DNA from: a virus
DNA: 64,000 nucleotides
Direction: 5' to 3' (one strand)
Virus record (IMG/VR): IMGVR_UViG_3300027971_000039
Coordinates: 1-64,000 of that record
Under the pieces are notes generated by a model that worked only from the letters and a program-made list of their open reading frames with translations, was not told the DNA's origin and did no database searches. A program made the translations under genes and the position numbers. Shown piece by piece: positions 1 to 64,000 of the stretch. Positions within the stretch are counted from its first letter, which is position 1. Each line of letters starts with the position of its first letter.

Positions 1-1
1 C

Positions 2-82
2 TCGGGAACGGCATGGCAACTGCAAGGTACATACGGAAGAACAGCGAAAACTTTAATCGACTTGGGATACTGTACAAAATAA
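2..82 (+). CDS. C-terminal end of a gene cut by the window edge
   Basis: An open frame of 26 codons runs in from the left edge and stops with TAA at 80-82; it ends ...LIDLGYCTK. It is probably the tail of an upstream plus-strand gene. Another frame is also open to about 99, so the assignment is tentative and no function can be given. Confidence 0.35.
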   Translation, partial: SGTAWQLQGTYGRTAKTLIDLGYCTK

Positions 83-93
83 AAAAAAACCTG

Positions 94-120
94 TTGTAAC
101 GAATAAAAAAATAATATAGA
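94..120 (+). promoter_or_regulatory. weak sigma70-like promoter candidate
   Basis: TTGTAA (94-99) and TATAGA (115-120) are separated by 15 bp, shorter than the ideal 17, in an A-rich stretch upstream of the DUF932 gene. Seen in sequence only; AT-rich DNA makes such matches common. Confidence 0.22.
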
Positions 121-141
121 AATAAATTAAGGAGTAAGAAA

Positions 142-882
142 ATGGAAAACCAAAAGATTGTTAATGTAGCAGATCAAGCCCATCCTAAAATGTCCCCACG
201 GTATAAGACCGTCCAAACTAATCTTATTGCGCAGAAGTTCAAAGATCTTGGATTCATTGTAGATGGTGTGCATCATCGACGTTCTCGCACTTTGCAAGCC
301 GGTTATGGGCGGCATATGGTAAAGCTATCACATCCTGAACTACTCAAGTCAACCGATCATAATGATGTGAAGATGCAACTAATCGTCACGAATTCTTTTG
401 ACGGTTCTTCTGCATTCAAAATTCAACTCGGGTTCTTTCGGTTTGTATGTGCCAACGGAATGATTGTCGGTGAAACTCTTGAAAGCTATAAGCATAAACA
501 CACTGGAATGATTCTTGAAGAACTAGACGAGTCAATTGAACGGATTGCCGCACAAGTTAAGAATCTTTCAGGACTCCTCTCTAAAATGAAAGAAAAAAAT
601 CTTTCCACTGCACAGATAATCTCATTCGAGCATGAGGCCATGAAACTTCGGAGTGATAAAATTCAGGCAGTCGAGTGGACTGCTCGGCGTGAGGAAGATA
701 AGCCTTTGGATTTGTTCACTGTTTATAACCGAATTCAAGAGGATCTCGTGCGGGGCGGCACTGCTGCTACAAGTGCAAGTGGTCGGGTCCGTGTTCTCCG
801 TGAGATCAAAGGAGTCGACAAGCTCCGTGAATTGAACGAGAAATTGTTTGACCTTGCTGTCAAATATGTAGAAGCTGCATAA
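142..882 (+). CDS. DUF932 family protein
   Basis: 246 residues, near full length for the phage/plasmid DUF932 family. The family hallmark is seen in the middle: an N-S-x-D-G-S-A segment (about 94-100) followed by R-F-V-C-A-N-G (about 108-114). The start is supported by AAGGAG about 8 nt upstream. The C-terminal half is charged and helical. Family members occur next to replication or recombination genes in phages and plasmids, but the molecular function is unknown. It ends before an intrinsic terminator at 920-941. Confidence 0.8.
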   Translation: MENQKIVNVADQAHPKMSPRYKTVQTNLIAQKFKDLGFIVDGVHHRRSRTLQAGYGRHMVKLSHPELLKSTDHNDVKMQLIVTNSFDGSSAFKIQLGFFRFVCANGMIVGETLESYKHKHTGMILEELDESIERIAAQVKNLSGLLSKMKEKNLSTAQIISFEHEAMKLRSDKIQAVEWTARREEDKPLDLFTVYNRIQEDLVRGGTAATSASGRVRVLREIKGVDKLRELNEKLFDLAVKYVEAA

Positions 883-919
883 TATAACAAAAGTTTAGTC
901 TTGCCAAGGTAGGAGAGTC

Positions 920-941
920 AGCCCACGGAGGGGCTTTTTTT
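920..941 (+). terminator. intrinsic terminator after the DUF932 gene
   Basis: AGCCC (920-924), a 6-nt loop and GGGCT (931-935) form a 5-bp stem followed by a run of T to 941. The next start codon is only 10 nt further, so the terminator sits directly in front of a ribosome binding site. Confidence 0.7.
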
Positions 942-951
942 AGGAGTCAAT

Positions 952-1074
952 ATGAAAAAGCAGGACGTTTGTGCAATTGACGACATTTTAAAAACGCTAG
1001 AAATACCAGATGACAATGTAATGTTAGACACACTTTTAGAATTAGCAGAAGAACAAGAAAGGAAAGCAGCATGA
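952..1074 (+). CDS. small acidic hypothetical protein (40 aa)
   Basis: Short gene with a good AGGAG site 5 nt before ATG. Its TGA overlaps the ATG of the next gene as ATGA, which supports translation. The product is acidic and predicted helical (ends LLELAEEQERKAA). Not recognised. Confidence 0.55.
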   Translation: MKKQDVCAIDDILKTLEIPDDNVMLDTLLELAEEQERKAA

Positions 1075-1457
1075 AACATCTTTCACAACACTTGATTATT
1101 GTTAGCACCTCACTTTCGAACCTTACAGAAGAGGAAAACAAAAAACGAAATGACGAACTCACTCGATACCTTAACCTCATGAGTATTCCACACGAAGAAC
1201 TAACAGGTCGATTTGGTGGAGTTAATGAATTGTGTGTCATGATGGACGGACAACATTCAAGAGTAGCTGAAATTGTGCTTCGAGATTATGATCAGGAATC
1301 ATATCTTGAGCACCATAGCGATCGAACGTGTGAACTTGTATTTGCCAATGGACACCGAAAGAAAATCGGTGTAATGCACGAAGTAACAGAAGTAGAAGCA
1401 TTAAAAAAATTAGCTTGGACAAAGACAAAAGACGGTAGATATTTTGTAGCGGAGTAA
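1071..1457 (+). CDS. conserved phage protein of unknown function
   Basis: 128 residues. The pattern resembles a phage family in which an N-terminal S-x-N-L-x-x-E-E-N segment is followed by a G-R-F-G-G-V-N-E motif (about 45-52) and a Q-E-S-Y-L segment near residue 73. The fold looks mixed alpha/beta with no catalytic motif. Start overlaps the preceding stop (ATGA). Function unknown. Confidence 0.65.
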   Translation: MKHLSQHLIIVSTSLSNLTEEENKKRNDELTRYLNLMSIPHEELTGRFGGVNELCVMMDGQHSRVAEIVLRDYDQESYLEHHSDRTCELVFANGHRKKIGVMHEVTEVEALKKLAWTKTKDGRYFVAE

Positions 1458-1459
1458 TT

Positions 1460-1567
1460 ATGACAAAGACAACGTGTGTACATGGTGTTGATTTAGACTG
1501 GGAATGTGACTTGTGTTGGGATTTAGTTGAAGAAGAAGTAAAAGCAAAAGAACAGGAGTCGAAATGA
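1460..1567 (+). CDS. 35-aa zinc-finger-like peptide
   Basis: ATG preceded by GGAG. The peptide has C-x-H and C-x-x-C spaced as a possible small zinc site (C6, H8, C16, C19), then a Glu/Lys helix. Stop and next start overlap (ATGA). Zinc binding is inferred from the residues only. Confidence 0.5.
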   Translation: MTKTTCVHGVDLDWECDLCWDLVEEEVKAKEQESK

Positions 1568-1776
1568 AACAAGAGATTATCATCGGATATAGGAACGGCG
1601 AACCAATCACAGAAGAGGGTGTGTTAATTAAAACAGCAGATCCGAGAATCACTGGCAAGATTTTCGAAGTCGAGGGTAAATACCTAGTGCGAGGTATGCC
1701 CGACAGCCCCCCGAAATGGTTTAATAAACTAAGCGAAGCTATCCAATACTGTCAACCAAGAATGAATGTGTGGTAA
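1564..1776 (+). CDS. hypothetical protein (70 aa)
   Basis: 70 residues with a predicted beta-rich centre, no signal peptide and no motif I recognise. Preceded by AGGAG and coupled to the previous gene by ATGA overlap. Confidence 0.55.
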   Translation: MKQEIIIGYRNGEPITEEGVLIKTADPRITGKIFEVEGKYLVRGMPDSPPKWFNKLSEAIQYCQPRMNVW

Positions 1777-1994
1777 ATATGGCCTATGTTCAAACGACCC
1801 TAACGGATTTATCTAATGGTAAAACCGAAGTTATTGATGGAACTATGAGTAATTCCGATATTGATTTGACTTTGTATTTGCTAAATAAAAATTACAAAAA
1901 ACTATACACAGTAGAGAGTAATCAAGAAGTTATCATTGCATACTCGGCAAACAAAGTCAAGATAGAATTAAAGATATCTAATGGTGATATGTGA
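1770..1994 (+). CDS. hypothetical protein (74 aa)
   Basis: The GTG at 1770 overlaps the end of the previous gene; an ATG at 1779 gives a product three residues shorter and is equally possible. The protein is predicted to alternate strands and a helix. No family recognised. Confidence 0.5.
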   Translation: MVNMAYVQTTLTDLSNGKTEVIDGTMSNSDIDLTLYLLNKNYKKLYTVESNQEVIIAYSANKVKIELKISNGDM

Positions 1995-2089
1995 TGCTTT
2001 GGGTTGTTTTGTTCTTGTATTACGGAGTTATTCCTTATTTGATTGCTAAATTAATAGAATCAACATTGAGAAGGAGAGATAAAACTTGA
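1994..2089 (+). CDS. tiny single-pass membrane peptide (31 aa)
   Basis: ATG overlaps the preceding TGA (TGATG). Residues 2-20 are hydrophobic (LWVVLFLYYGVIPYLIAKL) and the tail is basic (LRRRDKT), as in an N-out/C-in membrane peptide. First of three consecutive tiny hydrophobic reading frames. Confidence 0.45.
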   Translation: MLWVVLFLYYGVIPYLIAKLIESTLRRRDKT

Positions 2090-2181
2090 TTATTTTATAT
2101 GGAATGCTTTATGTGTCTATCGCGATTTTATCTTCCTCTTTTTTTTGGTTTGTGTTGGCTCTAATTGTTTATGGAAAATAA
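2086..2181 (+). CDS. tiny membrane peptide with TTG start (31 aa)
   Basis: AAGGAG at 2071-2076 lies ahead of a TTG that overlaps the previous stop. The product is almost entirely hydrophobic (AILSSSFFWFVLALIVYG) with a final Lys. The strong ribosome binding site decides this unusual start. Confidence 0.42.
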   Translation: MIILYGMLYVSIAILSSSFFWFVLALIVYGK

Positions 2182-2194
2182 ATAAAATTTTTTT

Positions 2195-2251
2195 ATGACA
2201 TGGTTTGGTTTGTTTTTTCTGTTGATTTTAATTCTTTTATTTGGTTTATAA
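2195..2251 (+). CDS. possible 18-aa hydrophobic peptide
   Basis: Open frame MTWFGLFFLLILILLFGL with no clear ribosome binding site. It follows two similar membrane peptides, the only reason to list it. The T-rich DNA would give such frames by chance. Confidence 0.18.
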   Translation: MTWFGLFFLLILILLFGL

Positions 2252-2270
2252 TATTTATTGAGAGGTTCAA

Positions 2271-2498
2271 ATGCTAACTGAATACAGCATCCATTTAAAT
2301 GGATACGGGCACTACAGAGTGAGTGCTTCTATCTATAAAGTACAAGCTACTGACGATTTGGAATGTGAAGTTGAACTAATTGAAGTTAAAAAGTTTGATG
2401 ACATCTTAGAAGATTATGCTGAATGTGATCCAACTGAAGATGAGTTATTGTTATTAGAAAAAGAAGTTGCTATTAAATTCTTTAACGCTTTACACTGA
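2271..2498 (+). CDS. hypothetical acidic protein (75 aa)
   Basis: ATG with GAGAGG 5 nt upstream. N-terminal half predicted beta (hydrophobic/polar alternation around HYRVSASIYKV), C-terminal half acidic and helical. Resembles no family I know. Confidence 0.55.
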   Translation: MLTEYSIHLNGYGHYRVSASIYKVQATDDLECEVELIEVKKFDDILEDYAECDPTEDELLLLEKEVAIKFFNALH

Positions 2499-2505
2499 GG
2501 TATTT

Positions 2506-2862
2506 ATGGAAAAATTTCTACGCTATGGATGGAAAATTGTTACTGAAGAAAAAAAGAAAGCAGTTACTGTAAAATATATTCACAGCTTGATCGAAAAAAA
2601 TGTTTCATTTCGTGTGCTTGATGCTAAAACAAGAGAAGATCTTACACAAGATATGATTCGGGTTCATTTAAATAGAGGCCGAAGTAAAAATGATCAAATC
2701 CTTGACCCAAACATCTACGGTCCAGATAAACCATTGAACGAAGTTAAATACTATTCTTGTAATGATTGTAAAACACCAACAACCAATCGGTTTAAATGCA
2801 CAACATGCTGGGACGAATGTACAGAAAACACGGATGTTGATTTTCTTTATCACACTCTTTAA
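2506..2862 (+). CDS. C-terminal zinc-ribbon protein
   Basis: 118 residues if started at ATG 2506, which has TGAGG at 5-6 nt; the open frame extends further upstream but overlaps the previous gene. The C-terminus has two Cys pairs, C-N-D-C and C-T-T-C, about 12 residues apart, a classic zinc ribbon. The body is basic. A nucleic-acid or protein-binding adaptor is plausible; the role is not known. Confidence 0.6.
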   Translation: MEKFLRYGWKIVTEEKKKAVTVKYIHSLIEKNVSFRVLDAKTREDLTQDMIRVHLNRGRSKNDQILDPNIYGPDKPLNEVKYYSCNDCKTPTTNRFKCTTCWDECTENTDVDFLYHTL

Positions 2863-2873
2863 GTTGAGGTAAT

Positions 2874-3002
2874 ATGATTCGAGTTATTTTTGTATTGGTT
2901 TTGTTTATGTCGGGATGTAGGACGGTAGCAACAAAATCAGATTGTAGCGCGGTGCGTTGTATGCCAGAAGAACATAACCCAACATACTGGAGGCAAAGAT
3001 GA
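2874..3002 (+). CDS. small lipoprotein (42 aa), possible outer spanin
   Basis: MIRVIFVLVLFMSGC is a short lipoprotein signal with a lipobox ending at Cys15; the mature part is 28 residues with two more Cys and a Pro. TGAGGT lies upstream, and the stop overlaps the next ATG. Size and position two genes before a lytic transglycosylase would suit an Rz1-like outer-membrane spanin subunit, but no inner spanin is adjacent, so this is only suggested. Confidence 0.5.
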   Translation: MIRVIFVLVLFMSGCRTVATKSDCSAVRCMPEEHNPTYWRQR

Positions 3003-3238
3003 GTAACGACATAAAAAAACAAAGAGTTAAAAAGTTATTAGATTCAATCCAAGAAGCAGCGAATCAGTTAATTGATATTGGAACTGAAACAGAACCATCA
3101 ACCTTGGTTATGAGTCTTGCGATGTCTGCATATGAATTAGATCTAATGCAAGAAGCGGCAGACAAGTTCTCTTCATTAAAAGGTACGACAGATAATCAAA
3201 CTGAAATAATTGAATTTAAACCAAAGGACATGCAATGA
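2999..3238 (+). CDS. hypothetical helical protein (79 aa)
   Basis: GGAGGC precedes the ATG. Entirely helical by residue pattern with a basic start (KKQRVKKLL) and an acidic middle. Overlaps both neighbours as ATGA. Lies between a lipoprotein and a transglycosylase gene; function unknown. Confidence 0.55.
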   Translation: MSNDIKKQRVKKLLDSIQEAANQLIDIGTETEPSTLVMSLAMSAYELDLMQEAADKFSSLKGTTDNQTEIIEFKPKDMQ

Positions 3239-3696
3239 GATTAATATATCTTTTATTCTTAGCTTTGTTATTACCCTTCAATATCGCAACAAGCAGCTTC
3301 CATGATAAATCACTTAACGCAATCTACAGAGAAGCAGCTAAAACAAATGGCATTCATGTTGGACTTCTTAGAGCTGTTTGTGAAATTGAATCTAAACATA
3401 ACCTAAAAATTAAAAAGGTATGGGATGGAGGTTCATATTCATATGGCATATGCCAAGTAAAACTCGGTACTGCTAGGCTAATGGGGTTTAAAGGTAAAGA
3501 ACAACAGTTGATCGACCCCAAAACAAATATCAATTATGCTTCTAAATACTTAGCCTACCAACTGAAACGATATAAAGGTGATTATAAAAAAGCTATTGTA
3601 TCTTACAATAGAGGAAGCTATAATAAAGATGAGGTAATACCATACTCTGGTAAAGTTGCCTTAGCTTTTCTAAAAGACACATTGAAAGGAAATTAA
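3235..3696 (+). CDS. lytic transglycosylase (SLT domain), secreted
   Basis: 153 residues. Residues 1-19 form a Sec signal peptide, so the enzyme acts on peptidoglycan in the periplasm. The SLT fold motifs are in order: E-I-E-S with the probable catalytic Glu52, Y-G-I-C-Q-V-K (about 70-76, the family G-x-x-Q), N-Y-A-S-K-Y-L (about 100) and S-Y-N-R-G-S (about 122). It cleaves the MurNAc-GlcNAc bond to 1,6-anhydro ends. This is the best candidate in the window for the phage cell-wall hydrolase, though a virion-entry role cannot be excluded. Start coupled to the upstream gene by ATGA. Confidence 0.85.
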   Translation: MRLIYLLFLALLLPFNIATSSFHDKSLNAIYREAAKTNGIHVGLLRAVCEIESKHNLKIKKVWDGGSYSYGICQVKLGTARLMGFKGKEQQLIDPKTNINYASKYLAYQLKRYKGDYKKAIVSYNRGSYNKDEVIPYSGKVALAFLKDTLKGN

Positions 3697-3698
3697 TA

Positions 3699-3962
3699 AT
3701 GTCAACACGTATTCGTTATGTCAAAAACACCGAAGGTAATCTTGTAACCAAAGCACCCCTCCTCGTAGCAGGAGATCTACTCACAGTCACCCTTGTTCCA
3801 GGAGAACTTAGTTATGTCATCACTAACGCGAACAATGGTCAGCTAGTAACACAAGATGCAGCTATCTCGATGCAGATGCTCAAGATCAAGGTGAAGAAGG
3901 AGCTTAGGTCTAGAGGTGCGGTATTCAATGATGAGGTGAGAACGAGGGGACCGGCTGAATAA
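3699..3962 (+). CDS. conserved small phage protein (87 aa)
   Basis: Beta-rich N-terminal two thirds and a basic C-terminus (KIKVKKELRSRGA). Codon use is less AT-rich than its neighbours. GGAAA at 8 nt is a modest ribosome binding site. No known domain; followed by a strong terminator. Confidence 0.6.
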   Translation: MSTRIRYVKNTEGNLVTKAPLLVAGDLLTVTLVPGELSYVITNANNGQLVTQDAAISMQMLKIKVKKELRSRGAVFNDEVRTRGPAE

Positions 3963-3989
3963 AATAGTCCTTGCATCATGGGGGACAAC

Positions 3990-4022
3990 GGGGTAGCTCT
4001 TGGGTAGGGGCTACCCCTTTTT
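3990..4022 (+). terminator. strong intrinsic terminator
   Basis: GGGGTAGC (3990-3997) pairs with GCTACCCC (4010-4017), an 8-bp GC-rich stem followed by TTTTT. It lies 12 nt before the next start codon. Confidence 0.8.
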
Positions 4023-4034
4023 ATTGGAGAGATT

Positions 4035-4235
4035 ATGAAAATTATAATTTATTTGTCTATACTAGGTTTCATATATTTAAATAGTTTTGCATCCAAAGAC
4101 AACGTAACGAGTAGTGTAACCAGCAAGGTAATATACAGAGAAGTTAGTCTACAAGCTAATTCGTTTCAAAAAGAAGGGGGAGGATTTTTTAATATACCAT
4201 TTCCACTTACACCATATGATGCTACAACGTATTAA
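4035..4235 (+). CDS. small secreted protein (66 aa)
   Basis: GGAGAG precedes the ATG. Residues 1-19 form a signal peptide ending near F-A-S; the mature part is about 47 residues and hydrophilic with a Gly-rich patch. No Cys lipobox. Function not recognised. Confidence 0.5.
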   Translation: MKIIIYLSILGFIYLNSFASKDNVTSSVTSKVIYREVSLQANSFQKEGGGFFNIPFPLTPYDATTY

Positions 4236-4334
4236 TCGTTCGCACTTTATGTGCTCACTTACAGTTACAAGGTAATCACCATACGTACCTTCTTGGTACC
4301 ATACTTTTAAAATTAATTCAAGGAGTGGAAAATC

Positions 4335-4562
4335 ATGGATCTTCAACAGGCTGTAAATAGTTTGAGTGATATCGTAAACTTGGGTGAGCCAAAGAAAAAT
4401 TTGTGCATCACTTTAAAGCACGGTGAAAGTGTATCACTACTGAATGGATTAATTGAAATTGAAGTTGATTTTAAAAAAAAATCAAATGGTGTTCTTCTTA
4501 GATTTAATGCCCCAAGATTTGTAACAATCTTTCGTAAAAAGAAAGAAGTAACAAATGTATAA
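4335..4562 (+). CDS. hypothetical protein (75 aa)
   Basis: AAGGAG 9 nt upstream supports ATG 4335. Soluble, with a beta-like second half and a basic C-terminus (FRKKKEV). No motif recognised. The 99-nt gap before it contains one small hairpin (GTACC/GGTAC at 4285-4299) but no clear promoter. Confidence 0.55.
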   Translation: MDLQQAVNSLSDIVNLGEPKKNLCITLKHGESVSLLNGLIEIEVDFKKKSNGVLLRFNAPRFVTIFRKKKEVTNV

Positions 4563-4770
4563 ATACATAACATTATTGATAATTTTATTTTTAATTGGTT
4601 TAGTTACTTCTTGTGGACCATATCAAGTAAATGTTACACATAAAATAGAAATAGATTTAACACAACTAGAGAATTACTTCAGAGCTATATGCGAAGAAGA
4701 ACAACCTCAAAATATTGAGGGATGTGTAGATGCAAAAACATCAGATTTTTTAAATAAAATTTTACTTTAG
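4555..4770 (+). CDS. small lipoprotein (71 aa)
   Basis: Residues 1-20 are a lipoprotein signal with lipobox V-T-S-C, so the mature protein is anchored at Cys20. The mature region is acidic with two more Cys that could form a disulfide. Start overlaps the previous gene by 8 nt. A role in envelope modification or superinfection exclusion is possible but not shown. Confidence 0.55.
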   Translation: MYKYITLLIILFLIGLVTSCGPYQVNVTHKIEIDLTQLENYFRAICEEEQPQNIEGCVDAKTSDFLNKILL

Positions 4771-4824
4771 TGAAAAAATTTATTAATATTTTGAAGGTTT
4801 ATTAATAGATTTCACACTAAATGT

Positions 4825-4875
4825 GGGGGAGACCAGTTAACGAGACTGCTGGTCCCCCCGCTTCTTTATTTTTTA
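4825..4875 (+). terminator. intrinsic terminator with long GC stem
   Basis: GGGGG-A-GACCAG pairs with CTGGTC-CCCCC (4825-4836 with 4849-4859), with one bulged A and a 12-nt loop, followed by a T-rich tail. The next gene starts 20 nt later. Confidence 0.7.
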
Positions 4876-4895
4876 ATATTAAGAAAGAATAATAA

Positions 4896-5120
4896 ATGAA
4901 TCACATTGATATTTTATATCGAACATTTCGAACTTTAGGTTTTAATCTTTCTGCTAAATTAGAAGAAAATCCAGACGATAATTACCTAAGAGGTATGCTT
5001 GAGGGCATTAGAATGGCCGACTCCTTAGTAAACGCTTGGGAGATGGAGACAAGTAATTTAACTGACCTTCTTGAATCTAAACATCTACCATTGCCAAGCG
5101 ACGAATCAAATAACCAATGA
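4896..5120 (+). CDS. hypothetical helical protein (74 aa)
   Basis: ATG after a weak AAGAAAG site. All-helical, acidic, no Cys. The stop overlaps the ATG of a small membrane peptide. Not recognised. Confidence 0.5.
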   Translation: MNHIDILYRTFRTLGFNLSAKLEENPDDNYLRGMLEGIRMADSLVNAWEMETSNLTDLLESKHLPLPSDESNNQ

Positions 5121-5206
5121 TTACAACATTAATTTCAATCACAGGTTTGTATCTATTATCTTGTGTAATGATTGCTTTTGTTTACGAAGGAATGGATGAC
5201 ACATGA
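5117..5206 (+). CDS. tiny membrane peptide (29 aa)
   Basis: MITTLISITGLYLLSCVMIAF is one membrane segment, followed by a short acidic tail. ATGA overlaps with both neighbours make translation plausible. Function unknown. Confidence 0.4.
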   Translation: MITTLISITGLYLLSCVMIAFVYEGMDDT

Positions 5207-5316
5207 TGTTATTTTTAGGATTAGTTATTGGAATGATTACAAATTTTGCTTTTTATGTATGGGGATTTAGAGATGGACTTAAAGAAGGAAGAGCTATTAA
5301 ATCACTTTCTAAATGA
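5203..5316 (+). CDS. small membrane protein (37 aa)
   Basis: One hydrophobic segment at residues 2-20, then a charged tail with R-D-G-L-K-E-G-R, the pattern of many small phage inner-membrane proteins. Its end overlaps the next gene by 44 nt in another frame, so one of the two starts may be misplaced. Confidence 0.4.
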   Translation: MMLFLGLVIGMITNFAFYVWGFRDGLKEGRAIKSLSK

Positions 5317-5443
5317 AATAAAAAAACAACTCGAATCTAAATCAGATATCGGGTTTATTCCCGAAGAAGAATTAACTTATCTAACAAAAGAAGTTCTTTC
5401 TTTACTTGCTAAAGTAGCAACTAAAAGATTTACGGAGTATTGA
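5273..5443 (+). CDS. hypothetical helical protein (56 aa)
   Basis: ATG 5273 gives MDLKKEELLNHFLN, a helical acidic protein. The reading frame is open further upstream but that part overlaps a membrane peptide. No family recognised. Confidence 0.45.
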   Translation: MDLKKEELLNHFLNEIKKQLESKSDIGFIPEEELTYLTKEVLSLLAKVATKRFTEY

Positions 5444-5901
5444 TGAATATCTTTTATGTAGACAAAGATCCTGTTATCGCGGCCCAACAACTTGTTGATA
5501 AGCACGTTGTTAAGATGCCCCTAGAAACTGCGCAATTGCTCTGTAGCGCGTTTCCTCAAGGCGAAGCACCCTACCGCCGCACTCACTACAATCACCCCTC
5601 TGCTGTCTGGACTAGGCGCTCTCGTGCTAATTATGAATGGCTTATTAAACACGGATTAGCATTGAGTGAAGAATACACTAAACGCTATGGTAAGCAGCAT
5701 AAAAGTAATATAGTGATTCTTTGGTGCCAAGCCAATATTGATCGAATCGAGTGGGAGGAGGATTTTTTCACCGAACCCCCAGAATGTATGCCCAATGAAT
5801 GTAAAACAGGCGACACAGTGCAATCGTATCGTGAATATTATCGTAAACATAAATCATATATTTATAGGTGGACAAACAGTGAAAGACCAACATGGACCTG
5901 A
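5443..5901 (+). CDS. conserved phage protein of unknown function (152 aa)
   Basis: ATG 5443 is preferred (CGGAG 5 nt upstream). The N-terminus M-N-I-F-Y-V-D-x-D-P and the motifs D-K-H-V-V-K-M (about 19-25), Y-N-H-P-S-A-V-W (about 48-55) and A-N-Y-E-W-L match a conserved phage family I recognise by pattern but cannot name. The many conserved His, Trp and Tyr suggest an enzyme or nucleic-acid-binding role. GC content is higher than in neighbouring genes, hinting at separate acquisition. Confidence 0.65.
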   Translation: MNIFYVDKDPVIAAQQLVDKHVVKMPLETAQLLCSAFPQGEAPYRRTHYNHPSAVWTRRSRANYEWLIKHGLALSEEYTKRYGKQHKSNIVILWCQANIDRIEWEEDFFTEPPECMPNECKTGDTVQSYREYYRKHKSYIYRWTNSERPTWT

Positions 5902-5905
5902 TCTA

Positions 5906-6139
5906 ATGGATTATATTTTGGGTAATTTTGAACATTTAGAAGAATTAACACAACAATATCGTGAAAGAAAAAAACAATTAAAAGAAAAAGATCCTCTTTT
6001 TAAAGAAGAAATAGACGAACAGTACAAAGACCACATTAAATATCTTATCTGCTTAGAAATAAGTAGAGATATGGCTTGCTCTTATGAAGAAGCCGTTGTA
6101 TTATATGAAGAGATTGGATTAGGTGAATTGTTTGTATAA
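5906..6139 (+). CDS. hypothetical acidic helical protein (77 aa)
   Basis: ATG 5906 is chosen; a GTG at 5879 would overlap the previous gene. The protein is a highly charged helix or coiled coil (EELTQQYRERKKQLKEK). No family recognised. Confidence 0.5.
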   Translation: MDYILGNFEHLEELTQQYRERKKQLKEKDPLFKEEIDEQYKDHIKYLICLEISRDMACSYEEAVVLYEEIGLGELFV

Positions 6140-6221
6140 ACTTTTAAATTTTATTTTAATAATTTGGGGAATAACATTGATTATTTTTATGATTGCAAGG
6201 GTGGTTTTGCGTGGAAAATAA
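6132..6221 (+). CDS. tiny membrane peptide with TTG start (29 aa)
   Basis: TTG overlaps the previous stop. LLNFILIIWGITLIIFMIA is one membrane segment with a basic tail (RVVLRGK). No strong ribosome binding site, but the overlap pattern matches other peptides of this phage. Confidence 0.35.
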   Translation: MYKLLNFILIIWGITLIIFMIARVVLRGK

Positions 6222-6384
6222 CGTTGTTTATGTTGTGGTTATTTCAGGTGAGTGGGGAGAAGACACCGGAATTCACTCTGTTTATTCATCTGAAACCGCT
6301 GCTGAAAAAGTAAGACAAGAAATTGAATCTAATTTATCGGAAGATATGATTGTTTATGTTGAATCACATGAACTCAATGATTGA
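6211..6384 (+). CDS. hypothetical protein (57 aa)
   Basis: GTG 6211 gives MENNVVYVVVISGEWGED; a TTG at 6193 would overlap more. The sequence reads as a beta-hairpin plus helix (SSETAAEKVRQEIE), like small phage proteins that begin with a strand carrying a G-E-W turn. Function unknown. Confidence 0.5.
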   Translation: MENNVVYVVVISGEWGEDTGIHSVYSSETAAEKVRQEIESNLSEDMIVYVESHELND

Positions 6385-6712
6385 ATTAAATGAACTAACA
6401 CAACTTCGAATAAAAGCAAGCGCAAAATACACAGCAAGTAAAATTGAAAACAAAAATAGAAGAGAAGATTTTCTATTTGTTATAACAAATATCTTGAGTG
6501 TTTTAAAAACTTGTCAATTTGAAGAATCTTTTATCAGAGCCAAAAAAATGATTGTAAAACTTGAGGCACAATTAGATGATACGAGATGTCCTCAAAGTGA
6601 CCTATCTGCTTTCTTTAATCCTCGCTACAAATACGATCAACTTGCATTTGACTTAGCACGAGAAGCAATTGATAAAATTGAAATTAAATTTATCAAAGGC
6701 TACTCAGAATGA
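6377..6712 (+). CDS. hypothetical helical protein (111 aa)
   Basis: ATG 6377 overlaps the end of the previous gene. All-helical, with one Cys pair in the middle (C-Q / C-P). No recognised domain. Confidence 0.5.
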   Translation: MIELNELTQLRIKASAKYTASKIENKNRREDFLFVITNILSVLKTCQFEESFIRAKKMIVKLEAQLDDTRCPQSDLSAFFNPRYKYDQLAFDLAREAIDKIEIKFIKGYSE

Positions 6713-6900
6713 GTTTATATCGCTTCACTTGTTCTTATTGCGGAAAAAAATGGGAAATGACATTCAAATACAAAAACGTATTTTGTAATGACTGTAAAGA
6801 CAAGAACATTAAATGTGAAGAAATTAAAAAAGACAATTACTATGATTCAGAAAATGAATCTACTGAACAAGAAAACCAACATGACTATTGGAGAGACTAA
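6709..6900 (+). CDS. zinc-ribbon protein (63 aa)
   Basis: C-S-Y-C (residues 9-12) and C-N-D-C (26-29) form a compact zinc ribbon, followed by a polar acidic tail. ATGA overlaps with both neighbours. Likely binds zinc; the partner is unknown. Confidence 0.6.
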   Translation: MSLYRFTCSYCGKKWEMTFKYKNVFCNDCKDKNIKCEEIKKDNYYDSENESTEQENQHDYWRD

Positions 6901-7112
6901 TGTGTTTAATGTGCATTGAGATCCAAAAAGGATTAATTACACCAAATGAGTTTGCTAAAAAAATTGATATGGTTCTTAGAGAAGACCCAGGTCATGCGGA
7001 GGAATTGATACGTGCCCTCACCAAAGCAGACGAAAAATACTTGGAAAAACTGGATAAATATTTACACGAACAACTTACTGAACAGCTCGTTGATATTTTT
7101 TCTATTAAGTAA
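6900..7112 (+). CDS. hypothetical helical protein (70 aa)
   Basis: ATG at 6900 shares its A with the preceding TAA. Starts M-C-L-M-C and continues as amphipathic helices. Its last 101 nt overlap the next gene in another frame. Confidence 0.5.
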   Translation: MCLMCIEIQKGLITPNEFAKKIDMVLREDPGHAEELIRALTKADEKYLEKLDKYLHEQLTEQLVDIFSIK

Positions 7113-7533
7113 CAGCATAGCTTGCGGCCAACAATACGAACAAAACAATTTTAAAATCAACGCTGATTTTCAAAATTACGTTGATTTATTTGAAGAAAAA
7201 ATAAAACAAAAAGTCAAAATTGATATTGATTATAATAAATTAGAATACCCAATTGTTGGTGTTTGTATAACTTATACAAACGGCTACAAAGAAATACAAA
7301 TAGACAGTGACTCTTGGGTTGAATATGATGAAAATTATAGAGAAGAATTGATTTTTCATGAATTAGGGCATTGTGTTTTAGGCAGAGATCATGATAATTC
7401 TATTATAGAAGGTTACAGAGTACCAAAAAGTATAATGTACCCATACATTTTTGGTTATGCTTATAATAAATATAAAGTTTATTATTTAGAAGAACTTAAA
7501 AATGAAGAAACAGACTGGACAACATATTTTTAA
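7012..7533 (+). CDS. zincin-like metallopeptidase lipoprotein
   Basis: Start GTG 7012 is chosen because GGAGG lies 9 nt upstream (6998-7002). The N-terminus has a basic stretch, a hydrophobic core and the lipobox S-I-A-C, so the protein is probably lipid-anchored. The catalytic site is H-E-L-G-H-C-V-L-G-R-D-H (about 118-129), an extended HExxHxxGxxH-type zinc motif with Asp near the third ligand, and S-I-M-Y-P about 18 residues later fits a metzincin Met-turn. The family (M10/M57-like) cleaves proteins. A host-envelope target is inferred. The 101-nt overlap with the upstream gene is unusually long. Confidence 0.65.
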   Translation: MPSPKQTKNTWKNWINIYTNNLLNSSLIFFLLSNSIACGQQYEQNNFKINADFQNYVDLFEEKIKQKVKIDIDYNKLEYPIVGVCITYTNGYKEIQIDSDSWVEYDENYREELIFHELGHCVLGRDHDNSIIEGYRVPKSIMYPYIFGYAYNKYKVYYLEELKNEETDWTTYF

Positions 7534-7546
7534 TGGAGTATTCTTT

Positions 7547-7714
7547 ATGAGTAATAAATTAAACACAGGTGGCGTTAGTTTTGAATCAAGTCGAAATGCT
7601 TACAGAGGAACGGTAACAATTAACCGAGTCCGATTGAAAACAAAACGTTATTCAACTCGACTTGGTGCTAAACGTGCTTTAAATAAACTCATTAGAGAAA
7701 TGACCAATAACTAA
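7547..7714 (+). CDS. AP2-like/Arm DNA-binding domain protein (55 aa)
   Basis: ATG 7547 has GGAG upstream. The pattern is three short strands (Y-R-G-T-V-T-I, R-L-K-T-K-R-Y-S-T) and a helix (R-L-G-A-K-R-A-L-N-K-L), as in AP2 domains and integrase Arm domains; the surface is very basic. It probably binds DNA. No catalytic domain is attached. Confidence 0.55.
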   Translation: MSNKLNTGGVSFESSRNAYRGTVTINRVRLKTKRYSTRLGAKRALNKLIREMTNN

Positions 7715-7755
7715 AAGTAAGTGTGTGGGTTATCCTCCTTTCCCATACACAAACA

Positions 7756-7807
7756 GGGCACCAGTGCTGAACACCTGCACACCCCTCCATCACTGGTGTC
7801 CTTTTTT
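7756..7807 (+). terminator. intrinsic terminator with 11-bp stem
   Basis: GGGCACCAGTG (7756-7766) pairs with CACTGGTGTCC (7791-7801) with one G.U, followed by TTTTTT. A second hairpin (GTGTGTGGG with CCCATACAC, about 7721-7750) precedes it. The stretch is far more GC-rich than its surroundings. Confidence 0.75.
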
Positions 7808-7815
7808 ATTTTATT

Positions 7816-8010
7816 ATGAAAATATCAATTGGAAGTAAAAGTCAAAAAAAAGACATCATCAAAATAATTCAACTAAATATTCAAAATGGATATAATATAT
7901 ATTCAGATCAAAATGAATATTATGTTGACGTATTAACAGATGGTTTAACGTATAGAGCACCAGACGCAATTTTTTTATCTATTGATGAATCTGTAAAAAA
8001 GGTTAATTAA
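7816..8010 (+). CDS. hypothetical protein (64 aa)
   Basis: Starts 8 nt after a terminator and lacks a Shine-Dalgarno site, so translation may be weak. Beta/alpha pattern without a recognised domain. Confidence 0.4.
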   Translation: MKISIGSKSQKKDIIKIIQLNIQNGYNIYSDQNEYYVDVLTDGLTYRAPDAIFLSIDESVKKVN

Positions 8011-8011
8011 T

Positions 8012-8212
8012 ATGTTTAAACAAGGCAATGTTTATAAGCACATAAATTGTCTTGATATTTGTTTTCGTGTTGATTCTATTCTTGAAAAAGATAATGGTGA
8101 TATTGAACTAATTGGTTTGTGGTTAAATCAACATTATGATATGATACCAATATGTGAAGATCATATCTTAATTGAAAAAGATAAAATTAAAAAATGGAAA
8201 CAATTATTATAA
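8012..8212 (+). CDS. hypothetical protein (66 aa)
   Basis: Beta-rich protein with a G-x-W motif (L-I-G-L-W-L) typical of small phage SH3-like beta-barrel proteins; this fold call is inference. Follows the previous gene by one base. Confidence 0.45.
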   Translation: MFKQGNVYKHINCLDICFRVDSILEKDNGDIELIGLWLNQHYDMIPICEDHILIEKDKIKKWKQLL

Positions 8213-8239
8213 AATAAACACCAATTAAAAGGAGACAAC

Positions 8240-10129
8240 ATGAGCAAAACACCTTGGGGAGAATTGGGTTACATCACATATAAAAGAACATATGCTAGAA
8301 GAATCAAAGAGAATTCGGAACAAACGGAAGAGTTTGAACAAACGGTTGACCGTGTTATTAAATCGACAAAAAATCAACTCAAAGTGGGCTTCACTGAACA
8401 AGAAGAGTCTCGCCTCAAAGAAATCCTTATTAGTTTAAAGGGTAGTGTTGCTGGGCGATTCTTATGGCAACTAGGAACTAAAACAGTAGATAAACTAGGT
8501 TTAGCCTCACTTCAAAACTGTGCAGTTACTTTGGTGAACGAACCCATTCGCCCCTTTACTTGGGCAATGGATATGCTCATGCTTGGCAGCGGAGTTGGAT
8601 ATAACATTCAACGTGAATATGTATATGAGCTACCCAAAGTACAAAAAGCAAAAATAATTAGACAAGATTCAAAAGACGCTGATTTTATTGTTCCAGATAC
8701 AAGGGAAGGTTGGGTTGAACTTCTTGAACGAACTCTTAGAGCACATTTCGTTACTGGTAGAGGATTTACTTTCTCGACTATTTGCATCAGAGGAAAAGGA
8801 ACAGCAATCAAAGGATTCGGAGGAGTAGCATCTGGCGCAGAAGAATTGTGCTGGGGAATTGAACAGATCAATAGAATCTTAAATGATCGTTCAAATAAAA
8901 AAGTAAGACCTATTGATTGCCTTGATATAATGAACATCATCGGCTACATAGTTGTCGCTGGTAACGTTCGACGCTCTGCACAAATCGCAATTGGTGACAT
9001 GGACGACCTACAGTTCCTAAATGCAAAACGTTGGGATTTAGGCAACGTTCCAAACTGGAGAGCAATGTCAAACAATTCCGTTGTTTGTAATGACATGGCT
9101 CTTCTTCCTGAACAGTTTTGGCAAGGATACATGGGCAACGGCGAACCATATGGATTAATCAACCTGGGCCTCGCTAGGTCTATTGGTAGGGTGGGAGAAA
9201 CACAATACCCAGACCCAGATGTTATTGGATTTAATCCATGTGCTGAACAATCATTAGCAGATAAAGAAACCTGTTGCCTAGCTGAAATCTTTCTCCCTAA
9301 TATTGAATCAGAAGATGAGTTATTTGAAGTTGCAACATATCTTTATCGTATCAATAAACATTCATTATCACTTCCTTGCCATCACCCAGAAACACAAGAT
9401 ATTGTGAATTACAATATGAGGATGGGTATTGGTATAACTGGCTACCTCCAAGCGACAAAAGAGCAAAGAAGCTGGTTACCAAATGTCTATAAAGCCCTGC
9501 GAAAGTATGATAAAGATTATAGTGAACACAATGGGTTTAATCCATCTATTAAACTTACAACAGTAAAACCAAGCGGAACTCTTTCATTACTTGCTGGTGT
9601 AACACCAGGCGTTCATCCTGGTTATTCACAGTATTACATTAGGAGAATACGCATTGCTTCAACATCTCCTCTTGTAAATGTATGTAGGAAAAATGGATAT
9701 GAAGTCGAATTCCAACGTAATTTTGATGGTACTCTTGATAACAATACTGTGGTTGTATCTTTCCCTTGCTCTTTTCCTGCCGGAACAACTTTAGCAAAAG
9801 ATGTAACGGCAATTGATCAACTCAATTTTGTAAAAGAATTACAAACAAATTGGAGCGACAATTCGGTAAGTTGTACCGTTTATTATCGAAAAGAAGAACT
9901 GCCAGAAATTAAACAATGGTTAAATCAAAATTATAATACGTGTGTTAAAACCGTTAGTTTTCTTCTTCACAATGAACATGGATTTGACCAAGCACCCCTT
10001 GAAGAAATAACTAAAGACATGTATGATAAAATTGTATCTAATGTGACACCAATCACATCTTGTGAAATAAAAGAAACCGATATTCAGGACTCCTTCGAGT
10101 GCATCGGAGGAGCGTGCCCAATCAAATGA
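8240..10129 (+). CDS. nrdJ: class II (B12-dependent) ribonucleotide reductase
   Basis: 629 residues, a compact monomeric form related to Lactobacillus-type ribonucleoside-triphosphate reductase. It makes deoxyribonucleotides from ribonucleotides using adenosylcobalamin, needing neither oxygen nor a second subunit. Seen: Cys94 in L-Q-N-C-A, N-P-C-A-E with the probable thiyl Cys334, the P-S-G-T-L-S loop (about 454), and the redox pair Cys621/Cys626 in the tail C-I-G-G-A-C-P-I-K. The start has a strong AAAAGGAG site in the same context as that of the dUTPase gene (28404). No reductant gene is next to it. Confidence 0.93.
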   Translation: MSKTPWGELGYITYKRTYARRIKENSEQTEEFEQTVDRVIKSTKNQLKVGFTEQEESRLKEILISLKGSVAGRFLWQLGTKTVDKLGLASLQNCAVTLVNEPIRPFTWAMDMLMLGSGVGYNIQREYVYELPKVQKAKIIRQDSKDADFIVPDTREGWVELLERTLRAHFVTGRGFTFSTICIRGKGTAIKGFGGVASGAEELCWGIEQINRILNDRSNKKVRPIDCLDIMNIIGYIVVAGNVRRSAQIAIGDMDDLQFLNAKRWDLGNVPNWRAMSNNSVVCNDMALLPEQFWQGYMGNGEPYGLINLGLARSIGRVGETQYPDPDVIGFNPCAEQSLADKETCCLAEIFLPNIESEDELFEVATYLYRINKHSLSLPCHHPETQDIVNYNMRMGIGITGYLQATKEQRSWLPNVYKALRKYDKDYSEHNGFNPSIKLTTVKPSGTLSLLAGVTPGVHPGYSQYYIRRIRIASTSPLVNVCRKNGYEVEFQRNFDGTLDNNTVVVSFPCSFPAGTTLAKDVTAIDQLNFVKELQTNWSDNSVSCTVYYRKEELPEIKQWLNQNYNTCVKTVSFLLHNEHGFDQAPLEEITKDMYDKIVSNVTPITSCEIKETDIQDSFECIGGACPIK

Positions 10130-10401
10130 GTTACGATGATTTTTTTTATACACCAAACAGATCAACAACTGCACCAATACCCGGTGTATATAGGTACGAA
10201 TTAATTCCAGCAGAAACCCCAGTTGATTACTATATAGATCTATTTTACGTTTTTGGTCAAGGTTCTGATGAAGAAGTTCTAGAAGCAATGGAAGATACTG
10301 TCTATCTAAAAACAGGCGAATGGTTGACAATTAACACAGACGGTAATATAGAAGTTCAAAAAAAAGAAAGGCACTTAAAATTAGTGGTGACAAATGGATA
10401 A
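10126..10401 (+). CDS. hypothetical protein downstream of RNR (91 aa)
   Basis: ATG 10126 overlaps the RNR stop as ATGA, so translation is coupled to it. Acidic, Tyr-rich N-terminus, beta-like C-terminus. No family recognised, and position alone does not prove a nucleotide role. Confidence 0.5.
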   Translation: MSYDDFFYTPNRSTTAPIPGVYRYELIPAETPVDYYIDLFYVFGQGSDEEVLEAMEDTVYLKTGEWLTINTDGNIEVQKKERHLKLVVTNG

Positions 10402-10618
10402 ATTACAAAAGTATAAAAACTTATACCCAACAAAAGATGGCTTAGATAACTTAGTTTTACACGAATCAGGTAAAGTAAGTATCCCAAAATGGTTAATTCA
10501 TTTATTATTGAATGAATCTGGAATAAAATCCAGGAAGAAAAGAATTTTAAAAAAGGTTTTAAAAAGACAACTACAAAAACTTTTAGAACGTTATGTTGAA
10601 GAAAACACCAACACATAA
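10394..10618 (+). CDS. basic helical hypothetical protein (74 aa)
   Basis: Very Lys/Arg-rich helices (KSRKKRILKKVLKRQ), consistent with nucleic-acid binding. Overlaps both neighbours. Not recognised. Confidence 0.5.
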   Translation: MDKLQKYKNLYPTKDGLDNLVLHESGKVSIPKWLIHLLLNESGIKSRKKRILKKVLKRQLQKLLERYVEENTNT

Positions 10619-10916
10619 TTTTGAAATTAAAACATCGGATGGTACATACGTTGTTACAGTTGGTTTATCTTCTAACTTAGAAGATAAAAGAATAAATGCT
10701 CTATATAGTAACGGGACAATAACGACCTGGATATCTAATTTTTGGTGGGACATTCCAGAAGACGAAAAAGATGAAAATGCAAACAAAGATGCGGAACCAC
10801 CTAAACCCAAACATTGTTGGCATGAGTGGAAAGAATACATCGGGTTCACGGAAAGATATTGGTACTGCCAAAAATGTGATGCAAAATCCACGGAGAATCC
10901 AAACAAATGTTTTTAA
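10593..10916 (+). CDS. phage zinc-binding protein with C-W-H-E-W motif
   Basis: 107 residues. The C-terminus has H-C-W-H-E-W-x-E-Y-x-G-F-T-E-R-Y-W-Y-C-x-K-C-D, a motif common in phage proteins of unknown function; its Cys and His residues would bind zinc. The first 20 residues overlap the previous gene. An acidic linker (DEKDENANKD) separates the two halves. Confidence 0.6.
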   Translation: MLKKTPTHNFEIKTSDGTYVVTVGLSSNLEDKRINALYSNGTITTWISNFWWDIPEDEKDENANKDAEPPKPKHCWHEWKEYIGFTERYWYCQKCDAKSTENPNKCF

Positions 10917-11215
10917 AGCTAACAGTGCGTTACACAGGTGAAAAAATTACAGTAAATATATCACAGATTGTATGTTACGAATCCCTTATTGAACCCGATC
11001 AGAATTCAGATAACTATGTTTGTGTTGGTTCTTTTCTAACAACAACACAAGACACGATAAGTTTAAAAGAAACCCCGGAAGAAATTGATAGACTTCTTTT
11101 AAGTTCCTATGTTACGATTAAAGAGGCATATGAAAATAGAACTTCAAAAGTACCACAACATCCGACCAACAGTGAAGTCAATGATTCAGAACAACTTCAA
11201 TCGGGATCACGTTGA
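10907..11215 (+). CDS. hypothetical protein, FlbD-like N-terminus (102 aa)
   Basis: The first 70 residues read as small beta-sheet strands (L-K-L-T-V, G-E-K-I-T-V-N-I-S-Q-I), resembling short FlbD-type proteins seen in phages; the tail is polar. The resemblance is weak and the function unknown. Confidence 0.45.
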   Translation: MFLKLTVRYTGEKITVNISQIVCYESLIEPDQNSDNYVCVGSFLTTTQDTISLKETPEEIDRLLLSSYVTIKEAYENRTSKVPQHPTNSEVNDSEQLQSGSR

Positions 11216-11390
11216 TCTAGTTGCAAATATGGCAGTTGCCTGTAATTGCCCAGTAATTGTTTGTTGTTATTATTACGCAGAGTCATTGGGTTATATGCCA
11301 GAAGAAACAAAAAAACAAATAGATAATCTTATGAACTTCTATAAATATGATACCATTGAAGGTGTAGACTTTTTAAAGGAGTGGAAATGA
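11181..11390 (+). CDS. hypothetical protein (69 aa)
   Basis: ATG 11181 is preferred over an upstream TTG that would overlap the previous gene by over 100 nt. Cys-rich helix (A-C-N-C-P-V-I-V-C-C) followed by a soluble helical tail. No family recognised. Confidence 0.45.
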   Translation: MIQNNFNRDHVDLVANMAVACNCPVIVCCYYYAESLGYMPEETKKQIDNLMNFYKYDTIEGVDFLKEWK

Positions 11391-11608
11391 AGGAAATATA
11401 TCTTGTTGTTAGATGTGACAAGTTTGGCCAAGATTATTTTGACATTCCAATCACAGCGCATTTTTCTATGCAAAGCGCAATGAATCAAGTAAATGAAAAG
11501 AAAGAAATGGATAAATTACTTTATATCAATAATTCAGAATATAAAGTCGTAAACATACCAGTCGTTGAATCATTAACAAATTTACAACAAAAACTAAACT
11601 TTGTATGA
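11387..11608 (+). CDS. hypothetical protein (73 aa)
   Basis: AAGGAG lies 7 nt before ATG 11387, which overlaps the previous stop. Beta-alpha-beta pattern (E-I-Y-L-V-V-R ... F-S-M-Q-S-A). Similar small proteins occur in other phages; the role is unknown. Confidence 0.5.
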   Translation: MKEIYLVVRCDKFGQDYFDIPITAHFSMQSAMNQVNEKKEMDKLLYINNSEYKVVNIPVVESLTNLQQKLNFV

Positions 11609-11892
11609 AGAAAAAAGAATTTAGTTTTGAAACAAATGACGGAACTACTACAGTAGCAAGTCCTGAATATCGAATAGACCTTTATAGCAAACACGTACAA
11701 CAATCTTTAGTAGAACATCCAGATCATTATAACAAAGGTATTGAATGTTGGGATTACATTGTATCTCACAATATGGGATTCCTTGAAGGCAACATCATTA
11801 AGTACATCACAAGATATAAACTTAAAAATGGTAGGGCTGATCTCTTGAAAGCTAAAGAGTATCTTGATAAGCTATTGGAAGAAGTTAAATAA
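11605..11892 (+). CDS. DUF3310 protein (T7 gp1.7-like)
   Basis: 95 residues. The DUF3310 signature fills residues 34-95: H-P-D-H-Y-N-K-G-I-E-C-W-D-Y, then G-N-I-I-K-Y-I-T-R-Y-K, then A-x-x-Y-L-D-K-L. T7 gp1.7, a relative, is a nucleotide (dGMP/dTMP) kinase, so a role in nucleotide metabolism is possible but not shown here. Start coupled by ATGA. Confidence 0.8.
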   Translation: MKKKEFSFETNDGTTTVASPEYRIDLYSKHVQQSLVEHPDHYNKGIECWDYIVSHNMGFLEGNIIKYITRYKLKNGRADLLKAKEYLDKLLEEVK

Positions 11893-11910
11893 AAGGAGTA
11901 TTAATAATAA

Positions 11911-12177
11911 ATGAAAAAAATTGTAAATGTTCAAGAAGTTGAAGGTGAAGGATTGGTTGGATTACTTGGTGAACGTGTTGAATTGTTTTGTATGAATTAC
12001 ATTTACACAGGCACACTAACTGGCGTAAATACCAATGATGTTCTTCTTGAAGACGCTGCTATTGTTTATGAGACAGGACCATTTGATGATCCTAAATATA
12101 AGGATGCGCAAAAAGTTGGTAATCTTTATGTAAGATCTAATTCTATTGAATCATATAGGAAGACAAATAAACGATGA
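11911..12177 (+). CDS. Sm-like small beta-barrel protein
   Basis: 88 residues with the Sm-like pattern V-E-L-F-C-x-N-Y-I-Y-T-G-T-L-T-G-V, a turn, then L-E-D-A-A-I-V-Y-E-T-G. Phage proteins of this pattern are conserved and, from memory, often precede genes for low-complexity Gly/Ser dipeptide-repeat proteins, exactly as here. The fold suggests RNA binding like Hfq/LSm (inference). AAAGGAG supports the start, and the stop overlaps the next ATG. Confidence 0.65.
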   Translation: MKKIVNVQEVEGEGLVGLLGERVELFCMNYIYTGTLTGVNTNDVLLEDAAIVYETGPFDDPKYKDAQKVGNLYVRSNSIESYRKTNKR

Positions 12178-12238
12178 ATATTCGTAGTTTAAAACAAAAA
12201 TGGTCTTGGTCTGGGTCTGGGTTTAGGTCTAAGTCTGG
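12170..12238 (+). repeat. 69-bp direct repeat, copy 1
   Basis: Identical to 12411-12479 over 69 bp. It starts 4 bp before the ATG of the dipeptide-repeat gene and covers the first 21 codons. The 241-bp spacing points to a tandem duplication. Confidence 0.85.
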
Positions 12239-12404
12239 ATCTAAGTCTGGGTCTGGATCTGGATCTAGGTCTGGATCTGGATCTGGGCCTGGGTTTTGGT
12301 CTTTGTCTGAATCTAGGTCTGGGTTTTGGTCTTGGTCTAGGTCTACGTCTGGGTTTAGGTCTTGGTCTTGGTCTTCGTCTAAGATTAGGTCTTGGTCTTG
12401 GTAG
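12174..12404 (+). CDS. low-complexity Ser-X dipeptide-repeat protein (76 aa)
   Basis: After MNIRSLKQK every second residue is Ser, with Trp, Gly, Arg, Lys or Phe between, ending R-S-W-S-W. The DNA is a degenerate hexamer array of T-C-T-N-N-N. ATG overlaps the stop of the Sm-like gene, so it is probably translated. Its first 69 bp recur at 12411. Function unknown; a DNA-level role of the array is also possible. Confidence 0.5.
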   Translation: MNIRSLKQKWSWSGSGFRSKSGSKSGSGSGSRSGSGSGPGFWSLSESRSGFWSWSRSTSGFRSWSWSSSKIRSWSW

Positions 12405-12410
12405 GTTAAT

Positions 12411-12479
12411 AACGATGAATATTCGTAGTTTAAAACAAAAATGGTCTTGGTCTGGGTCTGGGTTTAGGTCTAAGTCTGG
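12411..12479 (+). repeat. 69-bp direct repeat, copy 2
   Basis: Second copy of the 5' end of the dipeptide-repeat gene, followed by a shorter run of the same hexamers. Confidence 0.85.
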
Positions 12480-12519
12480 GTCTAAGTCTAGATCTAAGTC
12501 TGGGTTTATGTCTAGATAA
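12415..12519 (+). CDS. truncated duplicate of the dipeptide-repeat protein (34 aa)
   Basis: Starts with the same 22 residues as the gene at 12174 (MNIRSLKQKW, then S-X repeats) and stops after 34 residues. No ribosome binding site independent of the duplicated leader is visible. It may be a decaying copy. Confidence 0.35.
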   Translation: MNIRSLKQKWSWSGSGFRSKSGSKSRSKSGFMSR

Positions 12520-12710
12520 GTTAATTGGGACGGCGTGGGAAGCTAGGGCTTGGGGCAGCAGCCAAGTGTAAACATCAGTTGAAACCCCTTGGAGACACGC
12601 AGTCACGTACTTAAGAGCGTTATGTACGAGCAACAATAAGACACTCCTTATTGTTTGGCAGGAGTCGCGCCCTGCTCCCAATTTTATCCAATATGTTAAA
12701 GAAAGGTTAA
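12519..12710 (+). ncRNA. structured RNA-like element, copy A
   Basis: First of two tandem elements with identical ends and different middles. AATTGGGA (12523-12530) pairs with TCCCAATT (12676-12683). Directly inside the 3' strand is a hairpin GCAGG/CCTGC (12658-12675), the layout of a tRNA acceptor stem plus T arm. GCGTG (12533-12537) can pair with CACGC (12596-12600). AACAATAAG/CTTATTGTT and CGTAC/GTACG hairpins fill the middle. No reading frame is conserved between the copies. I recognise no RNA family. Confidence 0.55.
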
Positions 12711-12713
12711 GTG

Positions 12714-12920
12714 AGTTAATTGGGACGGCGTGGGAAGCTGTGAGGGGGTTGAGCGTAATGGCTCGGATACCGCGAAAGTGGAGTGTTACTCACTAGAGAC
12801 ACGCAAGACACAGAAGCTGCATTGAATGTACTGTTGAAATACCCACGTTAGGGGCTGCTCAATGCTGGCAGGGGTCGCACCCTGCTCCCAATTTTATCCA
12901 ATATGTTAAAGAAAGTTTAA
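12714..12920 (+). ncRNA. structured RNA-like element, copy B
   Basis: Second copy. The first 26 bases match copy A exactly and the last 54 nearly so, including GCAGG..CCTGC (12868-12885) and the closing stem AATTGGGA (12718-12725) with TCCCAATT (12886-12893). GCGTG (12728-12732) with CACGC (12800-12804) is kept, while the other middle hairpins differ (for example GAGC/GCTC). Conserved ends with a variable middle argue for an RNA scaffold, not a gene. Confidence 0.55.
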
Positions 12921-12939
12921 CTTACTGACTAGGAGTGTT

Positions 12940-13149
12940 ATGACATTACCAGATGAAAGAACTAGAGCAATCGTAAACGCTAGAAACTTTCTTTATGATT
13001 TAACCGATCCAAAGAAAACTCCTCGTGTACCCAAAATAGTTAGGGAAAGAGCGCGTCGTATTCTTAAACATTATCCTTGGAACTTGCATTTGGCGATTGC
13101 CGCTGCTGTTATGCCCGATGTGTGGGGTAAACCTGAAAATGGAAAATAA
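12940..13149 (+). CDS. BPSL0761-like small conserved protein (69 aa)
   Basis: Starts M-T-L-P-D-E-R-T-R-A and contains R-x-F-L-Y-D-L, T-P-R-V-P-K-x-V-R-E-R-A-R and L-K-H-Y-P, the pattern of the short BPSL0761-type proteins of bacteria and phages. AGGAG lies 8 nt before ATG. Helical and basic. Function unknown; it often sits among phage replication or regulation genes. Confidence 0.6.
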   Translation: MTLPDERTRAIVNARNFLYDLTDPKKTPRVPKIVRERARRILKHYPWNLHLAIAAAVMPDVWGKPENGK

Positions 13150-13155
13150 CTAATA

Positions 13156-13234
13156 TGGCCCATATCTCCTTCGGCTTATATCCGATAGAAAGAGTAGCGG
13201 TGACACGTGGGTTCAAATCCCACTGCGCCGACCA
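13156..13234 (+). tRNA. tRNA-like element or tRNA remnant (no anticodon assigned)
   Basis: A good tRNA 3' half is seen: T arm GTGGG/CCCAC with loop TTCAAAT (13207-13223), then TGCGCCG, A and an encoded CCA (13232-13234). The 5' segment TGGCCCA (13156-13162) pairs with TGCGCCG with one C-C mismatch and one U.G, and the length is tRNA-like. No proper D arm or anticodon stem can be drawn. It may be a decayed tRNA, a tRNA mimic or a former attachment site. Confidence 0.4.
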
Positions 13235-13240
13235 TTAACT

Positions 13241-14218
13241 ATGAAAAGAAAACTTAAACCAATAAAACAAATCGACATGGCCTGGGGTAGCCCAGCTTTT
13301 CTTTCGCCATATTGGGAAATCAATAAGATCAATGTCGATCACGTAAAAAAGAAAAAAAGCTATTCAATCGGCTCCCGTGCAAAACTTCGGAATAGAATAA
13401 AAGGGTTACATAAAAAAATAGGAAACGCTGAAACAAAAAATAAACATATTGTTGTTGCAGCTGGTGCAACGCAAATTGTATTAGGATTGATGCACGTACT
13501 TCGAGAACAAAATCCGAAAATCAAATCAGCTTGGGCTAAACCACCACACTTCTCCAGATTTCCCAAACTAGCGGACTTTGCAAAGCTAGATTGGTTTAAT
13601 ACAGAAGTAGCTATTACAATCACCAGTAACCCAAACAATCCAGATAATAGTATCTCAGATGAAACAGGATCAACCATTCTGGATCTATGTTATAATTGGC
13701 CACAATATACAGATCAAGTTAAAAAGTATGATCACCCAGTAATGGTATTTTCTTTAAGTAAAGCAACTGGTCACGCAAGCACACGCATAGGCTGGGCTAT
13801 CCTAAAAGATAAAGAATTAGCAAAAGCACTGGAAACTTATATCGAAATAAGTACGGGTGGATTATCAATCGACGCGCAAATCCGTGCTGAAAAAGTAATT
13901 GAACACCAGTTATCCACAGATTATACAGTATTTGATTATGGAAAACATGTTTTAAATGAACGTTGGAAAATCATAAATAAATTAGTAGAAGAAAATAAAC
14001 TTTATTTTACAGTCATGAATTCATCTGGAATGTTTCTTTGGGCCAACGGACTGTGCCCGCCCCACATATCCAAGATAAAAGGATCGGATTTAAAAGCAAC
14101 TGATGAATTCTTTAGATTAAATGTTGGATGTGGGCAAGGTGATTTTGATAACTTCTTACAAACAATATGCAAAGGAATTGACACAAGCCACCTGTATAAG
14201 ATAAAAGTATATTACTAG
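13241..14218 (+). CDS. PLP-dependent aminotransferase of the alliinase/TAA1 family
   Basis: 325 residues. The order of motifs matches plant tryptophan aminotransferase (TAA1) and alliinase C-terminal domains: G-S-P-x-F-x-x-Y-W (16-25), G-N-A-x-T-x-x-x-x-I-V-V (61-72), G-A-T-Q (75-78), S-N-P-N-N-P-D (129-135), D-L-C-Y-N-W-P-Q-Y-T (148-157), and the PLP lysine K174 in S-L-S-K-A-T-G-H-A-S-T-R-I-G-W-A. Such enzymes move the amino group of an aromatic or other amino acid to a 2-oxo acid. The gene begins 6 nt after the tRNA-like CCA without a clear ribosome binding site; ATG 13277 is an alternative start. The substrate in a phage is unknown. Confidence 0.8.
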   Translation: MKRKLKPIKQIDMAWGSPAFLSPYWEINKINVDHVKKKKSYSIGSRAKLRNRIKGLHKKIGNAETKNKHIVVAAGATQIVLGLMHVLREQNPKIKSAWAKPPHFSRFPKLADFAKLDWFNTEVAITITSNPNNPDNSISDETGSTILDLCYNWPQYTDQVKKYDHPVMVFSLSKATGHASTRIGWAILKDKELAKALETYIEISTGGLSIDAQIRAEKVIEHQLSTDYTVFDYGKHVLNERWKIINKLVEENKLYFTVMNSSGMFLWANGLCPPHISKIKGSDLKATDEFFRLNVGCGQGDFDNFLQTICKGIDTSHLYKIKVYY

Positions 14219-14324
14219 CCAATGGTTACACCCAGGAACTTATGGTCAGCCCAAAGAGAAGGTCCCATTGGTGAAAGGTTGCAGGCGCGTGTACCTTGGT
14301 TGATAAAAAAACGGGCGCACATTC

Positions 14325-14354
14325 TTGACAGTGAATTAAATCATACTCTATAGT
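14325..14354 (+). promoter_or_regulatory. sigma70-like promoter candidate
   Basis: TTGACA (14325-14330), an 18-bp spacer and TATAGT (14349-14354) make a near-consensus pair at the end of a 140-nt intergenic gap. Transcription would begin almost at the start codon of the next gene, so the message would be leaderless or the gene's real start lies further in. Confidence 0.45.
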
Positions 14355-14361
14355 TTAAGTG

Positions 14362-14796
14362 ATGCAGAAAACATATAAGTTGAAGCTCGCTCCACAAACT
14401 CTTAAATACCTCAAAAAAATCAAGCGCAAATACAAAGTTAAAGTTTCTGTTGGACCTATTCAAGACTTCTCTATAGATGAGTTCGGACTGGAATCTTCGC
14501 CCGGACTTTTTATTGTTTCCGAAGGAAAACCATACATTTACGTTAGCAACAGACAGCCATACAAGGCTGGTCATGATTATGTTGTTTTACATGAGATAGG
14601 ACACCTTTTATCCGACCGATACAAAATACAAAAAACGAAATACGCTCCGCAGGAGGAGGCGTATGCTAACGGTTTTGCTCTTGCAATTGCAACAGAGTTG
14701 AATTTACCATTAAATAAGTCGATTTTACAAGAGATGGGAGAATACTCTCATTCATTTTTTAAAAGAAATATATCTAGCCGGAAACATAATAAATGA
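14362..14796 (+). CDS. ImmA/IrrE-like metallopeptidase
   Basis: 144 residues from ATG 14362 (a GTG directly upstream is also possible). H-E-I-G-H at about 75-79 is the zinc-binding and catalytic motif, with a downstream acidic segment E-E-A-Y-A-N-G-F-A-L (about 97-106) giving the third ligand, as in IrrE/ImmA-type proteases that cleave repressors. Its target is unknown. Stop overlaps the next start (ATGA). Confidence 0.65.
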   Translation: MQKTYKLKLAPQTLKYLKKIKRKYKVKVSVGPIQDFSIDEFGLESSPGLFIVSEGKPYIYVSNRQPYKAGHDYVVLHEIGHLLSDRYKIQKTKYAPQEEAYANGFALAIATELNLPLNKSILQEMGEYSHSFFKRNISSRKHNK

Positions 14797-15884
14797 AAAA
14801 CAAACTATCACACAGCGCATCGAACCAGTTCATGGATTGTCCCACTAAATGGAAGTTCCATTATGTAGATCGTATTCGTTCCAGAACTCAACATGCAGCA
14901 CTTGCATTTGGCTCCGCCGTTGACTCGGCTGTAACGTCTATGCTTAAAGAGAGCGAGAAGAAACCAGAAGACGTATTCGCTTACTTCTGGCGCTTCCAAG
15001 ACATCAACGGTAAGCAAACCTATCTACCAACTTGTACGCAAATTGTATATGCCAACTCGGATTATGACGAGGAGCTTCTTCTTCCGGAAGACCTTGATAA
15101 ACTTAGGGAAGAGTTTAAACTTGAGAATCCATTAGCAGAAGTTCAAAAGGTGTACTCTGAGAAGGAGTACATGGGCTTCGATGGTTTACCAGAAGACCGT
15201 AAAAAAATTCTTAATTATGCAAATTGGCTATCACTCAATCGTAAAGGTTTGTTAATGATTCAAGCTGTACGAGAAGAGGTAATGCCTAAGATTAAGAAGA
15301 TGCACGGCGCACAGGTCTACTGTAAGCTAGAGAACGATGTTGGGGATCTTATTGTTGGCTACGCCGATATGGTAGCAGAATGGGAAGGATATGATGAACC
15401 TATTATATTTGACTTTAAAACTTCTGCAAAGGATTACGCTATTGATTCGGTACTTACGTCGCCGCAATTAACCTTGTATGTTCATTCACTCAGCAACGAG
15501 TACAAGAATACCCGTCGCGCTGGGTATATTGTCTTAAACAAGAACGTGAGAAAGAACCGAACAAAGATCTGTAAGAAGTGTGATTATGTAAACGAGGGCA
15601 CTAACCACAAGACTTGCAACAATACGGTAGAAGGTCTTCGTTGTAATGGAGAATGGAATTCAAAGCTCGACCCCAAGATTCACGTACAAGTTGTGATCGA
15701 CTTGATTCCAGAGAAGACAGAACAGATTGTCCTTGAGAACTTCGATTACATCAACGCATCTATTAAGAATGGTGTATATCATCGTAACTTCTCAAGCTGC
15801 GTAAAGCCTTATGGAAAATGCACATTCTATAACCTCTGCTACAAGGACAGCATGGATGGGCTTGTTAAGCTGGAGGAAAAGTAA
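14793..15884 (+). CDS. PD-(D/E)XK nuclease, RecB/Cas4-like with Fe-S cysteines
   Basis: 363 residues. The N-terminal helix S-H-S-A-S-N-Q-F-M-D-C-P-x-K-W has the first cluster Cys; the nuclease core is G-D-L-I-V-G-Y-A-D and I-I-F-D-F-K-T-S (about 188-211) with Gln in S-P-Q-L-T-L-Y as motif QxxxY. Three Cys near the C-terminus (C-V-K-P-Y-G-K-C-x-x-x-x-L-C) complete a 4Fe-4S site, as in Cas4 and AddB. A two-pair zinc insertion lies at about 252-285. The likely role is processing DNA ends in phage replication or recombination; no Cas1 is present. Confidence 0.85.
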   Translation: MKNKLSHSASNQFMDCPTKWKFHYVDRIRSRTQHAALAFGSAVDSAVTSMLKESEKKPEDVFAYFWRFQDINGKQTYLPTCTQIVYANSDYDEELLLPEDLDKLREEFKLENPLAEVQKVYSEKEYMGFDGLPEDRKKILNYANWLSLNRKGLLMIQAVREEVMPKIKKMHGAQVYCKLENDVGDLIVGYADMVAEWEGYDEPIIFDFKTSAKDYAIDSVLTSPQLTLYVHSLSNEYKNTRRAGYIVLNKNVRKNRTKICKKCDYVNEGTNHKTCNNTVEGLRCNGEWNSKLDPKIHVQVVIDLIPEKTEQIVLENFDYINASIKNGVYHRNFSSCVKPYGKCTFYNLCYKDSMDGLVKLEEK

Positions 15885-15886
15885 TA

Positions 15887-16108
15887 ATGTTTTGGACAAC
15901 AAGGTCTGGAGATGTAATATATATCTCAAAAATGACAACACAACACATTGAAAACTGTATTCGACATTTAGAATTAAACCCAATTTTTGCTGGTAGTTAT
16001 TCAATAGATTCATCTGAAATTGATTGTCATTTTGATTATGAACTAACTGATTCTTGTATAAAAGCTTTTAAAAAAGAACTGAATAAAAGAAAAAATGAGT
16101 TACGTTGA
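15887..16108 (+). CDS. hypothetical protein (73 aa)
   Basis: Starts 2 nt after the nuclease stop. Begins M-F-W-T-T-R-S-G-D-V-I-Y-I and continues alpha/beta; no recognised motif. Translation coupling with the nuclease is likely. Confidence 0.5.
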   Translation: MFWTTRSGDVIYISKMTTQHIENCIRHLELNPIFAGSYSIDSSEIDCHFDYELTDSCIKAFKKELNKRKNELR

Positions 16109-16322
16109 GCATTGTAAGAAGCACGGTCAGTATCACGGAGAAATCTGTGGTGAGTGTTTTGAGGATCTCAAGGTAGAGAATACCAGACTGCGAGAAGCGT
16201 TAAAATACATTGCCTTTGTTGGCCCCGATCAATGTGAAGATATTCTATTTGGAATTCAAAATAATTGTTTAGCCGAAGTGTATAAAGCTGAAGCGTACCG
16301 AACACTTTGGGAGGAAGAATGA
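16095..16322 (+). CDS. zinc-finger plus coiled-coil protein (75 aa)
   Basis: C-K-K-H-G-Q-Y-H-G-E-I-C-G-E-C (residues 7-21) is a CHHC/CxxC zinc-finger pattern, followed by a helix E-N-T-R-L-R-E-A-L. The next gene shares the N-x-R-L-R-E-A-L helix, so the two are paralogues. Confidence 0.55.
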   Translation: MSYVEHCKKHGQYHGEICGECFEDLKVENTRLREALKYIAFVGPDQCEDILFGIQNNCLAEVYKAEAYRTLWEEE

Positions 16323-16519
16323 CAAACGAAGTAACCCATACGATCTGTCCTGAATGCAGTTTATGTTTTACTCCTGACTCTTACGATATTTTAATTAAAA
16401 GGTTAGTGGCCGATAACGACAGACTGCGAGAAGCCTTACAATCAATTGTAAACAGCGGTCCGGCATCACCCGGTGATAAGAAACATGAAATAGCTAAAGC
16501 CGCATTGATAGGAGAATGA
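16319..16519 (+). CDS. paralogue of the preceding zinc-finger protein (66 aa)
   Basis: ATG 16319 overlaps the previous stop. C-P-E-C-S-L-C replaces the fuller zinc site, and D-N-D-R-L-R-E-A-L-Q-S-I matches the neighbour's helix. Function unknown. Confidence 0.55.
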   Translation: MTNEVTHTICPECSLCFTPDSYDILIKRLVADNDRLREALQSIVNSGPASPGDKKHEIAKAALIGE

Positions 16520-16521
16520 TT

Positions 16522-16605
16522 ATGTCATTGGGTTCGTTTTATCTTTTTGCTGGATTCGCTGGTTTATTTCTAGGTGTCGTCATTATGTTAGTGAATAAAA
16601 AATGA
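16522..16605 (+). CDS. tiny membrane peptide (27 aa)
   Basis: GGAGAAT lies 9 nt upstream. Nearly all residues form one membrane segment (FAGFAGLFLGVVIMLV) with N-K-K at the end. Stop overlaps the next ATG. Confidence 0.45.
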   Translation: MSLGSFYLFAGFAGLFLGVVIMLVNKK

Positions 16606-16826
16606 AAGAACATTTAATTAGATTAATTCTAGATTTATTCTATGCAGCTTGTTACATATTCTTAACTCATACTGGTTATGACATAACAGATAAGCTTCAA
16701 GCCGGTAAAAAAAATGTTATCGGATATGTTATAGCTTGGATCATAGCTGCAACAATAATGTTTTTCTTAACCAAACAGCGTTACGATAAAGAAGTAGAAG
16801 AGGGTAAAAAAGAAGATGAAATTTAA
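16602..16826 (+). CDS. small membrane protein with two TM segments (74 aa)
   Basis: Two hydrophobic segments (about 7-24 and 40-57) with a short polar loop and a charged tail. Could be a holin by size and topology, but no lysis gene is adjacent. Confidence 0.5.
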   Translation: MKEHLIRLILDLFYAACYIFLTHTGYDITDKLQAGKKNVIGYVIAWIIAATIMFFLTKQRYDKEVEEGKKEDEI

Positions 16827-17034
16827 TCCCGAGAATCATGTCGTAGGTAAAGTGTATGATCTTACTCAAGAGAATATGAATGCTATGTTAATTCATATTG
16901 ATACGCTTGAAAAAGAAAACGAGCATCTACACGCAATGTTAACTGCAATTAAACAATCTCTGATTGAAATTAGTATTCAATCGGAAGGCACAGTAATGGC
17001 TATTGACGAAATGGAAACTAATAAAGTATTATAA
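16816..17034 (+). CDS. coiled-coil hypothetical protein (72 aa)
   Basis: A heptad-like helix (HIDTLEKENEHLHAMLTAIK) fills the centre. Begins inside the end of the preceding gene. No recognised family. Confidence 0.5.
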   Translation: MKFNPENHVVGKVYDLTQENMNAMLIHIDTLEKENEHLHAMLTAIKQSLIEISIQSEGTVMAIDEMETNKVL

Positions 17035-17038
17035 ACTT

Positions 17039-17983
17039 ATGATTAAAAAATATGAGACATTCCTTAAAATTGACAAAGATCATTCACCTTCGCCGGGCAT
17101 TGAAATTGTCGGTAAACTACGTCCTGATGTGTATCGAGTGGATTATGACTATAATACCGATAGTGTAACATTTGTTACGATGGAGTCTAACCACGACGAA
17201 TTGGTTGATCTACCCGGAACAGAGTACGAGGCTGTTATTTCAGACGTTGACACCTTTCTTACACCAGAATGTCAGGCTCGATTCGACGCTGTTGGGTTTT
17301 TACATAAGTTCAATATCCTTTTATACGGCGCCCCAGGTACAGGGAAAACCTGTCTAGTTAATCGTGTTGCACAAAAGGTGATCGCTAGTGGTGGGATTGT
17401 ATTATTCAATCCTACACCTGTTTCATTAAAGACAACATTCACTGCTCTTGATTCTATTCAACCAGAGACAAGAGTTCTTATTATCTTTGAAGAAATGGAT
17501 GACCATGTTCGTCGTGATGAAGCAACTCTGCTACATGTACTAGACGGCGAGGTACAAAAGAAGAACGCAATGTTCATCGCTACAACAAATTACATAAACA
17601 AGATCCCTGCCCGTGTTCGTAGGCCGGGTAGGTTCTCTACTGTTGTGGAAGTTAAATTCCCAAACACAGAAGCACGTCGAGCATATTTAAAAACCAAACT
17701 CAAAGATGCTACTGTTATTGAAACAATTGTGGAAAGAACAAATGACTTTAGTATTGATGAATTGAAAGAAGTTGTTCGCGGACATTACTGTATGGGGAAA
17801 GATTTAAATTCCTACATTAGTTATGTTGCCAAGAATTCAGGCAAGGAAATTGATCAAAAGAATTCTGACGATTATGATGATGATGATCAAGGATTTATCG
17901 GCGACCCTGATGATCTTAGTTACAGACAAGCATTGATTGGATTCTTAAATAAAGAATCAACTTCAATTAAAAAAAGAAGGTAA
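17039..17983 (+). CDS. AAA+ ATPase (first of two)
   Basis: 314 residues from ATG 17039; a TTG at 17003 would overlap the previous gene. Walker A G-A-P-G-T-G-K-T (97-104), Walker B L-I-I-F-E-E-M-D, sensor 1 A-T-T-N and arginine fingers in R-R-P-G-R-F are all present, so it should hydrolyse ATP as a ring. The N-terminal 90 residues are a specific domain, and the C-terminus is very acidic (DDYDDDDQG) then basic. Similar to classical AAA remodellers. Possibly replication or late transcription; the partner is unknown. Confidence 0.8.
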   Translation: MIKKYETFLKIDKDHSPSPGIEIVGKLRPDVYRVDYDYNTDSVTFVTMESNHDELVDLPGTEYEAVISDVDTFLTPECQARFDAVGFLHKFNILLYGAPGTGKTCLVNRVAQKVIASGGIVLFNPTPVSLKTTFTALDSIQPETRVLIIFEEMDDHVRRDEATLLHVLDGEVQKKNAMFIATTNYINKIPARVRRPGRFSTVVEVKFPNTEARRAYLKTKLKDATVIETIVERTNDFSIDELKEVVRGHYCMGKDLNSYISYVAKNSGKEIDQKNSDDYDDDDQGFIGDPDDLSYRQALIGFLNKESTSIKKRR

Positions 17984-17984
17984 T

Positions 17985-18254
17985 ATGGGCAGACCTAAAA
18001 AACAAGTTGAACCTGAAACACAAACAAACGTACTAAATACGGGGAATACAATGAAAGAACTAAATCAAAAATCCAGTCTTAACGATCTAGCTTTAGGAAT
18101 TGCAAAAACTAAAGATGGATGGGCTGTTGTTGAAATTGCATATAATGCAGAATCTGGTGAATCTGACTTGCAAGATATTCACACAGCTGGTATATCTAGA
18201 GATGACGCAATTGAGTTGTTTAAGATTACAGCAGTGGAGAAAGGACTTGTATGA
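17985..18254 (+). CDS. hypothetical protein with AT-hook-like N-terminus (89 aa)
   Basis: Starts M-G-R-P-K-K, a short AT-hook-like DNA-binding motif, then a polar linker and a small alpha/beta domain (about 30-89). An internal ATG (18051) could make a shorter form. Lies between the AAA+ gene and a recombination-type gene. Confidence 0.5.
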   Translation: MGRPKKQVEPETQTNVLNTGNTMKELNQKSSLNDLALGIAKTKDGWAVVEIAYNAESGESDLQDIHTAGISRDDAIELFKITAVEKGLV

Positions 18255-18796
18255 AAACAGTAACAACACCAAAAGGCACAGCACTCCCTTTAGCAAACCT
18301 AAAGGGAAAAGATTATTTGATGGTTGCTCACAGGCTTCAATGGTTTAATGAAGCTGAAACAAACTTTCGCATTGAAACGGATTTTCTCCTCGTCAATGAC
18401 GATCAAACTGTAGCTCGGGCTACTGTGACCGTTTTTGACAAGGAAGGCAAAGAAGTTAAACGCGCTAGTGCAACAAAGCGTGAAACTAAAAAAGATTTCT
18501 CCGATCATACCGAGAAAGCGGAAACATCGGCGGTTGGTCGTGCCCTAGCGATGCTTGGGTATGGCACACAGTTCGCAATCTCTGATCTTGACGAAGGTGA
18601 TCGGATTGTAGATAGTCCAGTTTTAGATACAAGAGGCGCAGCTTCATCATCTTCAGCAGCATCGTCTGCTGCTGTATCTGCGCTAGAAGCAGGTGTCGGC
18701 TCTATTGCCGATATTAAAAAAGCTGGATCATTTAGAAAGACCCCAGCTAAAAAGCCCGATGTGGCAGTAGGAGCAGAATCAGATGGATGGGAATGA
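18251..18796 (+). CDS. Rad52/ERF-like single-strand annealing candidate
   Basis: 181 residues. The core (about 10-125) has E-K-A-E-T-S-A-V-G-R-A-L-A-M-L-G-Y-G-T, similar to the helix with conserved A-x-T-x-A-x-x-R-A-L in phage Rad52/ERF-type annealing proteins and in a widespread phage family of unknown function. The C-terminus is Ala/Ser-rich and ends in an acidic tip (D-G-W-E) like single-strand-binding proteins. Position among replication genes supports DNA recombination; the annealing activity is inferred. Confidence 0.5.
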   Translation: MKTVTTPKGTALPLANLKGKDYLMVAHRLQWFNEAETNFRIETDFLLVNDDQTVARATVTVFDKEGKEVKRASATKRETKKDFSDHTEKAETSAVGRALAMLGYGTQFAISDLDEGDRIVDSPVLDTRGAASSSSAASSAAVSALEAGVGSIADIKKAGSFRKTPAKKPDVAVGAESDGWE

Positions 18797-19160
18797 AGCA
18801 GTACAATTAGAACAAGAAATGATTAAACAAGAACAGTTGGCTCAAACTCCACCTGAAGAAGTTGCTGCTTCTATGTTTAATTTATATTTACCACGTTTTC
18901 AAATGATGGTAGATAAACTAAGCAATAAGTCACTAAAACGTGTTCTTAGGGCTTTAATTGAATACCCACTAGTAGAAGAGGACACAAAGTTTTCTTCTGA
19001 CTTGGAAAAAGAAACATTTCTTGTTGCTGAGAATTTGATTCTCGCAAAGATTATGATGATCAATCATACTCTAATGGAACATGAAATGGGGTTGCAAAAC
19101 CCAGTATCAAATGATAGTATCTTAGAAGAAGTTAAACAGGAGAATGAATCAAATGGCTAA
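18783..19160 (+). CDS. acidic helical hypothetical protein (125 aa)
   Basis: Overlaps both neighbours. Mostly helical; conserved-looking central block N-L-Y-L-P-R-F. Not recognised; likely works with the flanking replication proteins. Confidence 0.5.
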   Translation: MDGNEAVQLEQEMIKQEQLAQTPPEEVAASMFNLYLPRFQMMVDKLSNKSLKRVLRALIEYPLVEEDTKFSSDLEKETFLVAENLILAKIMMINHTLMEHEMGLQNPVSNDSILEEVKQENESNG

Positions 19161-19458
19161 ATCAAAACGTACTGTAGTTGGGTCTGTCTGTAAATCTAAA
19201 GATACTGGTAAGCCAGATTATCTTGTTCTTCGTGGACAAACAGCAGATGCTCTTGCGAAAGCTCTTCTATCGGCTGATAAACAAAAAGGACTTACCCTCA
19301 AACTAGAGAGCAAGAAGTTCCAAATGGAAAGTCTTGATGCTGCTGTTGCTGGGGGTAAGCTATCAAGCGATCTAGCTGAGAAGATCAAAGCTGATCGTAT
19401 CGAAAAGATTCCTGAATGGGTTCGATTTGAACTTGTTCTAGTTGAATCCCAGAAATAA
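19153..19458 (+). CDS. basic hypothetical protein before the primase (101 aa)
   Basis: ATG 19153 is preferred because AGGAG lies at proper spacing; ATG 19144 is too close to it. Basic N-terminus (AKSKRTVVG), alpha/beta body. Last gene before the 256-nt structured leader. Confidence 0.55.
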   Translation: MAKSKRTVVGSVCKSKDTGKPDYLVLRGQTADALAKALLSADKQKGLTLKLESKKFQMESLDAAVAGGKLSSDLAEKIKADRIEKIPEWVRFELVLVESQK

Positions 19459-19714
19459 CCCATAGAATGGGTTCGTGACACCTACCTAATCGTGATGGCG
19501 GTTTGTGTAACTATTTATCCATTTGCAAATTAAATAGTGAGAGTGGTGTGTTCGGGATGCAGTCCCGGTGCTTTGTGGAAAGCAACTTTGTTTTTTTGAT
19601 GGTATCAAAACAATGAAAGCTTATAAGCATCCACCGTATTTTGAAGATTTTGGTGGTTAAAGTCTTCCGTGTGGCCCCGGCGTTAACGGGGCGTTTTTTT
19701 AAAAGGGGATAGTC
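19459..19714 (+). promoter_or_regulatory. structured leader of the primase-helicase gene
   Basis: 256 nt with no gene but many hairpins: CCCAT/ATGGG (start), palindrome ATTTGCAAAT (19521-19530), CGGGA/TCCCG (19553-19567), GCTTT/AAAGC (19570-19583), CCACC/GGTGG (about 19631-19656) and a terminator at 19674-19700. The order is that of an attenuator or riboswitch leader, or of a small RNA with its own terminator. No known riboswitch consensus was recognised. Confidence 0.5.
19674..19700 (+). terminator. terminator/attenuator in front of the primase gene
   Basis: GCCCCG (19674-19679), 7-nt loop, CGGGGC (19687-19692), then G and seven T. It ends 14 nt before the primase start, leaving room only for the ribosome binding site AAAAGGGG. 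Confidence 0.8.
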
Positions 19715-21667
19715 ATGATGGCACATTTTGTAAGATTTACTAAAGGTGTTGCAGATAAAGGCAAACTCATTCCCCAGAATGAAGTATTTGATCACGTTGA
19801 AGATAATGAAAATGATTATTATGCATCTGCTTATTTATACAACGATAATCAACTAGATGAGTTTAAAAAAACAGGTACCGTTCGCGGCATCAAAAACGTT
19901 GTAACCAATCGTATTTGGTTCGATTTCGATACAAGCGAAGATCCAACCTTTGCACAAATTGACGCTAAAGAAGCAATCCGACGTTTAGAAAAATACGGCA
20001 TTCATCGGAACAATATCGAGATTTATTTTTCAGGTAACAAGGGATTTCATCTTGTTGTAACCTTGAACAAATTTATTACACCAGAACAAGTATACAACAT
20101 CTGTGTAAAAAAGTTTGGAACAAATTTAAAATCTTTAGATAGTGCTGTATACGATCCTTCTAGGATCTTTCGTGTTCCTGGAACAAAACACCAAAAAAGT
20201 GGTTTATATAAAATCCCACTAACATATAACCAAATTCAAACTCTTTCAATCGGTGACATCAAAAGACTAGCAACATCACTTGATAATATCACTGAAGAAT
20301 TTGAATGGGAAATAGCTAATCCAAAAGAAGAGCTATTTGCTATGGAAGAAAAGAAGAAAGAAAAAAAGGAAATTATTCCTGATCTTCTAGACTTCTCCAA
20401 AAAACCACCGCAATGGAAAAATTGTAAGTGGGCTCTTCTTCAGGGTAACTTCAAAGAAGGAGAACGTCATAACGCATTGATGGTAATTGCAGCAACTTGT
20501 CGTGGCTTGGGCTATGACAAAGACACAACTTACTATATGTGTAAGTCTGCAATGAAGAAACAAGCAACGATCACCGGGCAAGAAGAGTTCAATAAAGAAG
20601 AACTGTATACAAACATTATCGAGCAGTCTGTGTTCACTGATAACTGGGAGGGCGGGCAGTATAGCTGTTCTAAACCCGGTTGGCTTCAAACCTATTGCCA
20701 AACGCTAGGTGGTCATAAATGTAAAGTAGAAGAAGCAGAGCCACCAGTCATCAAGATTGAGGACATGGGCACATTGTTTTCTTCTTATGCACAAAACTTT
20801 GAGCAAAACATTATTAAGACAGGAATTCCTAAACTTGATAACCACGCTACTATTTGTGCGTCTACCCTAAACGGATTGCTTGGTCAACCCGGTGCAGGGA
20901 AAACATCAATGTCCCTACAGTATCTTCTTAATACCTCTCAAAACAACGTACATTCAACTTTCTTTAGCTTAGATATGGGTATGCCCATCGTCTATGCCAA
21001 AATGATTCAAAAGCACACTGGATGTGATTTTAAAGAAGTCCTACGTATCTTTAAAGAAGATCCCAAACTCGCCGCTAATCTAAGTGAACAATTAAAGCAA
21101 GAATATAGAAACGTTGGATTTAATTTTAAATCAGGATTAACTGTACCTGATCTAAAACAAACAATAGTTGATCAAGAACAACAGAAGGGTGAAAAGGTTA
21201 AACTTGTTGTTATTGATTACTTAGAATGTTTAGCTGGTCCATATTCCGATCAAACAGCAAACACTGGATTTATTGCAAATCAACTAAAGGATCTTGCAAA
21301 TGACCTATCTGTTGCTGTATTACTATTATTACAGACTCAGAAACATTCAACACCAGATGTTTCAGATCCATTACTATCTCTTAAAGGCGTTAAAGGATCT
21401 AGTTTGATTGAACAAAGTTGTAGTTCTATTCTAACTCTATGGAGAGAGGGATATAATCCTAAAACGGTTAATGACGATAAATATATTTCGTTTGCTATTG
21501 TTAAAAACAGATTCGGTTCTTTATGGTCCGGTGATTTTAGCTGGCACGGAGTCACTGGTGATATTCGAGAATTAACCGAAGAGGAAGAAGAAAATCTTTC
21601 AGAGTTTCGTGTTAGAAAAGCACAGGCAAAATTAGAGGCAGCCCAACAACAAACTGGGTGGGAATAA
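19715..21667 (+). CDS. AEP-type primase fused to DnaB-like helicase
   Basis: 650 residues. The N-terminal half has archaeo-eukaryotic primase motifs: W-F-D-F-D (catalytic Asp70, Asp72), S-G-N-K-G-F-H (106-112) and R-I-F-R-V-P-G-T-K-H (about 150). A Cys-containing linker follows (about 230-345). The C-terminal half is a RecA/DnaB-type ATPase with Walker A G-Q-P-G-A-G-K-T (390-397), Walker B V-V-I-D-Y-L and a K-N-R-F-G element. One protein thus makes RNA primers and unwinds the fork. It is followed by DNA polymerase and supplies the replisome core. Confidence 0.88.
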   Translation: MMAHFVRFTKGVADKGKLIPQNEVFDHVEDNENDYYASAYLYNDNQLDEFKKTGTVRGIKNVVTNRIWFDFDTSEDPTFAQIDAKEAIRRLEKYGIHRNNIEIYFSGNKGFHLVVTLNKFITPEQVYNICVKKFGTNLKSLDSAVYDPSRIFRVPGTKHQKSGLYKIPLTYNQIQTLSIGDIKRLATSLDNITEEFEWEIANPKEELFAMEEKKKEKKEIIPDLLDFSKKPPQWKNCKWALLQGNFKEGERHNALMVIAATCRGLGYDKDTTYYMCKSAMKKQATITGQEEFNKEELYTNIIEQSVFTDNWEGGQYSCSKPGWLQTYCQTLGGHKCKVEEAEPPVIKIEDMGTLFSSYAQNFEQNIIKTGIPKLDNHATICASTLNGLLGQPGAGKTSMSLQYLLNTSQNNVHSTFFSLDMGMPIVYAKMIQKHTGCDFKEVLRIFKEDPKLAANLSEQLKQEYRNVGFNFKSGLTVPDLKQTIVDQEQQKGEKVKLVVIDYLECLAGPYSDQTANTGFIANQLKDLANDLSVAVLLLLQTQKHSTPDVSDPLLSLKGVKGSSLIEQSCSSILTLWREGYNPKTVNDDKYISFAIVKNRFGSLWSGDFSWHGVTGDIRELTEEEEENLSEFRVRKAQAKLEAAQQQTGWE

Positions 21668-21668
21668 T

Positions 21669-22001
21669 ATGGCACCAAAGAAAAAACAAATAAGCAATGA
21701 CGAAATCAATACGTTTGTATTAGCTTTTATGGGCGAATACATCAATGTTGTTACTGACATTATGATATTGGATTACGCTCAAAACGAAGCACAAACAATG
21801 GAACAAAACGCACCAATGGTTGCGCGTGGATATTTATTAGATGAAGATGATTCATTTCTTTATCTTGGCGAAAATCCACTTGAAATAACACAAGCAATAG
21901 CTAAAAACAAAGTAGCAATGATTCAAGTAGAAAGAAAAAAATCTAAATATGAAGAGATGTTAGAAGAAATGGGAGATGCTAATAAAAAGGATATTAATTA
22001 A
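21669..22001 (+). CDS. hypothetical protein (110 aa)
   Basis: Starts one nt after the primase-helicase stop. Basic first ten residues, helical acidic remainder. Position suggests a replication accessory role (inference). Confidence 0.5.
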   Translation: MAPKKKQISNDEINTFVLAFMGEYINVVTDIMILDYAQNEAQTMEQNAPMVARGYLLDEDDSFLYLGENPLEITQAIAKNKVAMIQVERKKSKYEEMLEEMGDANKKDIN

Positions 22002-22003
22002 TT

Positions 22004-22267
22004 GTGACAGAAAAGTTAACACAATTATTAATAAAAGACTTTAATCCTAAATTTCTGGCTTATGATCTTTTTGAAAATAATATAAACATTGTAATTGCAT
22101 CTGATTGTTTTATAAATCAAGCAATGGTTGATAGAATAAGAAGTGTTTATGCTTGCGTAGAAAATAATTTACCAGAATTATTTGAAAAAAACAGCATTTT
22201 CGTACATGCTTTTACTGAAGACCAGTTACTTGATGTTTTAAAATCACAACTTGAAGAAGGTATATAA
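22004..22267 (+). CDS. hypothetical protein, GTG start (87 aa)
   Basis: GTG at 22004 with no strong ribosome binding site, 2 nt after the previous stop. Alpha/beta pattern, resembling a half-size nucleotide-binding-like fold only loosely. Not recognised. Confidence 0.45.
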   Translation: MTEKLTQLLIKDFNPKFLAYDLFENNINIVIASDCFINQAMVDRIRSVYACVENNLPELFEKNSIFVHAFTEDQLLDVLKSQLEEGI

Positions 22268-22467
22268 TGACCGAAGGCAGCGTTGTTATTATTGGTGGTA
22301 AATTTGATGAAAGAGTTAGAAAAAACGATGACTCTAATATAGTAGGAACAATTGTTAATAATGTTAAAGGTGAAGTTTGGGTTTTATTACCAGATGGAAA
22401 TATTTGGGTAGGGAAAGAATATCTAGTTTATCCAGTCGAAGAGGATGAACAATGCACGACAGACTAA
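22267..22467 (+). CDS. small beta-barrel-like protein (66 aa)
   Basis: Pattern G-S-V-V-I-I-G-G-K-F-D, G-T-I-V-N-N, G-E-V-W-V-L-L-P-D-G, repeated strands like an SH3/KOW-type barrel. Overlaps the polymerase start by 16 nt. Confidence 0.5.
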   Translation: MTEGSVVIIGGKFDERVRKNDDSNIVGTIVNNVKGEVWVLLPDGNIWVGKEYLVYPVEEDEQCTTD

Positions 22468-24602
22468 TCTATGGTAAGAATGAAACACAAAGAATTGTTT
22501 CTATTGAAGCTATGGAAAGCGCAGCTGCGCTGGAGATTTTTGTAGAAGATGAAAATAATAACGTTAGTTCTCATCTTGTTAGTAATCGGTATTGGATTCT
22601 TTCGAATAACAACGTTGATCAAAAATTTGCACGATTAAACGGCAACCTTCATTACAAGTGGGGAAAACAATTCTCTACTCGTGAAGATTTCATTAGTTTT
22701 AAGAAACAACATCAAAAGTACGATTTGTATTCTATTCATGACCAAAAGGAATCGGCTATGGTCAAGGATGGAATTACGTATTTCAAAGGCATGAAGCCAC
22801 AAGATGTTTCAATTCTTTCATTTGACATCGAAACCACTGGACTTAATGCACAAGCAAACGATGCAGCAGTTCTTCTTATTTCAAATACATTAAGGATCGG
22901 AAATAAAACACAAAGGAAATTGTTTGCTTACTCTGACTATAATAACGATCCTGTACAAATGGTGGAAGCGTGGTCGAAGTGGGTAAGAAGCGTAAATCCC
23001 TCGATTATCTGTGGTCATAATATTTACTCATTCGACTTGAAGTATCTTTCAGAATACATGCAAGTAAATGGTAATAACTTATATCTTGGGCGCAATGATA
23101 CCGCCATTCGATTTGAAACATATGAATCAAAGTTTCGTGTAGATGGAACCCGAGATCTACACTACAACAAAGTTAAATGCTATGGGCGGGAACTTGTAGA
23201 CACAATGTTCCTTGCCTACAAATATGATATTGGTCGCAAGTACGAGAGCTATGGCCTAAAGAAGATCATTGCTCAAGAAAAGCTAGAAGCGGAAGACCGG
23301 GTATTTTATGATGCTTCACAGATCCGGTTTAAATACAAAGACCCCAAGGACTGGGAACTAATCAAACAATACTGTTTGCATGACGCAGATGATGCACTCA
23401 AACTGTTTGATCTTATGTCACCACCCTTTTTTTATATGACTCAATCTGTACCTAAAAGCTTTCAGTCTATGATTGAATCTGCTTCTGGTAGTCAGATTAA
23501 TTCAGTCATGGTTCGCAGCTACTTACAAGAAAGACATAGCATTCCAAAGGCATCTGCTACCGTTGAGTACGAAGGTGCTATCAGCTTTGGAAATCCAGGC
23601 ATCTATCGAAATGTATTTAAAGTTGACGTTGCATCCCTATATCCATCAATCATGATCGAGTACAAAGTACATTCTCCTCAGAAAGATCCAAACAAGAACT
23701 TCTTGAATCTTGTACAGACGTTTACCGAACGACGACTTTATCATAAGAGCCTAGCTAAGACAGACAAGTATCACGATGATATGCAAGCTGCGTTCAAGAT
23801 TTTCATTAACAGTTGCTATGGATTTCTAGGAAGCACCGGCCTTAATTTCAATATGCCAGATGGTGCAGCATTCATCACTAAAACAGGGCGAGACATTCTA
23901 TCCAAGTCAATTCAATGGGCAAATACAAAAGACTTTAGAATTGTTAACGCAGACACTGATTCTATTTCATTTACAAGATCAGATGAGTCTGAATTTACAA
24001 ACGATGACAGGGGTATGATCTTAAATGAAATCAACTCATTGTTCCCATCTACAATTCGATTTGAAGATGATGGTTTGTATAAATGTGTTATTGTATTTAA
24101 AGCAAAAAACTATGTCCTATATGACGGACATAAAATTAAAACAAAAGGTTCTGCTATTAAAGCAACAACTAAAGAACCAGCTTTACGTGAGTTTATTAAT
24201 ACAATCATCAATAATATTATAGCTGGACATACTGATTATAATTCTGTTTATAAAAAGTATGTTGTAGAAGCTTTCAATATTAAAGATATTAAGCGTTGGG
24301 TTTCCAGAAAAACTATTTCAGAGAAGACTCTCAATCCACAAAGAACAAACGAGCAAAAGATATTCGATATTATCCAAGACTCAAACTTCTCCGAAGGAGA
24401 TAGGATCTATTGCTTCTTCAGAGAAGACGGTAGTTTAGCTCTTGTGGAAAACTTTGACGGTAACTATGATAAAGACAAGATGCTTGAAAAGCTTTACAAA
24501 ACCTCAGAGATTTTTGATACAGTCCTTCCTGAAGGGATCTTCATCAATTATAAATTGAAGCGTAATAAAAAAGCTTTAGAGGAATTGGTGTCAAATGAAT
24601 AG
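22452..24602 (+). CDS. family B DNA polymerase with proofreading
   Basis: 716 residues. The 3'-5' exonuclease has motif I F-D-I-E-T-T (Asp125, Glu127), motif II around C-G-H-N-I-Y-S-F-D and motif III Y-C-L-H-D-A-D. The polymerase palm has motif A D-V-A-S-L-Y-P-S (about 396-403), motif B N-S-C-Y-G-F-L-G and motif C D-T-D-S (about 499). All catalytic Asp are kept, so it should be the replicative enzyme. Shorter than T4 gp43. Partner of the upstream primase-helicase. Confidence 0.93.
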   Translation: MHDRLIYGKNETQRIVSIEAMESAAALEIFVEDENNNVSSHLVSNRYWILSNNNVDQKFARLNGNLHYKWGKQFSTREDFISFKKQHQKYDLYSIHDQKESAMVKDGITYFKGMKPQDVSILSFDIETTGLNAQANDAAVLLISNTLRIGNKTQRKLFAYSDYNNDPVQMVEAWSKWVRSVNPSIICGHNIYSFDLKYLSEYMQVNGNNLYLGRNDTAIRFETYESKFRVDGTRDLHYNKVKCYGRELVDTMFLAYKYDIGRKYESYGLKKIIAQEKLEAEDRVFYDASQIRFKYKDPKDWELIKQYCLHDADDALKLFDLMSPPFFYMTQSVPKSFQSMIESASGSQINSVMVRSYLQERHSIPKASATVEYEGAISFGNPGIYRNVFKVDVASLYPSIMIEYKVHSPQKDPNKNFLNLVQTFTERRLYHKSLAKTDKYHDDMQAAFKIFINSCYGFLGSTGLNFNMPDGAAFITKTGRDILSKSIQWANTKDFRIVNADTDSISFTRSDESEFTNDDRGMILNEINSLFPSTIRFEDDGLYKCVIVFKAKNYVLYDGHKIKTKGSAIKATTKEPALREFINTIINNIIAGHTDYNSVYKKYVVEAFNIKDIKRWVSRKTISEKTLNPQRTNEQKIFDIIQDSNFSEGDRIYCFFREDGSLALVENFDGNYDKDKMLEKLYKTSEIFDTVLPEGIFINYKLKRNKKALEELVSNE

Positions 24603-24765
24603 TTACTTAATTGCTGGGCTGCTTGTTTTATATGGCGTGGTTATTTGGGTCATTGCTTCCAGAAAGTATTATGGTTTAGGATATGACCATGCAATTGAAG
24701 ATATTGAAAAAATATCTCTTGCATTAAAAAAAGAAATAGAAAAAAGACAAAAGAATGAAGAATAA
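24595..24765 (+). CDS. small membrane-anchored protein (56 aa)
   Basis: Overlaps the polymerase stop by 8 nt. Residues 3-21 form one membrane segment; the rest is a charged helix (LALKKEIEKRQK). Its end overlaps the deaminase start. Function unknown. Confidence 0.5.
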   Translation: MNSYLIAGLLVLYGVVIWVIASRKYYGLGYDHAIEDIEKISLALKKEIEKRQKNEE

Positions 24766-25111
24766 ATTTTTTCAACTTGCTCGTAATATCTCTAAACACT
24801 CAGATCATCCAGCACATCAACTCGGTGCCGTTATTGTTAGAGGTAATCGAATTATCTCTCTTGGTTTTAATAAAAATAAAACCCACACAAAATCTAATCA
24901 TGCATGGAAAAGACTACACGCTGAAATTTGTGCAATCATCAAAACTAAAGAAGATTTGACAGGTTGTACCATTTACGTTTATCGTGAAACTAAGCTTGGT
25001 AATCTAGGAATGGCTCGTCCATGCCCAACATGTTTGGCAGCGATACAAGAAGTTGGAATTAAAAAAATTTGCTACTCAACCGAAAACGGCTACAAGCAAG
25101 AAATAATTTGA
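24755..25111 (+). CDS. cytidine/deoxycytidylate deaminase family protein
   Basis: 118 residues. H-A-E (zinc His and catalytic Glu, about 52-54) and P-C-P-T-C (about 89-93, two zinc Cys) are the deaminase site. dCMP deaminases turn dCMP into dUMP for dTMP synthesis and would work with the dUTPase of this phage. Short for a dCMP deaminase, so another deaminase substrate is possible. Confidence 0.8.
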   Translation: MKNKFFQLARNISKHSDHPAHQLGAVIVRGNRIISLGFNKNKTHTKSNHAWKRLHAEICAIIKTKEDLTGCTIYVYRETKLGNLGMARPCPTCLAAIQEVGIKKICYSTENGYKQEII

Positions 25112-25120
25112 GGTAGTTAA

Positions 25121-26101
25121 ATGTCACATTTTATTATTAAAGAAAAAAGCAAGCTACAAGAAATGCAAGTTGGTACAAAGATTCCTGAATCTGATTTTAG
25201 TATCATGACCCCAGATGGAATATTTGTACAACTTCAACACATTGAAGAAGATGAAGTCGATGCTCCATACGAAGTCAATCCTGGTATTTGGGTTATCCAA
25301 AAAGTGGCAACGGGATTAAAGTTGGTTAAAACTTCTTTCGTTAAAGACGAGATTCTTTCATCTTTCGTACATACACAATCAATTACCGATAAAATTGATT
25401 GCTTCTTTAAAAAGCTAGACGTGTACAAAAAGCATGGAATTGAAATTCCTAAACGGGGGCTGCTTCTTTATGGCCCCCCAGGTTCAGGTAAAACAACGGT
25501 CATCAATAAGGTAGCAGAGCAGTATGCCAGTGATGGTAAAACAGCAATCATCATTTGGCCCACAGATAAGTTTGAGGCATTCACCGTTAAAGACTTTATT
25601 AAAAGCTTTACATATGTAGGTGTTGATAAAATTATTCTTGTTGTTGAAGACATCGGTGGTACTGAGATGGACCAGACTCGTATGCGCAGTGATTCTTCTT
25701 TACTCAGTCTTCTTGATAATCAAGAGAAGACATTTAAGATTCCAGTATTGATTCTAGCAACAACTAACTTCCCAGAAGTATTTCTAGGCAATCTTACAAA
25801 TCGTCCACAACGGTTTGACGATAAGATTGAAGTAGGTTTACCCCCAGCCGAGTCTCGCGCAGAGCTTCTAAAGTTCTTTTCTAAAGAAGATACTCCATCT
25901 GATGAGGCTCTTACCTTTATCAAAGGTAAAGCCTGTGCAGAATTCTCTCCAGCACATATCAAGGAATCGATCATTCGAGCTGCTATTTATGACAAACAAT
26001 TAATTGATACTATCAAAGAAGTAGCACAAGAGATTGAGAAATATAAGAAAGCATTCAGCAAACAAAAATCAGTTGGGATGGGGATGACTGACTATGACTA
26101 G
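25121..26101 (+). CDS. AAA+ ATPase (second of two)
   Basis: 326 residues with the same layout as the ATPase at 17039: a 110-residue N-domain, Walker A G-P-P-G-S-G-K-T (118-125), Walker B I-L-V-V-E-D-I, A-T-T-N and R-P-Q-R-F. The two are distant paralogues by architecture. AGGTAG gives a modest ribosome binding site. Role unknown; hetero-ring formation with the first ATPase is conceivable. Confidence 0.8.
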   Translation: MSHFIIKEKSKLQEMQVGTKIPESDFSIMTPDGIFVQLQHIEEDEVDAPYEVNPGIWVIQKVATGLKLVKTSFVKDEILSSFVHTQSITDKIDCFFKKLDVYKKHGIEIPKRGLLLYGPPGSGKTTVINKVAEQYASDGKTAIIIWPTDKFEAFTVKDFIKSFTYVGVDKIILVVEDIGGTEMDQTRMRSDSSLLSLLDNQEKTFKIPVLILATTNFPEVFLGNLTNRPQRFDDKIEVGLPPAESRAELLKFFSKEDTPSDEALTFIKGKACAEFSPAHIKESIIRAAIYDKQLIDTIKEVAQEIEKYKKAFSKQKSVGMGMTDYD

Positions 26102-26336
26102 ACCCATTAAATATAATAGATATTTAAATAATATGTTCTCAATTAATTCCAATGAATATTTAACTGGAATGTTTCAAGAGAAAATAAATATACACAGCCA
26201 CCTACTAGATTTATATGAAGATAAAATTAATTCAATGTCATCTCGTAGACATGACCAAAAACTATTAAATGAATGTGTTACACCGGCATTTAGTAAATAC
26301 AAATTGATTGACATTGATATGAGTGATTATGATTAA
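26094..26336 (+). CDS. hypothetical protein, paralogue of the next gene (80 aa)
   Basis: Shares Y-L-N, I-N-S-M-S-S-R-R-H-D and the surrounding spacing with the gene at 26329. Helical, polar. Overlaps the ATPase end. Function unknown. Confidence 0.5.
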   Translation: MTRPIKYNRYLNNMFSINSNEYLTGMFQEKINIHSHLLDLYEDKINSMSSRRHDQKLLNECVTPAFSKYKLIDIDMSDYD

Positions 26337-26547
26337 TTCAGAACCATTCAACAAATATATAAATAAAAGAGATGGAATTGATAAAGATTCTTATTTAGTA
26401 TATCTTAAACAAGATAACATTGACTTGATGAATCATTTTTTAAACAAGGAATCTGAATCAATAAATAGTTGGTCATCTAAAAAACACGATAAAGATTCTT
26501 GGGGTCAAGTAATGGCAGAGATTCGAGAAAGACATCACAGTGGATAA
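26329..26547 (+). CDS. hypothetical protein, paralogue of the previous gene (72 aa)
   Basis: ATG 26329 overlaps the previous stop. I-N-S-W-S-S-K-K-H-D aligns with I-N-S-M-S-S-R-R-H-D of the neighbour, showing a tandem gene duplication. Confidence 0.5.
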   Translation: MINSEPFNKYINKRDGIDKDSYLVYLKQDNIDLMNHFLNKESESINSWSSKKHDKDSWGQVMAEIRERHHSG

Positions 26548-26839
26548 TCTTGTTAATTTAGGTAAATTTAAAAAAGATAAAGAAAAAGTAAAAATTCTAG
26601 AAAAATCAGAAAAAATCATTGAAGAGATGAAGATTATTCTGTATATAATGGAATTGGCAATAAATGGGTTGAGTCACTTTAATAAATACGTATTTGTTAC
26701 AGAGTGTGTATCCGTTTTACAAAGTAATAAAATTCTTCTTGAGATCCATCTTAATAAATATATAAAAGCTGTAGAAAAAATTAAAGAAGAACAAAAAAAT
26801 GGTGAACTGGAAAAACCTAGTAAAGAAGATCCCAAATAA
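26540..26839 (+). CDS. coiled-coil hypothetical protein, GTG start (99 aa)
   Basis: GTG start overlapping the previous gene. Lys/Glu-rich helices, especially the C-terminal third. Its end overlaps the next gene by 41 nt. Not recognised. Confidence 0.45.
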   Translation: MDNLVNLGKFKKDKEKVKILEKSEKIIEEMKIILYIMELAINGLSHFNKYVFVTECVSVLQSNKILLEIHLNKYIKAVEKIKEEQKNGELEKPSKEDPK

Positions 26840-27110
26840 AGTCCAACTTTCCAAACGAGGAGAGTATGAAATTGTTTGGGTTGACTCCTTTAAACAACAC
26901 GACGTAGTGGGTGAGACTAGATTTGATCGCAAGCAGATTGCTATAAAAGATAAACTGTCACCAAAGAACACAGTAATCACATACTTACACGAAGTTGCAC
27001 ATGGTCTTTCCGCAGAACATGACATGCAGCTTACTGAAAATCAAATTCTCGCATTAGAAAAGGGCTTGTACTATCTACTAAAAGATGGTAACTTGTTTAA
27101 GAAGGATTAA
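26799..27110 (+). CDS. small zincin-like protein (103 aa)
   Basis: H-E-V-A-H-G (about 67-72) followed by A-E-H gives an HExxH zinc site; the rest resembles short SprT- or ImmA-like phage proteins. It may be a peptidase, but its small size leaves catalysis unproved. Start ATG lies inside the previous gene. Confidence 0.55.
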   Translation: MVNWKNLVKKIPNKVQLSKRGEYEIVWVDSFKQHDVVGETRFDRKQIAIKDKLSPKNTVITYLHEVAHGLSAEHDMQLTENQILALEKGLYYLLKDGNLFKKD

Positions 27111-27112
27111 GC

Positions 27113-27772
27113 ATGAAAAAAATACTAATTCTTGGTGATTCCCATCTTCCATATACTGACTTTGATGTTATCAAACAGGCATATGAATTTAATAAAAAAT
27201 TTAAAGCAGATATTGTGGTTTCAACTGGTGACATGACTGACCAGAAATACTGGAGTCGGTTTCCAAAGTCACCAGAGGACGACGGTGGATTACTTGAATG
27301 GGAAAAAGTTTTAGATGGTGCAAAAAAGTTTGCTAAAATGTTTCCGAACATGATTATCCTTAATTCAAATCATGATCGTCGGTATGCAAAAAAAGCAGCA
27401 GAGAGCGGCATTCCTAAAATTATGATTCGAACCTTATCGGAACTTATTCCAAACAAAGGTTGGAAGTGGCACCTTGGTCCAGATCCGCTTGTTATTGACA
27501 ACACAGCGTTTATGCACGGCGACGAACTACAAGGCGGAGTTAAAGCTAAAGCCAATGTTCTTGGAATGAATGTTGTACAAGGGCATTCACACAAGGCAGA
27601 GCTTCACTATGTGAATACGTTTGGTAAGAGCCTATTTGCAATGGATGTTGGATGCACAGTAGACACCAAGAGCGCGGCATTTGATTACGCAGCAACATCG
27701 CTTACAAAAGTTTGGACAGGGTTTGGGTATATTGAAAACGGTGTTCCCCATTTAGTACCAAAGAAAAAATAA
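27113..27772 (+). CDS. calcineurin-like metallophosphoesterase
   Basis: 219 residues with the full dinuclear metal set: G-D-S-H (8-11), T-G-D-M-T-D (about 39-44), N-S-N-H-D (about 84-88), M-H-G-D (about 128) and G-H-S-H (about 150). Such enzymes cleave phosphate esters of nucleotides or nucleic acids; the substrate cannot be told. Two-nt gap after the previous gene suggests co-translation. Confidence 0.88.
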   Translation: MKKILILGDSHLPYTDFDVIKQAYEFNKKFKADIVVSTGDMTDQKYWSRFPKSPEDDGGLLEWEKVLDGAKKFAKMFPNMIILNSNHDRRYAKKAAESGIPKIMIRTLSELIPNKGWKWHLGPDPLVIDNTAFMHGDELQGGVKAKANVLGMNVVQGHSHKAELHYVNTFGKSLFAMDVGCTVDTKSAAFDYAATSLTKVWTGFGYIENGVPHLVPKKK

Positions 27773-27782
27773 GAGGTAATTT

Positions 27783-28013
27783 ATGAAAACAGCAAGCCAA
27801 GTAAAAGCAATTGCAGAAAGTTCAAAAGTACAACAAACTACCACCGAACTACAAAAAATACTAACATCAATAGAAAAGGCAGCAGAAGATGGTAATTTTA
27901 AAGTGGCATTTAAAGTTAGACACAATCCAACACAAACAATTGTGCAACAGCTAGAGCAACTTGGTTATACTGTCAGCGAAGAATCTGGATTAATTGTTGT
28001 TGATTGGTCATAA
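27783..28013 (+). CDS. hypothetical protein (76 aa)
   Basis: GAGGTAA upstream of ATG. N-terminal helix then a small beta-alpha unit with L-G-Y-T-V near the end, a pattern common in short phage proteins. Followed closely by a tRNA gene. Confidence 0.55.
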   Translation: MKTASQVKAIAESSKVQQTTTELQKILTSIEKAAEDGNFKVAFKVRHNPTQTIVQQLEQLGYTVSEESGLIVVDWS

Positions 28014-28019
28014 TTTTGT

Positions 28020-28095
28020 TGGGCAGTAGCTCAGTTGGTAGAGTGCGCCGCTGTTAACGGCGTGGTCGTAGGTTCGAACCCTACCTGCCCAGCCA
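28020..28095 (+). tRNA. tRNA-Asn (anticodon GUU)
   Basis: Complete cloverleaf: acceptor TGGGCAG with CTGCCCA, D arm GCTC/GAGT-type, anticodon stem CGCCG/CGGCG with loop CTGTTAA, T arm GTAGG-TTCGAAC-CCTAC, discriminator G and an encoded CCA. Reads AAC/AAT codons, which are frequent in this AT-rich genome. Confidence 0.95.
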
Positions 28096-28113
28096 TTATT
28101 TAAAAAATAAACT

Positions 28114-28386
28114 ATGAGTAATAATAAAAGTAAATTATTTAAAAATAATACTAACAAACTTAATAAACATCGAAACGAACTTGTGCCAAATTTTTGGATT
28201 GGCAGGAGAAGCGAATCGGTGTGCTCTATAAAAAACGAATCAATTTACGAAAAAATCGAAACTACAGAAGACATGGACACCTACACTAAAAGTGATATTT
28301 ATCGTAAAAAAGACGACATACACATACTAGAGTTATTTAAAAGATGTAATATTTTAAATACTGTAAACCATTTAAAAATACGTTAA
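28114..28386 (+). CDS. hypothetical basic protein (90 aa)
   Basis: Asn/Lys-rich N-terminus (NNKSKLFKNNTNKLNKH), otherwise polar. No ribosome binding site is evident after the tRNA. Not recognised; composition is extreme, so the start or the gene may be doubtful. Confidence 0.4.
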   Translation: MSNNKSKLFKNNTNKLNKHRNELVPNFWIGRRSESVCSIKNESIYEKIETTEDMDTYTKSDIYRKKDDIHILELFKRCNILNTVNHLKIR

Positions 28387-28403
28387 TTAAAAGGAGAAAC
28401 AAC

Positions 28404-28856
28404 ATGAAAACAATTCAAGTATTACTTCGTGATGAAAAGGCAATTGCACCAACCCGTAACAAAACAACAGATGCTGGATTAGACTTATATGCTATGGAAG
28501 ATAAGTTTATTGAACTAGGGTCAACAGCTATTATTCGAACTGGTTTATCTGTAAACGTTCCAGAAGGAATGGTTGGTAAAATTGAAGATCGTAGTAGCCT
28601 TGCTGCCAAAGGATTACGAACGGGGGCTGGTGTAATTGACGCTGGTTATAATGGGGAGGTTGGTATTGTAATTCACAATCTAACATCAACATCAACAACC
28701 GATCCTGTTTTATTACGCAAAGGCTATCAAATTCGTCGTGGAGATAAAATAGCACAACTCCTTACATATCAAATTGAAACACCCTCAGTTGAGGTTCTTA
28801 ATAATCTTTGGGAATCTAAACGGGGCTCTGGTGGGTTTGGGAGTTCAGGCCGATGA
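28404..28856 (+). CDS. dut: dUTPase
   Basis: 150 residues, the usual trimer-type length. Motifs in order: D-A-G-L-D-L-Y-A (23-30), D-R-S-S-L-A-A-K-G-L (about 64), G-V-I-D-A-G-Y-N-G-E-V (about 78), R-G-D-K-I-A-Q-L (about 111) and R-G-S-G-G-F-G-S-S-G (140-149). It hydrolyses dUTP to dUMP and PPi, keeping uracil out of phage DNA and feeding dTMP synthesis. A strong AAAAGGAG site precedes ATG. Confidence 0.95.
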   Translation: MKTIQVLLRDEKAIAPTRNKTTDAGLDLYAMEDKFIELGSTAIIRTGLSVNVPEGMVGKIEDRSSLAAKGLRTGAGVIDAGYNGEVGIVIHNLTSTSTTDPVLLRKGYQIRRGDKIAQLLTYQIETPSVEVLNNLWESKRGSGGFGSSGR

Positions 28857-29068
28857 TTACAAATGAGTTCTTTCAAGGATACCACCAAGCCCTTAATACG
28901 GTAGAAGAAAATGTCGAAGCACTTCTTAAACTCAGACAACAAGGCGATAACGACTTCTTCTATACTAGCGCACTCAAACAAGTTAAATCTCATATTGAGC
29001 AGGTGCGTAAATCTTATAAAGAACTACAAAAGCAACTTTCAAATGAGCAAAAGAAAAAGCGAACTTGA
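28853..29068 (+). CDS. hypothetical helical protein (71 aa)
   Basis: ATG overlaps the dUTPase stop. Helical with basic Lys-rich C-terminus (NEQKKKRT). Not recognised. Confidence 0.5.
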   Translation: MITNEFFQGYHQALNTVEENVEALLKLRQQGDNDFFYTSALKQVKSHIEQVRKSYKELQKQLSNEQKKKRT

Positions 29069-29336
29069 AGATAAAATAGAACAACTTGAATCTGAGTTAG
29101 AGGAATTAAAAACCACTAACAATGCACTAAGACGCAGACTTAGGAAAATAGATAGTAAATTTAATGAAGATGATTATTTAGAAGATGATCAAATAGAAAA
29201 AAAATACGAAAGACTAAAACAATATGCCTGTCCTTATTGTAAAAAATTAACAATGGAGGAAGTTGAAATAGCCGGTCGTTTTTTTAAAAGGTGTGATAAT
29301 TGTGGCAAAAGAACGAAAGCCGAAAAAACACAATAA
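29043..29336 (+). CDS. coiled-coil zinc-ribbon protein (97 aa)
   Basis: ATG 29043 gives a coiled coil (residues 1-40, E-L-E-S-E-L-E-E-L) followed by C-P-Y-C and C-D-N-C (zinc ribbon, about 63-87). Overlaps neighbours on both sides. A DNA-binding regulator is a reasonable guess. Confidence 0.55.
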   Translation: MSKRKSELEDKIEQLESELEELKTTNNALRRRLRKIDSKFNEDDYLEDDQIEKKYERLKQYACPYCKKLTMEEVEIAGRFFKRCDNCGKRTKAEKTQ

Positions 29337-29670
29337 AAAAACATTTGTTACAGGCGCATTACGACGCGCTTCTCTCCGTTGGCCTCCTAGAAACATGGCT
29401 TTAAAAAAAGCCCGTGTTGATAGGGGGCTTTATCGTTGTTCAATGTGCGGAGAAAGCTTTAAACGTGATGACATTCATATTGACCACATTATGCCTATTG
29501 TTGATCCATCAAAAGGATTCATCGGATGGGATGATTATATTGAAAAACTCTTTTGTCAAGAAGAAGAATTTCAAATCCTCTGTAAGTACGATCATGAAGT
29601 AAAAACATTAGTAGAAGATGAAATGAGAAAAGCATTAAAAGATGTTGACAAAGTAGACACATCTGAGTAA
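29302..29670 (+). CDS. HNH endonuclease (phage type)
   Basis: 122 residues from GTG 29302 (AAAAGG about 11 nt upstream; GTG 29293 is an alternative). N-terminal basic motif T-G-A-L-R-R-A-S, zinc Cys pair C-S-M-C, and the HNH catalytic stretch I-H-I-D-H-I-M-P. The second zinc site, usually C-x-x-C-H, reads L-C-K-Y-D-H here, so one Cys is replaced by Asp. Such nucleases nick phage or host DNA; near packaging genes they can help terminase. Confidence 0.7.
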   Translation: MAKERKPKKHNKKTFVTGALRRASLRWPPRNMALKKARVDRGLYRCSMCGESFKRDDIHIDHIMPIVDPSKGFIGWDDYIEKLFCQEEEFQILCKYDHEVKTLVEDEMRKALKDVDKVDTSE

Positions 29671-29680
29671 TAGTATATTT

Positions 29681-29926
29681 ATGAAGTTGAAACTTGCGTT
29701 TATTCAAGATCCGATAACTAAATTACCTTCTGTCTCACTGACAAATCTAGTAATCTCCGTTTTATTTCTTCTTGTTGCAGCTGGATTAGATTTGTCTGGT
29801 AAAGTAAAAGGAACTAGCATTGCTCTTGAGTATTTTGGTGTTTCTTCTGCTTTGTATTTTTCAAGGCGCATTAATGTAAATGGCCGTAGTTTCACGGCAG
29901 AAAGTGAAGATAAAGGTAATGATTAA
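29681..29926 (+). CDS. small membrane protein, possible holin (81 aa)
   Basis: Two hydrophobic segments (about 20-38 and 48-60) joined by a charged loop, soluble tail. Size and topology suit a holin, but the neighbouring genes are a protease and coiled-coil proteins, so another membrane role is equally possible. Confidence 0.5.
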   Translation: MKLKLAFIQDPITKLPSVSLTNLVISVLFLLVAAGLDLSGKVKGTSIALEYFGVSSALYFSRRINVNGRSFTAESEDKGND

Positions 29927-30755
29927 ACGATTTTTAACAGCGGCTGTTGTTGGTATTGTTATTAGCTCAGTTGTTGGTGGTATGTTGGTCGTCAATAATT
30001 TAACAAAACTTATTAATAATACACCAGTTGCAACAAATACACAGGATTTGGATACTTCAATGTTACCAGATCCAGTGGAAATTAAAGAACCAGAACAACA
30101 ATCGATTGAAACAAATGATTCTGGTATTCCAACTTTAAATTTATCTAAAGGAAATTTTATAGTTCTCTACGGTCCTATTTATGAAAATGGAAACGAAGTA
30201 GCTGAAGCTATTAAGAAAGCAACATCTCGCCGTGGACCGCTTTCTGGAAATGATCCTTTATATCTTTTAATCGATAGCCCAGGGGGAAGCGTAATTACTG
30301 GTGGTGCTATTATTTCTGCAATGGAAGCATCACCCGTTCCTGTACACACGGTATGTTTACAATTGTGTGCTTCTATGGGCGCCATGATCCATCAATATGG
30401 TGTAAAACGTTATAGTGTAAATCGTAGTCTTCTAATGTTTCATGATGCGGCTGGTGGCTTTCAAGGTCCATTTCAACAAGTTATGTCTCGCATGAACACA
30501 ATCAATCGTTTTGTTAATAAAATGTTTGCAAATGTTGCAAAACGCTCTGGACAGCCTTATAAAGATTTTATGCTTAAAATTGGTCCTGAGATTTGGGTTG
30601 ATGGAGAAGATGCTGTTACTCAACATTATAGCGATAGTCTTGTAAGCGTTGTATTTGAAAATAGTGACGCAGTAAATCCACCTTCTTTTGAGACTCTTCA
30701 GATGAAAGAAGAAATTAAAAAGAAGATTCTTAGCGCAGAATACATCAAACAATAA
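29922..30755 (+). CDS. membrane-anchored ClpP/SppA-like serine peptidase
   Basis: 277 residues from ATG 29922, which overlaps the previous stop. Residues 5-25 form a membrane anchor and a 60-residue linker follows. The peptidase domain has L-I-D-S-P-G-G-S (oxyanion loop), the nucleophile Ser in L-C-A-S-M-G-A and the base His in L-M-F-H-D. This is the ClpP/SppA superfamily, which cleaves peptides without ATP in the SppA type. Part of a four-gene membrane cassette (29681-31342). Confidence 0.78.
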   Translation: MKRFLTAAVVGIVISSVVGGMLVVNNLTKLINNTPVATNTQDLDTSMLPDPVEIKEPEQQSIETNDSGIPTLNLSKGNFIVLYGPIYENGNEVAEAIKKATSRRGPLSGNDPLYLLIDSPGGSVITGGAIISAMEASPVPVHTVCLQLCASMGAMIHQYGVKRYSVNRSLLMFHDAAGGFQGPFQQVMSRMNTINRFVNKMFANVAKRSGQPYKDFMLKIGPEIWVDGEDAVTQHYSDSLVSVVFENSDAVNPPSFETLQMKEEIKKKILSAEYIKQ

Positions 30756-30756
30756 T

Positions 30757-31005
30757 ATGGAATACATTGTCGGTCTGATTATAGGTTTAGTGGGTTGGTT
30801 GTTCTTTGAACGATCAAAGAGAAAATCTGCTGAAGGTGCTCTAGAAAACTTAGAGACACGAGAAGAAACCCTGAAACTAGATAAAGAAGCAACAAAGAAT
30901 ACAGGGCTACTTGAAGCGGAACAAGCAAAAAGAGAGGAGATTAAAAATGAACAAGATAAAAAATCTCTTAGTGACATTGCTCGTTTTCTCAATGACCGTA
31001 AGTAA
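30757..31005 (+). CDS. membrane-anchored coiled-coil protein (82 aa)
   Basis: N-terminal membrane segment (YIVGLIIGLVGWLFF) then a long Glu/Lys coiled coil. Layout like an inner-membrane spanin or a scaffold for the adjacent protease. Starts 1 nt after it. Confidence 0.55.
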   Translation: MEYIVGLIIGLVGWLFFERSKRKSAEGALENLETREETLKLDKEATKNTGLLEAEQAKREEIKNEQDKKSLSDIARFLNDRK

Positions 31006-31342
31006 CAGTGCGTTTGCCGACGACGCACTTGTTTTAAACAAAGGACAATCTGCCCCATTTACCGGACTCCTCTTAACTGAGGATAAAGCAAATGAAGTTT
31101 ATAATGATATTAAAAAGTATAAACTTCTAAATGAATCCTTAGAAAAAAGCGTAATTCTATACAAGCAAAACGAAGAACTTTACGATAAAAAAGTAAACAT
31201 TCTTTTAGAACAAAATGATAAATTATCAGAGAACCTTCTACAAGCTAGAACAACAAGTAATTGGGAAAAGGTACTTTGGTTTGGACTAGGGTTTTTGTCT
31301 GTTGGACTAGGAATTTATGGTGTCAAAACGATTACCAAATGA
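30947..31342 (+). CDS. secreted coiled-coil protein with C-terminal membrane segment (131 aa)
   Basis: Starting at ATG 30947: signal peptide (about 1-25, ending near F-A-D), a Q-S-A-P-F-T-G-L-L-L motif, a coiled coil (about 55-110) and a final membrane segment (F-G-L-G-F-L-S-V-G-L-G). From memory this layout recurs in phage cassettes with periplasmic proteins; the function is unknown. Overlaps the upstream gene by 59 nt. Confidence 0.6.
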   Translation: MNKIKNLLVTLLVFSMTVSNSAFADDALVLNKGQSAPFTGLLLTEDKANEVYNDIKKYKLLNESLEKSVILYKQNEELYDKKVNILLEQNDKLSENLLQARTTSNWEKVLWFGLGFLSVGLGIYGVKTITK

Positions 31343-32012
31343 ACAGTCCCTAGAAGATCTATTAAAAACGATAGAAGAATCCGAAGAAAAGAACATTGTC
31401 GGAGTTTCCGATGATGTTTTTTCTTTTATTACGCACTTTAATATTTTACCCGGAGAAGAGTTAGTATTGAAGAGTGTGCTATATGATCTATATTGTAGCT
31501 GGTCCAAAACACCGATTAGTAAGTTTGCATTTGGTTCAAAGGTAGCAAAGTATTTTTTAAATCACCAAAAGGGACCAAGAAATTATCTTAAAATTAATTT
31601 AAATTCAATATCAATACAGAAAGAAACCATTCTAAATTTAGAAAAAAACAAATTAAACAAAATAAAATATCCAACATGGCAAGCACATTATAATCAATTT
31701 TTAAATTTTTATAAGATTAAAAAAGGAAACTCTTGGGTACAAAGCTACGTGCTGATGCATTTTTATGACAAGTGGTGTTATAAAAATAAAAGAAGACGAC
31801 TTTTATCTGAGGTAAGTTTTTTTAATTTTTGTAAATTGCACTTTGAATATAAACGCAATACGGAGAGTAGGATGATGTGGTTTAAAGTAAATAAAGAATT
31901 CATCGACGAATATCTTTCTCCACAAAAGCTTACGCATTTACAACAAGGAAGAGAAAGAACACATGGCAAAAAACAAAAGAGAAAAAACAAAATACCCAGC
32001 ATTAAAACCTGA
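31317..32012 (+). CDS. protein with two related winged-helix-like repeats
   Basis: 231 residues. Two segments (about 28-95 and 120-190) share spacing of F-x-x-F-x-I-x-x-G-x, V-L-Y-x-x-Y/V-L-M-H-F-Y and S-x-x-x-F, as in primase-associated winged helices. The C-terminus is very basic (KKQKRKNKI). A DNA-binding role is likely; the position next to a putative terminase-small-type gene suggests packaging (inference). Confidence 0.5.
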   Translation: MVSKRLPNEQSLEDLLKTIEESEEKNIVGVSDDVFSFITHFNILPGEELVLKSVLYDLYCSWSKTPISKFAFGSKVAKYFLNHQKGPRNYLKINLNSISIQKETILNLEKNKLNKIKYPTWQAHYNQFLNFYKIKKGNSWVQSYVLMHFYDKWCYKNKRRRLLSEVSFFNFCKLHFEYKRNTESRMMWFKVNKEFIDEYLSPQKLTHLQQGRERTHGKKQKRKNKIPSIKT

Positions 32013-32397
32013 ACTAAATTTAAAGTCAAGATATGAATTAATCGACTATGATTATATTGACAAATTAAAGGAAGAAGAAAAATCCTGGTTAAATAAGTTT
32101 ACAGAAGAATACGTAAACGCCAGTTTAGATTCAAAGAATTTAAAAAATAATTTCCACAATACAGACCAATTAAAAAAAGATTGCTACAGAAGAAACAACG
32201 CCAGAAATAGAGACATTCTAACTCGGGCAAAAGCTTCTGGTAGTTATATTAGTACAGATGAATTGCTTTTAAATAAAAAATCAATTAAAATAAATACATC
32301 AGATACTTTACTCAATAAAACTAGTAATAGCCCGGACAATCTCGAAGAAACCAGCAGCCGAACCGATGACAACAGAAATCAATCCGATGATTTTTAA
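31963..32397 (+). CDS. conserved phage protein near the terminase position
   Basis: 144 residues. K-Y-P-A-L-K-P-E-L-N-L-K-S-R-Y-E-L-I-D near the N-terminus, W-L-N-K-F-T-E-E-Y-V-N-A-S and R-R-N-N-A-R-N-R-D-I are the marks of a phage family often found near terminase and thought to act in packaging. The C-terminal third is Ser/Asn-rich. Its last 90 nt overlap the convergent gene at 32308. Confidence 0.6.
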   Translation: MAKNKREKTKYPALKPELNLKSRYELIDYDYIDKLKEEEKSWLNKFTEEYVNASLDSKNLKNNFHNTDQLKKDCYRRNNARNRDILTRAKASGSYISTDELLLNKKSIKINTSDTLLNKTSNSPDNLEETSSRTDDNRNQSDDF

Positions 32398-32592
32398 AAC
32401 ACCATTAATTGCAATAACGTGTTGTTTTAGTGGTTCTATTTCTTGACGTAACATCGTTAAATTTTCTTCAGCAACTTCAGTACGCCGGATGTGTTCTTTA
32501 ATGTTTTCTTCTTGTTTTGCTGAAGTAACTTTAAGATCAGAAATGTCTTCACTAATCTTGTCTAAGACTTCATAGATTCTTTCGTTATTCAT
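32308..32592 (-). CDS. coiled-coil protein with C-terminal membrane segment (94 aa)
   Basis: Residues 1-65 are an amphipathic helix (HIRRTEVAEENLTMLRQE) and about 66-85 a membrane segment. This layout resembles XhlA/holin-associated proteins. Last gene of the minus-strand block and convergent with the preceding plus-strand gene. Confidence 0.5.
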   Translation of the reverse strand: MNNERIYEVLDKISEDISDLKVTSAKQEENIKEHIRRTEVAEENLTMLRQEIEPLKQHVIAINGVLKIIGLISVVIGSAAGFFEIVRAITSFIE

Positions 32593-34447
32593 TTTCTTCT
32601 TCTCCTATACCAATCATAGATGGAATTGATTCTCTAAAATCGGGACGCTGCATTAGTGCAAAAAGTATGGCTTCTTTTTTAACATTATCACCTTTGGCTA
32701 AGGCATCTTTTAAAGACTTTCCATAAGAGCTATATCCAGTTCTACCAATTAAAGTATCTGCGATTTGATCTAATTTTTGTACGGGGAAGTCGTAAACACT
32801 TTTTCCAACTTGAATTGGCGCTTTAATAATATTAGGTGTTCCTTTTGAAATAGATTCAAACGCATCTTTTGACATTTTTTTAGCTTGCCCAGCTAGATTG
32901 GCTCCAATAACGAGAGGTTTTCGTGCCCAAGATACTTTTAATTGGTTTAATCCTTCTTGTTCGGGCCTCCCCCCCAAAGCCGATCGAATCGTTGCACTTT
33001 GTAAGGAGGTTTGTTCAAATTCATTTTTTAATGAATCAATCATGTCTGCCGTATTCTTAAACCCAGATTGTCTGGCCAAGTCATCCAACTCAGCCCCATA
33101 ACTACTATTTTTTAATTTATTTAAAAGTGGTATCATCCCACCTTCTTCAGAATACATGGCAGCTAAAGCATCTTTACTTTCTTTCCCAGGAAACTTTAAT
33201 TTTTGAACAGTATCCTCAACTGCTGCCAATAGATTTTCTTTTGGTTTCGTAACATCAGACAACCAAGAATCTCTCAACTCAACCGGTGTTCCTTTTTTAA
33301 TTAAACTTTCACTTGTTGCTTCCCTAAATTTTGAAAAGTTTTTTAAATTGTCTTTATAACCCGGAACTGCTCTATCAATTGCCGCTTTAATTTCATTTTC
33401 TAATTCTCTATATTCTGGTCCCATTTGTTTAATTGTATTTCTTAATTCATGTGCTTCTAATGGATTTGTTTGACCAGAAGCCAATCTTTTTATATTAAAC
33501 GCCAATTCAGGTTGTTTTTTTTCTATTTCAGAAGCCAACGCGTTAAATGGTTCTGATCGCAACATAGGAACTTTTACTTCATCAAATGAAGCTCGTTCTA
33601 ATGGGTCTATGATTTTTTTGGCTGCTAAACGATCCATTGTTTTTAATTTTTTAGCTAATGTTGAAATATCCTTTTCTTCTTTTACTAAAACATTTCTAGA
33701 TGATTGTTCTTGAAGAAACCCAAGCCCCTCTTTTCCCATTTTTGCAGATTCAAACATTTCTTGCATTAATGGGTATTTTAAAAGTTCTTCTTTTGATTTT
33801 TGAATTGCACCAGACGCTAATGGACCAGCAGCTCCAAGAACACCACCCAAAACACCACCAGTAACGGCACCAGATTTAACGTCTTCTAATAATTTTTGTT
33901 TTTCTTCCGCAGACGCCCCTATCAATCCACCTTCTGTACTACTTAAAGCACCAGTCACGCCCCCTTGAACGGCACCTGTTAGACCAGCAGCAAGAGCCCC
34001 TTTACCGGCAGCCTTTAATAACTCCTTACCACCTAATTGAGCCGCTGCCCGCCCCCCAGACGCAGCTAATCCAGCACCACCTGTTGCGATTGCTGGGAGC
34101 AGAGAGCCACCGATTTCACCAACAAGACTAGCGGTTGGACTGCGTTCTCTAGCTTCACTTTCCTTTTGTTCTTCAATTTCTAAATACTTTTTATAGAGAG
34201 TAGAAAAGTCATTTTTTTCATCAGAAAGTAAAGCTTTACCACCAGCGGTAAGTTCTTCTAATCCACCCATTGTAAGACCGGATAATACACCACGACCCAA
34301 ATCAGAAGCAGTTTCACCGACTTCTTCTAAAGTTGACTTTGATTCTTCTGTTGGAATGGATTCCGTTAAGGGAACTCGTTCAAATCCTTCTGCTAATGGA
34401 ACCCTTTCAAAACCCTCTGCTAACTGTGGCATAGTTTTCTTTTCCAT
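32585..34447 (-). CDS. probable internal virion/DNA-ejection protein
   Basis: 620 residues. The N-terminus has a direct repeat of L-A-E-G-F-E-R-V-P, then an Ala/Gly zipper (G-A-L-A-A-G-L-T-G-A, G-G-V-L-G-G-V-L-G-A) that could insert into membranes, followed by helices. Gly-rich helical proteins like this form the ejected core of short-tailed phages (T7 gp14-gp16 analogues). No catalytic motif. Neighbours are similar large helical proteins. Confidence 0.6.
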   Translation of the reverse strand: MEKKTMPQLAEGFERVPLAEGFERVPLTESIPTEESKSTLEEVGETASDLGRGVLSGLTMGGLEELTAGGKALLSDEKNDFSTLYKKYLEIEEQKESEARERSPTASLVGEIGGSLLPAIATGGAGLAASGGRAAAQLGGKELLKAAGKGALAAGLTGAVQGGVTGALSSTEGGLIGASAEEKQKLLEDVKSGAVTGGVLGGVLGAAGPLASGAIQKSKEELLKYPLMQEMFESAKMGKEGLGFLQEQSSRNVLVKEEKDISTLAKKLKTMDRLAAKKIIDPLERASFDEVKVPMLRSEPFNALASEIEKKQPELAFNIKRLASGQTNPLEAHELRNTIKQMGPEYRELENEIKAAIDRAVPGYKDNLKNFSKFREATSESLIKKGTPVELRDSWLSDVTKPKENLLAAVEDTVQKLKFPGKESKDALAAMYSEEGGMIPLLNKLKNSSYGAELDDLARQSGFKNTADMIDSLKNEFEQTSLQSATIRSALGGRPEQEGLNQLKVSWARKPLVIGANLAGQAKKMSKDAFESISKGTPNIIKAPIQVGKSVYDFPVQKLDQIADTLIGRTGYSSYGKSLKDALAKGDNVKKEAILFALMQRPDFRESIPSMIGIGEEENE

Positions 34448-36795
34448 TATCGTTTAACCCCAACAATTTCACTTGTTCTATTGCCATCAACAATTTCACT
34501 TGTGCCGTCTTCGTATATGAATTGTGTTTGATTTGTTTTTTTATTGTATCCACCATCAATGGCTTTTTTAATTTTTTGTTCTTCTTTTTCTGATTTTATT
34601 CCTAAAGATTCTTGTACTTCAGGTAAAACTCTAGAGTCAAAAATTTCCTCTAAGGGCAACCCACGTCGGTTAAACTGTTTTGCTGCGGGACCAAGTAACC
34701 CGGTGTATTCTTTTTTTGCAACATTCTTAATTGTATTAACGGCATCAAGTAACTGTTTTCTTTGTTTTGGTTGTAATTTAGCTGTTCCACCCAAACGATC
34801 AACCTCGTTTTTTAAACGGTCTAAAACACCGACAGCGCTTTGAATTTCTTTTAATTCTGGTCCTCGAACAACAGATGAATCTCCTTGAAAAAGTTTAGCT
34901 GATTGTAATGTTCTGATAGTATCGCCATACATTCCCGCTGATAAATTTTCAAAAGTATTACTAATTCTTTCTGCATTTTTATACATATCAAAGGCGTCTT
35001 TATATCCCTTCGTCATCACTTGATCTCTAGCAGCAATAATTGCCTTTTCTTGTTTTTCGCTATAACCCTTTTCTAATAACGCTGCTCTATCTAAAGCTCG
35101 TTGTCTAGCATTTTCTGCTCTAGCTTCTCTAGCTTCTCGTTGATTTAAAATATTGGTGAGTTGCGGAGCGTACTTCTCTAACGCCTCAGCTGTTGCAGCT
35201 TCAGGAACAGTAATACCTTGTTGTTTTAATAAATCACGCGCAAACTTAGACTCTTCGCTGGCTGGATCTCTGCGACGAGCAAGACGTTGCATTTCATCTT
35301 GTTTTGTCTTCATTGTATAAGCAGTGCCGACATCTTCTACAGGCTGCTCGGCTTGTTTAATTAACTTATCATAAAAATCAGTGCTAACTGGTTTTGTGAC
35401 AACTCCACCCTTAACTGTTCCAGTTAATCCAGTAGCAAATGTTTCAGCAGCCTTACCGATATTACCAAGTAATATACCCTTATCACGCGCTTCTTGAGCC
35501 ATACGAAGCATTTCATTAAAGTCAATTTCTGCTTTTTGAGGCTTTGCTGATTCAGCTTTAATTGCTTCGTTTAATTTAGCTTCAGGGGATTCATCTTCTC
35601 CAACACCAGTTGAAATTGAACTTTTAGGCACAGGAGATGATTTTTGTTGTCCAACGGATTTAATTTCTGAAACAGATTTTTCTGTGTTGTTTGATGGTAA
35701 AAGAGGAGTTGGTCTTTCTGGTACAGCATAATCAAATTGTTGTGGTTTTTTTGATGCTAATTGCACGTCGCTTCCAACACTCTCTTCAGCTAAACCTCTT
35801 TTTTGTAGGTTAGCTAAAATATTAGAACGTTTTAATCTATCTAATTCAGCCTGTTCTTCTTCTTGAAAAACAGTTGCAGTTGGTCGTAATAATTCTAATG
35901 GGGCAGCAATACGGGGAGATACATTACCTAACAATGTTTCAATGCCAGTTAAACCGCCTTCAACTAAATTACCTTTTGAAAAATCATAAGCTGAAGCGGC
36001 TGCCCCTAAAGCAGTTGCTCCTTTACCTAATGCGGGTAAAAATTTACTTAATTTAGAAAGTCTACTAGGTTCTGGCACAGAGTCTATAGTTCTGCCTGTA
36101 GTTTCTATAAAATCATCTATAACAGCAGGAACACCTCTTTTGATTGTAGCGGGTAAATTTTTAGGCGCATTTTGATCAGCAGCTTCCACTACTGTTTCTC
36201 CGGTTGCACCCATTTCAGACTGTGCTTGTTTTAATAAAGCATCAAATAATTTTTTTTCTCTGGGAGTTGCATAATTAGAAACAGTTGGTAATTCTTTAGG
36301 TGCTAATACATCGGCGGATAATTCAGCGGTTTTTCCAGGGACACTTTGACTTTTTACAATATTTTCTGCAATATTTTTAGGTAAGGCAGAGCCAGTTTCT
36401 TCAAATACCCTAGCAGATTCAGCTGCTGGTGAAATAGCACTTTCAAATAGTTTAGCAGATTCAGCTGCACTTTTTCCTAACCGAGATTGTTTTGCTATAA
36501 TATCTTCAGCAATATTTTTTGGCAATTCAGAGCCAGCTTCTTCGAATACTTTAGCAGACGCTTCCGCTGGTGAAATAGAAGGTGCAGCTCTCATTGATTT
36601 CACACCTTTAGCAAGCTCTCCTAATGTACCCAAAGACCGCCCAGCCGCTCTTTCACCACGCGAAACTAATTCAGAAGCAGCTTGTGCTTCACGTTGTGCT
36701 TCTAATACATCATCTACTGACGACATTTGTGGATCTTTGAAAGATTCAGCCCATTCTTTATATCGCTCTAATTCTTCGGGTGTAAAGTTTGCCAT
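34447..36795 (-). CDS. large helical structural protein with internal repeats
   Basis: 782 residues, Ala/Glu/Lys-rich and helical. Near the N-terminus a unit built on A-E-S-A-K-L-F-E / A-E-S-A-R-V-F-E-E and L-P-K-N-I-A-E repeats at least twice. Ends with a basic segment. Position and composition fit an internal core protein; no enzyme motif seen. Confidence 0.55.
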   Translation of the reverse strand: MANFTPEELERYKEWAESFKDPQMSSVDDVLEAQREAQAASELVSRGERAAGRSLGTLGELAKGVKSMRAAPSISPAEASAKVFEEAGSELPKNIAEDIIAKQSRLGKSAAESAKLFESAISPAAESARVFEETGSALPKNIAENIVKSQSVPGKTAELSADVLAPKELPTVSNYATPREKKLFDALLKQAQSEMGATGETVVEAADQNAPKNLPATIKRGVPAVIDDFIETTGRTIDSVPEPSRLSKLSKFLPALGKGATALGAAASAYDFSKGNLVEGGLTGIETLLGNVSPRIAAPLELLRPTATVFQEEEQAELDRLKRSNILANLQKRGLAEESVGSDVQLASKKPQQFDYAVPERPTPLLPSNNTEKSVSEIKSVGQQKSSPVPKSSISTGVGEDESPEAKLNEAIKAESAKPQKAEIDFNEMLRMAQEARDKGILLGNIGKAAETFATGLTGTVKGGVVTKPVSTDFYDKLIKQAEQPVEDVGTAYTMKTKQDEMQRLARRRDPASEESKFARDLLKQQGITVPEAATAEALEKYAPQLTNILNQREAREARAENARQRALDRAALLEKGYSEKQEKAIIAARDQVMTKGYKDAFDMYKNAERISNTFENLSAGMYGDTIRTLQSAKLFQGDSSVVRGPELKEIQSAVGVLDRLKNEVDRLGGTAKLQPKQRKQLLDAVNTIKNVAKKEYTGLLGPAAKQFNRRGLPLEEIFDSRVLPEVQESLGIKSEKEEQKIKKAIDGGYNKKTNQTQFIYEDGTSEIVDGNRTSEIVGVKR

Positions 36796-36801
36796 AAAAA
36801 A

Positions 36802-37953
36802 TTACCAGAATTTATACCAAGGTTTTGGAGCGCCGGGATAGCCATATTGTTCCATTGATGCCATTGCAGCTTTTTCTCTTTCAATATCATCCATTGGATT
36901 TTGTGCTGACTTAGACCAATCAACTCCACCAGCAGCTCCAGCAGTACCACCACTCATTCCTGAAACACTAGGAACAGATGGTTTAAACGCAGCTTGACCA
37001 ATAGCACCAGCAGCTTGTCCAACTGCACTACCCATTTGTGCCCAACCTTGCTGTGTTTGTGCAGCTTGTTGTTGCGCTTGAGCAGCTTGTTGACCATATG
37101 TTCCAGCACGTAACTGAGCAAGACGAACTTGATTATTATACATTTCTTGTTGTGCTTGACGTTGGCGCATCATTTCAGCATTTTGTTGTTGAATATTCAT
37201 ATTCATAATCTGTTGTTGTTGAGCAAGATTATATTGTCTTGCTTCATTTTCTTGTGCAACACGGCGTTGTTCTTGCATCATGCGATTTTGAATATTAAAG
37301 CGTTGAAATTCATCTTCTGCACCAGCCCTAGTGCGCGAAATATCAAATTCTTGTCCACGAACTCTACCAGCTAATTCACCACCTTGCATCATTGCTTGTA
37401 ACGCTCTTTGAGATGCAGAAGCGGATCCACGTTCAGCAGCAGCTTGTTGTTGTGCAGCAAGTTCATCAGCGGATTGTAATTGAGCAGCAATACCAGCACC
37501 TGAATCTAAGGCACCACGAGCACGAAGCCCAGCAATAATTTGTTGACGTTTAGCTTCGGCACTACGTTCAGCAGCAGCGCGTTCTTGAGATAATTGAGCA
37601 CGTTCTTCTGCGGTAAAACCAGTACGGCCTCTTTGCTGAATACCAGCAAGGGCTTCCATTTGAGCCTTTTTAAAACGAGGGTCTTCTTGAATTTGCGCTA
37701 CTTTTGAAACACCCTGATCCACAGCCCTTTCAATTTCAGGAGTTAATACACCAGCCGATTTAAATTCTCGTAAATAAATTTGTTTTGCAAGATCTGGCCC
37801 AGCGCCTAACTTTTCAATTTCAGCCAAAGCTTTTTGTTGCGCTCTAGCAGCAGCATCTCTATCACCAGCCGAGGCAATGTTACCAATTACTCCACCAAGG
37901 ATACTAGCTCCACCTGAAATTAAACCTGCTGTAAGCAGTCCACCGAATGGCAT
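36802..37953 (-). CDS. Gln/Ala-rich protein, T7 gp14-like internal core protein
   Basis: 383 residues. An N-terminal Gly zipper (G-L-I-S-G-G-A-S-I-L-G-G-V-I-G-N) is followed by a long Gln/Ala/Arg coiled coil (about 85-300). The pattern is that of podophage small internal core proteins that form a channel in the outer membrane. Function by analogy. Confidence 0.6.
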   Translation of the reverse strand: MPFGGLLTAGLISGGASILGGVIGNIASAGDRDAAARAQQKALAEIEKLGAGPDLAKQIYLREFKSAGVLTPEIERAVDQGVSKVAQIQEDPRFKKAQMEALAGIQQRGRTGFTAEERAQLSQERAAAERSAEAKRQQIIAGLRARGALDSGAGIAAQLQSADELAAQQQAAAERGSASASQRALQAMMQGGELAGRVRGQEFDISRTRAGAEDEFQRFNIQNRMMQEQRRVAQENEARQYNLAQQQQIMNMNIQQQNAEMMRQRQAQQEMYNNQVRLAQLRAGTYGQQAAQAQQQAAQTQQGWAQMGSAVGQAAGAIGQAAFKPSVPSVSGMSGGTAGAAGGVDWSKSAQNPMDDIEREKAAMASMEQYGYPGAPKPWYKFW

Positions 37954-37954
37954 A

Positions 37955-38338
37955 TTATATAAACCTCGCTAAATGAAAATATTTTTCAGGGGTATTATTA
38001 AATCCCTGTTCTACAAACAAAGAACTTAAAGTTTCTCTTGGTGTTGAAGTCATGATTAATTCACCATCATTAGCCTTTACAACATCTTCTAATGATTTAA
38101 TTAAAACAGTTAAAGCCTGTTTTTTTAATTCTTTATCTACAACAGACGGATTACTAACAACACCTTCAATCCACCACATAGATGTATTATCTAGTTGATA
38201 AACAAATCCAGCGCAAACAGTATCAACGATAATAGAATTACGTGGAATGTATGAAAATGGTGTGATTGGTAAATCCCAACCTTTATACCATTCTACTAGC
38301 ATACCATAATTGTGTTCATTGACAAATTCAATTTTCAT
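37955..38338 (-). CDS. GNAT-fold acetyltransferase-like virion-region protein
   Basis: 127 residues. The beta/alpha order, the N-terminal M-K-I-E-F-V-N-E-H-N-Y and the C-terminal F-V-E-Q-G-F resemble GNAT-type proteins found between tail and internal-core genes in podophages (T7 gp13 position). The acetyl-CoA loop is degenerate, so catalysis is unsure. Confidence 0.55.
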   Translation of the reverse strand: MKIEFVNEHNYGMLVEWYKGWDLPITPFSYIPRNSIIVDTVCAGFVYQLDNTSMWWIEGVVSNPSVVDKELKKQALTVLIKSLEDVVKANDGELIMTSTPRETLSSLFVEQGFNNTPEKYFHLARFI

Positions 38339-38339
38339 A

Positions 38340-40031
38340 TTAATCTGTTAATCGTAACCCTTTATAAAAGCTACTCATTGTATTTAATTGGTTTTTGATA
38401 TCTGTTCCCCTAGCTTCATATTTGCCAATTAATTCATTCATTACTTTAACTAAATTTTTTCTAGCCTGTGTTCGATCTTTTTCTGCTTTTAATGAATCTT
38501 GTTCGTTTTTACCAGCTACTTGTAATTGAACTAAAGCATCTTTAATGTCGTCGGCTATTTTACCACTAAAAATCTCACTCTTACCGGATTTAATATTTTT
38601 ATAAAATTCGGCTGCCTTTTTTTCTAATTCAACTTGATTTGATTTTAAGTTGTTTAATTCATCTTTGAATTTATATAATCCACCAGTCAGTGCTTTATTA
38701 CCGGCCAATATTTCATTGTCTTTACCACGAGTTTCAAGTAATTTGTTTTTTTGCTCACCATAGTCCATTTCACCTTTTTGTGACCCAACAAGAGATGCAA
38801 TGTCTTCTTTTGAAACTAATCCAGCATCCTTTGCTTTTTCTAATTCTTCTTCTTTAATTGGAGGAAGGCCAGTTAGTTTTCTTAGTGCATTTATTTTACT
38901 AAGATCTGTTTTCTTTGCATACCCTAAAGTAGCGGATTCATCTGCCCCTCTTGAAATGCCCTTTAGCTTAGACGAAATTCCAATTAATTTTTCTTGTTCT
39001 GGTGTTAAAGTTTCGCCTTTTCTTTTTTTAATATCCAACTCTTCAATTTTTTTATCTAAATCAGAGATATTTTGAATACCTTCAAACCCAGAAACATCTT
39101 GTAATCTTACTGCTCTTAGTTGATTAACATCCGAAGGATCTAATCCTAGTTTTTTTAATTCAGATTTACTAACCGATCCAGTAAAAAATAAACCTTCTTT
39201 GAGTTTATCCAAAGCCGCTTTTTTAGATTCAATTTGGGACTTTTGTTCTTCACTAAGTCCAGCCATGTATTTTTCTTGTTCGGCTTTAACGGCGGTTTCA
39301 GCTTGTGTTTTAGCAGCTTCAGTTTGACCTTTAAGCAGCCCGGCTTGTTGAGCAGCAATCTCTTCGGCTGACATTGCTTTTTCAGCTAATCCAGTGGCAG
39401 CCTGTTGTGCTGAAGCTAATTCAGGAGACATCTGTAATCCGGCCATTGCTTTAGCAAAGTCACCGGGGCGAACACCGCCCGGAGCAAAACCAGCATATTG
39501 TTGCGCTAATAGCTCAGGAGAGCCAGCTAATTGAGAAAGAGCTGCTATATTAGCAGTTCCTTGAAGCCCAGTAGGACCTTGGTATTGCATTTTTTGAAGC
39601 TTGTCGTATTCGCTTAGTTCAGCTTCAGATGCCTGACCAGATGTAATTTTACTTAATAAATCACTAATGCGTTCTTGAGCAGGAACGCCACCGGACGCTT
39701 TATTTAATTGCTCTTGAAATTGGGCTTGTTGTTGCTGAAGGGCAGCAGTTTTAGCTGCTACATCTGATTGCAATTTTTGCGCCAAAGCTTGTGAAAAACG
39801 AGGATCTGCCACTGCACCGGCTTGTTGTTGATATGTTACAGGAGCGGCTGGCTTCTTCTGTTGTTGTACTGGAGCCTGTTGAGGCTGCTGCATCGGAGGA
39901 AGTGAACTTTGAACCGCTTGTGATGGTTGAGCAGGTTGCTGCTGTCCCGGTTGTTGAACGGGCTGCTGTTGAGCGGGTTGTTGTTGCTTTTTCCTTGGAT
40001 CATAAGGGTTTATAACAGGAGGCATGGGCAT
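38340..40031 (-). CDS. Gln/Pro-rich then coiled-coil virion protein
   Basis: 563 residues. The first 80 are Gln/Pro-rich (for example Q-Q-P-A-Q-Q-Q-P-V-Q-Q); the rest is a highly helical Lys/Glu protein. Lies in the internal-core gene group. Not recognised; a structural role is inferred. Confidence 0.5.
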   Translation of the reverse strand: MPMPPVINPYDPRKKQQQPAQQQPVQQPGQQQPAQPSQAVQSSLPPMQQPQQAPVQQQKKPAAPVTYQQQAGAVADPRFSQALAQKLQSDVAAKTAALQQQQAQFQEQLNKASGGVPAQERISDLLSKITSGQASEAELSEYDKLQKMQYQGPTGLQGTANIAALSQLAGSPELLAQQYAGFAPGGVRPGDFAKAMAGLQMSPELASAQQAATGLAEKAMSAEEIAAQQAGLLKGQTEAAKTQAETAVKAEQEKYMAGLSEEQKSQIESKKAALDKLKEGLFFTGSVSKSELKKLGLDPSDVNQLRAVRLQDVSGFEGIQNISDLDKKIEELDIKKRKGETLTPEQEKLIGISSKLKGISRGADESATLGYAKKTDLSKINALRKLTGLPPIKEEELEKAKDAGLVSKEDIASLVGSQKGEMDYGEQKNKLLETRGKDNEILAGNKALTGGLYKFKDELNNLKSNQVELEKKAAEFYKNIKSGKSEIFSGKIADDIKDALVQLQVAGKNEQDSLKAEKDRTQARKNLVKVMNELIGKYEARGTDIKNQLNTMSSFYKGLRLTD

Positions 40032-40051
40032 AATTCACCTTATAATAGTTG

Positions 40052-40477
40052 TTAATTCTCGTCGCCATATATAACGACACGGATGTTGTAGGTTTGGCCT
40101 TCAGTTAGACCAGTAATGTGCTTTATTTTAACTAATCCGGGACTTAGTTGTTCCCATGAAACAGTCACACCACTGGATGGAAACGCTGTTGGAATTGATA
40201 TATTATCCACTTTCCCAACAGTAATAACGTTTATATTATTATTAAAAGTAACAGCTAATGTTAATGACGTAATAGGGACACCAGAAGCTGAAACCTGTAC
40301 AGTAAAGTCTTTTATATTACAAAGAATATTATTACGAAGGGTAATTTTATTGTTTAAAGCATCATAAACGTTGTCAAACCCGTTGTTGATAGAAACAATA
40401 AGCTTTTCCACCAATTCGGAATACTGGGGCTTAAAGTCGTTTTTAAATAATCTTCGTAGGGTGGGTAATTTAGCCAT
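40052..40477 (-). CDS. small beta-rich virion protein (141 aa)
   Basis: Basic N-terminus (LPTLRRLFKNDFK), then a beta-sandwich-like body (T-S-L-T-L-A-V-T-F-N). Overlaps the large tail gene by one base. Probably a tail-tip or connector component; unproved. Confidence 0.5.
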   Translation of the reverse strand: MAKLPTLRRLFKNDFKPQYSELVEKLIVSINNGFDNVYDALNNKITLRNNILCNIKDFTVQVSASGVPITSLTLAVTFNNNINVITVGKVDNISIPTAFPSSGVTVSWEQLSPGLVKIKHITGLTEGQTYNIRVVIYGDEN

Positions 40478-43400
40478 TATCTATATGCCCTTGTACTGAA
40501 TGTTTTACCAGTAAGGGTAATACCAAATAATGCATATTGTTCCCTTGCTGTATTGTGAGTAAATTTGACATTTAAATAACGACATCTTTGACAATTAGCA
40601 GGAACAATTGTACGGAATGGAACAGAGTTAGATACTCCACCAAAGAAGTTTCCACCAAACTCGTCGTGCCCAAACAAACCAGATCCACTTCCAGTAAACT
40701 CAATATCAACGAATGCAGGTAGAAGATCGGTTGAGAAACTGAGTTCAGCAGATGTAAATGCTTTACTTGCAAACATTGCTGTTGCTTCGCGAATTTGCTT
40801 GTATGATAGCGGATCACCGAATGTATTAGGAGCGTACACTACAGACGATGTAATTGCGTTATAGACGATAATAGGCCCTTGAACGAAATCAAGAGTCTTA
40901 TTAAGTGTAACTTTTTTGAAAATATAATCAACTGAAACAATTACAGCCTCTTGTAAAGCAGTTCCTTCAATTGGTAAATAGTTAGAGAATGCAATATTTG
41001 GATCTGAATTAAGCTTGTCGATGATTTTATTATAACAAGCAGCAATATCATCAAAGTCGTTATCTCTTGTAGACCAAGTTCCGCCTGTTGTAAAAGAAAT
41101 CAATCCAATTGGAATACTGAATGTATTAGGATTAATTACAGTAACTTCATGGTTACCGTTAATGTCTGGATATGCAGTTGCTCCAACAATTGTAACAATC
41201 CGCCCTGAAATAAGTCCATGTGCAGCTGAAGTTATTTGTGTTGGTGAGGTCAATGTTGCAGATGTAACTGAGCCAGATTTTCCATCAATTGTAGAAAAAA
41301 AGTCACTAATAGATACACCAACATCGGCATCTAACTTATTAGCTAAAGCTACAATTTTGGTTCTAAGATTATCACCACCAACAGCTTTTAGTGTTGAATA
41401 ATAATCAGTATCTGCAACACCAGGGTCTGCATCTAGTTTATTCAATAATGAATTAAATTGATAAACTGTTAATGTTTGAGTTTGAGTTAAAACATCACCG
41501 GCTTTTACGTTTGTGGTTGATGATAATTTAATTACATCATTAAAATAGTTATTTACACCGATAGAGAAATCGTATTGTCTATCAGCATAATCTTCACGAG
41601 TAAATGATTTTCTTTCTTGCTCGATGAAAGATTCAGTTGGCAGTCCTAGATAAAGTCGGTCATCAACTGGATTTAAAACGCCACAGTTGTTTGTTTTTGT
41701 ATATTTAGTCCAAGTTCCAGTTAATGAAGAATACCGGAAAGCTTGTGTAGCATATTGATCACTTGGTTTAGATACAGTCCAAACAAGATATGAATTATCT
41801 GACTCATATCCAATACCAAATGTTGCTGCTCTAAAATTAGGATAGTTTGCTGATTGTAAACGTAAAACTTCAGTGTCAATCGGACGTGATGCAATAGCTA
41901 CACCAGATTCACTAGCAGTTGAAATACCCTGAGTGGTCCAGCAGTACACTAAGTTTTGACTAACAGCAACAGAATCAGGCGCAGCTAAAATGCAGCTACT
42001 ATCGAATAGAGCAACTGTAAATGGTTCTGTTTCAGCAGAAAGACGGTATAACCCATCTTCTTTAAATACGAAAAGAGAATCCCTTAGAGGGAAGATACGT
42101 AGAATTTCTTGTTCTTCTGATCCAATGTCAATAAAGTTACCAGTTACAACGTTGACTGGAACAGCTTCTGGTTGTTCAAATTTAGAATAATATACACGAT
42201 TTTTTCTTGTGTAATTATCAGAGAACTCAGCTAATGTTGATTTAGTGTATGAGAAAGATGTACCAGCAACTGTAATTAGTGCTGTTGGAATTTTTAATTG
42301 AGTAGTAGATATATACTCAACAACATAAACACCATCAATATTTGGTGTAGAGTTACTATTAGAAATTACAATAGTGTCTCCGTTTAAGAATCCATGAGCA
42401 GCACCAAACGTTAAAAGAGTCATTCCAGACCCAGCGTCGGCAATAGCGCCACCGTTTGTTTTATTTGGTGAAATGTCTGGGCTAAAGGAAACACCGGTAG
42501 CTGCGTTGTTAGTGGTTAAATAGAATGGATTATCAACGAATACTGTACCTTCTAATAAAAATAGTCCGGGGTTTGTACCAGAGTAATATGCATAAGTGTC
42601 AAATCCAACCGATGGATTATCTACTTGATCTGCTGTATTTCTGTTTAAAACACGAATAAAACTTAATGTTGCTTCTGCTGTTGCAACAGAAGGAAGGAGT
42701 AAATCATTGCTTGAAATAACAGCAGTTCTACCAGAAACACTTTCACCAACCCCAGCGGTTGTTACAGACGAACTAAAGCCAATTAATCCAGCACCAAAAC
42801 TAATAGAACTAGCAGAGCCATCTACAAGGTAGTTTATTGTAACAATGTTTGTTCCAGTGTTATATGAACATGAGAAGTCATTAATTAAGGAATTAAGTGA
42901 ATTAGCAATCTTTTGTCCAACATCATCTTGTATATTTGATGGAATATAAATTTTAATCAATTTTCTAGATCCAGAATCTGGTGCCAAATCTCCACCTAAA
43001 TCAAACCAAACACGATATTTTGTTTGATTACCCGCGCTGTTAATATCAAAATAATTTGTGGTTTGAACACCAACCCCAGGTGCCGTTAAAGGTGGGGTTG
43101 GTGGAACCGCGATTGTAACAACCCGTTTTACTCCACGAACAAATGAAATCTTACAGTTATTAAAAGATGTTCCATCTGAAATAATAACAGTTGGCGTGCG
43201 ACTTGGAATAGCATCTAATTCATCTTTTAAACGCGCAACACCGAGTAATTCTAAATCACGTAATTGTTTTATTTTAGTGTTGGCGTAGAAAGTATATCCT
43301 TTAAATGTGTTAATGTCATACGCAAATGGTGGGTAGTCATTCGGTTTAGCATCCTCACCACCGGATGTATTAACGTTTGTATAAAGGTTTTCTTTGTTTA

Positions 43401-45174
43401 AGAACGCAGAAGGAACGTTGTCATTGATAGTTAATGTATTATCAGATGATTTCAATGCTGGATCATAATAATTCTGTAGTACAAGACGATAATCTACAGG
43501 CGGTAGTAAGTCTTCAAGAGGAGAAGAAAAGAAAGCATTAACTTGAGTGGTTTCAGTGCGGTAAAGTTTGTAATAATAACTTGAATCAATGTTGTGTGGA
43601 ACAGTGAATTCTAAGTCAACAGATGCTTTTGTAGTTAAAGAAAAGCTAGAAAGACCAATTGATGTTGAATAAGCACTATTAATAACATTGGTTGATTCTG
43701 CTTTTAGTCTAGAAATAATAGCAGATAGATATGTTTGTTGAGCAAATAACTGAGCACCAGTGCCACGAACGTCAACAATTCCAGTGTCTTCTGCTGCAAC
43801 AATTTCAACAGGTTCTGTAATAGAACGGTATTTATTGCTTTCAATTTTAGCAAGCCCTAAACTATCAACAGCAACACTCCAAATACCAGTAGTACCAGCA
43901 GCAGATACCGATCCCGATGCAACAGAAACGGTAAATGTTGTAGGGGATTTAACTGTTGCTGTTAATGTTGTGTTTAAAGAAGGATATGCCGTGTTTTGTA
44001 TAACTACTTTTTGTTGATCTGTTAAACCATGTGCAACGGTTGTTGTTATTGTTACAACACCACTAACATCCGCAGTGTGAGAAGCAATTACGCCACTGAT
44101 ACCCAACGGATTTGAGATCGTATAGTCTCTTGCTGTAAAGGTTACAGAACCTGCTGTAACAGATGCAACTGTTTGATTACCATTAATATTTGTGATAGGT
44201 AAGTTATTAGATTTAAAATCAACCAAATTAATTTTATCACCAACAGCAAAATAATCCGCCGGAACTACAAACGTAGATAAAAAATTAACTGTAATAATCC
44301 CGCTTGATGCTGTAACTGTGTTAATATTTAATGGTTCATAGGCGGTAGCACCAGTTCCAGTGTCGTTAGCAAATAAAAGATCTTCGTCAATTTTTTTAGC
44401 CAACGCAATCATTTTTGATCTAAGATCAATTGCATTGGTTTCGTTTGTAACTTTTAAAGTGGAATAATAATCACCTGAATTAATTACACTGTTTGCACTA
44501 GAAAGATTATCTAATGTATTTAACAAACGGTTAAAGTCCATTTGCAATAACATTTTAAGTGGGTTATATACAACAATTCGTTCAGACGGAGTTCCAAGAA
44601 TTTCAACGTTGTTAGCGTCAATCTTACCCCAAACAAGTTTGTAAGCAACTGTGCTGTTTTCTGTTAGAAAAGATTCTTGATCGCCGAATGTTGTATTTAA
44701 ACGTGCCTGAAGATCTAACGCTTTAATTCCACCTGCTGGAGTAATGTAACCAGATGCGCTTGTAAATTCAGAGGAACTAGCAGCTGAAATCTTTTTAATA
44801 CCTTCATTTGTTGTAAAATAGAAGTTACCGTTTTTAGCTTGACTATATTTAATTCTTAATCCGGCTTCAACTTCTGTGAAGGAGCCTGAGAATTCAGTGA
44901 ATTTAGCTTCACCGCTGTTTAGCACTCCGTCTTGATACGCAATTTTATCACCATAATGACGTAAAATACGCTGACGATAAATAGCCAATTGTTTAGCTGT
45001 TTGTAATGAAGGGATCTCTTCACCAAATAAAGCATATCCACGACGAGATTCAATAACATCATCACGACGAATAATGACGTTATTAGCCTCAACGAGAGAA
45101 CCCGGAGGTAGTTCCAATGCATTAGGGGAGAAATTTAGACCAAGTGCCTTGAGGTTAACAGTTGAAGAAGCCAT
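40477..45174 (-). CDS. large tail protein (nozzle/tail tubular B-like)
   Basis: 1565 residues, the largest gene. The N-terminus L-G-L-N-F-S-P-N-A-L-E-L-P-P-G-S-L-V-E-A and R-R-G-Y matches the start of podophage nozzle/stabilisation proteins. At least three F/A-H-G-L/F ... N-G modules (ubiquitin-activating-like FCCH repeats) and two D-Y-Y-S-T-L-K copies lie inside. The C-terminus is Gly/Phe-rich. It directly follows the gene at 45189, as T7 gp12 follows gp11. Role by analogy: the DNA-conducting tail tube. Confidence 0.7.
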   Translation of the reverse strand: MASSTVNLKALGLNFSPNALELPPGSLVEANNVIIRRDDVIESRRGYALFGEEIPSLQTAKQLAIYRQRILRHYGDKIAYQDGVLNSGEAKFTEFSGSFTEVEAGLRIKYSQAKNGNFYFTTNEGIKKISAASSSEFTSASGYITPAGGIKALDLQARLNTTFGDQESFLTENSTVAYKLVWGKIDANNVEILGTPSERIVVYNPLKMLLQMDFNRLLNTLDNLSSANSVINSGDYYSTLKVTNETNAIDLRSKMIALAKKIDEDLLFANDTGTGATAYEPLNINTVTASSGIITVNFLSTFVVPADYFAVGDKINLVDFKSNNLPITNINGNQTVASVTAGSVTFTARDYTISNPLGISGVIASHTADVSGVVTITTTVAHGLTDQQKVVIQNTAYPSLNTTLTATVKSPTTFTVSVASGSVSAAGTTGIWSVAVDSLGLAKIESNKYRSITEPVEIVAAEDTGIVDVRGTGAQLFAQQTYLSAIISRLKAESTNVINSAYSTSIGLSSFSLTTKASVDLEFTVPHNIDSSYYYKLYRTETTQVNAFFSSPLEDLLPPVDYRLVLQNYYDPALKSSDNTLTINDNVPSAFLNKENLYTNVNTSGGEDAKPNDYPPFAYDINTFKGYTFYANTKIKQLRDLELLGVARLKDELDAIPSRTPTVIISDGTSFNNCKISFVRGVKRVVTIAVPPTPPLTAPGVGVQTTNYFDINSAGNQTKYRVWFDLGGDLAPDSGSRKLIKIYIPSNIQDDVGQKIANSLNSLINDFSCSYNTGTNIVTINYLVDGSASSISFGAGLIGFSSSVTTAGVGESVSGRTAVISSNDLLLPSVATAEATLSFIRVLNRNTADQVDNPSVGFDTYAYYSGTNPGLFLLEGTVFVDNPFYLTTNNAATGVSFSPDISPNKTNGGAIADAGSGMTLLTFGAAHGFLNGDTIVISNSNSTPNIDGVYVVEYISTTQLKIPTALITVAGTSFSYTKSTLAEFSDNYTRKNRVYYSKFEQPEAVPVNVVTGNFIDIGSEEQEILRIFPLRDSLFVFKEDGLYRLSAETEPFTVALFDSSCILAAPDSVAVSQNLVYCWTTQGISTASESGVAIASRPIDTEVLRLQSANYPNFRAATFGIGYESDNSYLVWTVSKPSDQYATQAFRYSSLTGTWTKYTKTNNCGVLNPVDDRLYLGLPTESFIEQERKSFTREDYADRQYDFSIGVNNYFNDVIKLSSTTNVKAGDVLTQTQTLTVYQFNSLLNKLDADPGVADTDYYSTLKAVGGDNLRTKIVALANKLDADVGVSISDFFSTIDGKSGSVTSATLTSPTQITSAAHGLISGRIVTIVGATAYPDINGNHEVTVINPNTFSIPIGLISFTTGGTWSTRDNDFDDIAACYNKIIDKLNSDPNIAFSNYLPIEGTALQEAVIVSVDYIFKKVTLNKTLDFVQGPIIVYNAITSSVVYAPNTFGDPLSYKQIREATAMFASKAFTSAELSFSTDLLPAFVDIEFTGSGSGLFGHDEFGGNFFGGVSNSVPFRTIVPANCQRCRYLNVKFTHNTAREQYALFGITLTGKTFSTRAYR

Positions 45175-45188
45175 AGAACCTCATCGGG

Positions 45189-46490
45189 TTACATTCGTTT
45201 ACGAGTTCCCATTTTACCATAACGAAGGAGTGAATGCCGAGCGGTAATTTTTTGTGGGCTTCCCTCGACGCGATCGTCCAGGATCGTTCCTTGTCTTGTC
45301 TCAATTTCTTGTAGTTTGGCGTTTGAAGCTTGTAAACCTTCAACATCACCAATAGCGGCTAGAATTCGAGCAGCTGTACGTTCTGCAAGTGTGTTATGGA
45401 GATCTGGTGGAATTTGAGGAATAATACATTCATTGGCAACACAGGCATAATCACCAATTTGAATATTGGCAATAGCTGGAGCGAAGTTATATCCATTTGA
45501 GTAGTAGGTATAAAGGTCTGTTTTTGTCACCTTGAAATAGTGAACATCTGTGGAACCTTCAACACGACTACCTACAGCCTGTACTGTAATATCATACGCA
45601 TATGTGCGATGACCGGGCTTAGTTTGTAGGAAGTCGACCTGATCACCTACATTGAATAAACCTTCATATGTTGTATTAATTTTAAACCCAATCAAAGATT
45701 CGATTGAAAATGGATCAACAACAGTAGAAGGATCGGATGTAAAGGACGCGGTAATGTCCTTGTATGTAATTACAACAGTTGAACCGGATACAATCGCTGT
45801 TGTATTAGAGATAGAAGCAGCATTGATTGCCGCTTGAAGGTTTGCAGCTGTTAGAGCCGCTGTCCCACCAATAGCAAAATCTACACCCGCTTCGAGAATG
45901 TAGATTGTTGGAGTGTTGCTTTGGTTGTTTAAGCTGATAACTAGCTTATCACCAGCAAGTGGATTTGATGCTAATGTAACATCTTGAGTAAATCCAGTGA
46001 AGAGGCGAGCCCTACTATCACGTACAAGCTGGTTTGGACGGAGGAAAATAAAGAAATTCAATTTTCCACTTGGATCGCCAACGACACTAGGAGTTAAAAG
46101 AATGTCATTGTTTTCCAAATAGAATTTATGAATCGCTTGGTTGGCACCAATATTGCGTTGAAAAAATGCCTTATCGTCAGAAGAAATTCTGGTCATTTCA
46201 AAGTAATTACCAGAAGCATCTGACCAAAATAGATCGCGCAATTTCATTCCAATTGAACGATCTGGAATAGCATAACGGCTAATATTAGTGACAAGAGGCA
46301 CCTGAACCCTGTACACAAAATATTCCTCGTGATATTGCATCACAGCAGGAACCTGACTAATAAACATTTCTTCGTTGGCAAATGCAAGAATATCATCTTC
46401 CGTAAAAGTATTTTGACTAATAGGAAATAATATTTTACGCTTGACAGCTTCGATTAGTTTGTCTGATGTGTACCAAGGGGTAGTTGCCAT
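45189..46490 (-). CDS. tail tubular A/connector-like protein
   Basis: 433 residues. N-terminal helices E-A-V-K-R-K-I-L-F-P and D-I-L-A-F-A-N-E-E-M resemble gp11/gp4-type head-to-tail connectors; the middle is beta-rich, and basic residues (ARHSLLRYGKMGTRKRM) end the protein. Acts between portal and nozzle (inference by position). Confidence 0.6.
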   Translation of the reverse strand: MATTPWYTSDKLIEAVKRKILFPISQNTFTEDDILAFANEEMFISQVPAVMQYHEEYFVYRVQVPLVTNISRYAIPDRSIGMKLRDLFWSDASGNYFEMTRISSDDKAFFQRNIGANQAIHKFYLENNDILLTPSVVGDPSGKLNFFIFLRPNQLVRDSRARLFTGFTQDVTLASNPLAGDKLVISLNNQSNTPTIYILEAGVDFAIGGTAALTAANLQAAINAASISNTTAIVSGSTVVITYKDITASFTSDPSTVVDPFSIESLIGFKINTTYEGLFNVGDQVDFLQTKPGHRTYAYDITVQAVGSRVEGSTDVHYFKVTKTDLYTYYSNGYNFAPAIANIQIGDYACVANECIIPQIPPDLHNTLAERTAARILAAIGDVEGLQASNAKLQEIETRQGTILDDRVEGSPQKITARHSLLRYGKMGTRKRM

Positions 46491-46906
46491 TATGCCTCCT
46501 CAGATTCTTCTTCTTCATCTTCCTCTTCTGACTCACCTTTCATTGCTTTTAGTTTAGCTAGTTTTTCTTCAAGTTTTTTAATTTCAGACTCAACATCATC
46601 AGCAGCTTCAGCCATACCAGCTTCGCCGCTTTCTTCAGCTTCCATGTCTTCTAGTTGGCCTTCTTCTCCGTTTGGCATTTCACCAACGAGTTCTTTAGCC
46701 TTATCTAGACCTTTTTTAAGATCTTCTTTGCTTCCAGCCATGACGGATACTTTTTTAGCCATCATGTCTTTAAGACCAGAACCCATTTCAGACGACATAT
46801 CGTCTTTCAATTCTTTAAGAACGCCCATTTTGGCCTTTTGTTCAGCAGGACCAACTTTTCTAGCCTTCTTTTTTTCAAGCATTTTTAACATTTTTTCATG
46901 CATCAT
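46490..46906 (-). CDS. Lys- then Glu-rich low-complexity virion-region protein (138 aa)
   Basis: The N-terminal half is basic and the C-terminal half strongly acidic (EESEEEDEEEESEE). Predicted helical coiled coil. May act as a chaperone or scaffold for tail assembly; T7 gp7.3-like roles are possible but not supported by motif. Confidence 0.5.
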   Translation of the reverse strand: MMHEKMLKMLEKKKARKVGPAEQKAKMGVLKELKDDMSSEMGSGLKDMMAKKVSVMAGSKEDLKKGLDKAKELVGEMPNGEEGQLEDMEAEESGEAGMAEAADDVESEIKKLEEKLAKLKAMKGESEEEDEEEESEEA

Positions 46907-46918
46907 AAATCACCAAAA

Positions 46919-47176
46919 TTAGCTAAAAGCTTTTCCACTTAAAGTAAAAGTACGTTGCAGTGAACCTGAACCACTGGTTGCAACAGCCGGAGCTGAATCA
47001 CGGGTTGTTACACGTACAGCAGCATCAACCAAACTACCCTGGCAAGAAGAAATGTAATTTGCAATTTTTGACATGGTTTCATCTGGGTTTACAACAGAAG
47101 GACTTAAACCAAGCTTATCATTAAGCGAGGCAATATCATCACTTTGTGCATCAATAACAATAACTAAATGTGCCAT
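46919..47176 (-). CDS. hypothetical protein (85 aa)
   Basis: Alpha/beta pattern, starts M-A-H-L-V-I-V-I-D-A. No recognised family; located among virion genes. Confidence 0.5.
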   Translation of the reverse strand: MAHLVIVIDAQSDDIASLNDKLGLSPSVVNPDETMSKIANYISSCQGSLVDAAVRVTTRDSAPAVATSGSGSLQRTFTLSGKAFS

Positions 47177-47179
47177 ATT

Positions 47180-47596
47180 TTAACTCCTAGATATTAATAA
47201 TAAAATTATGGTGGCGAATTGTATTCCCGCGACCAGTATTGTCCATTTTGGAACAATCTTTTTAATAACTTGTACTTCCCGTATAACTTCAACTGGAACT
47301 TCAACAATCCGTTCAACTTGCACTTCTTTAATTATTTCTACGGGAACATTAATTCTTTTTTCAATCGTTTTAATAATTTCAATTGGCTTATCAACATAAA
47401 CAATTTCTTTAATTTTTTTCTCAATGATCTTTTCAACAGGAACTTCTATTCGTTTTTCAACAATACGCTCAACTGGAATTTCAACAATTCGTTCAACTTC
47501 TTTAATAACTTCAACTGGAACCTCGATAATTGCCGGTCCAGAACTAAATTGTGTTGTTTGGGTGGGCTCTCCCCCACCTATTGTAATTTTTCCCAT
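47180..47596 (-). CDS. E-V-P-V repeat protein with C-terminal membrane anchor
   Basis: 138 residues. From about 20 to 110 it is made of an approximate 10-12 residue repeat V/I-P-V-E-x-I-I/V-E-K/R (for example I-P-V-E-R-I-V-E-K). This charge-hydrophobic alternation looks like alveolin repeats of protists but has probably arisen independently. A C-terminal membrane segment (about 118-136) ends in R-S. Likely a stiff membrane-linked rod. Confidence 0.55.
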   Translation of the reverse strand: MGKITIGGGEPTQTTQFSSGPAIIEVPVEVIKEVERIVEIPVERIVEKRIEVPVEKIIEKKIKEIVYVDKPIEIIKTIEKRINVPVEIIKEVQVERIVEVPVEVIREVQVIKKIVPKWTILVAGIQFATIILLLISRS

Positions 47597-48087
47597 TATG
47601 ATTTAAGTATAATAGTATATTGAACATTTCCACCAGTTGGTGCTGAACTGCAAACAATTCTAAGTCTTTTTGAAATAAATTCTGTTACACTAGATGCATT
47701 AATACCAATTGAAGCTGGGGAAGAAATTTCAGAACCTAAATTTGCCCAAACATCCCCAGTAACATCTGGGCTTCCTTGAACATAACACTTACCAGCAGCA
47801 GAAACGCCAACAAGTGCTTCTGTGTATACTTGAAATTTTGAATATTTATCCGCTCCAGGAATTGTTAATAAAACTGTACCGTTGGCTGTTGTTGGGGTGT
47901 GAGTGGGGGATAATGATGAATTGGAGACAGCTGGATATGTAAGAACACTATCTCCATCTGTTGCATTAAGCTCAATAGCAAACTCAGTTGCAGATGCTAT
48001 AATAACACGATTGGCTTCTTCAACCCCGTCGTAAGCACCAACAACACATTGACTAGCATCTAATTTTGTTTTATTTAAATTTGCCAT
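47596..48087 (-). CDS. virion-region beta-rich protein (163 aa)
   Basis: Start ATG 48087 (MANLNKTK); an in-frame TTG upstream (48099) is possible. Beta-rich with N-terminal helix-poor structure; possible head or tail decoration protein. Not recognised. Confidence 0.5.
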   Translation of the reverse strand: MANLNKTKLDASQCVVGAYDGVEEANRVIIASATEFAIELNATDGDSVLTYPAVSNSSLSPTHTPTTANGTVLLTIPGADKYSKFQVYTEALVGVSAAGKCYVQGSPDVTGDVWANLGSEISSPASIGINASSVTEFISKRLRIVCSSAPTGGNVQYTIILKS

Positions 48088-48107
48088 AAATATACACAAT
48101 ATAGTTG

Positions 48108-51100
48108 TTAAACTGTGTTAGCTCTAAATTTAATAGTGGCCCCAGAACCTGTGCTTGTTGATGTATATTGTATTTGCCCAGCTGAAGTTATACTAAAAAC
48201 TACACCAGTATCATCGCCAATATAATCTTGGCTCATTTCCCAAGAAGCACCCTTTTGGATGCCTTTTAAAGTATATTCAGCGTAGGTTGAGCTACGTTCA
48301 ACTGTTACAATAGCTTCAAATCCTCTTGTCACGGCATTTGCAAAAACAAAACTGGTTATATTAGCAGCAGATGACTGGTTATCAACTGCTGGGAAAGAAG
48401 TCTGATCAATATCACCGATAGATAGGTTTAATTGAATCCATTGAGATCCGTCATTACCAAAAAACTTATCTAAATCAGTATCATATATAACTAATCCAGA
48501 AAGATTTGTCAAAGCAATTCTTTGTGCAGTCGTCGCCAATCCAACACGAATTGATGTATTAGAACCAATTTCTATTGCAATTTCCGCATTAGATGTTGCT
48601 TTAGAAACTCCACCAATTTTTAATGATTTACCTAGATAGTTTTCTGCTCCGGTATCTTCAATTGAAATACCCCAAGCATTTGTTGCATTAGAACTTAAAA
48701 CGTTAGATCCACCATCTATTCTTAAACCATAAAGATTTGTAATTGAAAGGCTTCCACCAAAATTAGCAACTAATCCTTTATAAAGATGTGCATCTGTAAT
48801 TGTTCCACCTGCACTGGTAGAGTCAATAGCCAACGCAGACAAATTCATCGAAACTTCTTCTACTAACGCCCCAGATGCAGCTGCTACTTGAGACACAAAC
48901 CCTACAGAAACAGCACCTAAACCAACTGTTGTGTTTTTATTGTAGTCGTCGTTAAAGTTCATGAAACCGGCCATGTTATTTAATATAACATCGGTATTGG
49001 TAATCGCTGAACCTGCTTCCACTTCAAAAACCGGTCTAATAACGTTTCCTGAATCAACAAGACTTGGAATATTAGAAACTGTTGTAAATGATACGTTACT
49101 ATTTAAAGTTCCACCATTAATATCAAGACCAACTGGACGGTTTGTAATAGTGGCAGAACTTAAATCAACTTTTAAACCCGTGACATCTGTATATGTTCCA
49201 GTTGGAGCAAATGAAACACCCTCAATTGTTGTTGCATCACCAGAAGGAATTAGCTGCACGCTTCGGATAGTACCAGCATCACCCGTACCATCGTGTCTAA
49301 ACGCAATAGCTTCTCCGGTGCAATCAGAAGATCCACTAGCCAAATAATGAGTTATATTAGTGCCAACTCCGGTATAGCTAGTTTGAGAATTATATGCATT
49401 AAAGTTAGTGGGAGCACTTGTCCCATAACCATACACTTGAATTGGTGTATAATTATCAACTGGTTCATTTATTGGTGAGTTGACTTGAACAGCTGATAAA
49501 TTAACTAAACCTATATTTGAGACAGAGGGACTTATTGATACAGAAATATATTCAGGAACACCAGCTGGAATTGTAAGAGAATTTTGTGCCCCAATTTGAA
49601 GAGAACCAACATCATCAAATGTATATCCTGGAACTTCGGTTAAAATACCAGTAGTTGAATCAAATCCAGCAAAATATGAAGCATTTCCAGTTACAGCCGC
49701 TTCTACTTGACCGACTGTAGCTGCGTCATCAGCAGCAACACCATCTACAACGTTATTAATCTGATGAGTGCCCATGTTAAGAGCACCAGACATTGTACGT
49801 GTACCACTAGCTAATAAGTATTGAATGTGATCATCATTACCCAAACCACTTAATAGACTATGTGTTGTTGCTTCACCAGCAGGAGTATATAACTGAGTTC
49901 CACGGAAATCAACATAATCTCCACCATTAACAGAACGAATCCTAGCTTGAGGATCATTTGTATATCCATCGGCTGTTTGAAATACAACAGTACCTAATGC
50001 AACAAATTCAGCAAACGGCAATCCTGAAAGACTAGTAATTTCGGTGGAAGCAGCGTTTCTTGCGTCTGTGACATTATTATATTGATTAATACCTTGAATA
50101 CCAACTACAGGAGAATCCTTATCATTTGTGGCAAAAAAGTGAACTAGAACATAATCATTGTTTGTAACTTGTGTAAACTGCCAAGAACCACCTGTAAATT
50201 GATTGTAAGGTAGGCGTCCGTTTGCACCTGTATAGCCAGCAGTTCCGCTGTAAATAACAGGGTACGCATCTGCTGGTTTTTTACGCCATAATTGTCCTTG
50301 GCGATATAAAACAGGAATTTGAGCTTGTGGTAAAATCTCAATTAATATATCTTCATCTCTAATTTTACCTTCATCTGCATCAAACTGTGCGTTTGCTGCA
50401 AGATTGCCAGTACCGTCAACGCTAAAGTTTTGTAATGCCAAACCACTTAAATATCTAGCACCAAAAACAGTATGAAGATAAGTGTGGGTAGCACCATCCA
50501 TTGTAAGACCATGACGTTCTTCTGCAAAATAAGAACGGCTATTTGTATCGGTGTTCCAATAAACAATGGAAACTAGTGCATTGTTTTCAAATAATTCTGA
50601 ACCTAATATTTGTGTAGAACTAAGTGTCCCAGAATCATTAAAATAAATATAATGATTACCAGCTAGATTAGGGATTTGGATACTTTGAGTTGTAGTTTTT
50701 GTAAACTTTGCACCCTTTACATAAAAGTCAAACGAAGCTCCAGTAGGAGCAATTGTAAAGGTTCTTGCTGGTGAGGTGTCGCTAAATGAAGTGACAGAAT
50801 CATCTCGATTAGGAAATCCAGTAGGTTCTTTTGTAACTTGATTTTGAGAAACAAATCTATTAGCTAATTGATCTAATCCTTCAATAACATCGTCTGGTGC
50901 TGGTGCCCAGTCGGTAGGATTGGCTGGATTATATTCAATTGTAACAGTTCCAACAATGTCTGTAGTTCCCGCTATCTGACCGATATTAACATCAGGCGAA
51001 TCTAATGTTACAAAACTACCTTGTGCAGTTAAATCACCATCAATTATTACACTATCGTCAAATGTTTTATCACCAGCAAAATTTTGTGATGTAGTAGAAA

Positions 51101-51938
51101 CTACACCAGGATTTGTACTATCAGCTGGCTCAAGATTTAAAACTTGACCAGATAGAGTTGCGCCATCGGCATTGGGAGAAGACCCAACAGCACTCAAAGT
51201 AACTGGATCATGAGAAGATTGATCAATTGTAATACCAGCAGCACCAGCATCAATTGTAGCAACGCCAGCTTGATTAGGTGCTTTTAATTGCCAACTATTG
51301 CGATCTGGAGTAACCTTAACAAATCCAGCAATAGCTAAATTTTCTTCTATTTCAATTCCAGCATCAGAAGCAGAAGCAGCTGCTCCTCCATAATTTATAG
51401 TTATGTTTTTATCTGTTACGTAAAGAATATCACTTTGAACTAAAACAGTCGCACCGGGGGCACCGATGTTAATATTATCAGCAGTCGCGCCGATTGTAAG
51501 GGTATTGGTGGAAGAATCAATTCCACCTTTAGCATCAATTGCCCCTTCTACAATAACGTCATCATTAAATGTTTTATCACCAGCAAAGGTTTGGGCTGAA
51601 GTGGATACAGCACCGGGATTAAGCGCATTTGCTTCATTTAAATTAATTTCTGTTCTAGAAATGTTACCATCTACAACACTAGTTAAACTAAGACCTTCTG
51701 GGCTATCTCCACCAAATGCACCTATTTGAAATCCACTATCAACCCAAAGAGAAGCGTCATCGTACCAAACGTAAACTCTACTAGTGTCTAAAACAATACG
51801 AGCATCACCCGGAGCGTTTCCTACTAATGGCAAGGACGCTTCATCGGCTACAGGAGATTTCCATTGAACAGCACCAGCAGGACCACCTCCGCCCGTTAAA
51901 TCGAAGCCCCCAAAAATCAAAGGATTAAAGCGCATCAT
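48108..51938 (-). CDS. large tail fibre/spike protein
   Basis: 1276 residues, beta-rich with several A-G-D-K-T-F-x-D-D-V/S-V-I modules near the N-terminus typical of phage fibre shafts. Its final 100 residues share a domain with the protein at 58154 (D-Y-I/V-G-D, I-T-S-A-G-Q). Start MMRF overlaps the end of an HNH gene (ATGA). Probably the receptor-binding fibre. Confidence 0.65.
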   Translation of the reverse strand: MMRFNPLIFGGFDLTGGGGPAGAVQWKSPVADEASLPLVGNAPGDARIVLDTSRVYVWYDDASLWVDSGFQIGAFGGDSPEGLSLTSVVDGNISRTEINLNEANALNPGAVSTSAQTFAGDKTFNDDVIVEGAIDAKGGIDSSTNTLTIGATADNINIGAPGATVLVQSDILYVTDKNITINYGGAAASASDAGIEIEENLAIAGFVKVTPDRNSWQLKAPNQAGVATIDAGAAGITIDQSSHDPVTLSAVGSSPNADGATLSGQVLNLEPADSTNPGVVSTTSQNFAGDKTFDDSVIIDGDLTAQGSFVTLDSPDVNIGQIAGTTDIVGTVTIEYNPANPTDWAPAPDDVIEGLDQLANRFVSQNQVTKEPTGFPNRDDSVTSFSDTSPARTFTIAPTGASFDFYVKGAKFTKTTTQSIQIPNLAGNHYIYFNDSGTLSSTQILGSELFENNALVSIVYWNTDTNSRSYFAEERHGLTMDGATHTYLHTVFGARYLSGLALQNFSVDGTGNLAANAQFDADEGKIRDEDILIEILPQAQIPVLYRQGQLWRKKPADAYPVIYSGTAGYTGANGRLPYNQFTGGSWQFTQVTNNDYVLVHFFATNDKDSPVVGIQGINQYNNVTDARNAASTEITSLSGLPFAEFVALGTVVFQTADGYTNDPQARIRSVNGGDYVDFRGTQLYTPAGEATTHSLLSGLGNDDHIQYLLASGTRTMSGALNMGTHQINNVVDGVAADDAATVGQVEAAVTGNASYFAGFDSTTGILTEVPGYTFDDVGSLQIGAQNSLTIPAGVPEYISVSISPSVSNIGLVNLSAVQVNSPINEPVDNYTPIQVYGYGTSAPTNFNAYNSQTSYTGVGTNITHYLASGSSDCTGEAIAFRHDGTGDAGTIRSVQLIPSGDATTIEGVSFAPTGTYTDVTGLKVDLSSATITNRPVGLDINGGTLNSNVSFTTVSNIPSLVDSGNVIRPVFEVEAGSAITNTDVILNNMAGFMNFNDDYNKNTTVGLGAVSVGFVSQVAAASGALVEEVSMNLSALAIDSTSAGGTITDAHLYKGLVANFGGSLSITNLYGLRIDGGSNVLSSNATNAWGISIEDTGAENYLGKSLKIGGVSKATSNAEIAIEIGSNTSIRVGLATTAQRIALTNLSGLVIYDTDLDKFFGNDGSQWIQLNLSIGDIDQTSFPAVDNQSSAANITSFVFANAVTRGFEAIVTVERSSTYAEYTLKGIQKGASWEMSQDYIGDDTGVVFSITSAGQIQYTSTSTGSGATIKFRANTV

Positions 51939-52678
51939 AAAAGTTCCTTCGGAATTTTATTATTTTTTTTAATATTATCAACTGCCCATAATGGTTGTAG
52001 GTTTGTATAGTGGCAGCATTCAAAGAATTTTTCTTCTGATATTTTAATTGCAACGCTTAATGGAAATATATGGTCAATATGCCACTCACCATAGTTTTCC
52101 CAAGACATACCGGGGTAAAATTTATTTTCTATATGAGCTTTAAATGTTTTAAAATCACAGCCCAATTTTTTACTTTTAGATTTTAAATTATTTTTTCTAA
52201 TCATATGTGCAACTCTAGTTCTTGCGTATTTTATTGCTCTAGCACATGGATCTTCTTTTAATCTTTTTTTAATGTATTGTTTTTTCTTTTCTCTTCTTTT
52301 GATTAGTTTTTCTTCTGTGTCTCCGCCTTGCCAATTATTAGCCTGTTCTTTTGTTTTACCCAATTTAGCTAATCTCATTTTTTCTCTAACAACTGGATCT
52401 TTAGCTGGGTTTTCAAACATATTTCTATATTTTAAGCAGTCGGATAATTTTCTTTTTTTAATCTTTTCTTTTTTTGGTCTAGGTGGTTTATTCTTTTCTG
52501 CACAAGATTGACAATTTCCACTATTATTGTCTTTAATTATATTCCAAGCCTGAGCATAAGAAATTTCTCTTTTATTAGAACAAGTCAAACATGTCACAAT
52601 AAAACGAGTTTTACGTTTATTAATAGTGGGGTCTATCGGAGTTACTATATCTTTGTATTTATCCCACAAATTAATCAC
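51935..52678 (-). CDS. free-standing HNH homing endonuclease
   Basis: 247 residues. A Cys4 zinc finger (C-L-T-C at about 30-33 and C-Q-S-C at about 54-57), a basic linker and at the C-terminus W-x-I-D-H-I-F-P-L (HNH), H-Y-T-N-L-Q-P-L-W and N-I-K-K-N-N-K. Such genes spread by cutting DNA at the site lacking them. Inserted between two virion genes and ends overlapping the fibre start. Confidence 0.8.
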   Translation of the reverse strand: MINLWDKYKDIVTPIDPTINKRKTRFIVTCLTCSNKREISYAQAWNIIKDNNSGNCQSCAEKNKPPRPKKEKIKKRKLSDCLKYRNMFENPAKDPVVREKMRLAKLGKTKEQANNWQGGDTEEKLIKRREKKKQYIKKRLKEDPCARAIKYARTRVAHMIRKNNLKSKSKKLGCDFKTFKAHIENKFYPGMSWENYGEWHIDHIFPLSVAIKISEEKFFECCHYTNLQPLWAVDNIKKNNKIPKELL

Positions 52679-52688
52679 AAATCACCTA

Positions 52689-52958
52689 TTAGGAAATACG
52701 TTCAGCAGAAATCATTTGTGCTCTAGTGCCGTCTGTATAAATAATTCTTAAAGAGTAAAGAGCAGTTCCACTTTCTGAAAAACTGTAGGTTTCTGTGTCG
52801 TTTGCAATAGTAGTTGTTGAAATAGCTAATTCAACTTTACGTCCAATTTTACCAGTCAAAAAACCATCAACACTAAGAGTTGCGTTAACATCGTTGTATG
52901 AACTCTGCATCGTTTGTTCATAATCAAGGTGGGATAATGGCTTTTGAGTAATGGACAT
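52689..52958 (-). CDS. conserved phage tail-region protein (89 aa)
   Basis: K-P-L-S-H-L-D-Y-E-Q-T-M-x-x-S-Y-N-D, G-F-L-T-G-K-I-G-R-K-V and S-T-T form a recurring phage pattern near tail-spike genes. Beta-rich. The exact role is unknown. Confidence 0.6.
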   Translation of the reverse strand: MSITQKPLSHLDYEQTMQSSYNDVNATLSVDGFLTGKIGRKVELAISTTTIANDTETYSFSESGTALYSLRIIYTDGTRAQMISAERIS

Positions 52959-52959
52959 A

Positions 52960-53124
52960 TTATTTACCTTTTTTCATTGTAGCTTTTGTCTTTGAGAACT
53001 TGCGAGATTTACCTGCTGAACTTAATGAAGCAGCAACCGCTTGCTTACGGGGATAACCAGCCTTGATCATTTCTCTAATATTCTCACTGATCGTTTCTTG
53101 GCTCTTTCCCTTTTTGAGCGGCAT
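52960..53124 (-). CDS. DUF6496-like small basic protein (54 aa)
   Basis: [19 protein letters not shown] and K-Q-A-V-A-A-S-L match the short basic DUF6496 proteins of phages and bacteria; the tail is Lys-rich (KSRKFSKTK). Start overlaps the next upstream gene's end by one base. Function unknown. Confidence 0.6.
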
Positions 53125-53552
53125 TATTTAATCCTCTGTTTGATGAGATATTGGCGAGCTTCAGAAACTGTTCCAATGTCGCTTAAAAGATTCTGACAAC
53201 CAGAACTATAACCACCTTGCTTTACAAGCATATCCACCATAGAACAAAGTTCTTTTTCCTTACCAAGAAGGATAGTAAAGTATTCTTTGTTTTCCTTTAC
53301 TTGTGAAGGCATTCCTTGCATGGAGGACATAACCATTTGCATTACTTGGTTAATGTCGTATGATCCATAGAGAGATACATACTTCTCACCAGCACGGTCA
53401 TATTCACCTTGTAAAGCTTCGTAGAAATCACCAAGAGCATCGTGATCTTGAAAAAAGAGGGAACCTTTTACATTGTGGTGCATAGCTTGTGATATAATTT
53501 GCATCATTCGGAGTTGGGCAACAAGTTTAAGGAATAGCTCTTGTGGATTCAT
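53124..53552 (-). CDS. ferritin-like helical protein (DUF5856-like)
   Basis: 142 residues. H-H-N-V-K-G (near residue 25), [12 protein letters not shown] and a third helix with E-Y-F fit a four-helix ferritin/Dps-like fold seen in phage DUF5856 proteins. Metal storage is not shown. Confidence 0.55.
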
Positions 53553-53567
53553 ATTTTAATTTCTCCA

Positions 53568-55355
53568 TTAAGCGTTTATAAATGTTGTATATTGCCACGT
53601 GTTTGTTGAAGTATTGTGCGTATACAATCTTCCTGCTGATATACCAATTTGACTTGCTGTTACATTACCTGTTGCACCTGTTAAAATACCATCATTTAAA
53701 AATGAATCTATTCTTAATATAGCGGGAATATATAAACCAGAAATTCCAGCTGATTTAGCTCTTTTTTGTTGTCCTACTTCTGTTTGTAATACGTTTATTG
53801 AACAATTTCCATTAAAATAAATAGTGCCTAAAATGGGGTTTATATTTCCGGTTGCTGCGTTATATGTTGATAAGGCTCTTATACCACACCCCATACCAAA
53901 ATATATAGCACTAGGACTACCTTTACTTACACCAGCAAGAGCGCCTCCACCCATTGCAATTATATTATTAATCAATGCATAACCTTTAAATACAATCGTC
54001 CCAGCATTTCCACCAGTAACACCAGCAAAACTAGATGGCGTACCATATGCTTGTATTTGTCCTATAACACAAGAACCACCTATATAAACAGGACCGCCCT
54101 TTCCTCCTTTTGCAACAGTTGCGTTAGCACTAGAAAGAACACTTCCGCCATATGTTTGAATAAGACCAAATACTTCATCAGAAGTACTAGAAGAAAGAGT
54201 ACCCGCATAAAAATTACCATTGATAAAAACTTTCCCACCATCTCCAGGGGAAAGAGATGTAGTTCCATTTCCCCCTGTATTTACAAAATTGCAATGCCCC
54301 GATACACTGCCATAAATCATTATACTACCAGCATTTCCACCATTAAAACTATTACCTGAAGCGTACACATATAAACTAGGATTGGGGCTAGTATCAGTAG
54401 TTATGTTACCACCAACAGTTAAATTACCACCGTTAGCCTTACTTAAAGAAGAAGTTGTTGTGTCAGCACCCAAAGAAATAACATTACTATAAACATAATT
54501 GGTGGCATAAATAGAACCATTGACAATTAAATTATTTCCAGCTTGTGTTGATCTTCCTCTAAATGTATAACTTTCAGAAAGAGTATAAGTAAGAGTAAAA
54601 GAATCACCTACAGCAAAAGGCGGGATTCCACTATCACCAACATAAATTTCATTTGAACCAACAATTTCGATATTATTAGAAAAAGATTGCCCCGATAGTG
54701 CGCCAGAAGTAAATGTAACCGTTAAATAATAATTATAATAAGTTAAGTTGATATTTTTTAAAACATAGGGATCAAATACATTGCTAATAATTAACGTTAA
54801 ATCTCCCATTGAAGGTGAGGGAAAAATAGATCCCAAATTACTCGATCCAACACCAGCTGTACTGCTTCCAACTGTTGTTGTTGTTGTTCTAGATGTAGTA
54901 TTAAGTTGTCCTAAATAATAATCACCATCAATTGTTAAGGTTTGTTGTGTTGTTGTACTATAATCAAAACCATTAGAAACACGAACATCACCCCTAATTG
55001 TAACAGCTGGAGAACCAGAAGTAAAAACATCACCCAAAACAGTAAAATCGCCATTAATAGTGACAGACGCACCACTAAGAGTACAATCACCTAAAACAAG
55101 AACAGAACCATTATATGTTCCTGTCAAAACAGCCCCTGCTGGAAGAACATTCGAATTCCCCCCAGTAAGCAAACTCCATTTTCCAGCAGCAAGATCAGTT
55201 GCAAATGATAAACTAGATGTATGAGCGATTAAACACAAATACAACGCATTACTTTGAATCACTATTTGATTTAAAATATAAGATTGACCAGAGGCCCATA
55301 TTGTTGCTAGTTCTTGACTAGAAGTAAAGTGTTGTAAGGTTCTATTAAATGCCAT
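53568..55355 (-). CDS. tail fibre/spike protein, parallel beta-helix-like
   Basis: 595 residues. A long central region of short Gly/Ser/Asn-rich strands (repeats such as G-N-A-G-T/S-I and V-Y-I/F-I-N-G) indicates a right-handed beta-helix as in tailspikes. N-terminal helical dock (about 1-70). Start overlaps the next upstream gene. Confidence 0.6.
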   Translation of the reverse strand: MAFNRTLQHFTSSQELATIWASGQSYILNQIVIQSNALYLCLIAHTSSLSFATDLAAGKWSLLTGGNSNVLPAGAVLTGTYNGSVLVLGDCTLSGASVTINGDFTVLGDVFTSGSPAVTIRGDVRVSNGFDYSTTTQQTLTIDGDYYLGQLNTTSRTTTTTVGSSTAGVGSSNLGSIFPSPSMGDLTLIISNVFDPYVLKNINLTYYNYYLTVTFTSGALSGQSFSNNIEIVGSNEIYVGDSGIPPFAVGDSFTLTYTLSESYTFRGRSTQAGNNLIVNGSIYATNYVYSNVISLGADTTTSSLSKANGGNLTVGGNITTDTSPNPSLYVYASGNSFNGGNAGSIMIYGSVSGHCNFVNTGGNGTTSLSPGDGGKVFINGNFYAGTLSSSTSDEVFGLIQTYGGSVLSSANATVAKGGKGGPVYIGGSCVIGQIQAYGTPSSFAGVTGGNAGTIVFKGYALINNIIAMGGGALAGVSKGSPSAIYFGMGCGIRALSTYNAATGNINPILGTIYFNGNCSINVLQTEVGQQKRAKSAGISGLYIPAILRIDSFLNDGILTGATGNVTASQIGISAGRLYTHNTSTNTWQYTTFINA

Positions 55356-55749
55356 TTTCTTCTCCAGTTACAATCGGTTTAACCACCAAAGAATCTTCTT
55401 GTTGAATCGGTACTTCGGTTGGTGTTTCGTTAACAAGCTCGGGTTCTAATGCCACTTTTGGTTCAAACCAAGGAATATGTGGATTTTGCTGTGCCGTTGT
55501 TGGGACAACCCATCCATTTTCTTCGTCTGTAATTGTTTTTTTTGTGCTATCGTTTATTTTAGTTCCGTCAAAATTTAACCCTAAAAGTGCCCTAGATTCT
55601 TTTAATAAAAACACAACGCGCTCGTAATTTTGTTCAGATACTTCACATTGTGTTGTTTCTTCGGCACGAACAGCGATACCAAGCGAATCACAAATATGGT
55701 TACCGTTAATATCTACTATGTATTCATTTTTAAAAATTGTAATTTTCAT
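55345..55749 (-). CDS. tail-fibre assembly-like protein (134 aa)
   Basis: Begins M-K-I-T-I-F-K-N-E-Y-I-V-D and ends acidic with a Pro-rich tail. Size and position between a collar protein and a fibre suggest an assembly or chaperone role, but I see no family motif. Confidence 0.45.
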   Translation of the reverse strand: MKITIFKNEYIVDINGNHICDSLGIAVRAEETTQCEVSEQNYERVVFLLKESRALLGLNFDGTKINDSTKKTITDEENGWVVPTTAQQNPHIPWFEPKVALEPELVNETPTEVPIQQEDSLVVKPIVTGEENGI

Positions 55750-55753
55750 AATA

Positions 55754-56467
55754 TTATACTTTAATTATGTAGTTAACATAAGCATTTTTAGGGCGGGTTT
55801 CATTTCCACCGTCAGATGGAACAACAGTTGCACTAGGTCCGCTTGTCCCAGGAGACTCAGAAACAACAACAGTTGCACTAGGTCCGCTTGTTCCTGGTGC
55901 TTCTGAACTAATGATAGTACCGGATGCGGCATTTACAGTTACTTGCGTATCGGCCTGATTTTGAGTAGTAGTTTGTACGCCGGTTCTAGATATCGTTCCA
56001 GATACAGCACCAGCAGCTTGTCTTATTGTATGATTGTGGTTACCACCACCATGGCTGTGCGCGTTTACTGTATGACTATGACTACCACCACCGTGGCTGT
56101 GTGCATTTACAGTGTGGCTGTGGCTACCACCACCATGATTGTGAGAAGAAAAATTTTCACTTTGTATAGAACTGACACTATTCCCGGTATTTCCACCAGC
56201 ATTCATTGCTGTTCTTGTTAATTTATCGGGGTCATTTGAAGAAACACCAGAAACACCACGTAAAAAAACACCCCTATAATCAGGGACATTAAAAGTCGTT
56301 GCATTGTCCCCATATCCACAAGAAACACCTATAGCTAAAAATAATCTAGAATAAACCGATCTACTTACGGCAGACCCATTACAAATTAACCACCCATCGG
56401 GCGCAGTTGCCCCAGCATATGGTAAAACTATTCCAGCTGGAAAAACATCATTTACTAAAAAACTCAT
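55754..56467 (-). CDS. phage tail collar-domain protein with His-rich tip
   Basis: 237 residues. P-A-G-I-V-L-P-Y-A-G, A-P-D-G-W-L-I-C-N-G and F-N-V-P-D-Y-R-G-x-F are the tail collar (PF07484) signature. Residues about 110-150 hold repeats of H-S-H-T-V-N-A-H-S-H-G-G-G, which bind iron or zinc in known fibre tips. The C-terminus has two S-E-A/S-P-G-T-S-G-P-S-A-T-V repeats. Confidence 0.8.
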   Translation of the reverse strand: MSFLVNDVFPAGIVLPYAGATAPDGWLICNGSAVSRSVYSRLFLAIGVSCGYGDNATTFNVPDYRGVFLRGVSGVSSNDPDKLTRTAMNAGGNTGNSVSSIQSENFSSHNHGGGSHSHTVNAHSHGGGSHSHTVNAHSHGGGNHNHTIRQAAGAVSGTISRTGVQTTTQNQADTQVTVNAASGTIISSEAPGTSGPSATVVVSESPGTSGPSATVVPSDGGNETRPKNAYVNYIIKV

Positions 56468-56476
56468 AATTCACCA

Positions 56477-58144
56477 TTAAATTAAATAAAAGTTAGTTCC
56501 ATTACTAGTAATTGTTAATGAATCGTATTGTGAAAAAATTACTCTAGAAGCAGATCCATCAATTGTACCACTTGGTGGGCTGATTGTAATAACACCAGCA
56601 CCAGCATCAACTTTCTTGATATTAAAAATTTTACCAGCTGTGGGGGCGGGGAGTGTTATAGTAATCCCACCAACACCACCTGTTGCTAGAACAATACTAT
56701 TACCGTTTGTTAGAATTGTATTAGATGAGACAGAGGTTACATTGGCATAAACAAAAGCATCAACTTCTGATGTAATTTTTACAGCAGTTGATCCACCTGC
56801 GCCATTAATAACCATTCTGTCAGATGCACAAGCGGTTCCAACAGGAACAACCCATTGCCCAGCATTACTAGGTGCTGTTTGTGTATAAGCGCCCGGAGTT
56901 AGAGCATCAACGAAAACAGATTGACCGATGGTGAAACTTGCACCAGCAATTGTTATCTCTCCGCCAACCTGTACGCGGGAGGTATCAAGAGCTACACCAA
57001 TAAAACCAATCTTATTATCATCACCAGCGTCAATTAATTGAGCGTTTCCTGAAGAATCTAGATAAACTGGTTTACCCGCTGCAACACCGGCCCCAGCACC
57101 AACAACGTTGATTGTAGAAGATCCGCTACCAGAGCCGCCGACAACATACCATCTAGCGTCTGTAGAATTATAGATTAAGAAAAGAGATGCTCCGTTTTCT
57201 AGTGAAACAGCACCACCTGTTCCTGTAACAACCCTATCAACAGCGGTTGCAGAACCAGATTGATTTTGAACTATTACATTAGCGCCCGTTAGATTAGAAA
57301 GAACAAGGTGCTGTCCATTTAATCCTGCTGCAATACCATTAATTGTTCCAGAACCACTATTTAAACGAGCAAAAGATTTTGTTGTAGTTATGGTAGAAGA
57401 AACACCAAGACTCTGCATTTCAGTACGAAGAAATCCCGAAGTAACAGCGTTTGCTACAGTACCAACGGTAGTAACACCCAAACTATCAATTGTAACTTCA
57501 CCTGAAACAGTGGTTGCTGTGGGGATGCTAGATGCATTGCCTAATAGAATTTGTGCAGAGGAAAGAATGACATCAGTAAGAACACCAGACGCATTGTTAA
57601 GAACAACAGAATTAACAGTACCAGAAGCTAGTTTGCTTCGCGCAATGTTCGCTCCTACTTTAATATCACCATCTTCAATGTTTGAGAGAGTATTTAAATC
57701 AGCATCAATTGTTTTATTTGTAAGAATCGCGTTGTGTGCTTCTGTTACAATAGACGAGGCAGTTAAACCATTGTGATAATTTAACACACCAGTCGACGGT
57801 CTTACAATAGTGTGAGTTCCAGTTCCCTGAGAAGATAAATTTTCAGCAGACCCACCCGATGATAATGATACTTGAAATGTATTTGCTGTTGCAGAAATTA
57901 TGTAATAGTTAGTAGACGATACAAGCGGGGAAGGAAGAGTGCCTGAAGAAGAAAAATTAACAATATCATTATTACTAAAACCATGTGAATTTATTGTTAT
58001 AAATTCTGTGGATATGTTTACAGCTGCTGGTGCAAATTGTCTTGATGTATAAGAAACATCAAGATCTCCTTTTTCGCTTGCAGTTGAAGCAGCTTTAGGT
58101 ACGATCCTCAATCCTTCAATAAATTTACGAAAATTTAATGCCAT
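56477..58144 (-). CDS. virion/fibre-region structural protein
   Basis: 555 residues. Has an I-T-I-N-S-H-G-F module like the FCCH repeats of the 1565-aa tail protein, a fibre-like middle and a V-G-A-G-A-G-V-A-A-G-K-P-V-Y-L segment resembling DUF2190-type decoration domains. Beta-rich. Likely a head-decoration or fibre protein. Confidence 0.6.
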   Translation of the reverse strand: MALNFRKFIEGLRIVPKAASTASEKGDLDVSYTSRQFAPAAVNISTEFITINSHGFSNNDIVNFSSSGTLPSPLVSSTNYYIISATANTFQVSLSSGGSAENLSSQGTGTHTIVRPSTGVLNYHNGLTASSIVTEAHNAILTNKTIDADLNTLSNIEDGDIKVGANIARSKLASGTVNSVVLNNASGVLTDVILSSAQILLGNASSIPTATTVSGEVTIDSLGVTTVGTVANAVTSGFLRTEMQSLGVSSTITTTKSFARLNSGSGTINGIAAGLNGQHLVLSNLTGANVIVQNQSGSATAVDRVVTGTGGAVSLENGASLFLIYNSTDARWYVVGGSGSGSSTINVVGAGAGVAAGKPVYLDSSGNAQLIDAGDDNKIGFIGVALDTSRVQVGGEITIAGASFTIGQSVFVDALTPGAYTQTAPSNAGQWVVPVGTACASDRMVINGAGGSTAVKITSEVDAFVYANVTSVSSNTILTNGNSIVLATGGVGGITITLPAPTAGKIFNIKKVDAGAGVITISPPSGTIDGSASRVIFSQYDSLTITSNGTNFYLI

Positions 58145-58153
58145 GTAAGCCTC

Positions 58154-58615
58154 TTAACTTTGCTGTAAGGTTTGAGCGGAGAAGCTAACCTTACCTGAAC
58201 TATATCCCGCTAATGTTGGGGTTGTGAGTTGAACTTGACCAGCTGAAGTTATATTAAACGTACAATCAGCATCACCAACATAATCTCTTGTTAATGTCCA
58301 AGCTGAACCATCATAAACTACTGTAATATTACCAGCTTCACTAACAGTTGAACTTCCAATCCGGATTACGGCGTATTTAATATAACCAGCACGAACCGCA
58401 GAAGTTGGAAAGTTTAAATCTGTAATGTCTAAATTTGTGTTAACATCGCTAACTAAGTTAAATACTTGAGGTGCAATGTCGTATGGCCCAACAGCAGATA
58501 AGAGAGCCTGTTCTGTGGCTTGGGCAAATTCAATAACTGCCGGAGCCCAATTAGGTGACTCTCCAGAGGAGGGAAATTCAATGGGCGTGCCCTGAATAGT
58601 AATTGTTACACTCAT
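58154..58615 (-). CDS. small virion protein sharing a domain with the large fibre
   Basis: 153 residues. The last ~90 match the C-terminus of the fibre at 48108: W-T-L-T-R-D-Y-V-G-D, F-N-I-T-S-A-G-Q-V-Q and a Y-S-G-K-V-S-F strand. Probably a tip or trimerisation domain present twice in the virion. Confidence 0.6.
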   Translation of the reverse strand: MSVTITIQGTPIEFPSSGESPNWAPAVIEFAQATEQALLSAVGPYDIAPQVFNLVSDVNTNLDITDLNFPTSAVRAGYIKYAVIRIGSSTVSEAGNITVVYDGSAWTLTRDYVGDADCTFNITSAGQVQLTTPTLAGYSSGKVSFSAQTLQQS

Positions 58616-58647
58616 ACTTTTATAGTTGTTAAATACTCAAAATTATA

Positions 58648-60075
58648 TTATTTTTTATATACTAGGCGTAGTTTACCACAATCATATACTCGGTATAGAC
58701 CATCTTTTAGAGAGTGTTCATGCTCAGTCATTCCAATTGGAGTATTCACCAACGCCTTTTGTCTAGATTGTTTGGATATAATGATCGCTTTCTTAGAGTC
58801 ATAATAAAAATAATCTGGAGGTAGTATCCCATCTAAAACCCAGCCATTTTTAATCCAAGAAGATCCATTGGACCACCTTAAATCAATCCATGTAATAAGT
58901 TCACTATATTTATTGCTTGCAAATTTAGTTAATTTAGTAATTCCACCAGCAACAGTATAGTTTTCCTTTACACAATACCTACTAATGACATATTCTTTGT
59001 TTTTTCTATGATGCTTTCCGATTGTAATTACAGACAGTAATTCGTCGTTAAAGTATAAACCAATTGCTTCTATAAATGAACACGACCCTAAAATGTGATA
59101 TTGATTTAAAAAATACTTAGCTTCTTTTTTAGGAACTTGTCTTATTTCACATTCCCTTCCGTATATTCTTATTTCATTTTTACCTAATTTAGATCGTAGA
59201 AAGGACTTTACTTGATTGCATTTATTCTTCCATTCAAAATCAAATATATGAATTAAATCCAACCCAGCTTCTTTTGCTATATTTGTTTTATCTAGGTGAT
59301 ATTTAGGATACATTTTTTTATTGTATTCTGAATGCCAAAAAGCACCGTTATATTCAATAGCTATATTATACTCTTTAATTTTTAAATCAATTTGTTTTGG
59401 GTTTTTTCCACCAATAAAAGAAGATTCTGCTGTAATACCAATAGATTCTAGCCATTTTTTTATTTGTAGTTCGCCTTCCGATACAAAGAAATTACCATTT
59501 TGTAATAGTGTATTTAGATATTTTTCTTTTGTTTCTGGTAAAGACGCTGGATTCTCTACTCCATATTTTTTTAAATTCGACTCTTTTAAGCCCAATTTAA
59601 TTTTTTCAGAAAACATGGGATTAGATACACCATGATTTGTAATGGTTGTTGAAATTTGTTTTTTTCTTAATTCTGGACTATGCATGGGGGATTCAACCCC
59701 ATAATTAGACTTTAATGTGTTTTTTGATTTGTTGAGAAACTCTTTATTTTGTAGTGCGTGTTCAACGCCATACTTTTCTTTCATTGTAGAGCGAGCTTTT
59801 TTACGCACTTCTACAGCGGCACCGGCATTAGCAACTCCATATTTTGATAGGTTGGTGGATTCTCTGCGTTTTTTAACAGAGTTCGGATGCGTGCTTGCGT
59901 TTGCTTGTTGTAAAGCCTTAAAAGAAGATACAAATTCACCGAATTCATCATCAATAAAGATCAATTTAGTATCTTTATTATATATATCTAATTGATTTAA
60001 TTTGAGTTTAACTCCATCTGGAGTCCAATATTTACTTTCATTTCTTTTTTGAATTACACCTTTGGGTCTTGCCAT
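58648..60075 (-). CDS. free-standing homing endonuclease (KYGV-repeat type, Vsr/EDxHD-like)
   Basis: 475 residues. Residues about 60-200 carry several K-Y-G-V motifs (K-Y-G-V-A-N-A, K-Y-G-V-E-H-A, N-Y-G-V-E-S-P, K-Y-G-V-E-N-P), a DNA-binding repeat of phage endonucleases. The catalytic core has A-I-E-Y-N-G-A-F-W-H-S, the Vsr-like E-x-N/H pattern, then D-L-I-H-I-F-D-F-E-W. It sits just past the capsid gene's terminator (60126-60162), so it is a mobile insertion in the head/tail region. Confidence 0.75.
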   Translation of the reverse strand: MARPKGVIQKRNESKYWTPDGVKLKLNQLDIYNKDTKLIFIDDEFGEFVSSFKALQQANASTHPNSVKKRRESTNLSKYGVANAGAAVEVRKKARSTMKEKYGVEHALQNKEFLNKSKNTLKSNYGVESPMHSPELRKKQISTTITNHGVSNPMFSEKIKLGLKESNLKKYGVENPASLPETKEKYLNTLLQNGNFFVSEGELQIKKWLESIGITAESSFIGGKNPKQIDLKIKEYNIAIEYNGAFWHSEYNKKMYPKYHLDKTNIAKEAGLDLIHIFDFEWKNKCNQVKSFLRSKLGKNEIRIYGRECEIRQVPKKEAKYFLNQYHILGSCSFIEAIGLYFNDELLSVITIGKHHRKNKEYVISRYCVKENYTVAGGITKLTKFASNKYSELITWIDLRWSNGSSWIKNGWVLDGILPPDYFYYDSKKAIIISKQSRQKALVNTPIGMTEHEHSLKDGLYRVYDCGKLRLVYKK

Positions 60076-60125
60076 AATTTTATTGTATATTGGTTAAGCT
60101 GTGTTTTCAAGATTGAGAAAGAAAA

Positions 60126-60162
60126 TAAAAAAGAAGGAGGATACAATTAAGTATCCCCCTTC
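60126..60162 (-). terminator. strong terminator after the capsid gene
   Basis: On the minus strand GAAGGGGGATAC and GTATCCTCCTTC (one G.T pair) form a 12-bp stem with a 6-nt loop, followed by TTTTTT. It ends the major capsid transcript. Confidence 0.85.
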
Positions 60163-60176
60163 CCCAATGTTACTGA

Positions 60177-61192
60177 TTAGCTATTAACAATGTCAGTAAT
60201 AATGGTGTTACGACCGGGAGCCTGACAGAAGAGGGCCTGATCGGTGTAAAGGCGTAGCTCGTAAGCCGCGCTGTTCTCTAGGTCACGGAAGAACTCTTCA
60301 CCTTGACCGGGACGCTTGAAGGTGATATCGGTAGAACCGACGCGCATCCAGTCTTCAACGTTAAGAAGATAAGCATATCCTTGCTTAACATAAAGAGACG
60401 GCTCAATTTCAATCTCACCATTTTGTGAATGGAATTTGAGTGATTTTGATCCGTTTTCCATTTTAGCAGGACTGTAGCTCTGATCATACTTGCGTAGAGC
60501 AGCTTGGTCGGTGAGCATATTCTGCCAAGAACGGACGTTGACTAGAGCAAGAAGTGTACCTTCTTGACCTTTTTCAACGGCACGGGTTGCAGCCTGTCCG
60601 AGTTTGGTAAAGGATAGAGCAGCTGAAGCTGCGCTATAGGTGTTACCACGGAAGAGGTTGTAAGTTCCAACGTCGATGTTGAAGAGTGAACCTGAAGAAA
60701 CGGTTAGAATCTTGTGGATTCCAGCGAATTCGTTTCCGTAAGCCCCTTTGTGCCAAATAATATCACCAGAAGCGATGAGAGCAGCAACAGAAGAGTCACA
60801 GGTAACAGTCTGAGCAGACATGTCTACTGAAAGAACCTTAACAGATGCTTTTAAGGCACCAGTTGAAGGATCGCGAATTTCAATAGGCATTCCTTCTGCC
60901 CCTGCCCAGATACCAGGTGCCCATTCACCGGTTTCAATGGTGATAACTGCACCAAGTGCGGAGTCAACAACAGCATATCCAACCTGACCATAGAGCATTT
61001 CGATTTCGAGCTTCTTGGCCATAGAACGGAGCATGTTTGCCACTAGGAATTTAGTAGCATCCATGAAAGCCTTCTGACCACCGAGAGCAGCACGAGAAGC
61101 AGCGACATAGCCAAGGAGTGAACGGAGAACGGCTGGAGAGCCTTTCACCTGAGCGTCTTTGACTTGTCCTGCGACTGGAGCTTGTAAGTTAA
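60177..61192 (-). CDS. major capsid protein, exon 3
   Basis: Main part of the capsid gene (two bases plus 337 codons and stop). After splicing it continues exon 2 as ...E-D-A-F-N-L-Q-A-P-V-A-G-Q. Contains M-D-A-T-K-F-L-V-A-N-M-L-R-S-M-A-K-K-L-E-I-E and L-L-Y-G-Q-like elements of N4 gp56-type capsid proteins, ending ...D-I-V-N-S. Joined product 415 aa. Read alone, the frame has a misleading GTG start at 61148. Confidence 0.85.
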
Positions 61193-62099
61193 CAAATTCA
61201 AATACTTAATGTATTTGTGTGGGGCTCTTTATCCCCACAGTCCCATATTTCTATGGGATTGGACTATCTTTTTTTCCAAAAACAGCTATAAAATAATTTA
61301 CCATTGATTTATCTAAATTCATTAATTTAGCAATCTTATGTGGCGTATTATTATTGATATGTAAAGAAAGAATTTGTTCTTTCATTTCCATATACTTTTT
61401 TGGAAATCGAGGACTCGTGGAAGGATTATTAACATTTTCAGTCTCACCTTCTAGTCTCTGCGCGTGTCCAGAGATTTCTTCTGAACTTCCGCTCTGATTG
61501 GCATGAGAAAGATATTCAAACTTAAAATTTTTACGAATAACATTATATTTACAACTAGCTAAAATACTACTTCTAGAAATATTTAATTCTTTGCAAGCAT
61601 TTTTAAAAGAACTAAAAACATATACTTCTGATGTAATTGTATTTATCGCTTTCACACCAACAATATGATTTGTCGATTCTTTGTTTAATTTTTTATTTCT
61701 CATTTTTTGTTTTGTTTCGTTGTCAAAAGTGTAATCATTACCACCAGTGGTTAAATTATAACCATTTGGGCGTAATGTATTATAAAATTCAATAAAATAT
61801 TTTTCATAATAATTTAATGAATCTTTATCAAAACAAGAAATAATTTCTTCAAATATAAAGTTATTAAGGCCGTATTTTTTAAAAGCCTTACCCAAAATAC
61901 CAGATTTTGTCCACTTGTGTGCACCCCAACGTAAACGAACATTACGTTTGGTTTGACCAACGTATTGTTGTCCGTTAACTTTGTTAGTGATTAGGTAGAT
62001 TAATCCGTATTTCATTTTATCTTTCTTTTAGCGTTCCAGGTTTTTTCCTCAATTTTCACTATACTGTTACCAGTATAGGGCCCTTAACTTAACAAGTCA
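61193..62099 (-). ncRNA. group I intron 2 in the capsid gene (907 nt, with endonuclease ORF)
   Basis: 5' site: exon end GCCT pairs with internal guide GGGC (62083-62080), giving the required U.G at the splice site. P10: AAGTTAA (62090-62084) pairs with exon 3 start TTAACTT (61192-61186). Core R element C-A-G-A-G-A-C-T-A-G (61460-61451) and S element A-A-G-A-T-A-G-T-C-C (61270-61261) form P7; P5 and P3 pairings are also drawable. P2 CTATACTG/CAGTATAG and three 3' hairpins (P9 type) are present. The intron ends in G61193. Confidence 0.85.
61251..62015 (-). CDS. intron-encoded GIY-YIG homing endonuclease
   Basis: 254 residues starting between P2 and P3 of intron 2. The GIY-YIG module is Y-G-L-I-Y-L-I-T-N ... 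Y-V-G-Q-T (3-20), with R-L-R-W and an E at about 65. The final ~85 residues, including a helix-turn-helix-like K-I-A-K-L-M-N-L-D, are encoded by the ribozyme core itself (P3-P8), so protein and RNA share sequence. It should cut intron-less capsid genes to spread the intron. Confidence 0.88.
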   Translation of the reverse strand: MKYGLIYLITNKVNGQQYVGQTKRNVRLRWGAHKWTKSGILGKAFKKYGLNNFIFEEIISCFDKDSLNYYEKYFIEFYNTLRPNGYNLTTGGNDYTFDNETKQKMRNKKLNKESTNHIVGVKAINTITSEVYVFSSFKNACKELNISRSSILASCKYNVIRKNFKFEYLSHANQSGSSEEISGHAQRLEGETENVNNPSTSPRFPKKYMEMKEQILSLHINNNTPHKIAKLMNLDKSMVNYFIAVFGKKDSPIP

Positions 62100-62142
62100 A
62101 GGCGTCTTCGTCTGATCCGGCAAAAGTCACTCCGTGTTCTAA
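62100..62142 (-). CDS. major capsid protein, exon 2 (43 nt)
   Basis: Fourteen codons plus one base, encoding L-E-H-G-V-T-F-A-G-S-D-E-D-A. Between two introns. The E-H-G-V-T-F-A motif is expected in this capsid family at this place, which confirms the exon. Confidence 0.8.
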
Positions 62143-62350
62143 CATACTGTTATCATTGAGTTTTTCTCAATAGGCTGGTCATTTCTGCCAACCTCTACCG
62201 TTTCATTTTGTTATTTCGGTAGTTCGGACTATCGCATCAACTTTCGTTGCCAACTCGTTTAGTCTCTCACGGTGCTTTCGCTTCCGCCTTGTCACCCTCT
62301 ACAGGGCTTCCAAGTCAATTAGAGTCGGTTTAGGCTCGGCTTAGAAGTTA
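62143..62350 (-). ncRNA. group I intron 1 in the capsid gene (208 nt, no ORF)
   Basis: P1: exon 1 end CTCGGT (62356-62351) with GCCGAG (62340-62335), U.G at the splice site. P10: TTCTAA (62346-62341) with exon 2 start TTAGAA. P3 CCGACTC (62328-62322) with GAGTTGG (62256-62250); P7 from AGAGACTA (62267-62260) and GATAGTCC (62233-62226); P8 CAAC-GAAA-GTTG (62249-62238); P9 CTACCG/CGGTAG and two more 3' hairpins. It ends in G62143. Very compact for the class. Confidence 0.9.
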
Positions 62351-62539
62351 ACCGAGGATAATTGGCTGGTGATATAAATTCCCAGGTTGCTTATCCTTGC
62401 TCATGAACTTGATCTTATTTAGCAACTTAACCCCATCTGGGATTAACTCTGCAAGACGATCGGCATAAGTTTCTTTGAAAAATCCATTCAATGTTCCAAC
62501 GGTATTATTTGGAGTACCGTAAGTATTTGCACTTGCCAT
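62351..62539 (-). CDS. major capsid protein, exon 1
   Basis: 63 codons from ATG 62539 (GGAAA upstream), ending ...Y-H-Q-P-I-I-L-G. Without splicing it would stop at TAA 62350-62348, giving an abnormally short product. N-terminal arm of the capsid fold, with F-F-K-E-T-Y-A-D. Confidence 0.85.
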
Positions 62540-62562
62540 ATACTATATTTCCTTTCTATTAA

Positions 62563-62886
62563 TTATTCTTTTACAACGTATTTTAAAATAACACTGTCGG
62601 CAGCAACCATAGCTGCACTGAGTGTTAGAGTTACTTGTGAATCAGCAACGCCGCCAGAAGGAGTTCCAATTGCAATTCCAGCTTGAGCGATTAGATAAAC
62701 ACCAACGCTGTCGTCACAATGTAAAGCAGCCCGAACTTCAGCAACAGGCTCACCCACTTGAATTACAACATTGGTTCCTGCCCCAAGAGCAATAACACCA
62801 ATGTCTGATAGTTTTAAACAAAGTTCCTGCACTTTTAGTGCAACCGAAAGAACTTTGTCGTCTTTTGATTGATAAGAAATTGACAT
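62563..62886 (-). CDS. small beta-rich head protein (107 aa)
   Basis: Between scaffold and capsid genes. Beta-rich, starting S-I-S-Y-Q-S-K-D-D, with A-G-T-N-V-V-I-Q-V-G-E-P-V in the middle. Likely a head decoration or assembly protein by position; no family recognised. Confidence 0.5.
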   Translation of the reverse strand: MSISYQSKDDKVLSVALKVQELCLKLSDIGVIALGAGTNVVIQVGEPVAEVRAALHCDDSVGVYLIAQAGIAIGTPSGGVADSQVTLTLSAAMVAADSVILKYVVKE

Positions 62887-63006
62887 ATTATTTCCTATAT
62901 TTGGTTAAATGGTTAATAGTTAATTGCCTTGTAATCTTCTTAGATATTTCCACTCAGTATACCTGGTTATGGAAAGTCTTAGTTGACTACCCTATAAAAC
63001 AAACGA

Positions 63007-63942
63007 TCAAACTCCGAAAAAGTCCTTATAAGACATTTTCTTTTCAGGTTCTTTTACAGAAGTTTTACCGCCCGTATCTTTTACTGCTTTAGCCGAAGAA
63101 ACAGCAACTGCTTCTTTAGCCTTAGCAAGATTCTTTTTACGAAAATTAGCTAAACGCTGCTTTCCTAAAAACTGTTCTAATGCCTCATCTGGCATAGCGT
63201 TGATGAGGGTTTGAATATCTTTTTCAAGTTCTTGTTTTACAAGAGGAATAACATCTTCAGCAGAAACATCATATCCTTCTTGCAAAGCTACAAGCATATA
63301 ATCTGCAATCTTCTTAACCACATATGGTTCTTTAGGAAGATTAGAGCTTTCTAAAGCAGCGGTCATTTGCTGATCGTACTTCTCGTATGCTTGCTCTTGT
63401 AGTCGTTCAAATTCTTTTTGTTCGAATTGTTGTTTTTCTTGTTCACGTTCTTGTTTAAGAGAACGAAGTTCTTCTTCGATTCGTTCTTTTTCAAGTTGTT
63501 CAGGTGATTTTTGGGAGTTTTCAATTTCTTGTTCAATAATTTGTCTTGCTAATTCACGTTCATCAATACTAAGTTCTTTAAGAAGCTTGCGAGGGTTTTT
63601 AGTGCCTTCGGTGATTAGCTGACGAATTTCTTTTTCAAGCTGGGCATATTCTTGAGCGCGTTTTGTTCCCATGCGTGACATTTGAAGGTGGCGCTTCATG
63701 TATTCAATAGCTTCAGGATCATCTGGAATTTCAAATGGAAGATCTTCATCAATCTCACGTCCATCTACTTTTAGACGGAGAGAACGAAGCCTAGCTGCTT
63801 CTTTAACGGCAGCTTTTGCTTCTTGACTAGAGTTTTGGGTTGTTTCTGGGGCATCTGCAATTTCGGCAGAAGAAGATTCGAATACCTCGCTTGAGGTTTC
63901 GGGACTAGCTGATTGTACAGCTTGTGCTGATGAATTATCCAT
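63007..63942 (-). CDS. scaffolding protein
   Basis: 311 residues, highly charged and helical, with a Ser/Glu-rich start, long E/K/Q coiled coil (about 95-210) and a basic C-terminus (K-K-M-S-Y-K-D-F-F-G-V) suited to bind the capsid. This is the usual make-up of a scaffold, directly upstream of the capsid protein. AAGGT precedes the ATG. Confidence 0.7.
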   Translation of the reverse strand: MDNSSAQAVQSASPETSSEVFESSSAEIADAPETTQNSSQEAKAAVKEAARLRSLRLKVDGREIDEDLPFEIPDDPEAIEYMKRHLQMSRMGTKRAQEYAQLEKEIRQLITEGTKNPRKLLKELSIDERELARQIIEQEIENSQKSPEQLEKERIEEELRSLKQEREQEKQQFEQKEFERLQEQAYEKYDQQMTAALESSNLPKEPYVVKKIADYMLVALQEGYDVSAEDVIPLVKQELEKDIQTLINAMPDEALEQFLGKQRLANFRKKNLAKAKEAVAVSSAKAVKDTGGKTSVKEPEKKMSYKDFFGV

Positions 63943-64000
63943 AATATGATACCTTTTTTACGCCCTTACGGGTAGTTTAAAGTGAACCGCTCGACATGAG

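What the first reader, a model, noticed from the sequence alone, without database searches (positions are those of the whole stretch)
12519..12920. Two tandem copies of an unrecognised structured RNA-like element
Two ~190-205-nt units share exact 5' ends and near-identical 3' ends (closing stem AATTGGGA/TCCCAATT, T-arm-like hairpin GCAGG/CCTGC, and GCGTG/CACGC) but have different middles. This is how RNA families look, not genes. The tRNA-like outer layout next to an Sm-like protein gene suggests a phage RNA-protein module. I recognise no known family (not tmRNA, pRNA, GOLLD/ROOL by size or motif).
Basis: partly seen in the sequence, partly recalled or inferred. Interest (0 to 1): 0.8.

Follow-up and report, generated by a model that had tools for sequence, protein, structure and literature searches.

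The report
Phage RNA: constant scaffold, swappable middle
Two neighbouring copies of an RNA gene in this phage belong to a large, apparently undescribed family of phage RNAs that keep one tRNA-shaped frame and swap the piece inside it between related viruses, which suggests a fast-evolving tool phages use on their hosts or on each other.

Summary
The two units (12523-12683 and 12718-12893, + strand) are members of a structured-RNA family that I found in 186 loci, nearly all in IMG/VR phage contigs. It also occurs in named phages of Pseudomonas, Ochrobactrum and Sulfitobacter. Rfam 15 (4,227 families) and the open literature held here gave no match.
The constant part is a closing stem P1 (any sequence, strongly covarying), a 2-nt linker (CG), hairpin P2 (loop GAAAGCAGA, or GGAAGCU..UGGAGA around an insert B), and hairpin P3 (8-nt loop NGU[A/C]GCGN) abutting P1. 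G.U pairs far outnumber A.C in P1, so the + strand forms the structure.
The part between P2 and P3 (D) is hypervariable: 159 clusters among 177. It is replaced wholesale between near-identical phages, and the same D occurs on different scaffolds.
Some members have a promoter-like site and terminator. The Sm-like fold of the neighbour protein is supported, but a link to the RNA is not: near relatives lack it. It is not tRNA or tmRNA.
Best reading: a trans-acting RNA whose fixed scaffold binds a conserved partner while an exchangeable domain sets specificity. The function is inferred, not shown.

The parts
12523..12683 (+). RNA unit 1, 161 nt, long subtype (P1-CG-P2 with insert B-D-P3-P1')
   Evidence: R1 match 105.9 bits, full length; pattern; covariation
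12718..12893 (+). RNA unit 2, 176 nt, long subtype
   Evidence: R1 match 107.4 bits, full length
12523..12530 (+). unit 1 P1 5' strand AATTGGGA, pairs with 12676-12683 TCCCAATT
   Evidence: covarying stem: 8 of 8 pairs changed on both sides across 147 distinct P1s, 94.4% paired vs 53% shuffled
12533..12600 (+). unit 1 P2: GCGTG / CACGC with internal loop GGAAGCT..TGGAGA and insert B
   Evidence: P2 covaries in the wider family; conserved loop
12545..12590 (+). unit 1 variable insert B
   Evidence: 40 B clusters among 47 long-type members
12601..12657 (+). unit 1 variable domain D (two hairpins)
   Evidence: fold z -2.5; unrelated to unit 2 D
12658..12675 (+). unit 1 P3 hairpin GCAGG-AGTCGCGC-CCTGC, T-arm-like position
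   Evidence: 8-nt loop NGU[A/C]GCGN conserved in 186 members; stem covaries
12676..12683 (+). unit 1 P1 3' strand
   Evidence: as P1 5' strand
12718..12725 (+). unit 2 P1 5' strand, pairs with 12886-12893
   Evidence: covariation
12728..12804 (+). unit 2 P2 with insert B (GTGAG..CTCAC)
   Evidence: the same B occurs with other D domains in L010, L027, L061
12805..12867 (+). unit 2 variable domain D: H-type pseudoknot ACAG/CTGT + GCATTGA/TCAATGC
   Evidence: 100% of cells paired, 3 compensatory pairs in L009
12868..12885 (+). unit 2 P3 hairpin GCAGG-GGTCGCAC-CCTGC

Best explanation
A small structured RNA gene family of tailed phages. SHOWN by sequence comparison: a constant scaffold (covarying closing stem P1, linker CG, hairpin P2 with an invariant loop, hairpin P3 with an invariant 8-nt loop directly against P1) holds a hypervariable domain D, and in one subtype a second one, B, inside P2. 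D is exchanged as a block between otherwise near-identical phages and reused on unrelated scaffolds, with the conserved P2 and P3 as natural crossover points. The + strand forms the structure. INFERRED: the RNA is transcribed (own promoter and terminator in some phages, cut from operon transcripts in others) and acts in trans. The tRNA-shaped scaffold docks on a conserved host partner or shields the RNA, while the exchangeable domain supplies target specificity. Turnover of that domain is driven by diversifying selection, most simply an arms race with host defences or competing phages. Two copies with different domains would then cover two targets.
For: Family and pairing. Strand: G.U 28 vs A.C 6 in P1 pairs 2-8, p = 2e-4. 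Hypervariability: 159 D clusters of 177 and 40 B clusters of 47 at 72% identity; B and D assort independently. Domain swap: L229 vs L222 flanks 96-97% identical, same P1 AGATGCGG, D 63 vs 157 nt with no match; L171 vs L179; Orimi01 vs L202. Same D with different P1 and flanks. Promoter-like hexamers at -13 to -10 before P1: 15 vs 1.9 expected. In Pseudomonas phage Persinger the element is followed at once by a GC hairpin and T5. tRNA T-arms inside the variable part in 8 of 192 vs 0.055 shuffled, one in a circularly permuted tRNA (L104). No conserved neighbour; 1-3 matches per genome in most records searched. Almost absent from bacterial genomes.
Against: No expression, binding or phenotype data. 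D is not more stably folded than flanking DNA on average (z -0.45 vs -0.36), so it need not be a binding domain. No antisense match to its own neighbourhood. No association with a defence or anti-defence gene was tested or found. Variable peripheral domains also occur in RNAs whose core alone does the work.
Confidence: 0.42

Rival explanations
1. The scaffold itself is the working part (a ribozyme, a small-molecule or protein-binding core formed by the P2 and P3 loops and the CG linker), and D and B are peripheral filler that drifts and recombines neutrally, as in group I introns or RNase P.
For: Unpaired conservation is concentrated in loop 2 (GAAAGCAGA), loop 3 (U 184/186, G 185/186, C 185/186) and the linker (CG 173/186). 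The loop-3 A/C choice is tied to the P2 subtype (p = 4e-18), as expected if the loops touch, though shared ancestry could also cause it. D has no excess folding stability.
Against: Filler would be expected to shrink or drift gradually. Instead D is replaced as a block between near-identical phages and reused elsewhere, some D families are themselves constrained pseudoknots, and tRNA-derived pieces are retained.
Confidence: 0.28
2. A cis-acting element in phage operon transcripts: an RNA-processing or stability element, or an antiterminator like the put RNAs of HK022, that acts on the transcript carrying it.
For: Often lies between closely spaced genes; the downstream gap is tens of nt with a ribosome-binding site in several loci. 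Dispersed copies within one viral record mostly share a strand. In the window no good promoter precedes the units.
Against: No conserved downstream gene. In Persinger it follows the integrase gene, is followed at once by a terminator, and the next gene is on the other strand. A promoter-like site sits right before P1 in a subset. A cis element does not need an exchangeable domain.
Confidence: 0.15
3. A tRNA/tmRNA-derived translation factor (aminoacylated, ribosome-associated).
For: tRNA-like outer layout; embedded tRNA T-arms in 4% of members; mild excess of tRNA genes within 500 nt, 7 vs 2.6 expected.
Against: No CCA excess after P1 (16 vs 12 of 192), no GTTCRA T-loop in P3, ARAGORN and Rfam tRNA/tmRNA negative on the units.
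Confidence: 0.05
4. A DNA-level element (recombination or packaging site folding as single-stranded DNA) rather than an RNA.
For: Block exchange at the site.
Against: Strand-specific wobble tolerance fits RNA (though a single DNA strand would show it too); promoter and terminator placement; no fixed genome position.
Confidence: 0.05
5. The first reader's RNA-protein module with the Sm-like protein at 11911.
For: The neighbour has a predicted Sm fold.
Against: Absent next to the RNA in L024 and L035 and in nearly all other members.
Confidence: 0.03

Closest known systems
tRNA / tmRNA (RF00005, RF00023)
   Same: closing stem, 2-nt linker, D-arm-like hairpin, 5-bp T-arm-like hairpin abutting the closing stem
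   Different: no CCA, no T-loop or D-loop signature, 8-nt P3 loop NGU[A/C]GCGN, P1 length varies; not found by ARAGORN or Rfam
GOLLD and ROOL RNAs
   Same: phage-associated structured RNAs of unknown role (PMC12286853); from my own knowledge some carry tRNA sequences in variable regions
   Different: those are several hundred nt; this is 88-280 nt with an unrelated core; no Rfam match
phage T4 stable RNAs rnaC and rnaD (species 1 and 2)
   Same: small stable phage RNAs; rnaC ends in a tRNA-like T-arm
   Different: neither covariance model matches them (best E about 2 at rnaC); rnaC keeps a canonical T-arm
phi29 pRNA
   Same: phage structured RNA of similar size (own knowledge)
   Different: no match to the Rfam library; no fixed link to packaging genes seen
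RNA anti-CRISPRs (Racr, PMC10651486)
   Same: precedent for phage non-coding RNAs used against host defence
   Different: Racrs mimic CRISPR repeats; no such resemblance was tested here
HK022 put RNAs
   Same: phage RNA hairpins between genes (own knowledge)
   Different: put sites are cis-acting and short; no Rfam match; placement here often argues against cis action

Membership tests
tRNA | recognised by tRNA gene finder / Rfam tRNA model | tested here: not met
   no match on the units
tRNA | 3' CCA next to the acceptor stem | tested here: not met
   CCA within 5 nt after P1 in 16 of 192, control 12 of 192
tRNA | T-loop GTTCRANNC in the arm next to the acceptor stem | tested here: not met
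   P3 loop is NGU[A/C]GCGN in 186 members
tRNA | cloverleaf outer layout (acceptor, 2-nt linker, D-arm, T-arm abutting acceptor) | tested here: met
tmRNA | match to tmRNA gene finder / Rfam tmRNA model | tested here: not met
   the weak tmRNA hit at 13206-13223 is a lone T-arm outside the units
any Rfam 15 family | covariance-model score above gathering threshold | tested here: not met
   gathering; E-value mode
T4 rnaC/rnaD | match to the family models R1/R2 | tested here: not met
new family defined here | P1 covarying stem + CG + P2 with GAAAGCAGA or GGAAGCU..UGGAGA + P3 with NGU[A/C]GCGN abutting P1' | tested here: met
RNA-based counter-defence factors | inhibits a host defence system | not testable with these tools
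   no assay data
RNA-Sm/LSm module | RNA and Sm-like gene co-occur | tested here: not met

The most novel reading that the evidence does not exclude
A constant-plus-variable RNA platform: phages carry a fixed RNA frame with a recombining, exchangeable specificity domain, deployed in trans against host immunity or rival phages, with new domains captured from other phages and from tRNAs.
Probability: 0.25. Interest if true: 0.95.

Novelty: categorically new. Interest (0 to 1): 0.82.

Why it matters
It would add a large RNA class to tailed phages, including named phages whose records annotate nothing there (Persinger, POI1126, pCB2047-A), so it can be tested now. Block exchange of the inner domain at a fixed RNA scaffold is an unusual pattern for a non-coding RNA and resembles what is seen at sites under strong diversifying selection. 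It would also give a concrete handle on the open question of what small structured phage RNAs do.

Tried and rejected
MFE folding alone: misleading, because it ignores the conserved pairs. Rfam at gathering and permissive thresholds: no match. A universal pseudoknot in D: only partly supported (mean shuffle rank 0.29; 24% of members at or below 4% of shuffles), so claimed only for two D families with covariation. D as antisense guide to its own neighbourhood: no excess. Dedicated neighbour gene: none seen (my ORF calling in GC-rich loci was unreliable and is not used). Sm-like partner: rejected because near relatives lack it. T4 rnaC/rnaD as relatives: a GTAGCG match in rnaC looked promising but lies in a longer stem there. 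Functional embedded tRNAs: ARAGORN at default threshold finds none in the inserts; only relaxed scoring does. Host genomes, plasmids and E. coli: essentially none. Literature: ten searches, nothing describing this family; bioRxiv and most subscription journals are not held, so prior description cannot be excluded.

Full report
WHAT IS THERE. The window is part of an 85,827-base IMG/VR virus record. The two units lie at 12523-12683 and 12718-12893 on the + strand. They share an identical 26-nt 5' block and nearly identical 3' blocks and differ completely in the middle. Each reads P1 (AATTGGGA/TCCCAATT) - CG - P2 (GCGTG/CACGC, with GGAAGCT..TGGAGA around an insert I call B) - D - P3 (GCAGG, 8-nt loop, CCTGC) - P1'. 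P3 abuts P1' with no spare base.

A REAL AND LARGE FAMILY. A pattern made only from the two halves of P2 hit 40 viral contigs. In these contigs P1 is different in sequence but still paired. A structure-annotated alignment of 17 members gives 94.9% paired cells, 16 of 22 pairs with changes on both sides, and no shuffle of 500 as good; sliding the partners by one column drops pairing to 33-40%. A looser P2 pattern returned 48 contigs, of which about 10 new ones are good members. A scan with the short P2 hairpin alone also ran into the limit, and model R2 matched every new locus, though a few only partly. In the members selected through P2, P3 covaries; in those selected through P3, P2 covaries; P1 covaries everywhere (147 distinct P1s, 94.4% paired against 53% shuffled). 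The analysed set is 192 distinct members in 186 loci, 88-280 nt long, median about 160.

SUBTYPES AND INVARIANT POSITIONS. The commoner short type has P2 as a plain hairpin with loop GAAAGCAGA; the window belongs to the long type, which carries B in that loop. The P3 loop is N-G-U-[A/C]-G-C-G-N (U 184, G 185, C 185 of 186) and the linker is CG in 173 of 186. The A/C choice in the P3 loop goes with the P2 subtype (27 C, 14 A in the long type; 4 C, 140 A in the short type). A contact between the two loops, as in a tRNA elbow, would explain this, but shared ancestry could too.

RNA, NOT DNA. In P1, G.U pairs outnumber A.C oppositions 28 to 6 (p = 2e-4), so this strand is the one that folds. TATAAT-like hexamers are concentrated 10-13 nt before P1 (15 against 1.9 expected; the position was read off the same data), which would start transcription at the first base of the structure in a subset. 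In Pseudomonas phage Persinger the element (L193:2494-2596) is followed immediately by CCCCGC-loop-GCGGGG-TTTTT, and the Pseudomonas AUS531phi type has a terminator nearby. The simple consensus scanner missed both signals in Persinger, so promoter claims rest on the position statistics. In the window itself no good promoter was found; there the units may be cut out of an operon transcript.

THE INNER DOMAIN IS HYPERVARIABLE AND EXCHANGED. At 72% identity 177 D domains fall into 159 clusters and 47 B inserts into 40. B and D assort independently: the B of unit 2 occurs with three different Ds (window/L020, L010/L027, L061), and its D occurs with four different Bs (window/L020, L024, L008, L009). 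L229 and L222 have flanks 96-97% identical on both sides and the same P1, yet D domains of 63 and 157 nt with no similarity; L171/L179 and Orimi01/L202 show the same with one matching flank. Conversely, similar D domains sit on different P1 stems in unrelated flanks. The conserved P2 and P3 are natural crossover points.

WHAT D LOOKS LIKE. On average D is not more stable than flanking DNA. Two D families contain H-type pseudoknots: unit 2 and relatives (three compensatory pairs in L009), and a family in Pseudomonas-type prophages with the conserved string ACCTGAA (GCGC/GCGC replaced by CAGC/GCTG, GAC/GTC and others). Eight of 192 members hold a perfect tRNA T-arm in the variable part (0.055 expected); in L104 the insert is a circularly permuted tRNA joined to the scaffold through its anticodon stem. 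ARAGORN accepts none of them as tRNAs at its default score.

WHERE IT OCCURS. Named carriers: Pseudomonas phages AUS531phi, OQ658365, PotUPM1, Persinger and the Orimi/Orisa group, Ochrobactrum phage POI1126, Sulfitobacter phages of CB2047. Most records annotate nothing there. Bacterial genomes are nearly free of it: 2 of 84,980 species genomes with the strict long-type pattern, 1 of 399 of the same phylum with a 15-mer that chance alone would give, none in plasmids or E. coli with the one query tried. Viral records mostly carry 1-3 copies. Neighbouring genes vary.

MECHANISM. Shown: constant scaffold, strand, exchangeable domain. Inferred: trans action; scaffold as common dock or shield; D as specificity domain; arms race as the driver. 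The main rival is that the scaffold is the active part and D is filler; the block swaps, the constrained pseudoknot families and the captured tRNA pieces speak mildly against it. The cis-element rival is weakened by Persinger, where nothing co-oriented follows. The Sm-like neighbour does have a predicted Sm fold but does not travel with the RNA.

NOVELTY. No Rfam 15 family matches. T4 rnaC and rnaD are not members. Ten literature searches found no description, in a library that lacks preprints and most subscription journals. I therefore call the family new, with the reservation that an unseen paper may exist; its function is unknown and the mechanism above is a proposal.

Noticed in passing
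window 13162-13233: Lone tRNA 3' half (GTGGGTTCAAATCCCAC TGCGCCGA CCA) with only a degenerate 5' part; ARAGORN does not call it, and Rfam gives only a weak tmRNA T-arm hit.
   Followed up: partly
window 12174-12404 and 12415-12517: Two copies of a GTCTGG-type hexamer-repeat open frame starting MNIRSLKQKW, directly upstream of the RNA units; similar repeats precede the element in L008, L020 and L048.
   Followed up: no
window 13241-14218: Phage-encoded alliinase-like PLP enzyme (Pfam Alliinase_C, E 1e-47), rare in viral contigs (8 relatives).
   Followed up: partly
window 11911-12177: Small phage protein with a predicted Sm fold (Foldseek E 2e-4 to SmF and archaeal Sm proteins), found in a few related phages.
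   Followed up: yes
L104 (element at 8848-9051, - strand): Circularly permuted tRNA, acceptor ends closed by a CGAG loop and joined through the anticodon stem, sitting in the P2 insert.
   Followed up: partly
window 60177-62539: GIY-YIG-like endonuclease frame (61251-62015) between two pieces that look like one capsid-type gene, possibly an intron or intervening homing endonuclease.
   Followed up: no
L046:3650-3720: Close relative where the RNA is gone but its 3' end (CCCCAATTTTATCC) remains behind the DUF3310 gene, a trace of loss.
   Followed up: no
L098:1864-1944: Rfam Proteo-phage-1 RNA (RF03044) about 210 nt upstream of a family member.
   Followed up: no

Follow-up and report, generated by a model that had tools for sequence, protein, structure and literature searches.

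The window analysed here (64,000 nt, positions 1 to 64,000 of the IMG/VR record IMGVR_UViG_3300027971_000039, an 85.8-kb virus contig) contains on its minus strand a major capsid protein (MCP) gene, at 62539-60177, that is divided into three exons by two insertions. Exon 1 (62351-62539; 189 nt) comprises codons 1-63, its terminal 6 nt (CUCGGU) providing the exon strand of the intron 1 P1. Exon 2 (62100-62142; 43 nt) extends from codon 64 to position 1 of codon 78, with the first 6 nt used in P10 of intron 1 and the last 4 nt in P1 of intron 2, and exon 3 (60177-61192; 1016 nt) provides the remainder of codon 78 and everything up to the stop of a 415-aa protein. The exons (189 + 43 + 1016 nt) add up to 1248 nt, or 415 codons plus the stop, in a single minus-strand frame; the same three-exon join had been put forward in the original prediction, whose coordinates, lengths and frame turned out to be exact. 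The exons are separated by intron 1 (62143-62350, minus strand; 208 nt), which has no ORF and is inserted at CDS nt 189 in phase 0, and intron 2 (61193-62099, minus strand; 907 nt), which is inserted at CDS nt 232 in phase 1 and contains a 254-aa ORF (61251-62015, minus strand) for a putative GIY-YIG homing endonuclease. The clues to a host amount to three matches in binned genomes (MAGs of Betaproteobacteria, Proteobacteria and Bacteroidales) and a 30% match in a Silvanigrella phage, and for this reason we claim no host for this phage.

A PHROG search with the joined 415-aa protein returned phrog_14242 ('major head protein', E 4.7e-11) over almost the full length; a Pfam search of the same protein gave no match. 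The AlphaFold model (mean pLDDT 76) of an intron-less relative, L035, which is 78% identical to the window capsid, matched HK97-fold capsids and encapsulins in a fold search (best E 1.8e-7, probability 1.0). The original prediction had assigned the gene to the major capsid protein and suggested a search of the joined product against capsid families; both the PHROG match and the fold of the L035 model bear this assignment out, identifying the product as an HK97-fold major capsid protein by homology and by model.

At the protein level, 30 intron-less relatives (58-78% identical) are colinear with this product across both joins (...ILG/LEHGVTFA.SDEDA[F]NL...), and the empty sites were compared at the DNA level in six intron-less relatives. 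The gene model had been staked on agreement with intron-less relatives at the joins, which is what these 30 display; as a comparison of sequences, their colinearity is independent proof of the joins. In addition, an IMG/VR contig (L061) is 100% identical to the window over 2121 nt, which include intron 1 and the beginning of intron 2, and three relatives (L033, L037 and L039) carry introns at the window's two sites (189 and 232) plus a third.

Structure of the two introns

In intron 1, the IGS GCCGAG (62340-62335, minus strand as are all elements below) pairs with the exon sequence CUCGGU in a P1 of 6 bp ending in U.G, and the P10 strand UUCUAA (62346-62341) pairs with UUAGAA (6 bp). P3 is formed by 62328-62322/62256-62250, P7 by 62264-62260/62231-62227, omega-G is at 62143, and the first intron codon is an in-frame UAA. 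The unforced minimum-energy fold consists of P1, P3, P4, P5, P6, P8 and P9 (z -5.08). Among 12 ORF-less introns of the intron 1 class, found at several sites, 96.7% of cells are paired in the pseudoknotted P3-P9 structure including P7; double changes occur at 29 of 41 pairs, a level reached in none of 500 shuffles, and P7 itself appears as GACUA/UAGUC, GACUG/CAGUC and GACUU/AAGUC. This covariation indicates that the ribozyme structure of the class is under selection.

A covariance model (R1) made from eight ORF-less introns, with the window intron and its 92%-identical copies left out, detects intron 1 at 107.8 bits (E 3.5e-23). Across the 85.8-kb record intron 1 is the sole match of R1, and no match was obtained in five intron-less relatives. 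Rfam (RF00028 at gathering score) gave no match to intron 1, and the general Rfam model also misses the class of ORF-less relatives that R1 detects. The core of intron 1 matches public phages exactly in the gaps of split genes, namely those of RNR (Roseobacter phage CRP-118) and dUTPase (crAss-like phage cr50_1). In the CRP-118 locus (L131), R1 detects (85.5 bits) a group I intron that is missing from the annotation; it lies between gp44 and gp45, both of which are annotated as ribonucleotide reductase. Overall, P1, P10, the P3-P9 pseudoknot, the P7 covariation and the R1 match identify intron 1 as a group I intron.

Intron 2 has the IGS GGGC (62083-62080), which pairs with GCCU in a P1 of just 4 bp ending in U.G, and a P10 of 8 bp (strand 62091-62084); P7 (61456-61452/61266-61262) is GACUA/UAGUC, omega-G is at 61193, and an in-frame UAA is found 8 nt inside the intron. 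In P3, AAUUGAGG pairs with CCUCGAUU, and the helix covaries, forming with changed letters in 17 of 17 introns of this class; P7 of the class is GCAUA/UAUGC in three relatives, as against the GACUA/UAGUC of the window. The 3' end folds into three hairpins (z -6.65), and an unforced fold of the P1 region favours a competing hairpin. A low-threshold region scan with the Rfam group I model scored intron 2 at 22.3 bits (E 0.0044), below the gathering score of 50; at gathering score, the single Rfam match over the window is a tRNA. Since the low-threshold scan does find part of intron 2, the silence of Rfam was not counted against the introns. The structural evidence places intron 2 among the group I introns, in a subclass other than that of intron 1, and because of this difference the two are most likely separate acquisitions. 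The ORF of intron 2 matches PF01541 (GIY-YIG; E 5.6e-11, 43 bits against a cut-off of 22.6) and phrog_314 (E 9.6e-29), and its 3' end extends over P7 and P9 of the ribozyme core, as is known for such introns (T4 td/I-TevI, PMC3073962).

The original prediction had described a P1 ending in U.G and a perfect P10 at both introns, and the pairings (6+6 bp for intron 1, 4+8 bp for intron 2) are as it stated. When 200,000 U^/G^ site pairs were drawn at random from the window, P1 and P10 together reached 12 bp or more in 275 of them (~0.14% each), before allowing for the freedom that the prediction had in choosing sites. A scripted check of 36 introns, from 13 of the 18 sites described below, showed P1 to be 3 bp or longer, mostly 4-10 bp, in all 36. 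The splice-site finder rewarded an exon U and an intron G, and these alone are therefore not independent evidence; P1, P3, P7 and early stops went unrewarded. Counting one representative intron for each of the 18 sites in relatives, an in-frame stop lies at most 9 nt from the intron start at 18 of 18 sites, compared with 11 of 36 in the other two frames (p 3.6e-7). An early in-frame stop is present in most group I introns and bars ribosomes from the ribozyme (PMC3073962).

That the insertions are other splicing elements (group II introns, or inteins translated in frame) appears exceedingly improbable. Such a reading could appeal to intron 1 being uncalled by Rfam; on the other hand, the insertions are marked as group I by their P1/P10 guides, by P3-P9 with P7 and by omega-G, no group II match was obtained in Rfam, and inteins are ruled out by the in-frame stops that begin each insertion. 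The earlier assignment of both insertions to group I introns stands, on P1, P3-P9 and P10 together with covariation that includes P7 in the intron 1 class and P3 in the intron 2 class.

The predicted products are 63 aa when intron 1 is retained, 80 aa when intron 2 is retained and 78 aa when exon 2 is skipped, so that full splicing alone yields a capsid protein. The first two lengths, at which unspliced translation ends, would be in keeping with a capsid gene that is broken, or with an assembly chimera, in which the insertions stay in. We regard this as very unlikely: the exon codons are intact and colinear with those of the 30 intron-less relatives, both introns are shared at both sites by L033, L037 and L039, contig L061 matches intron 1 and the beginning of intron 2 without a difference, the ribozyme structure is under selection, and the capsid protein is indispensable to a tailed phage. 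Partial or predominant skipping of exon 2, giving two products by alternative splicing, has real precedents, in that a short exon flanked by two group I introns in tandem is skipped in Twort orf142 (an exon of 23 nt) and in Coxiella 23S rRNA (34 nt) (PMC10136302), as well as in a phage terminase (PMC11878797). Here, however, loss of the 43-nt exon shifts the frame (hence the 78-aa product), and the two introns differ in subclass and guides; we rate such skipping as unlikely and favour full splicing to the 415-codon message.

Introns in related capsid genes

Two scans yielded 82 distinct capsid relatives, 25 of which carry introns. A splice-aware alignment placed these at 18 insertion points (CDS nt 63, 73, 102, 147, 159, 164, 166, 171, 177, 179, 185, 189, 201, 203, 232, 239, 258 and 278), all of them within 216 nt (nt 63-278 of the ~1.25-kb gene), and the remaining three quarters of the gene aligns without a break in every locus. 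Candidate introns before CDS nt 35 in the DP alignment proved to be artefacts of divergent N-termini and were dropped by starting at codon 16. An intron-bearing gene has from one to four introns, and the shortest internal exons measure 12 nt (L126:5870-6925), 13 nt (L110:5175-6999), 14 nt (L067:4978-6927) and 16 nt (L103). Exons of 12, 13 and 14 nt are about as short as they can be if they are to supply P10 of the preceding intron and P1 of the following one. Since internal exons of 12-30 nt and as many as four introns per gene occur in the relatives, the 43-nt exon of the window is ordinary for this group, and the rarity that the original prediction had seen in two introns 43 nt apart does not hold; a shorter exon has also been published (Twort orf142, 23 nt).

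The insertion points fall at strongly conserved codons (mean flanking entropy 0.445 versus 0.906 for random sites, 0/5000), and their flanking entropy is also below that of random sites inside the hotspot region. As a rule, group I introns are known to favour conserved sites (PMC2814812). Conservation alone was rejected as the cause of the clustering, because two stretches that equal the hotspot in conservation (codons 127-147 and 379-399) are intron-free in 82 of 82 capsids. Judged from the aligned genes, the 216-nt stretch is a hotspot that introns have entered at 18 sites in related phages.

The two nearest relatives have capsids 98% and 97% identical to that of the window (91% at the DNA level over the conserved tail) and intron sets of 147+177+201 and 63+171, as against 189+232 in the window; the next relative (82% at the DNA level) has an intron at 201 only. 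A tree of 81 capsids requires a minimum of seven changes (gains and losses taken together) at site 171, six each at 189 and 201, and four at 232. The site 201 intron occurs with and without an ORF (847 vs 256 nt), and proteins of the LAGLIDADG, GIY-YIG and NUMOD3 types are all represented. The presence of different intron sets in near-identical capsids fits repeated homing into a conserved target.

We lean towards the view that this constitutes a previously unreported intron mosaic, in which one phage group has at least 18 group I sites in 216 nt, at most four of them occupied at once, with non-overlapping sets in near-identical phages and with exons of 12-16 nt that are wholly consumed by P10 and the next P1, and in which such consumption should force the order of splicing. 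In the open-licence literature we found no description of such a hotspot, with 18 sites in a single phage capsid gene.

Proposed mechanism and known systems

We consider it very likely that two separately acquired group I introns of different subclasses interrupt the HK97-fold MCP gene and would self-splice to give a 415-codon message, intron 2 being most likely a homing element. From the joins, the predicted structures and the covariation we infer that each intron would fold in the pre-mRNA, its guide pairing with the end of the 5' exon (P1, with U.G) and with the start of the 3' exon (P10), and would then excise itself through two transesterifications, leaving the 415-codon message; the in-frame stops just past each 5' splice site would exclude ribosomes from the ribozymes. 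In mixed infections, the GIY-YIG enzyme of intron 2 would most likely cleave intron-less capsid alleles, close to nt 232, and repair after this cleavage would spread intron 2. For the ORF-less intron 1, located 43 nt away, the most likely means of movement is co-conversion with intron 2 or the help of a separate endonuclease.

A candidate mobility helper is encoded immediately after the capsid gene, on its downstream side, by a free-standing, homing-endonuclease-like gene (58648-60075, minus strand; DUF7487, E 9.2e-33; phrog_3339, E 3e-93), which recurs in ~20 loci (37-97% identity) and is present in several but not all relatives. The aid of a free-standing nuclease to an ORF-less intron has been termed 'collaborative homing' (PMC3984707). 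Elsewhere in the window, an endonuclease VII-like ORF (51935-52678, minus strand; phrog_1035) with a GTG start, the end of which overlaps the start of a 1276-aa gene (48108-51938), is probably another mobile nuclease.

For a gene of this kind gene finders yield fragments of 63 aa and 323 aa plus an endonuclease, not one capsid protein, and capsid searches consequently lose such phages. Intron turnover can also be studied in this capsid family as a natural experiment, in which capsids 97-98% identical to that of the window have intron sets that differ completely from its own. The family offers the same intron with and without an endonuclease, one stretch on which endonucleases of three classes converge, and, in the relatives, exons short enough for testing how tandem ribozymes share guide pairings.

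The window gene belongs to a known kind, given the precedents of orf142 of Staphylococcus phage Twort, a tail tube gene with three group I introns and a 23-nt exon (PMC10136302, PMC11878797), and of the zeta crAss-like phage OLRF01000054, whose major capsid gene is in five fragments (PMC7886860). Twort orf142 shares with it the presence of several group I introns in one structural gene and a very short internal exon; it encodes, however, a tail tube rather than a capsid protein, and the introns that flank its exon are mutually similar, with exon skipping seen, whereas those of the window are of different subclasses. OLRF01000054 belongs to another phage group, and its description comes without a site map, exon sizes or allelic comparison. 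Splicing in large numbers is supported by metatranscriptomes in Jug phages (PMC12363816). The mycobacteriophage LittleE likewise has an endonuclease-bearing group I intron in its major capsid gene (PMC3706429), but there the intron is single, the endonuclease is of the HNH type, and splicing was demonstrated by RT-PCR, while that of the window gene is predicted. With phage T4 td/I-TevI (PMC3073962) intron 2 shares a GIY-YIG ORF that extends into the intron core and an in-frame stop soon past the 5' splice site, although the host gene is another one and the likeness of the endonucleases is at the domain level only. In the fungal mitochondrial cox1 hotspot (PMC2814812), many group I introns similarly occupy many sites in conserved parts of one gene; cox1, however, is an organelle gene with sites spread along its length, whereas the phage capsid sites all lie in 216 nt.
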